A stretch of 21,811 nt of DNA from contig JAHLTZ010000149.1 of the NCBI GenBank assembly GCA_025786725.1, positions 1 through 21,811 on the forward strand. Direction: 5' to 3'. The position numbers and the translations under genes were made by a program. Positions 1 through 21,811 of this stretch are shown piece by piece. The notes under the pieces are model-generated. The model was not told where the DNA came from. It made no database searches and saw only the letters and a list, made by a program, of their open reading frames with translations. Every line of letters begins with the position of its first letter. The first letter of the stretch is position 1. This DNA comes from Syncephalis fuscata. Its lineage: Eukaryota; Zoopagomycota; Zoopagomycetes; Zoopagales; Piptocephalidaceae.

Positions 1-2363
1 GGAGTGCGTAATTTTAATTCAAATCGAAGGAGTGTTGTTGAAAGGAGACAATTCTGTGTAAACAAAGAATACGGCAGTTGTTGCTGTGATGATATGGTTC
101 CCCAGACAACATCGATTGATGACGCAACAGTAGTGCGATGTCGATAACGTTGCTAGTTACGTTGACATGGCGTGCTAGTCAATGGAATCAATGTAATAGC
201 GATAATGAGCGAATGAGAGCAGATTGATTGATTAATTGAACACTTGACCACAACTTTTGACATTTAGACATTTACTAATCGATGTTATGCGTATTTTATA
301 GACAAATCAGTATGACACGCCTTAGTAGTACACTTGCCTTTGTTGGCATCGCCTGCTTACTGGCTACTACGGCGATGGCTAGACCTGATGCTCCAACGTA
401 TAAGCAACCCATCACGACTTCAATGGGTACACCGGAAGTTTGTAGATTTCCATTCTTTTATGATAATAAGTGGTTTTATACCTGCATTGCTACGGATATT
501 GAGCCTGGTAATCCTGGTAAGCCATGGTGCGTGCTTAAGGACGAATATGTGCCAGCCAAGCCTGCAAACAACTGGCTTTACTGCGACATGAGCAAGTTCC
601 AATCTGCTGGTATTTTATCCGATGGCCACCGATACTCCTGTCTTCCGCAAACGCTACCTAATATAACATACACTGGCTGCATTGGTGACACTGAAAAGGG
701 GCCTTCTAGCTGCAAGACTGATAATGACGGTACTGTGGTTACTGGCTCTTGCCTTACTATAAGGTCTCAATTAGATCTCGGTGGTGACAATACTGCTAAA
801 ACCGGACTTGCCATCTCGGTTGGTGCTAACGACGCAAATTCCGATGATGATTCTACCAAAAAAGGCAGCAATAATGTTGTCATTAGCTTGGCTGCAGTGC
901 TCAGCGTCGCCGGCGTAGGCTTATTGGCTGGTCTATTCATTTATCGTCGCCGCCAATCGCGTCAAAATCTATCATGGCGCCAACAAAATAAAGATGAAGG
1001 TCAAATGGAATCGAGCGCAGCTGGCCCCGGATTTGCTGCCATGGCTGCCGTTGGTGCTACCGGCTATCGTGAATCAGCATCAAGCAGTAATATCTTTTCG
1101 CCAGTCAGTCCAGGCGAGCGTATGTACCCAGTTATCAGCACATATACACCTACATTAGGCGACGAGTTAGAGATCCAACCAGGTGATAAGGTCAGCATTC
1201 TTATTGAATATGACGATGGATGGTGCCAGGGTGTCAATCATACACGCGGTGGTCTTAAAGGTGTATTCCCGCGCCATTGTGTTGATATGACTGCTGGTAT
1301 GCCAGTAGATGATGCAGACAAGACGGTCAATTCAAGTACAGCCACCATCGCCGTATAAATCATCCATTTCGCTTTTAATTATCGTACTTTTCTCTCTCTC
1401 TCTCTTGATTCTTTACGCTCACTCCACTTCCACTGCCAACACAATACACCACATTACACCTACGATATATATATACATACATATATAATCACACCAACAA
1501 TAGCCTCCACACCTACATCAGCCACCACCATATTGAACCTTGTTGACAGCCTACCAAATGGCACCGCAATAATGATGATGGCTACTATTATTATTACAGC
1601 TATTATTATTACTATTAACTGTCATCGGTTAACGTAATAATAGTAATGTTGCCGGTATGGCTAACAACAATAAACGATACAATGACGCATACGATCCCGT
1701 TGCGCTGTTGACCAGCACACAGGACTGTATGCAATCAATGGCGTACGTGTGCGTATAGATGTACGTGTTGATGCTTTGTATATGTGTACGCAAATCTATA
1801 TATTATATATCCATAGGTGTAATCGTGTTGTAGTGTTATACTTTTATTATTATTATAATCTTGATTTACACTTGTTACTGATTAGTATTATATTGCTAAC
1901 ATTAACATTGCCATCACACCACCAACATCACTACTACTACCACTACCACAACGATAACTAGCACAATCCATATTCCAATTTCTGTCACAGCCCATCTGTT
2001 CTTTTGGTTAAATGCTTGGTTTATTATTTATCCATAATTCCGTTTATTAATTGAGCCATTTGTGATATGCCCTAATTCACAAAGGTGCTACATGTTTACG
2101 CGTTCATTGTTGATTAAATAACGATGATTTACATATAATATTGAGTATATGGTAGATGAATAGCCATATTAAATACATGTGTTTATGTGTGTGTTTATGT
2201 TTACGTGTGTGTTTATAATATGTATAATAATCATTGTAACAGCTTATACAATTAAATTAAGATGGATCCAATTTAAAAAAGCTTCTATGTGATGACAATG
2301 GCTATATAATAGAAATAATGGCAATAAAATGTTAAGTTAGAAATTAGTAATTTATATTGTAAT
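1..2363 (+). repeat. Left arm of a 2.4-kb inverted repeat (reaches the window edge)
   Basis: Read in reverse complement, this stretch aligns with 3939-6328. Base 1 pairs with 6328 and base 2363 with 3939; identity stops at 2364/3938. Non-coding parts are virtually identical, including microsatellites such as the CT run near 1391-1404. The differences I found outside the diverged coding segment are a 1-nt indel near base 14, substitutions at 1194, 1322 and 1328, and a 2-nt indel near 2311. Together with the 24-nt length difference of the two genes these account exactly for the arm lengths (2363 against 2390). The outer end of the repeat may lie left of the window. The arm contains one gene (312-1358) and about 1 kb of its 3' flank. 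Confidence 0.95.
312..1358 (+). CDS. Type I membrane protein: FN2-like ectodomain, TM, SH3 (copy A)
   Basis: Probable surface receptor or adhesion protein of 348 residues, encoded without introns. The start at 312 is preferred over an upstream in-frame ATG at 282 because it opens directly into a signal peptide ending near TTAMA and has A at -3. An ectodomain follows with Cys at about 44, 58, 73 and 91 in a fibronectin-type-II-like pattern (C-RFPFFY, Y-x-C, PWC, W-x-YC). Four more cysteines lie at about 110-147. A transmembrane helix spans about 189-210, followed by the basic stop-transfer YRRRQSRQ. A C-terminal SH3 domain lies at about 272-326 (TYTPTLGDELEIQPGDKV, then DDGWCQG and GVFP). The architecture recalls yeast Fus1 (TM plus cytoplasmic SH3), but the ectodomain does not. 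It lies in the left inverted-repeat arm. Ligand and role are unknown. Confidence 0.85.
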   Translation: MTRLSSTLAFVGIACLLATTAMARPDAPTYKQPITTSMGTPEVCRFPFFYDNKWFYTCIATDIEPGNPGKPWCVLKDEYVPAKPANNWLYCDMSKFQSAGILSDGHRYSCLPQTLPNITYTGCIGDTEKGPSSCKTDNDGTVVTGSCLTIRSQLDLGGDNTAKTGLAISVGANDANSDDDSTKKGSNNVVISLAAVLSVAGVGLLAGLFIYRRRQSRQNLSWRQQNKDEGQMESSAAGPGFAAMAAVGATGYRESASSSNIFSPVSPGERMYPVISTYTPTLGDELEIQPGDKVSILIEYDDGWCQGVNHTRGGLKGVFPRHCVDMTAGMPVDDADKTVNSSTATIAV

Positions 2364-2443
2364 TAAACGTTTTTGACAGTCTGGTTACTATTCCAGCCAA
2401 CTTGTTTATTTTCGTCAATACATCTATATACCATAACAACTTC
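1359..2443. other. 3' flank of copy A and 5' flank of the RAD51 paralogue; no convincing gene
   Basis: AT-rich, low-complexity DNA with CT, TA, ATT/ATA and ACC/CAT-type simple repeats, almost all of it inside the left arm. A 70-codon open frame at 1749-1961 is also found in mirror image at 4343-4555. It is compositionally simple and I do not consider it a gene. The last 80 bp (2364-2443) are the only unique upstream sequence of the RAD51-paralogue gene, so its promoter probably extends into the arm. Confidence 0.6.
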
Positions 2444-4002
2444 ATGACGCGCCTTTCAAACATTGACGGAATACCAGCAGAAGTACTAGACATATTGTCT
2501 AATGCCAGTATTTACACGGGTAATAATAACATATAGTACGTCAATAGTAGTCATTGCTTTAACTATATACGATTACTTTCAGCTCAAGACGTACTTACTA
2601 CTGACAAACAAACGCTTTGTCAAAAAACAAATCTATCACATTCGGTAAGTTTAAATCTGGTTGAATTGGTTTAATAATGATAAGGCACAGCTAGTTGAAC
2701 AGTTGTATAGTCGAGTAATAAACAGTTTTAATATTTCTCTCAATACTGCTAGCTCGCTTATTACATCAGCTACATCATTTTTTCCAGCTGGGATACTACC
2801 GTCAGGCACTCGATTATCCACTGGCTACACTAGGTAAATATATAGTTTAAATCTGCAACTGCTTAATATCATACTTAAGGATCACTACTATTAGTATAGA
2901 TCGATTATTGAATGGAGGTCTACTGCCAGGTCAAATTACCGAATTATTTGGGCCAGCAGGAGCGGGAAAAACCCAAGTAAATATTTAAATAGTATAACTG
3001 TAGCAGGTGACATTAACTGATTATGAGTCTAGATTGCCTTTAGTACAGTTGTGCAATGTCTTATGTTATTACATTCATTAATGCTTAATCAAACTGATAA
3101 CAATGATAATGATAATAACCAGGATCAAAGTGCTAATGGTACCACTCCATTCATTGCCTATATAGACACGTGTGGCTCATTTTCCGCCCATAAGCTATAT
3201 ACACTTCTTTGTAATCAATGGTCTGACCGTGAAGGTATCTAAATGTTAAATTGATATATAATTTACTAAAACTGGAATCATATAGATTGTATGTCGGCGT
3301 TAAAATATGTTCGCGTATTTTCCTGCAATACTATTTATGATGTATTTAATGCTCTTGAACAATTGGGCGGCTTTAGTAACTCTCAAGTAAGTATAGCAAT
3401 TATAAATATTGAATAACAACCTTAATACTTGATGAGTTAATTACTTACTACTATTCCCGTAAAAGTCACCATTGCTGATTGTTCTTGATTCGGTATCGGC
3501 TGTGTTGGCACCTTTACTATCCAACCAAGCACGTCAAGGTATATAACTGTAATAGTCACTTTTATATGCTATAACTGTGTTTAGGACATGTTCTTATGTC
3601 AGAACTGGCTTATGTCCTTTCCGATATAGCTCACAAACATTCCAGTATAGTCTTGGTAAGCTGAATGGTTTTATTAGCAATTTAAATTTAATCATGCATC
3701 TATAGATATTAAATAGTGCGGTGCGTCAACCTATTGAAGATGACGACGGAATCGCTTTAGATTCTACAGCTCTTTTAGCTATCCAGCCACCTCAGTCAAA
3801 TGCCTTGTCTAAACCAGCTCTGGGTGCTACTTGGTCTTATACACCTCATGCGCGTATCTATATTGCGCGGGATGGTGAATCGCAATCTAAATCTGTTAGA
3901 TACTGTTTACTTGTAAAGTCCAAACAGCAAGCAAGTAGATTACAATATAAATTACTAATTTCTAACTTAACATTTTATTGCCATTATTTAACTATTATAT
4001 AG
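2444..4002 (+). CDS. RAD51 paralogue (XRCC3/Rad57-like recombination ATPase)
   Basis: Nine exons: 2444-2519, 2583-2644, 2691-2833, 2895-2976, 3033-3234, 3286-3386, 3466-3538, 3585-3655, 3706-4002. All phases join into 368 residues, the usual size of the family. The lead-in LSTGYTSIDRLLNGGLLPGQ is typical of RecA/RAD51 proteins. Walker A is GPAGAGKT (about 113-120, followed by Q) and Walker B is LLIVLD (225-230). A PALGATWSY...R element near the C-terminus is also family-like. Such proteins assist RAD51 filament assembly in homologous recombination in the nucleus. XRCC3 versus Rad57 cannot be settled by eye. An Asn/Asp-rich insertion sits in exon 5. The gene fills the loop of the inverted repeat, and its last about 20 residues are encoded by the right arm, so the native tail may have been altered. 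Confidence 0.88.
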
Positions 4003-4945
4003 CCATTGTCATCACATAGAAGCTTTTTTAAATTGGATCCATCTTAATTTAATTGTATAAGCTGTTACAATGATTATTATACATATTATAAACACACACG
4101 TAAACATAAACACACACATAAACACATGTATTTAATATGGCTATTCATCTACCATATACTCAATATTATATGTAAATCATCGTTATTTAATCAACAATGA
4201 ACGCGTAAACATGTAGCACCTTTGTGAATTAGGGCATATCACAAATGGCTCAATTAATAAACGGAATTATGGATAAATAATAAACCAAGCATTTAACCAA
4301 AAGAACAGATGGGCTGTGACAGAAATTGGAATATGGATTGTGCTAGTTATCGTTGTGGTAGTGGTAGTAGTAGTGATGTTGGTGGTGTGATGGCAATGTT
4401 AATGTTAGCAATATAATACTAATCAGTAACAAGTGTAAATCAAGATTATAATAATAATAAAAGTATAACACTACAACACGATTACACCTATGGATATATA
4501 ATATATAGATTTGCGTACACATATACAAAGCATCAACACGTACATCTATACGCACACGTACGCCATTGATTGCATACAGTCCTGTGTGCTGGTCAACAGC
4601 GCAACGGGATCGTATGCGTCATTGTATCGTTTATTGTTGTTAGCCATACCGGCAACATTACTATTATTACGTTAACCGATGACAGTTAATAGTAATAATA
4701 ATAGCTGTAATAATAATAGTAGCCATCATCATTATTGCGGTGCCATTTGGTAGGCTGTCAACAAGGTTCAATATGGTGGTGGCTGATGTAGGTGTGGAGG
4801 CTATTGTTGGTGTGATTATATATGTATGTATATATATATCGTAGGTGTAATGTGGTGTATTGTGTTGGCAGTGGAAGTGGAGTGAGCGTAAAGAATCAAG
4901 AGAGAGAGAGAGAAAAGTACGATAATTAAAAGCGAAATGGATGAT
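4003..4945. other. 3' flank of copy B inside the right arm; no gene seen
   Basis: Mirror image of 1359-2322, with the same simple repeats. It separates the convergent RAD51-paralogue and copy B genes. No open frame with believable composition was found. Confidence 0.6.
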
Positions 4946-6016
4946 TTATACGGCGATGGTGGCTGTACTTGAATTAACCGTTTTGTCTGCATCATCTACT
5001 GGCATACCAGCAGTCATATCAACACAATGGCGCGGGAATACACCTTTAAGACCACCGCGTGTATGATTGACACCCTGGCACCATCCATCGTCATATTCAA
5101 TAAGAATGCCGACCTTATCACCTGGTTGGATCTCTAACTCGTCGCCTAATGTAGGTGTATATGTGCTAACTACAGGATATAGGCATTCTGTAGGACTAAG
5201 TGGTGAAAGTATTTGACTGTTTTCTTCAGAACCGTAATAACTTGATGTATCGTTATTGATTCTAGAGGTACTTGCAGCAGTCATAGGAACAGTAAGTTCA
5301 GTACCAATAGTACTTGGATCAATTCGTTGCATACTCCTGTCTTCGTACTGCATCGACATACTTTGTCGTGATTGCCGACGACGATATACAAATAAACCAG
5401 CAAGTAGAGCAATGGCACCTACAAAAAATGTAATACCTAGAACGCCACCAAGACCAATGCTGCTTTTATTGGGTGAGTCGGTGTTTTCGGTTACAAGAGC
5501 CGCTTTGGAAACAGAATCGACACTTTCCAAGTTTTGTTTTACACTTAAACATGCTCGGTAATCTTGTTTACCACCAACGTCAACGAGACATTGGAATATG
5601 CCGTTTTTAGTATCAGCACTACATCCCATATATGTCTCATTTTTGACTTTTTGAGGAAGACAGTCTTTACGCACGCCATCAACTATAGCACCAGGCGCAT
5701 GGAATGTTTTCATATCACAGTAGGCCCATTCGGGAGATTTGGCATTCTGAGAGACATATCCTTTTTTAAGCATGCACCATGGTTTGTCGTCCGTGCTACC
5801 AAGAGAAATACAAGTTGACCAATACTTTTTACGACTGAAAAATGGTAGCTCGCACGATGTTGGCGTGCCCATAGCAACCGTGATGTTTTTACTATCCTGT
5901 GGATTGTTTGTAGTATCCTGTGGGTTATCCTGTGAGTTATCAGGTCTAGCCATCGCCGTAGTAGCCAGTAAGCAGGCGATGCCAACAAAGGCAAGTGTAC
6001 TACTAAGGCGTGTCAT
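4946..6016 (-). CDS. Type I membrane protein: FN2-like ectodomain, TM, SH3 (copy B)
   Basis: Inverted paralogue of copy A, 356 residues from the start at 6016 (an in-frame ATG also exists at 6046). Signal peptide and SH3 domain are nearly residue-for-residue those of copy A. From just after the signal-peptide cleavage region to just before the SH3 domain the protein is only moderately similar. It has a Asn/Asp/Gln-rich spacer, then an FN2-like unit (C-ELPFF, PWC, W-x-YC), then the second four-cysteine unit, a different TM helix and a longer Ser/Thr-rich juxtamembrane segment. Codons in this middle part also differ at many synonymous sites, so it is an old divergence set between near-identical flanks. 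Role unknown; membrane localisation is inferred from the signal peptide and TM helix. Confidence 0.85.
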   Translation of the reverse strand: MTRLSSTLAFVGIACLLATTAMARPDNSQDNPQDTTNNPQDSKNITVAMGTPTSCELPFFSRKKYWSTCISLGSTDDKPWCMLKKGYVSQNAKSPEWAYCDMKTFHAPGAIVDGVRKDCLPQKVKNETYMGCSADTKNGIFQCLVDVGGKQDYRACLSVKQNLESVDSVSKAALVTENTDSPNKSSIGLGGVLGITFFVGAIALLAGLFVYRRRQSRQSMSMQYEDRSMQRIDPSTIGTELTVPMTAASTSRINNDTSSYYGSEENSQILSPLSPTECLYPVVSTYTPTLGDELEIQPGDKVGILIEYDDGWCQGVNHTRGGLKGVFPRHCVDMTAGMPVDDADKTVNSSTATIAV

Positions 6017-6046
6017 ACTGATTTGTCTATAAAATACGCATAACAT

Positions 6047-7572
6047 CGATTAGTAAATGTCTAAATGTCAAAAGTTGTGGTCAAGTGTTCAATTAATCAA
6101 TCAATCTGCTCTCATTCGCTCATTATCGCTATTACATTGATTCCATTGACTAGCACGCCATGTCAACGTAACTAGCAACGTTATCGACATCGCACTACTG
6201 TTGCGTCATCAATCGATGTTGTCTGGGGAACCATATCATCACAGCAACAACTGCCGTATTCTTTGTTTACACAGAATTGTCTCCTTTCAACAACACTCCT
6301 TCGATTTGAATTAACAATTACGCACTCCTGCCACGTCATCTTTAAACACCGCCACATTACATTACATCATCATCATAATAGCAATAATATGGATATGGAT
6401 ATGGATAGCGCTATACTAGCATTATAATATAATGTGCTAAGTCACATTTGTACAACATCCAATAGAGTACACGGATGGATTGGCCATTATCGCTATAGCC
6501 CAGTACTTACAGACTACTGTCCAATGCTTACTAGTGGATATCAAAAAGGTAAATTGAAAATAAAGAACAGAGAACCAGCTCCTTTTGACTAGATATGCCG
6601 TGCAATAAGAAGCAGGAATCGAGAAGCAATTGAACTGGTATCGTATACTACACCGTACGTACACGCAAATAAGAAGAAAGAAAACAAAGTATACGTGCTG
6701 CAGACAGAAAGGTCGACTGCACTACAAGTTTGGAAATAATATACTGCAGTAAAGCTTTGCGTTGCGTTCAAATGAATAAAAGTAAACGCTATTGAATAAA
6801 AGAAAGCCAATAGCAATTGCTAATAGGTGCAATAACTATAGACTATGAAGATATGAAGTTAAATGCAAGTCGGAATGGCCAACAACAAAGGAAAGAAGGC
6901 CAAAGGCTTCAAAGACTAAGACTAGCGACAGCTATTCAGATAGACAATTAAGTAAAGTGTGAGTGAGAGTGAAAGAGTGAGTTAGGAAAGAGAAGCGAGT
7001 AGAAGCGTGCAGGATAGCAAAGGATAGCGTGTTAAAACCTGATGCGCATGCCACTTACCATGCAATCCACATGAATCCACAATAATAATTAAGAACAGGT
7101 TAAGAGAAAAAGGCACAAGGTTAAACAACAATGCCTGCTTTCTGTGAAAGGCGCGACAAGGCAAAACTGTCCTACACATGTGCATCTAGAATACATGCAA
7201 TTTACTTTTATACTATTCATAGTTGCACATCTTACAGTGCCGAGCAGCAATTAAGGGAGTCGAGTATCATCAATGCAGCCACTATTCCTACCACTACCAA
7301 CACTATTATTTTTATTATTGCTGCTGCTAGTGCTGTAACATCTATGGTGTTACAAATAGCAATGAACAAGTTTATTTCAATCTAATTCTGCATAATTTCA
7401 TGGTACCAAGAGTATTGGCACATATGGACTGGCAGAACGCATGTACTATGTCGTGCTAGTTTGTGCCATGTATCAATAACCGGTAATGTAAAGTAATGTG
7501 TGGTATTAGATAGACAATGAATGAAAACAAATATAAACTCTTTTCTATTACATATGCGACTAGAAACCAATA
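6047..7572. other. Upstream region of copy B and unique DNA up to the J-protein gene
   Basis: 6047-6328 is the 5' flank of copy B and matches 1-281 of the left arm. From 6329 the DNA is unique: a short GGATAT repeat near 6389-6406, a purine-rich GAGT/GAAA tract near 6958-7010, and no recognisable gene. A weak two-exon reading on the plus strand (about 6441-6545 joined to 6594-6738) has plausible splice signals but resembles no family I know and lacks an obvious start. I do not annotate it as a gene. Confidence 0.5.
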
Positions 7573-8977
7573 TTAAGAAGAAGTAAATCGTTGGAATTCA
7601 TCACACATCGGCAAAGGAGCCCGTTCTGCACGACGAACAGCCTCCTCGTCATAGCCAATGCCGAACCAGCCTTTGGCCCGTTGGATCTCCTGTTGCCGTC
7701 CATGGCGTTCCTGGCGACAACGTCGTTCCAAATGATAGGCGTAGTCGTTCTCGATTGTTTGCTCATAACGGGCCAATCGCTGCTTATTGCCACCCACATA
7801 CGAGTTAAGATCGCGGGCATTCACATAGTATGGCACGTGACGGGGTGTCGTATGTTGTTGTGAATGATGATTGTAAGTGCGACTGAATGAATAGGTCGGC
7901 TCAGAAGGCCCAGAGAAGATATTACTTGAAAAGGTAATAAATAAAAGGAGTAGCAGTGGTAGTAATTGAACTAAATAACCAAAACCTGTCGTATTCTCTT
8001 CTCGAGCTGCTCTACGCTGTTGTTGTTGTTGTTGTTGAGCTGCTCGACCACCACTATTAAATCGTTGAAATCTTACACCATTGCCCATAAATGATGCTGA
8101 TGAAAAGCCTGTATTTATATTAATTAATTAATAAATTACATATATACATATTATAATCGACATCAATAATCTATTTACCTTCATTAAATCCACCATTGAA
8201 AAACATATTAAATAATTGTTCAGGCGTAATTTCTGATTCAAAATTAAATGCAGCACCGCCACCACCATGATGAAATCCAGGACTGCCACCACCACCTCGA
8301 GATTCTGGATCAGCACCATATCGATCATAATGCTCTCGTTTATCTTGATCACTTAATATTGTAAATGCTTTACTAACCACTAAATAAATAAATCAATATC
8401 TATTTAATTAATAATTGATATTAATCAACAACTTACACTTGAATGCTTCATCTGCACCAGGTGCATTATTTTTATCTGGATGCAATTGAAGCGCCAGCTA
8501 CACTGATGTTAATTTCAAGCTATTTATTTCTGCTAGACTAATTACCTTGCGATATGCTTTTTTAACATGTACTTCAGTGGCAACCTTTTCAAGTTCTAAA
8601 ATACCATAGAAATCACTTTTTGAACATGATAACACACGCTTTACCGCTATTGTATTCTCTTCCGTATAACTGGCAGACGCTTTTGATGAAGAGGGCCCAC
8701 TGTCAGTTGATGCAGTGCGTGCACCACTACCACTGCCGGTACTTGTTGCAGTACGTTGTCGCAATTCGGGCTGTGCATTTGTACTGCGAGCTGATGAATC
8801 GGCCGTACTAGCTGTTTCGGCCAGTACAAGCTTTTCTATCAGCGATTCAGCCTCATTCGTTGGGTAGAGATTATTTGATTTACGTGCAAATCTCAATGCC
8901 CCTGCTACATCACCTTCATCGCGTTTCCGCCGCGCTATACCAATGCAACGAGACGCTTCGTCTTTATTCATCTCCAT
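7573..8977 (-). CDS. DNAJB12/Hlj1-type ER membrane J-protein
   Basis: Four exons on the minus strand: 8977-8546, 8497-8437, 8379-8179, 8108-7573, joining in phase to 409 residues. The N-terminus (MEMNKDEASRCIGIARRKRD) is typical of DNAJB12/DNAJB14 proteins. A Ser/Thr-rich linker is followed by a J-domain at about 123-186 with the HPD triad at 150-152, split by the first intron just before it. Then come a Gly/Phe-rich region, a polyglutamine run of about seven residues, one hydrophobic helix at about 273-294 (LLPLLLLLF), and a C-terminal part resembling the DUF1977 region of the family. Such proteins recruit cytosolic Hsp70 to the ER membrane for quality control and degradation of membrane proteins. 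Length matches the family. The start fits both context and family N-terminus. Confidence 0.92.
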
Positions 8978-10832
8978 TGTGAATCGTGTGTTCGTTCAAT
9001 AGACGACCAAGAAAGTCAAAAGCAATGAGTACCAAGAAAATGCTTAGATAGTCGTCAAATTAGAATAGGTAGATAGTAGATAGATCCAGAGTCGTTATAG
9101 TTTGCCAACACCAACTCGGAATAATAGGCGGTAAAGAGACGAAAATAACCGTACACAACAGTTTGAAACGGTGTCTGGTCGGCCTAGAAACACCACAACA
9201 GACAAATAAAAGGCAGTGGCGGATAAAGGCGTGGATAGTCGCTAAAAAGAAGCCTGTAGAATACAATTCTGTGTGTGTATTATTTACTGGCCTTGGTCAT
9301 CCTCCTATTCACACCACACATTATAGAGAGAGAGAGTATTATGAGTGAGTGAGTGGATAACCAAGGCCAGTAAATAAAACACACACACACAGAATTGTAT
9401 TCAATTATTCTACACCATTCTCTCCCCTAGACAATAATCATTTATATGGTCAAACAAACCATAACACCATCCAGCCTTTGTTAACAGTATAAACTTTTTC
9501 ATATTAATAAACTGGTCTTTAAATCATTAGATGCCATCAGCTGAGCTGACCACCTGATTTACACTTTTAGCGTTGCATCTAACACAGCACAGCGCTTAGC
9601 AATACACATCACGAGCAGCAACCATATCGTGCAGATAATCACCACTAACGCTTTTTTATTCTACAGTTTGTTCGGCAAAATGGTTATTGGTACTGATTTG
9701 TATTGGCTGAAAGTACGAGAATAGGCCCTAAATGCTTGTTTTGAATGGAGTTTATGCTAGCATGCGCAGTTACAGGCACATGACTCGTTAAACTGGGCTT
9801 GAACAATGCCCAGGATTTCAGTAGTTCATTGTTCTCTCTCCCTCTCCTCCTATACATCCATATCGTCATTTCTATGGTATGCTATAGTATTTATTGCTGC
9901 TGTAATCATCATGTCGCATTGTTTGATGGAGTGGGGGGGGGTCTATTGTTACAGAGTGAAAGAGCAGGACTGCTGTCGCCATTTCGAATTATAAATAAAC
10001 TGCATGCTGGTTGGTGTTGTGTATGACTCGGCCATAGATAGACATACACCGACATACACACACTGGTATGCAATGGTCGGCGGAGATTGGAGGTAAATAC
10101 GAGTGCCCCAAATTTAGTAGTGTCTATGTGTGATATCCAAGGCCCAATGTACACGCGTTGTTGTAATAGTCGATAGGGACAAACATGTGAGCTTGAACAA
10201 CGGTCCAGTCACTGGCGTACAGCGAGTTGGCACAACTATTGTCATTTCTTTTCTTTACAAAATTTCAAGATTTTTGTATTTGAGCAGATATTTGGTGTAT
10301 TTGTCTGATAAGTATCAGACAATTATTTGCGTTGAGGCAACAAGTAAGTAATGGTTATAGTGTTTTATAGTGCTGTATAGTTATTAGTAAAAGTCGGAGT
10401 AAAAGTAAAAGTAAAGAATACTTGGCAAATGTTTATAAAGTATTTCTAAAGTTGTAATTCTATTTGAACAGCAAATATAGTGCAATCTCTAGAGTTTAGC
10501 TTTATATAAATAGTAAAAGATAATAATACATTTATTATATGACTAATAATATTAACATAACTAATATGGCTGCTATTGCTATTGCTATAATTACTATTGA
10601 GATATGAGCGTCTACTAACACATCGCAAATAACTTGTAGAGTCTGCCAAGCATAAAAGTGTAACAAGGTAAGCAGCAAAGGTGGTGAATGTAAAAATAAC
10701 TAATCCAACATATGTCTGATTTACTATTACAGTCGATCTACTATTTAATTAATGATAAAGCGTCACTTGTACGCCAGTTATTTACCACTCGACGTTTAAT
10801 CTTATAACGGTACCATTTCTATCTCTACTGCC
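8978..10832. other. Long intergenic (divergent promoter) region without a convincing gene
   Basis: This 1.85-kb stretch lies between the divergent J-protein and coiled-segment genes and should hold both promoters. Open frames here are short, overlap on both strands and have no family-like composition. Visible structure: a foldback near 9256-9411, GAGA/GAGT repeats near 9326-9354, a nine-G run near 9933-9941, and GTAAGT-like donors near 10346 and 10665 that could belong to 5'-UTR introns of the downstream gene (weak). Confidence 0.5.
9256..9412. repeat. Imperfect foldback (inverted repeat, about 50-nt arms)
   Basis: The left arm, about 9256-9303, reads TAGAATACAATTCTGTGTG and goes on through TTTACTGGCCTTGG to TCATCC. 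Its reverse complement recurs at about 9355-9411 (GGATAACCAAGGCCAGTAAA, then an AC run, then AGAATTGTATTC and ATTCTA). The arms differ in the AC/GT repeat length and by a short insertion. The loop is about 50 nt with GA/GAGT repeats. It could form a hairpin, or be a small MITE-like or foldback element; no target-site duplication was established. Confidence 0.75.
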
Positions 10833-12286
10833 ATGAGCGATACACTTGAACCACAGGCCGATAAGTTTACAAATGGGCTCGGTGCCTACCGAACACCCGC
10901 AAGTAGTCGAGACCCAGTACACCCGCCTTTGAATCATCCTGCCACGCCCTCATCTACTGGTAAGTTATAATGGGCGCCATATGATTGGTGAATGGTCATT
11001 TTATTAATCTATTTATATATCCTATATTCGTATTTACGTATTTTATAGCCACGTCACCTGTATCCAATGCTGCGGGTAGATCGATTGATAAAATGGATGT
11101 CTCCCTTCGAGATATATTAGAACGATATACACATAATGACGAGATACTATGTCTTGTTCTTACGGCAAAAATCGAAGAAGACAAGGTAAATACATCTGGT
11201 GTAGTTGTTCTAGTCGTTAATAGTCCAATCATTGTAGCGACATGCAGCTCAAGCCAATGCAAAGGCTGAACAAGCAAAATTAGATTGCCGACGGGCCGAA
11301 TTAGAATTGTTACAACGACAAAAGTCACCGAGTAAGTAATTATAAACTATAATAGTTATGGTAGCTATAATAATTTGTAACAACTATTAGGTGGCGGTAA
11401 TAACACTTTACCTATTTCACGTATGGCTCGAGCTTCGAGTGATTATTATTTATTACGATCAAACTCAAGTTTATCACATTCAGATGGTAAACGGCCATCA
11501 TTGGCTGAGCATAGAAATACTTTATCTTCAAGCTATTTAAATTCACATATAGCTCATAATGGATCCGACAACGATGCTGCCTATAGTCGTAGTCATAATG
11601 CTTCCTCTCCATCCTCTTCCGCTGCTTCTTTACCAGCCACGACTGCTGCTGCTGCTGCTGCTGCTGCTGCCACGACTGCCACTTCAAGTTATATGATACC
11701 TTCATTTACCGACTGTTTAGCCTTTTCGCCTGCTGATATGACGCATATGCCACCGCTACCGTTACCTAATGCTGATAAAATGGAACATCGATCAACAAGC
11801 TTAACAGAGGCATCCGCAAGAGCAATATCCAATAACGGCGGTGGTAATGGTATAGGCTCGCATAATCTTAGTCGTAGTCGTTCAGCCTATTCAAATGCTA
11901 GCAAGTATGCCACACCCTATATGAATGGACATAGTAGTCATAACCATAATAGCAGCAACACTAACAGCAATAACAATATCGAAAAGCATAGTATGGACGA
12001 TAGTGAGACCTGTCTAACACCAACGACGCTTAAGCGACGTCAACACGAAGAAGCTATGCGTACAGTACGTGAACGTGTTCTATCAAAGCGTCGCGCTATG
12101 AGTATGCATGATAGACCTGCACCCAAAATGCGTGCCAGCCATGATGTATTAAGGACACATCATCCACGGGACAGATCTCCACCAAATCATCAATTGGCCA
12201 ATCATTCATTTGTATCCATGGATAACCGCAATTTAACATTGCCACCACTTTCAACTACACAACATGCACTACACCGTGCCACATAG
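10833..12286 (+). CDS. Unidentified Ser/Asn-rich protein with a conserved-looking charged helical segment
   Basis: Four exons (10833-10959, 11049-11185, 11238-11331, 11391-12286) join in phase to 417 residues. I do not recognise the family. The best structured part is about residues 59-119: VSLRDILERYTHNDEILCLV, an EEDK motif, then an Ala/Glu/Arg-rich stretch ending LELLQRQ, predicted helical or coiled-coil. The rest is disordered, rich in Ser, Asn and His, with an alanine run encoded by a GCT repeat (about 11644-11670). A basic, possibly nuclear-localising segment LKRRQHEEAMRTVRERVLSK is encoded around 12030-12090. Intron placement around the charged segment and its composition suggest a real fungal regulatory protein. 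An AATAAA at about 12456 may serve as polyadenylation signal. Confidence 0.72.
11644..11670 (+). repeat. GCT trinucleotide run coding for polyalanine
   Basis: Nine in-phase GCT codons inside the last exon of the unidentified coiled-segment gene give an alanine run. Being coding, length changes would alter the protein. Confidence 0.85.
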
Positions 12287-12630
12287 TCATTATTATTAAT
12301 AAGATAATGACTATAATGACTGTTACGATTATACTGCACATTCCTTATTAAGAAATGTTATCTTTTTTATTCATTTGTTTCGTTTTCCGTTTTCTCAACG
12401 GGCAGTATTTAGTATGACTGCTGTACTATTCCTATTGGTATATTGTTATGTTTACAATAAACTTTTTACATCTTTTAGTAATATTAATACTACTGATATT
12501 AATATGGATGCGCATATTTAGTCATTTATTGCGCTTCCTTAATAGGTAGTTAAAATGCCTATTATAGCTGTATAATTATATAGATTGCTGTATTATACTA
12601 ATGATTATAGCAAATACATGATTATTTATA
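12287..12630. other. Convergent intergenic region
   Basis: This AT-rich 3' region is shared by the coiled-segment gene (plus) and the chitosanase gene (minus). It holds an AATAAA near 12456-12461 on the plus strand. No gene is visible. Confidence 0.5.
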
Positions 12631-13614
12631 CTAATTGAGACTAGCATAATATCTTTCATTATATGGATCATTAATGGTTACATTAGAGGCAGCCAGTAAT
12701 ATAGGCGTTTCTAATTCCATATTTCTAGATTGGAGCAGTGCTTGTAGATCGTTGGTTCTACCGGCGGAATCTGGCCATGTATTATCGGGATAGCAGCATA
12801 GCATAGCTCGACGCGTATGTAGAAAGTCTGTCAAGTAGGCGCGTTCAGATCTTTGACCACGCTGCCCGGTAAGATTAATGATTCTTTGGATATTAATATC
12901 CGGTTCTGTAAGATGCCAACCATGTTGCACGATTGTATCGTAGAATATAGTGATACCCAGCGCTGATTGAATATTAAGACGGTGGGCGAATCGAAGGGCT
13001 GGTTCAAAGTACATTTCACGCGCTAGTTTTAGTTGAGCATTGCGAAAGACCGCATCGTTCTGCGCTGTTCTACGCCAGGCATTAGGAAAGCCATTTAGTT
13101 TATTGACACTGCTACGCTGTGTATCACATGGATCGAGCGAGGCAAGACGTCGTAGTTCAGGTAGGTAAGAGGCAAATGGATTATTGTCGTCAAGTCGTTG
13201 TCGATTGTATCGTTCAATGACCATTAGTGCATCGCCGGTGGCAGTGGTAAATCCAACCACACCGGCCGTAAAGCCGCGTTTATCGTTAAGATTCTCTATA
13301 TAGTCATAATGAGGTCGGTCATCGCCATTCTCAAATGCACTTGTTATACGTCGAGCCACCATGGCTGTGTATTCGCTTGCATCGGCCATTGGCCAGTGGT
13401 CAGTATCGGGGAACTCGCCAACGACCGATTCCGAGTATGAGTTTGCACAGCTATTTGAGCTTTTCTTTAAACGTGAAAACTTAAACGCCGAACATAAATC
13501 ATTATCAGGTAGATAATTTCCCGAGCAGTAACGCCTTGCGCCATCGACCATACAACAACAAGCTGTAATGATCAATACAATACTTAATAAATGATAATAC
13601 GCCGCGAACAACAT
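12631..13614 (-). CDS. Secreted GH46 chitosanase
   Basis: Intronless, 327 residues from the ATG at 13614. A hydrophobic N-terminus (LLSIVLIITACCCMVDGA) is a likely signal peptide, followed by a short Cys-containing stretch and a GH46 catalytic domain from about residue 75 to the end. The family signature is clear: SAFENG carries the presumed general acid Glu95. HYDYIENLNDKRGFTAGVVG carries the presumed base Asp111 and Thr116, and is followed by FTTATGD. Downstream motifs such as ALGITIFYDTIVQHG, YLTDFLHTRRAML and the C-terminal NDPYN also match bacterial GH46 enzymes. The enzyme would hydrolyse beta-1,4-glucosamine bonds in chitosan outside the cell. GH46 is mainly bacterial; fungi mostly use GH75, so bacterial transfer is plausible. 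Composition does not stand out from its neighbours. Confidence 0.92.
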   Translation of the reverse strand: MLFAAYYHLLSIVLIITACCCMVDGARRYCSGNYLPDNDLCSAFKFSRLKKSSNSCANSYSESVVGEFPDTDHWPMADASEYTAMVARRITSAFENGDDRPHYDYIENLNDKRGFTAGVVGFTTATGDALMVIERYNRQRLDDNNPFASYLPELRRLASLDPCDTQRSSVNKLNGFPNAWRRTAQNDAVFRNAQLKLAREMYFEPALRFAHRLNIQSALGITIFYDTIVQHGWHLTEPDINIQRIINLTGQRGQRSERAYLTDFLHTRRAMLCCYPDNTWPDSAGRTNDLQALLQSRNMELETPILLAASNVTINDPYNERYYASLN

Positions 13615-13888
13615 TGTATTCAACTAGTTAGTGAGTATGCGAGTACTTGTTATATTCGTAAGCAAAACTGTCTTTATTTAAAGCTCAAGTATGAATCAAC
13701 GCTTGCTTGTGTTCCACCTGACTATGTCAGTGATCCGATCCATCATAATCGATTTATAACTGGCACAAATGTGTATTATATACACAAAAAAGATAACACA
13801 TAAGTAATTAGTTTTAATTTGACCACTAATACATTATTGTTATTATCAACTACCATTATTATTACATTTTGTTTGTTATTATCAATTG

Positions 13889-14473
13889 TTATTGTACATC
13901 TGTGTTACGTGAATATCCAGGTGTGCCAACATGTTCACTATGCATCTCATCATCTAATTCCTCATCGGCCTTGCCATCAACACCGTCGTCGTTCATTTCA
14001 CTATCTTCGATAAGACGTGTTTCTGTCTTGTTGTTCTTGTCTAATCCCAGACTTTTAACCATAGGCTGAACCATCTAATACCATTATCATATAAGTATTT
14101 ATTAGTATTAGCACTATTATAATTATTGACCTTGGCAAATGCTTCAAATTGGTCATCAACCTGGCGTAATTCTTCACCACGCTTTTTATTTTCATATAGA
14201 AATTCTTGTCTCTGCTTTAATAGTTCATTTTCTTGTTCTTTCAATCTAATCAATATTACTAATCAGTTCCTATACTAACATATAATCATATAATCATATA
14301 ATAATAATACCTTTCTCGTTCTTGTAATTCAAACTGTAATCGATTCAACATTAATGTATGGGCATCAACACTGGTTGTGCAAAGTTCTTCAGATGCCTTT
14401 TCCATAAATTCTTCTTGTGTATACATATCTACTTCAGTATATAGATATCTATTTAACAAATATAATTATATGT

Positions 14474-14511
<38 letters not shown>

Positions 14512-15010
14512 AACATAGTCTTTTCTTTGTAGCTTACTCTCTTTCGCGACATTTGCGAATCTCTTCACGTAAATGTGTCTGTTCATATAGCAAGTTTTGT
14601 AAATCTAAATGCTGCTTTTCAAGATTGTCTCGAAATGTTGTGGCATAAGCTTTGGCATCTCGTCCATTAAAATAGGCTGTGCGATTGAATTGCTTTAATT
14701 TAGCTACCATGCCGAGACCAAGTGAAATCGTACGTTCACGGTCAACTGTCTAATAGTTCAATGTTACATACACGTCCATGGATCGTTAGATTCTTGTTTC
14801 TATGCCGCAAGCCATAACTATCCCCTTCACTACTAGCAATCGCTAACTTGCCTGATGAGTGTTGGTACCACTAAGTTCCGCCGTGTATGCACCATCAACT
14901 AGACCTTTAAGTTTATGGCATGCATCAATAATACGATCAAGATGAGCTTGTGCTGCATCTAGATTAGCACCAGGTATTTCCTGAACCATTGCTGTAGATT
15001 CCGATGCCAT
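13889..15010 (-). CDS. THOC5: THO complex subunit 5 (THOC5/FMIP) homologue
   Basis: Five exons on the minus strand: 15010-14852, 14749-14538, 14448-14311, 14245-14131, 14074-13889, in phase, 269 residues. The strongest THOC5 signatures are LQNLLYEQTHLREEIRKC, then EVDMYTQEEFMEKA, and LNRLQFELQERERLKEQENE, which lead into a long coiled coil. THOC5 belongs to the nuclear THO/TREX complex coupling transcription to mRNA export. The protein corresponds to the N-terminal, coiled-coil part of animal THOC5 and ends in an acidic tail; it lacks the larger C-terminal region. Intron 1 appears to start with GC (GCAAGT, 14851). Intron 2 contains an ATT/AAT microsatellite. A longer in-frame start at 15058 exists, but MASES at 15010 looks better. 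The gene is divergent from the NADPH oxidase. Confidence 0.85.
14474..14508. repeat. ATT trinucleotide microsatellite in a THOC5 intron
   Basis: About ten consecutive TTA/ATT units lie inside the second intron of the THOC5-like gene. The intron position means length changes would not affect the protein. Confidence 0.85.
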
Positions 15011-15408
15011 ATTATAATGGTGTAGTGTAAAAGTCGCGGTCAATAAATAAAAAGACAACGAGGAAGAAGCGTTAAGATGAATCTATATTTAAAATAAACT
15101 GTCGTTTTCTAAATCATGATAGTTTTGACAACATGACGTCGTTTAAAAATCACGTACTATTTCTAGTGTTGTAGTTATTGGTTCGGTAAAAGGGGGCAGT
15201 CCAATAATGAGTATATTAATTATAAAGGGGAAATACTACTTGACCATAGCTAGGATGGGACATGGTTAAGCTGTACAAAGTTGCAGAGAATATCGCCACT
15301 TTGTCGTAGTTTATTAGCCATTTCATTATTATTTACAAAGCATTGTTATTATTATTATCGATAACTGGTCCGGTTAAATGTTACGCACGCCTTACACGGC
15401 AACTATTC
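15011..15408. promoter_or_regulatory. Divergent promoter region of THOC5 and the NADPH oxidase
   Basis: This 398-bp AT-rich interval lies between two divergently transcribed genes and must hold both promoters and 5'-UTRs. No individual binding site was recognised. Confidence 0.45.
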
Positions 15409-17679
15409 ATGGCAATGCAAACAAACGATAATATAATTGATCAATCAGAGGAACGTGTTACCATTTATCCACTACATCCACGACCCGGTGCTATTAGAGA
15501 AATTAGTCGAAGTTCAAAGCTATTTGCTTTAATGAAAGAGGATGGTCTCTCGGATGTCGTTGTTACGCGTGGCACATTGAATGGATTGCGCGGTCGATAT
15601 CTCACCTCACTAGCCAATATGCCCAGGGCCAATGAGGAGAGAACAGCAGCGTCAACATGGCCAGTTGAAGCGGTAGAGATGTTATCGGATACACTGCGTG
15701 AACAACAACAACACGAATCAACACGACCCGTCCATCGATCATGGCGTCGTTCCATAAGAAGATCCTGCTTCCATTGGCGTAAGTGACTACAAATATATTT
15801 AGTATTACAAGTGGGCAGTTAATTAATAGTTTGTGTAATTAGGCCAGCGTATTTTATTCGGTAGTTTAGCGTTAATTGTTCAAGCTGCATTATTCTATTT
15901 TGCGTGGACTGATACCACGTTTCGTAGACGATATCATGGTGCACTTGAATTCTATGGCCCTACCTCGCTTATACTTGCCCGTTCTGCTGCCAGTGTTATT
16001 AATGTACAAATGGGCATATTGTTATTTACGTTGTGTCGTATTACAATCACGTATTTACGTAAAATTATTCCAAATCGAATTATTCCACTTGATAATATTC
16101 ATGTAGCACACCGTGTTCTTGCCTGGTCGATTATGGCTATGACACTAGTTCATATCATCGGTCACTATTGGAGTATATACAATGTCCGTCGGTTAATCGC
16201 CACCACACATAGAGACAATCATCGTGGTCATAATGGCTATAATAGTCATAATAATAGCAATGACGACACGTTAATGCAAATTCTATTACATCCAGCTAGT
16301 TTAACTGGACATGCTATGCTTATTATCATCCTATTAATGGCCTTTACGTCATTTGGTAAGCCATACTATTCCATACTACAGTTCACAAATGCTAATCTAA
16401 CTGTAATGAAGCGTATGTAAGAAAGCGCAATTATGAAATGTTTTCCTATACACATCAATTATACATGGCATTTATACCACTGCTTTTATTACATGGCGCA
16501 TTTTGTTTTCTTAAAAGCGACCAGAAACCTGAATGCTCAACAATGGGCGGTACATTTTGGCATTATGGTCTACCCGGACTTGTTTGGTATATTGGTGAAC
16601 GTATTTACATTGCCGTTTATCATAGCCGTTCTACAACCATTCTTGGTGTCTATGAACATCCATCACAAGTGATTGAAATACATGTGGCACGACCGCCTAA
16701 TTTCCATTATGGTACCGGTCAATGGGCCTATCTCTCTGTAGCTGAGGCAAGTCCATGGCAGAAACATCCATTTACGATTACATCGGCGCCGGAGGAAAAG
16801 AACCATATTTGTTTTCATATTCGGGTTGTTGGCGACTGGACACAACGATTGGCTGCTCAATTGAACTGCTCACTCGATATAACAAGTCCATTCTCGGCAC
16901 TTTTACGATCCCAGGCCACCAGTACAAATAACAGTAGTGCTGTTAGTAATAATGGTATTAGCAATACAGCATTAATGCCACCCATTCAAATCGATGGCCC
17001 TTATGGTGCCGTATGTGATCATGTACTCGATTACAAAGTGGCAGTGCTTGTGGCTGGTGGTATTGGTGTAACACCATTTGTCTCGACACTTAAAAGTATT
17101 TGGTAATAATCAACATGTATAATATAGCAATACTAATTCAATTGTAGGCTTCAATGGACAAATGCCTCCCATGAAATGAAATTGAAAAAAGTGTATTTTA
17201 TTTGGATTTGCCGTGATTTCAAGGTAAAACTAGTCATTATTATTATTATTATTATTCATTAGTATTGGCATTGATGATAGGCATTTGAATGGTTTTACGA
17301 CTTGTTGGCCACTTTAGAAGATGGCCGTATAAGCTCGCTATTATCAATGCGTATCTATGTTACTGGACAGTTAGATTTAGAGCAGATTTGGAATGTGGCT
17401 ATGCGAGCCGGTCATAATGAAGATGCTCTAACCGGCTGGCACATGCCCACCTTCTATGGTCGACCTAATTTCAATGTTCTATTTCATGACCTTACCGAAT
17501 CACATCCTCAGACAGATATTGGTCTATTTTGTTGTGGCCCTCACTCACTTACTGCCACACTACGCCGTCACTGTCAACGCTACACATTGGCCAAAGGATC
17601 AGGCACGCGATTTTATTTTCACAAAGGTAAAAGAAATGAAAATGAATTGATTTTGGATACACACACTTTTGTGCGTTAA
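15409..17679 (+). CDS. NADPH oxidase (NOX family, gp91phox-like)
   Basis: Five exons (15409-15778, 15843-16355, 16412-17102, 17148-17223, 17281-17679) join in phase to 682 residues. The enzyme passes electrons from cytosolic NADPH through FAD and two haems to O2, making superoxide. Haem-ligand pairs have exact NOX spacing: His213/His227 (13 residues between) and His309/His322 (12 between). Further marks are NRIIP, the FAD motif HPFT at 413-416, NADPH motif GGIGVTPF at 510-517, and CCGP near the C-terminus. An Asn/Ser-rich insertion precedes IDGPYG. The N-terminus (about 120 residues) shows no EF-hand, so it is not an obvious calcium-regulated NoxC/NOX5 type. The C-terminus has FYFHKG followed by an extension rather than ending in the family-typical KENF. 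A TTG-initiated longer frame (15343) was rejected in favour of the ATG. Confidence 0.93.
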
Positions 17680-17771
17680 ACAATAACTACTAACACTGTT
17701 GTTATTACTACTGCTTCATTGTATGATTTCTATATGTCTCTAGAACATTTCAATTAGTCTCGTTCGTTCTA

Positions 17772-18782
17772 CTAATGGTTAATATGCTTTAACGCATCTG
17801 AAAATTCGTGGGCAATACGTTGCATTGCACGGTTATTGGCTAGTATTAATATGTAAGTAGGTTATTAACAATACAATACTAGTGTATTGATACTTACCTA
17901 TAATAGGCAGAATTGTTTGTAGTAGTTCGTGCTTCTTTAATCCCTAAAATAAATGTTAATAATAAATATTACAATTCTATTTTATTAATTACACAAATGG
18001 TTGGTTCCCAGGATGAATCTGTTTTAGCTGTTGTTGTCTTGGATGTATCATTCATAGTCGTTGTGGTAACCGTGAAATCCACAGCCATTCTATTATAGTC
18101 AATTAATTAACCAATTATAATATAATATAATATAATAACTTACGGATAAGAGGGTCCTAATAAATTTCTGCATAATTCTTCTGTCTTATCAATTAAACTA
18201 TCATTGGTCAATCGACGTACGTATTTCAATAACCAACGTTGATATTCTTCGGGTGATGCAAGTAATTCAGCACTCATTAATTGAGACTATTTAGCAATCA
18301 ACATTAATATACTTATGCACTTTTATCAATAGATCTATTTACCTCTAAATGATCAATTGATAGTAATGCTTGTTGTTGTTGTTCCGATCGTAATTGATCA
18401 CTACGTTGAACACGTCCATGATCAGTACAAGTACGTTCAGCAATAATCTGAGCCACAGTTAATGGACCTCCGCCATGTACATCAGGATTCAATGCAGTGG
18501 CCACTGGTGCAAAATACTCTGATGCTGCATACCACGCATCAACAATACGTGACCATGTCTTCATATTTTGATCATAGGCAAATGCACAGCCATTTGATGT
18601 ACATAGTACAGGTGTGCCATTAGCATGCACACAAGCATCAGTAATAGTAACACCATTACTGAGCGTATCAGATGAATTAGCTGTTGTAGCTGATTCTTTG
18701 TATAAAATGGCGGCAATGGATTCATTCGACAGAATAGCCAGACGTTCTTTAATATCCCTGTAACAACATTAGATATCTACAT

Positions 18783-18831
<49 letters not shown>

Positions 18832-21754
18832 GATTTATACTTACCAGATAGATAATTGGCCAACTGATGTTAAACATAGTAAATATCGACCATTACAATC
18901 AAGAAACGATGCCGGCGCATTTAGACAAAGACATGGAAATAGTCTATTAATTACAAATGTTATCAATATGTATATATGTATAATATAATATATATGACAC
19001 TTTTGATAACTTACCGCCGTCCATTGGGCGAGAATACATGAATAGTGCCATCTTCACAAGCCGCAGCACTAAATACAGAACTGGCCACCAATAGAAGAGT
19101 AGAACTGGATAATAATTGTTTCCATAGTATTTTACCTTGACGTGAACATATAATATGAGATGCACCTATAACAATAACAACCGTCAATTATCCATTATTT
19201 ATTAATTCATAAACCTACCACTTTGATTGGGTATTGAATTATGACACTCAAATACTAAAGACTGGTCACTGACCCGACTACGAGAGAATACTGAATGAAC
19301 CTTGGGTATGCTTAGACGAATAGATGATACCGCCAATTCAGGTGCCAAGAATGTGGCCCGTGTCTAATAAGTATAATCAATATGTCATTATTAACAATAG
19401 TGACTACTTACCTCAATAGAATGGGTTGAGGTCATTTTACTTGGACCTTGATTTGCCGCATCACGGACATCTGATACCGATCGTTTCCGCCCCACTACAA
19501 CCGTCTCTAATCCACTTAATGGCATAGCCCGTGAAGGAGGAGCAAGCTCCATGGCATGGTCCATAGCCATTGAATGTATAGATGATGTATTCTATTGATA
19601 TATCGTTATTAATAACTATTAAATACTAAACAGTGTAGTATTACCCGGAATCCTGGTGTAGGCGTGTAGGTGTAGGCGGTGCTGATGGAAATGAATGCAT
19701 CGGTGCAGTATGTGATGCTGTTGTTGTTAGTCTATTGAATACATTTATTATAATAACTATATCAACAATATATTAATAATAGTTACCCTCTAATGAACTG
19801 TGGCTGGATACGTCGTCTACCATCTGCAGTAATAGTTACTCGTTGTGGCTGTGTTGGCGCAGTAGTAGTATCTTGTCCACTATGCGTGGATACCATGGTT
19901 GTTATAGTATCTACTGCTTTACTCTGTAATGGTGGCACTGATCCACTACTAACTGATTCTTTATCATTTATTGTGGATCTGCCCATAAGCATAGCAAGTC
20001 GATTAGATGACTGTGTGGCTTGAGTAACTGCATGTTCTTGTTCCATTTCTAATTGTTCTGGTGTTTCGGCTAATTGAATTGATTTCACTTGTAATCCAAG
20101 ACTTGAGAAATGTGCCTCCTAATTAAATAATAATAATAATAATAATAATAATACATTCAATCAGTCAGTCATATATATCTATATATATATATATAATAGT
20201 TGTTACTTGTTCATGATTGGTAAGCGGTTCTCCTAATTCTTGTTCATTCATTTGAATAACAGCAACTGTTCCATCTAATGAACAAGCATAGACTACACAG
20301 CCATCTTTCGACCTATTCATTATAACATATCAAATAGTCGGTTATCTAGTTGTTATTCATTTAAATCATCCTATTACCAGGCAATATCCAAAACACCTTG
20401 TGTGAATATGTCATGCGCTACTAATAAAGATCTTGATCGAGCAGTTAACCAAATGATACTGAATGATCTTGACTGCCTACAGCACAAAGTGCACCAATTT
20501 GACCTGATTGCTGTACTAATGAATCATCATCTTTAGATACTGGTAGACGGAAGAGTCGTGGATTAAATCGCTATTATAATGAGTATTAAATAATTAGTAA
20601 CTAATCAGATCCATTAGTATTTACATACTACTACTTCAACTGCTGCATCATGTCCAATAAAATGAACATCATTCTTCCAAGTATCTCTATGAATGACCGC
20701 AGCTGATGCAACCCCTTTGTTAGAAGCATTGGCCGTCACTAATTGGACACCATCTGGTGACCAGCTGTATGCTCAATATTATACAATTAGTTATGGGACC
20801 ATTATCTATCATATACTCCGTACCTTGGTCGACAAAAGAATGTTGTCGATGTCGATTTTGTATACGGTGCAGTAATTGTCTTTTCTATTTGCCAGTCATG
20901 AACACGCCATACAATTGCTGACTTGTCATCCGACTTGTATTATTGTAAATATAATGCCGATATTGTATATATTATGATTACTATACATATACTTACTTGT
21001 GTGGCCAAGTATTTACCCATAGGATCCCATGCTATTCCCTTAACAAATCCTTGATGTTGTTCAAGTTTCTTAATCATTTCTGTATGAATATAATGCTACT
21101 GATTAATATCAAGTGACTAAGTAATTGAAATGACAATATGAATAGTTACCAAATGTCTGTCCATTCCATATAATCACCTTACTATCAAGGCCACATGATG
21201 CAAGATATTGATTATCTGGAGACCAGGCTAGATCAGCCACATCTACCAAATAATACAACAGGGTTATTACTAGCTAATTGATTGGATACAATAAACAATT
21301 TAATACCTGATTCATGGCCAACAAGTCGTTTAATTGCCTTCCAATTTTCAAGGTTCTGTGCTCCATCTAAACTACCAAATACCCTGCCCATACTATCAGG
21401 AGACCTATATATAAATATTGTTATGCTGTTCTTATCTAACATGATAGCAGTAGTAGCCCTAGTAATAGTTACTATTACCGCTAATGAATGCAACTTACGT
21501 GTCAAGCATCCAAATAACAATGATTTTATCATCTGACCCGGTGGCTAAATACTGGCCATTTTTACTAGACCATTTAACACATAATACAGCACCTAAAGTG
21601 CATTTATCATGTTAAAAAATACATACAATATATTCTGTATTAACAAGTAGATTACCGTCATGAAGTGCTAACGTGCAAAGAAGTGCGCCAGGTGGTTCTG
21701 GTACACGGCTATGCTTAAGTATTACTTCAGTGCTCCATATTTTCACTTTGGTAT
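17772..21754 (-). CDS. HIRA: HIRA/Hir1 histone chaperone, 5' end outside the window, apparent frameshift
   Basis: Twenty exons, high to low: 21754-21656, 21592-21499, 21404-21307, 21242-21150, 21079-20997, 20933-20824, 20764-20629, 20570-20378, 20312-20207, 20118-19787, 19731-19645 (or from 19717), 19591-19412, 19363-19219, 19165-19015, 18943-18845, 18757-18343, 18286-18144, 18089-17993, 17943-17898, 17839-17772. They encode the N-terminal WD40 propeller (VADLAWSPDNQYLASCGLDS; FVKGIAWDPMGKYLATQ), the Asf1-binding B-domain motif ADGRRRIQPQF, and the C-terminal HIRA domain (ACEDGTIHVFS; EYQRWLLKYVRRL; GLKKHELLQTILPII). HIRA deposits H3.3-H4 independently of replication. Only the first 30-odd residues are missing beyond the edge. 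Exon 20570-20378 is one base short: both halves match HIRA, but in different frames, changing near 20451. It is convergent with NOX, 92 bp apart. Confidence 0.9.
18786..18832. repeat. ATCT tetranucleotide microsatellite in a HIRA intron
   Basis: About eleven consecutive ATCT units lie inside the intron between the HIRA exons 18943-18845 and 18757-18343. Probably length-polymorphic and neutral. Confidence 0.9.
20124..20152. repeat. AAT microsatellite in a HIRA intron
   Basis: A run of AAT/ATA units followed by TA-rich sequence near 20170-20196 makes up most of the intron between HIRA exons 20312-20207 and 20118-19787. Confidence 0.75.
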
Positions 21755-21811
21755 CTAAAGCGGTAATATGTTAACAAAGCGTAATCGCCAGTATTATAAA
21801 AAGCAGCCTAC

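Follow-up and report, generated by a model that had tools for sequence, protein, structure and literature searches.

Organisation of the locus

The window, meaning the whole stretch of DNA that was analysed, is the entire 21,811 bp contig C56 of the Syncephalis fuscata assembly (28.95 Mb in 299 contigs). Positions 1-6328 form an inverted repeat with arms at 1-2363 and 3939-6328. Each arm carries a gene for a membrane protein (A or B), and the spacer holds a RAD51D-like gene. A second copy of the region lies on contig C1. The features, in coordinates of the window unless another contig is named, are as follows.

1-2363, plus strand: left arm of the inverted repeat; the contig begins inside this arm
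312-1358, plus strand: gene A (348 aa); signal peptide, fibronectin type II (fn2) domain, second Cys-rich part (by eye), transmembrane segment (TM), RRRQSRQ, SH3 domain
390-1136, plus strand: variable block of A; ectodomain, TM, juxtamembrane part, first SH3 residues
441-584, plus strand: fn2 domain of A (PF00040)
1131-1283, plus strand: SH3 domain of A (PF14604); its first residues contain the right edge of the block
2364-3938, no strand: spacer; on C1 its orientation to both flanks is reversed
2444-4002, plus strand: RAD51D-like gene (368 aa); 9 exons, hand-made splice model
3939-6740, minus strand: right arm of the inverted repeat; 6329-6740 is partnered on C1 only (C1:842507-842918)
4946-6016, minus strand: gene B (356 aa); same architecture as A
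5021-5173, minus strand: SH3 domain of B (Pfam)
5168-5938, minus strand: variable block of B, from the arm-to-arm comparison
5717-5854, minus strand: fn2 domain of B (Pfam)

An earlier note on this DNA described a near-perfect inverted repeat, and this was confirmed, the flanks of the variable block being nearly identical and the block about 45 % divergent. Between the arms of C56 there are no mismatches at the 389 sites of 1-389 (one 1-nt indel), and 3 at the 1227 sites of 1137-2363 (one 2-nt indel). Identity falls at base 390, lies between 0.12 and 0.78 in 40-column windows inside the block, and the homology of the arms stops at 2363/3939 in the arm-to-arm comparison. The change in identity is as sharp as the note had stated; its edges, given there as 392 and 1134, were measured at 389/390, between codons 26 and 27, and at 1136/1137, some two residues inside the SH3 match. 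One extra difference between A and B, at site 1194, lies beyond the right edge and is present on both contigs. Chance does not produce mirror repeats so long, and this one is found on two contigs with different substitutions.

One detail of the earlier description needs correction. The genes were said to be head-to-head; however, A (plus strand) and B (minus strand) converge and are arranged tail-to-tail. The arms do not end at base 1, which is where C56 starts, within the left arm. On C1 the arms (C1:842507-845284 and C1:846860-849663) extend 412 bp further outward than the left arm of C56.

The proteins encoded by genes A and B

A and B are each encoded by one open frame per arm, with a basic juxtamembrane motif (RRRQSRQ) after the TM and a linker between this motif and the SH3 domain. 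In the hydropathy profile of A, the leader and one further segment, the TM, are seen; the TM of B was assigned by eye. Only SH3 and fn2 exceeded the Pfam cut-off in A and B. Among solved structures, A matched SH3 domains first (vinexin, E 9e-6), and there were weak matches to the fn2 domains of C-type mannose receptor 2 (E 0.002), fibronectin (0.04) and factor XII (0.06). An AlphaFold2 model of A, made from a two-row alignment, had a mean pLDDT of 33.6. Another in-frame ATG is present upstream of gene A, at 282.

The two proteins are 56 % identical overall, with 91 of 238 aligned residues shared in the variable block. On C1, 3 of 802 sites differ between the arms over the upstream DNA (about 0.7 kb) and leader. 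Because the upstream DNA is nearly identical, and the leader, SH3 and 3' regions are alike, A and B are probably co-expressed and probably have the same SH3 partners, while their exteriors, TMs and juxtamembrane parts differ. As judged from these sequences, the simplest reading is that A and B would be two receptors, or two cell-wall sensors, that differ in their extracellular partners.

The RAD51D-like gene in the spacer

The best match of the spacer gene model among solved structures was RAD51 homolog 4 (RAD51D; E 1.7e-27), and Pfam assigned it to Rad51. The right arm includes its last ~20 codons and its stop (to 4002). The gene is open to its stop in both spacer orientations, with four residues different between C56 and C1. 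Three arms of the four have identical last codons, and 2 nt are missing there in the left arm of C56. As the gene ends inside an arm and its end is the same in these three arms, a flip of the spacer would cost it little. The gene may lie in the spacer by chance.

Divergence inside and outside the variable block

Within the block, 322 of 708 aligned sites differ between A and B (45.5 %), and there are a further 102 gap columns. NG86 estimates for the block are dN 0.56 and dS 2.66 on C56 and dS 2.47 on C1, the dS values being rough figures only; for the fn2 part alone, dS was 1.65/1.53 by NG86 and 1.55/1.29 by YN00, which gave values for this part only. Of the comparable fourfold sites in the block, 22 of 39 differed, compared with 0 of 16 for the leader and 1 of 36 for the tail. 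The many synonymous differences reported earlier are real, and near-saturated dS stands beside almost identical non-coding DNA. This is a peak of divergence with homogenised flanks, as in a divergence island under gene conversion.

A recent simple duplication followed by positive selection can be ruled out, as near-saturated synonymous change adjoins almost identical non-coding DNA.

The copy on C1

C1:846860-864744 aligns with C56:3939-21811 at 98.7 % identity. In the right flank, 108 of 15,032 sites differ, and the differences are found in 14 of 16 bins, of which 15 are 1 kb and one is 71 bp long. For the 9.5 kb to the left of the palindrome on C1, no second copy was found; there is only a 167-bp repeat (71 %) within C1. 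C56 is apparently the alternative haplotype of this region of C1, and is referred to as such below; the alternative reading is that it is a segmental duplicate. Retained haplotigs are plausible, since two other small contigs, C43 and C298, likewise pair with larger contigs (~99 % over 3.1 kb).

On C1, gene A is on the left and gene B on the right, as on C56, and the stretch matching 1137-5167 is inverted, as assembled. The spacers differ at 16 of 1575 sites, and both orientations are present in the assembly, one on C56 and one on C1, this being an observation at the level of the assembly only. The earlier note spoke of swapped ectodomains, which the comparison does not show. A and B keep their positions, and it is the orientation of the spacer in which the haplotypes differ.

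Comparison of the four arms

The left and right arms of C56 (L56 and R56) and of C1 (L1 and R1) were aligned, and sites were counted at positions 1-389 and 1137-2363. The outer 412 bp, present in three copies only (R56, L1 and R1), were left out of this count; of the four variable columns there, two set L1 apart, one R56 and one R1, and with three copies they decide nothing.

Among substitutions in the flanks that divide the arms two against two, 11 group the arms by haplotype, one (site 1194) groups them by gene, and none are crossed. A sign test against equal chance gave P 0.003, though neighbouring sites are not independent. Some haplotype-grouping sites are adjacent (1494/1495 and 1927/1928), and the number of events is smaller than the number of sites. 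Ten of the 11 are found at 1271-2208, and one (site 210) is on the promoter/leader side, where L1 and R1 are identical across all 390 bases. The remaining variable flank columns comprise private substitutions (10 in R1, two in L1 and two in R56) and 11 gap columns, six of which are haplotype-specific. The flank tree is ((L56,R56),(L1,R1)) and the block tree ((A56,A1),(B56,B1)), each with bootstrap 100 (200 replicates).

Since the flank and block trees have opposite topologies, arm-to-arm gene conversion has occurred since the haplotypes parted and halts at the block. This is strongly indicated on the SH3/3' side, and is less certain on the promoter/leader side, with its one site. Ongoing conversion that spares the block was one of the two models put forward in the earlier note, and the second haplotype supports it, with the arms grouping by haplotype and the block by gene. 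The arms are more alike within than between haplotypes, as expected of concerted evolution, but in a patchy manner and in two haplotypes of one assembly. Eight of the private changes of R1 are found at 1220-1362 and alter five residues that follow the SH3 domain in B; the homogenisation is therefore uneven, and on C1 A and B have unlike tails. These eight changes are perhaps an older B tail that escaped conversion.

Apparent constraint on the ectodomains and search for further copies

Between C56 and C1, the block of A differs at 3 of 747 sites and that of B at 5 of 771. All eight differences are synonymous, leaving no amino acid changes, and were changes to fall at random the probability of this would be ~7e-6. 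Because all eight allelic differences are synonymous, both ectodomains look constrained, and purifying selection appears to act on each. Both forms of the block are common to the two haplotypes, and both are constrained, as in a divergence island, as far as two haplotypes can tell.

No further copies of the leader, block or tail were found by protein search of the assembly, except for an SH3 match on contig C261 (33 % identity, E 7e-4), in whose frame the SH3 domain is likewise preceded by a TM segment. The assembly yielded no other fn2 domains, all four matches being A and B on C56 and C1. The fn2 and cassette searches were made in six frames, and their counts are lower bounds. Fn2 was also not found in 14 control genomes, which says little as the identities of these genomes are not given. 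There are 33 SH3_9 matches in the assembly, and the frames of 31 were examined, those at C289:190654 and C258:55270 being left out. Minus-strand SH3 loci number 15, of which two are B itself.

Comparison with known systems

The yeast protein Fus1 spans the membrane once and carries its SH3 domain at the C-terminus. A and B have this architecture (a single TM and a C-terminal SH3 domain), and the likeness noted is one of architecture; Fus1 is not known to have an fn2 ectodomain. Among the papers listed in a literature search, no fungal fn2-TM-SH3 proteins were recognised from titles and the beginnings of abstracts. Likewise, no converted repeat with a receptor-ectodomain block of this size was seen among the papers listed, which are part of those that matched and are no proof of absence.

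The mating-type inversion of Ogataea polymorpha runs through inverted repeats. In this flip/flop switching, a 19 kb inversion decides between two alternative genes (PMC5720833). Both loci have an inversion of a DNA region, here the spacer, as assembled. However, the genes here code for putative membrane receptors. A and B are homologs with almost identical promoters, and they keep their positions while the spacer is flipped. The transcription-factor cassettes of flip/flop mating-type loci are not seen, as Pfam gives only SH3 and fn2.

The flip/flop region of Saccharomyces chromosome XIV, with the YNL018C/YNL034W repeats, is described as undergoing conversion between inverted repeats and some crossovers (PMC9731477). 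It resembles the present locus in having paralogs in the arms, arms homogenised within a lineage and a spacer in two orientations, which here are those of the assembly. However, the founder paralogs on chromosome XIV are reported as 97 % identical in amino acids, whereas a coding block of 740-770 bp is exempt here, and the spacer there is 24 kb with 15 genes, compared with 1.6 kb and one gene here (PMC9731477).

Divergence peaks in converted duplicates are known from exon 5 of the red/green opsins, where two functions are considered to be kept distinct by selection (PMC3924837), and from Tigriopus GOT1 (PMC3728101). RHD/RHCE is named in the title of a paper that PMC3924837 cites. As in the opsins and GOT1, low divergence surrounds a region of high divergence despite conversion. 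Unlike in the accounts available for those cases, the peak here covers the whole block from ectodomain to juxtamembrane part, shows near-saturated synonymous change and lies in an inverted repeat, and, apart from site 1194, its edges are sharp within a few bases.

At the tgrB1/tgrC1 allorecognition locus of Dictyostelium, a pair of surface proteins is extremely polymorphic and there are local rearrangements, including inversions (preprint PMC12324515). That locus shares with this one a surface-protein pair and an inversion, here as assembled; unlike the polymorphic tgrB1/tgrC1 pair, A and B have no amino acid difference in the block between the two haplotypes.

Origin and maintenance of the variable block

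We consider it probable that this is an old inverted duplication of a receptor gene, with arms homogenised by conversion, a block that is exempt, and crossovers that flip the spacer. The gene of a single-pass receptor (with signal peptide, fn2 ectodomain, TM and SH3 tail) would have been duplicated in inverted orientation around RAD51D. Non-allelic recombination between the arms copies the SH3 tail and 3' DNA and, less certainly, the promoter and leader, as is seen from the haplotype-specific sites that both arms have in common. Conversion stops at the 740-770 bp block, where the copies are too diverged to pair, and selection may remove events that make A and B alike. Some recombination events would be resolved as crossovers, leaving the RAD51D spacer inverted, as assembled. 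A and B would then be receptors that have different extracellular partners and resemble each other in expression and SH3 output.

A different origin, which we regard as unlikely, is that A and B were two ancient balanced alleles, similar to idiomorphs, put in cis by a recent inverted duplication, with flanks that are alike as those of former alleles. The sharp edges and the highly diverged block would then need no long history of conversion, and the data fit a duplication of any age. However, balanced alleles alone cannot give 11 haplotype-specific substitutions against one gene-specific substitution, so that conversion is needed even under this origin. It is highly unlikely that the pattern was produced by the assembly, through collapsed arms, a random orientation of the spacer or a chimera of hairpin reads, even though C56 begins inside an arm, the sequence to the left of the palindrome on C1 has no second copy, and the assembler is the sole source for both the inversion and the arm sequences. 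On C1 the left and right flanks are unlike, and neither the blocks nor the spacer are mirror images, which rules out the hairpin-read artefact and leaves the spacer orientation alone as assembly-based. In addition, L56 and R56 are not identical, nor are L1 and R1, and C56 differs from C1 in most bins of the right flank.

The other model in the earlier note, exchange of cassettes from a repertoire of ectodomains as in antigenic variation or allorecognition, fits the constant leader, variable exterior and constant tail, and also the sharp edges. However, no other fn2, leader or tail copy was found in the six-frame searches of the assembly, and the same A and B are in the same positions in both haplotypes, with no amino acid difference in the block. 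Cassette exchange is unsupported and we give it almost no credence. The analogy with antigenic or allorecognition systems is weakened too, as it predicts high allelic diversity and neither amino acid differences nor a cassette repertoire were seen, although two haplotypes are few.

A more far-reaching version of the duplication and conversion reading, which we offer as quite unlikely, is that A and B are recognition specificities kept for a long time in the manner of idiomorphs. The palindrome would keep promoter, leader and tail uniform and shield the ectodomain, and crossovers in the outer arms that make A and B swap places might act as a slow switch in mating, fusion or recognition.

Significance

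The locus shows a known process, conversion with an exempt block, with unusual sharpness. Four arms in two haplotypes, sharp edges and trees that reverse across them make it a clean natural experiment on conversion and selection dividing one gene between them. It suggests that a receptor pair in such a palindrome can retain almost the same regulation and output even as its exterior comes close to saturation in divergence, and that a repair gene in the spacer can stay open when the spacer flips. It also marks this fn2-TM-SH3 receptor pair, whose copies account for all of the fn2 matches in the assembly, as a candidate for work on ligands.

Gene in the spacer and neighbouring genes

The spacer of the inverted repeat holds a RAD51D-like gene whose final codons and stop lie inside the repeat arm, and because of this placement the gene is intact in both orientations seen. 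The left arm of this contig contains an unused copy of the end of the same gene, lacking 2 nt at position 2312. Genes farther along the contig are listed with it.

Genes in the spacer and to the right of the inverted repeat
2444-4002, plus strand, RAD51D-like gene
7573-8977, minus strand, fragments of a DnaJ-like, DUF1977-containing protein (the match to DnaJ itself falls under the cut-off)
12631-13614, minus strand, gene of the chitosanase family GH46 (E 5e-45 against Pfam)
16010-17679, plus strand, exons from a gene resembling a ferric reductase/NADPH oxidase, with the domains Ferric_reduct, FAD_binding_8 and NAD_binding_6
18313-20046, minus strand, exons of a HIRA-like gene (HIRA_B above the cut-off, Hira under it)

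Other candidate membrane-SH3 frames

Further frames in the assembly (G000) have an SH3 domain preceded by a hydrophobic segment.

G000:C261:31145-31318, minus strand, frame L020, 33 % identical to the SH3 domain of gene A
Contig C226, frame L041, with a propeller-like exterior that may resemble Rax2
Contig C278, frame L027, possibly Pex13-like

Second copy of gene B

In the copy of gene B on C1, the contig read as the other haplotype, private differences are clustered at codons 338-348 (C1:847872-848096, locus L019), with five residues altered. This cluster is perhaps a patch spared by the proposed arm-to-arm gene conversion.
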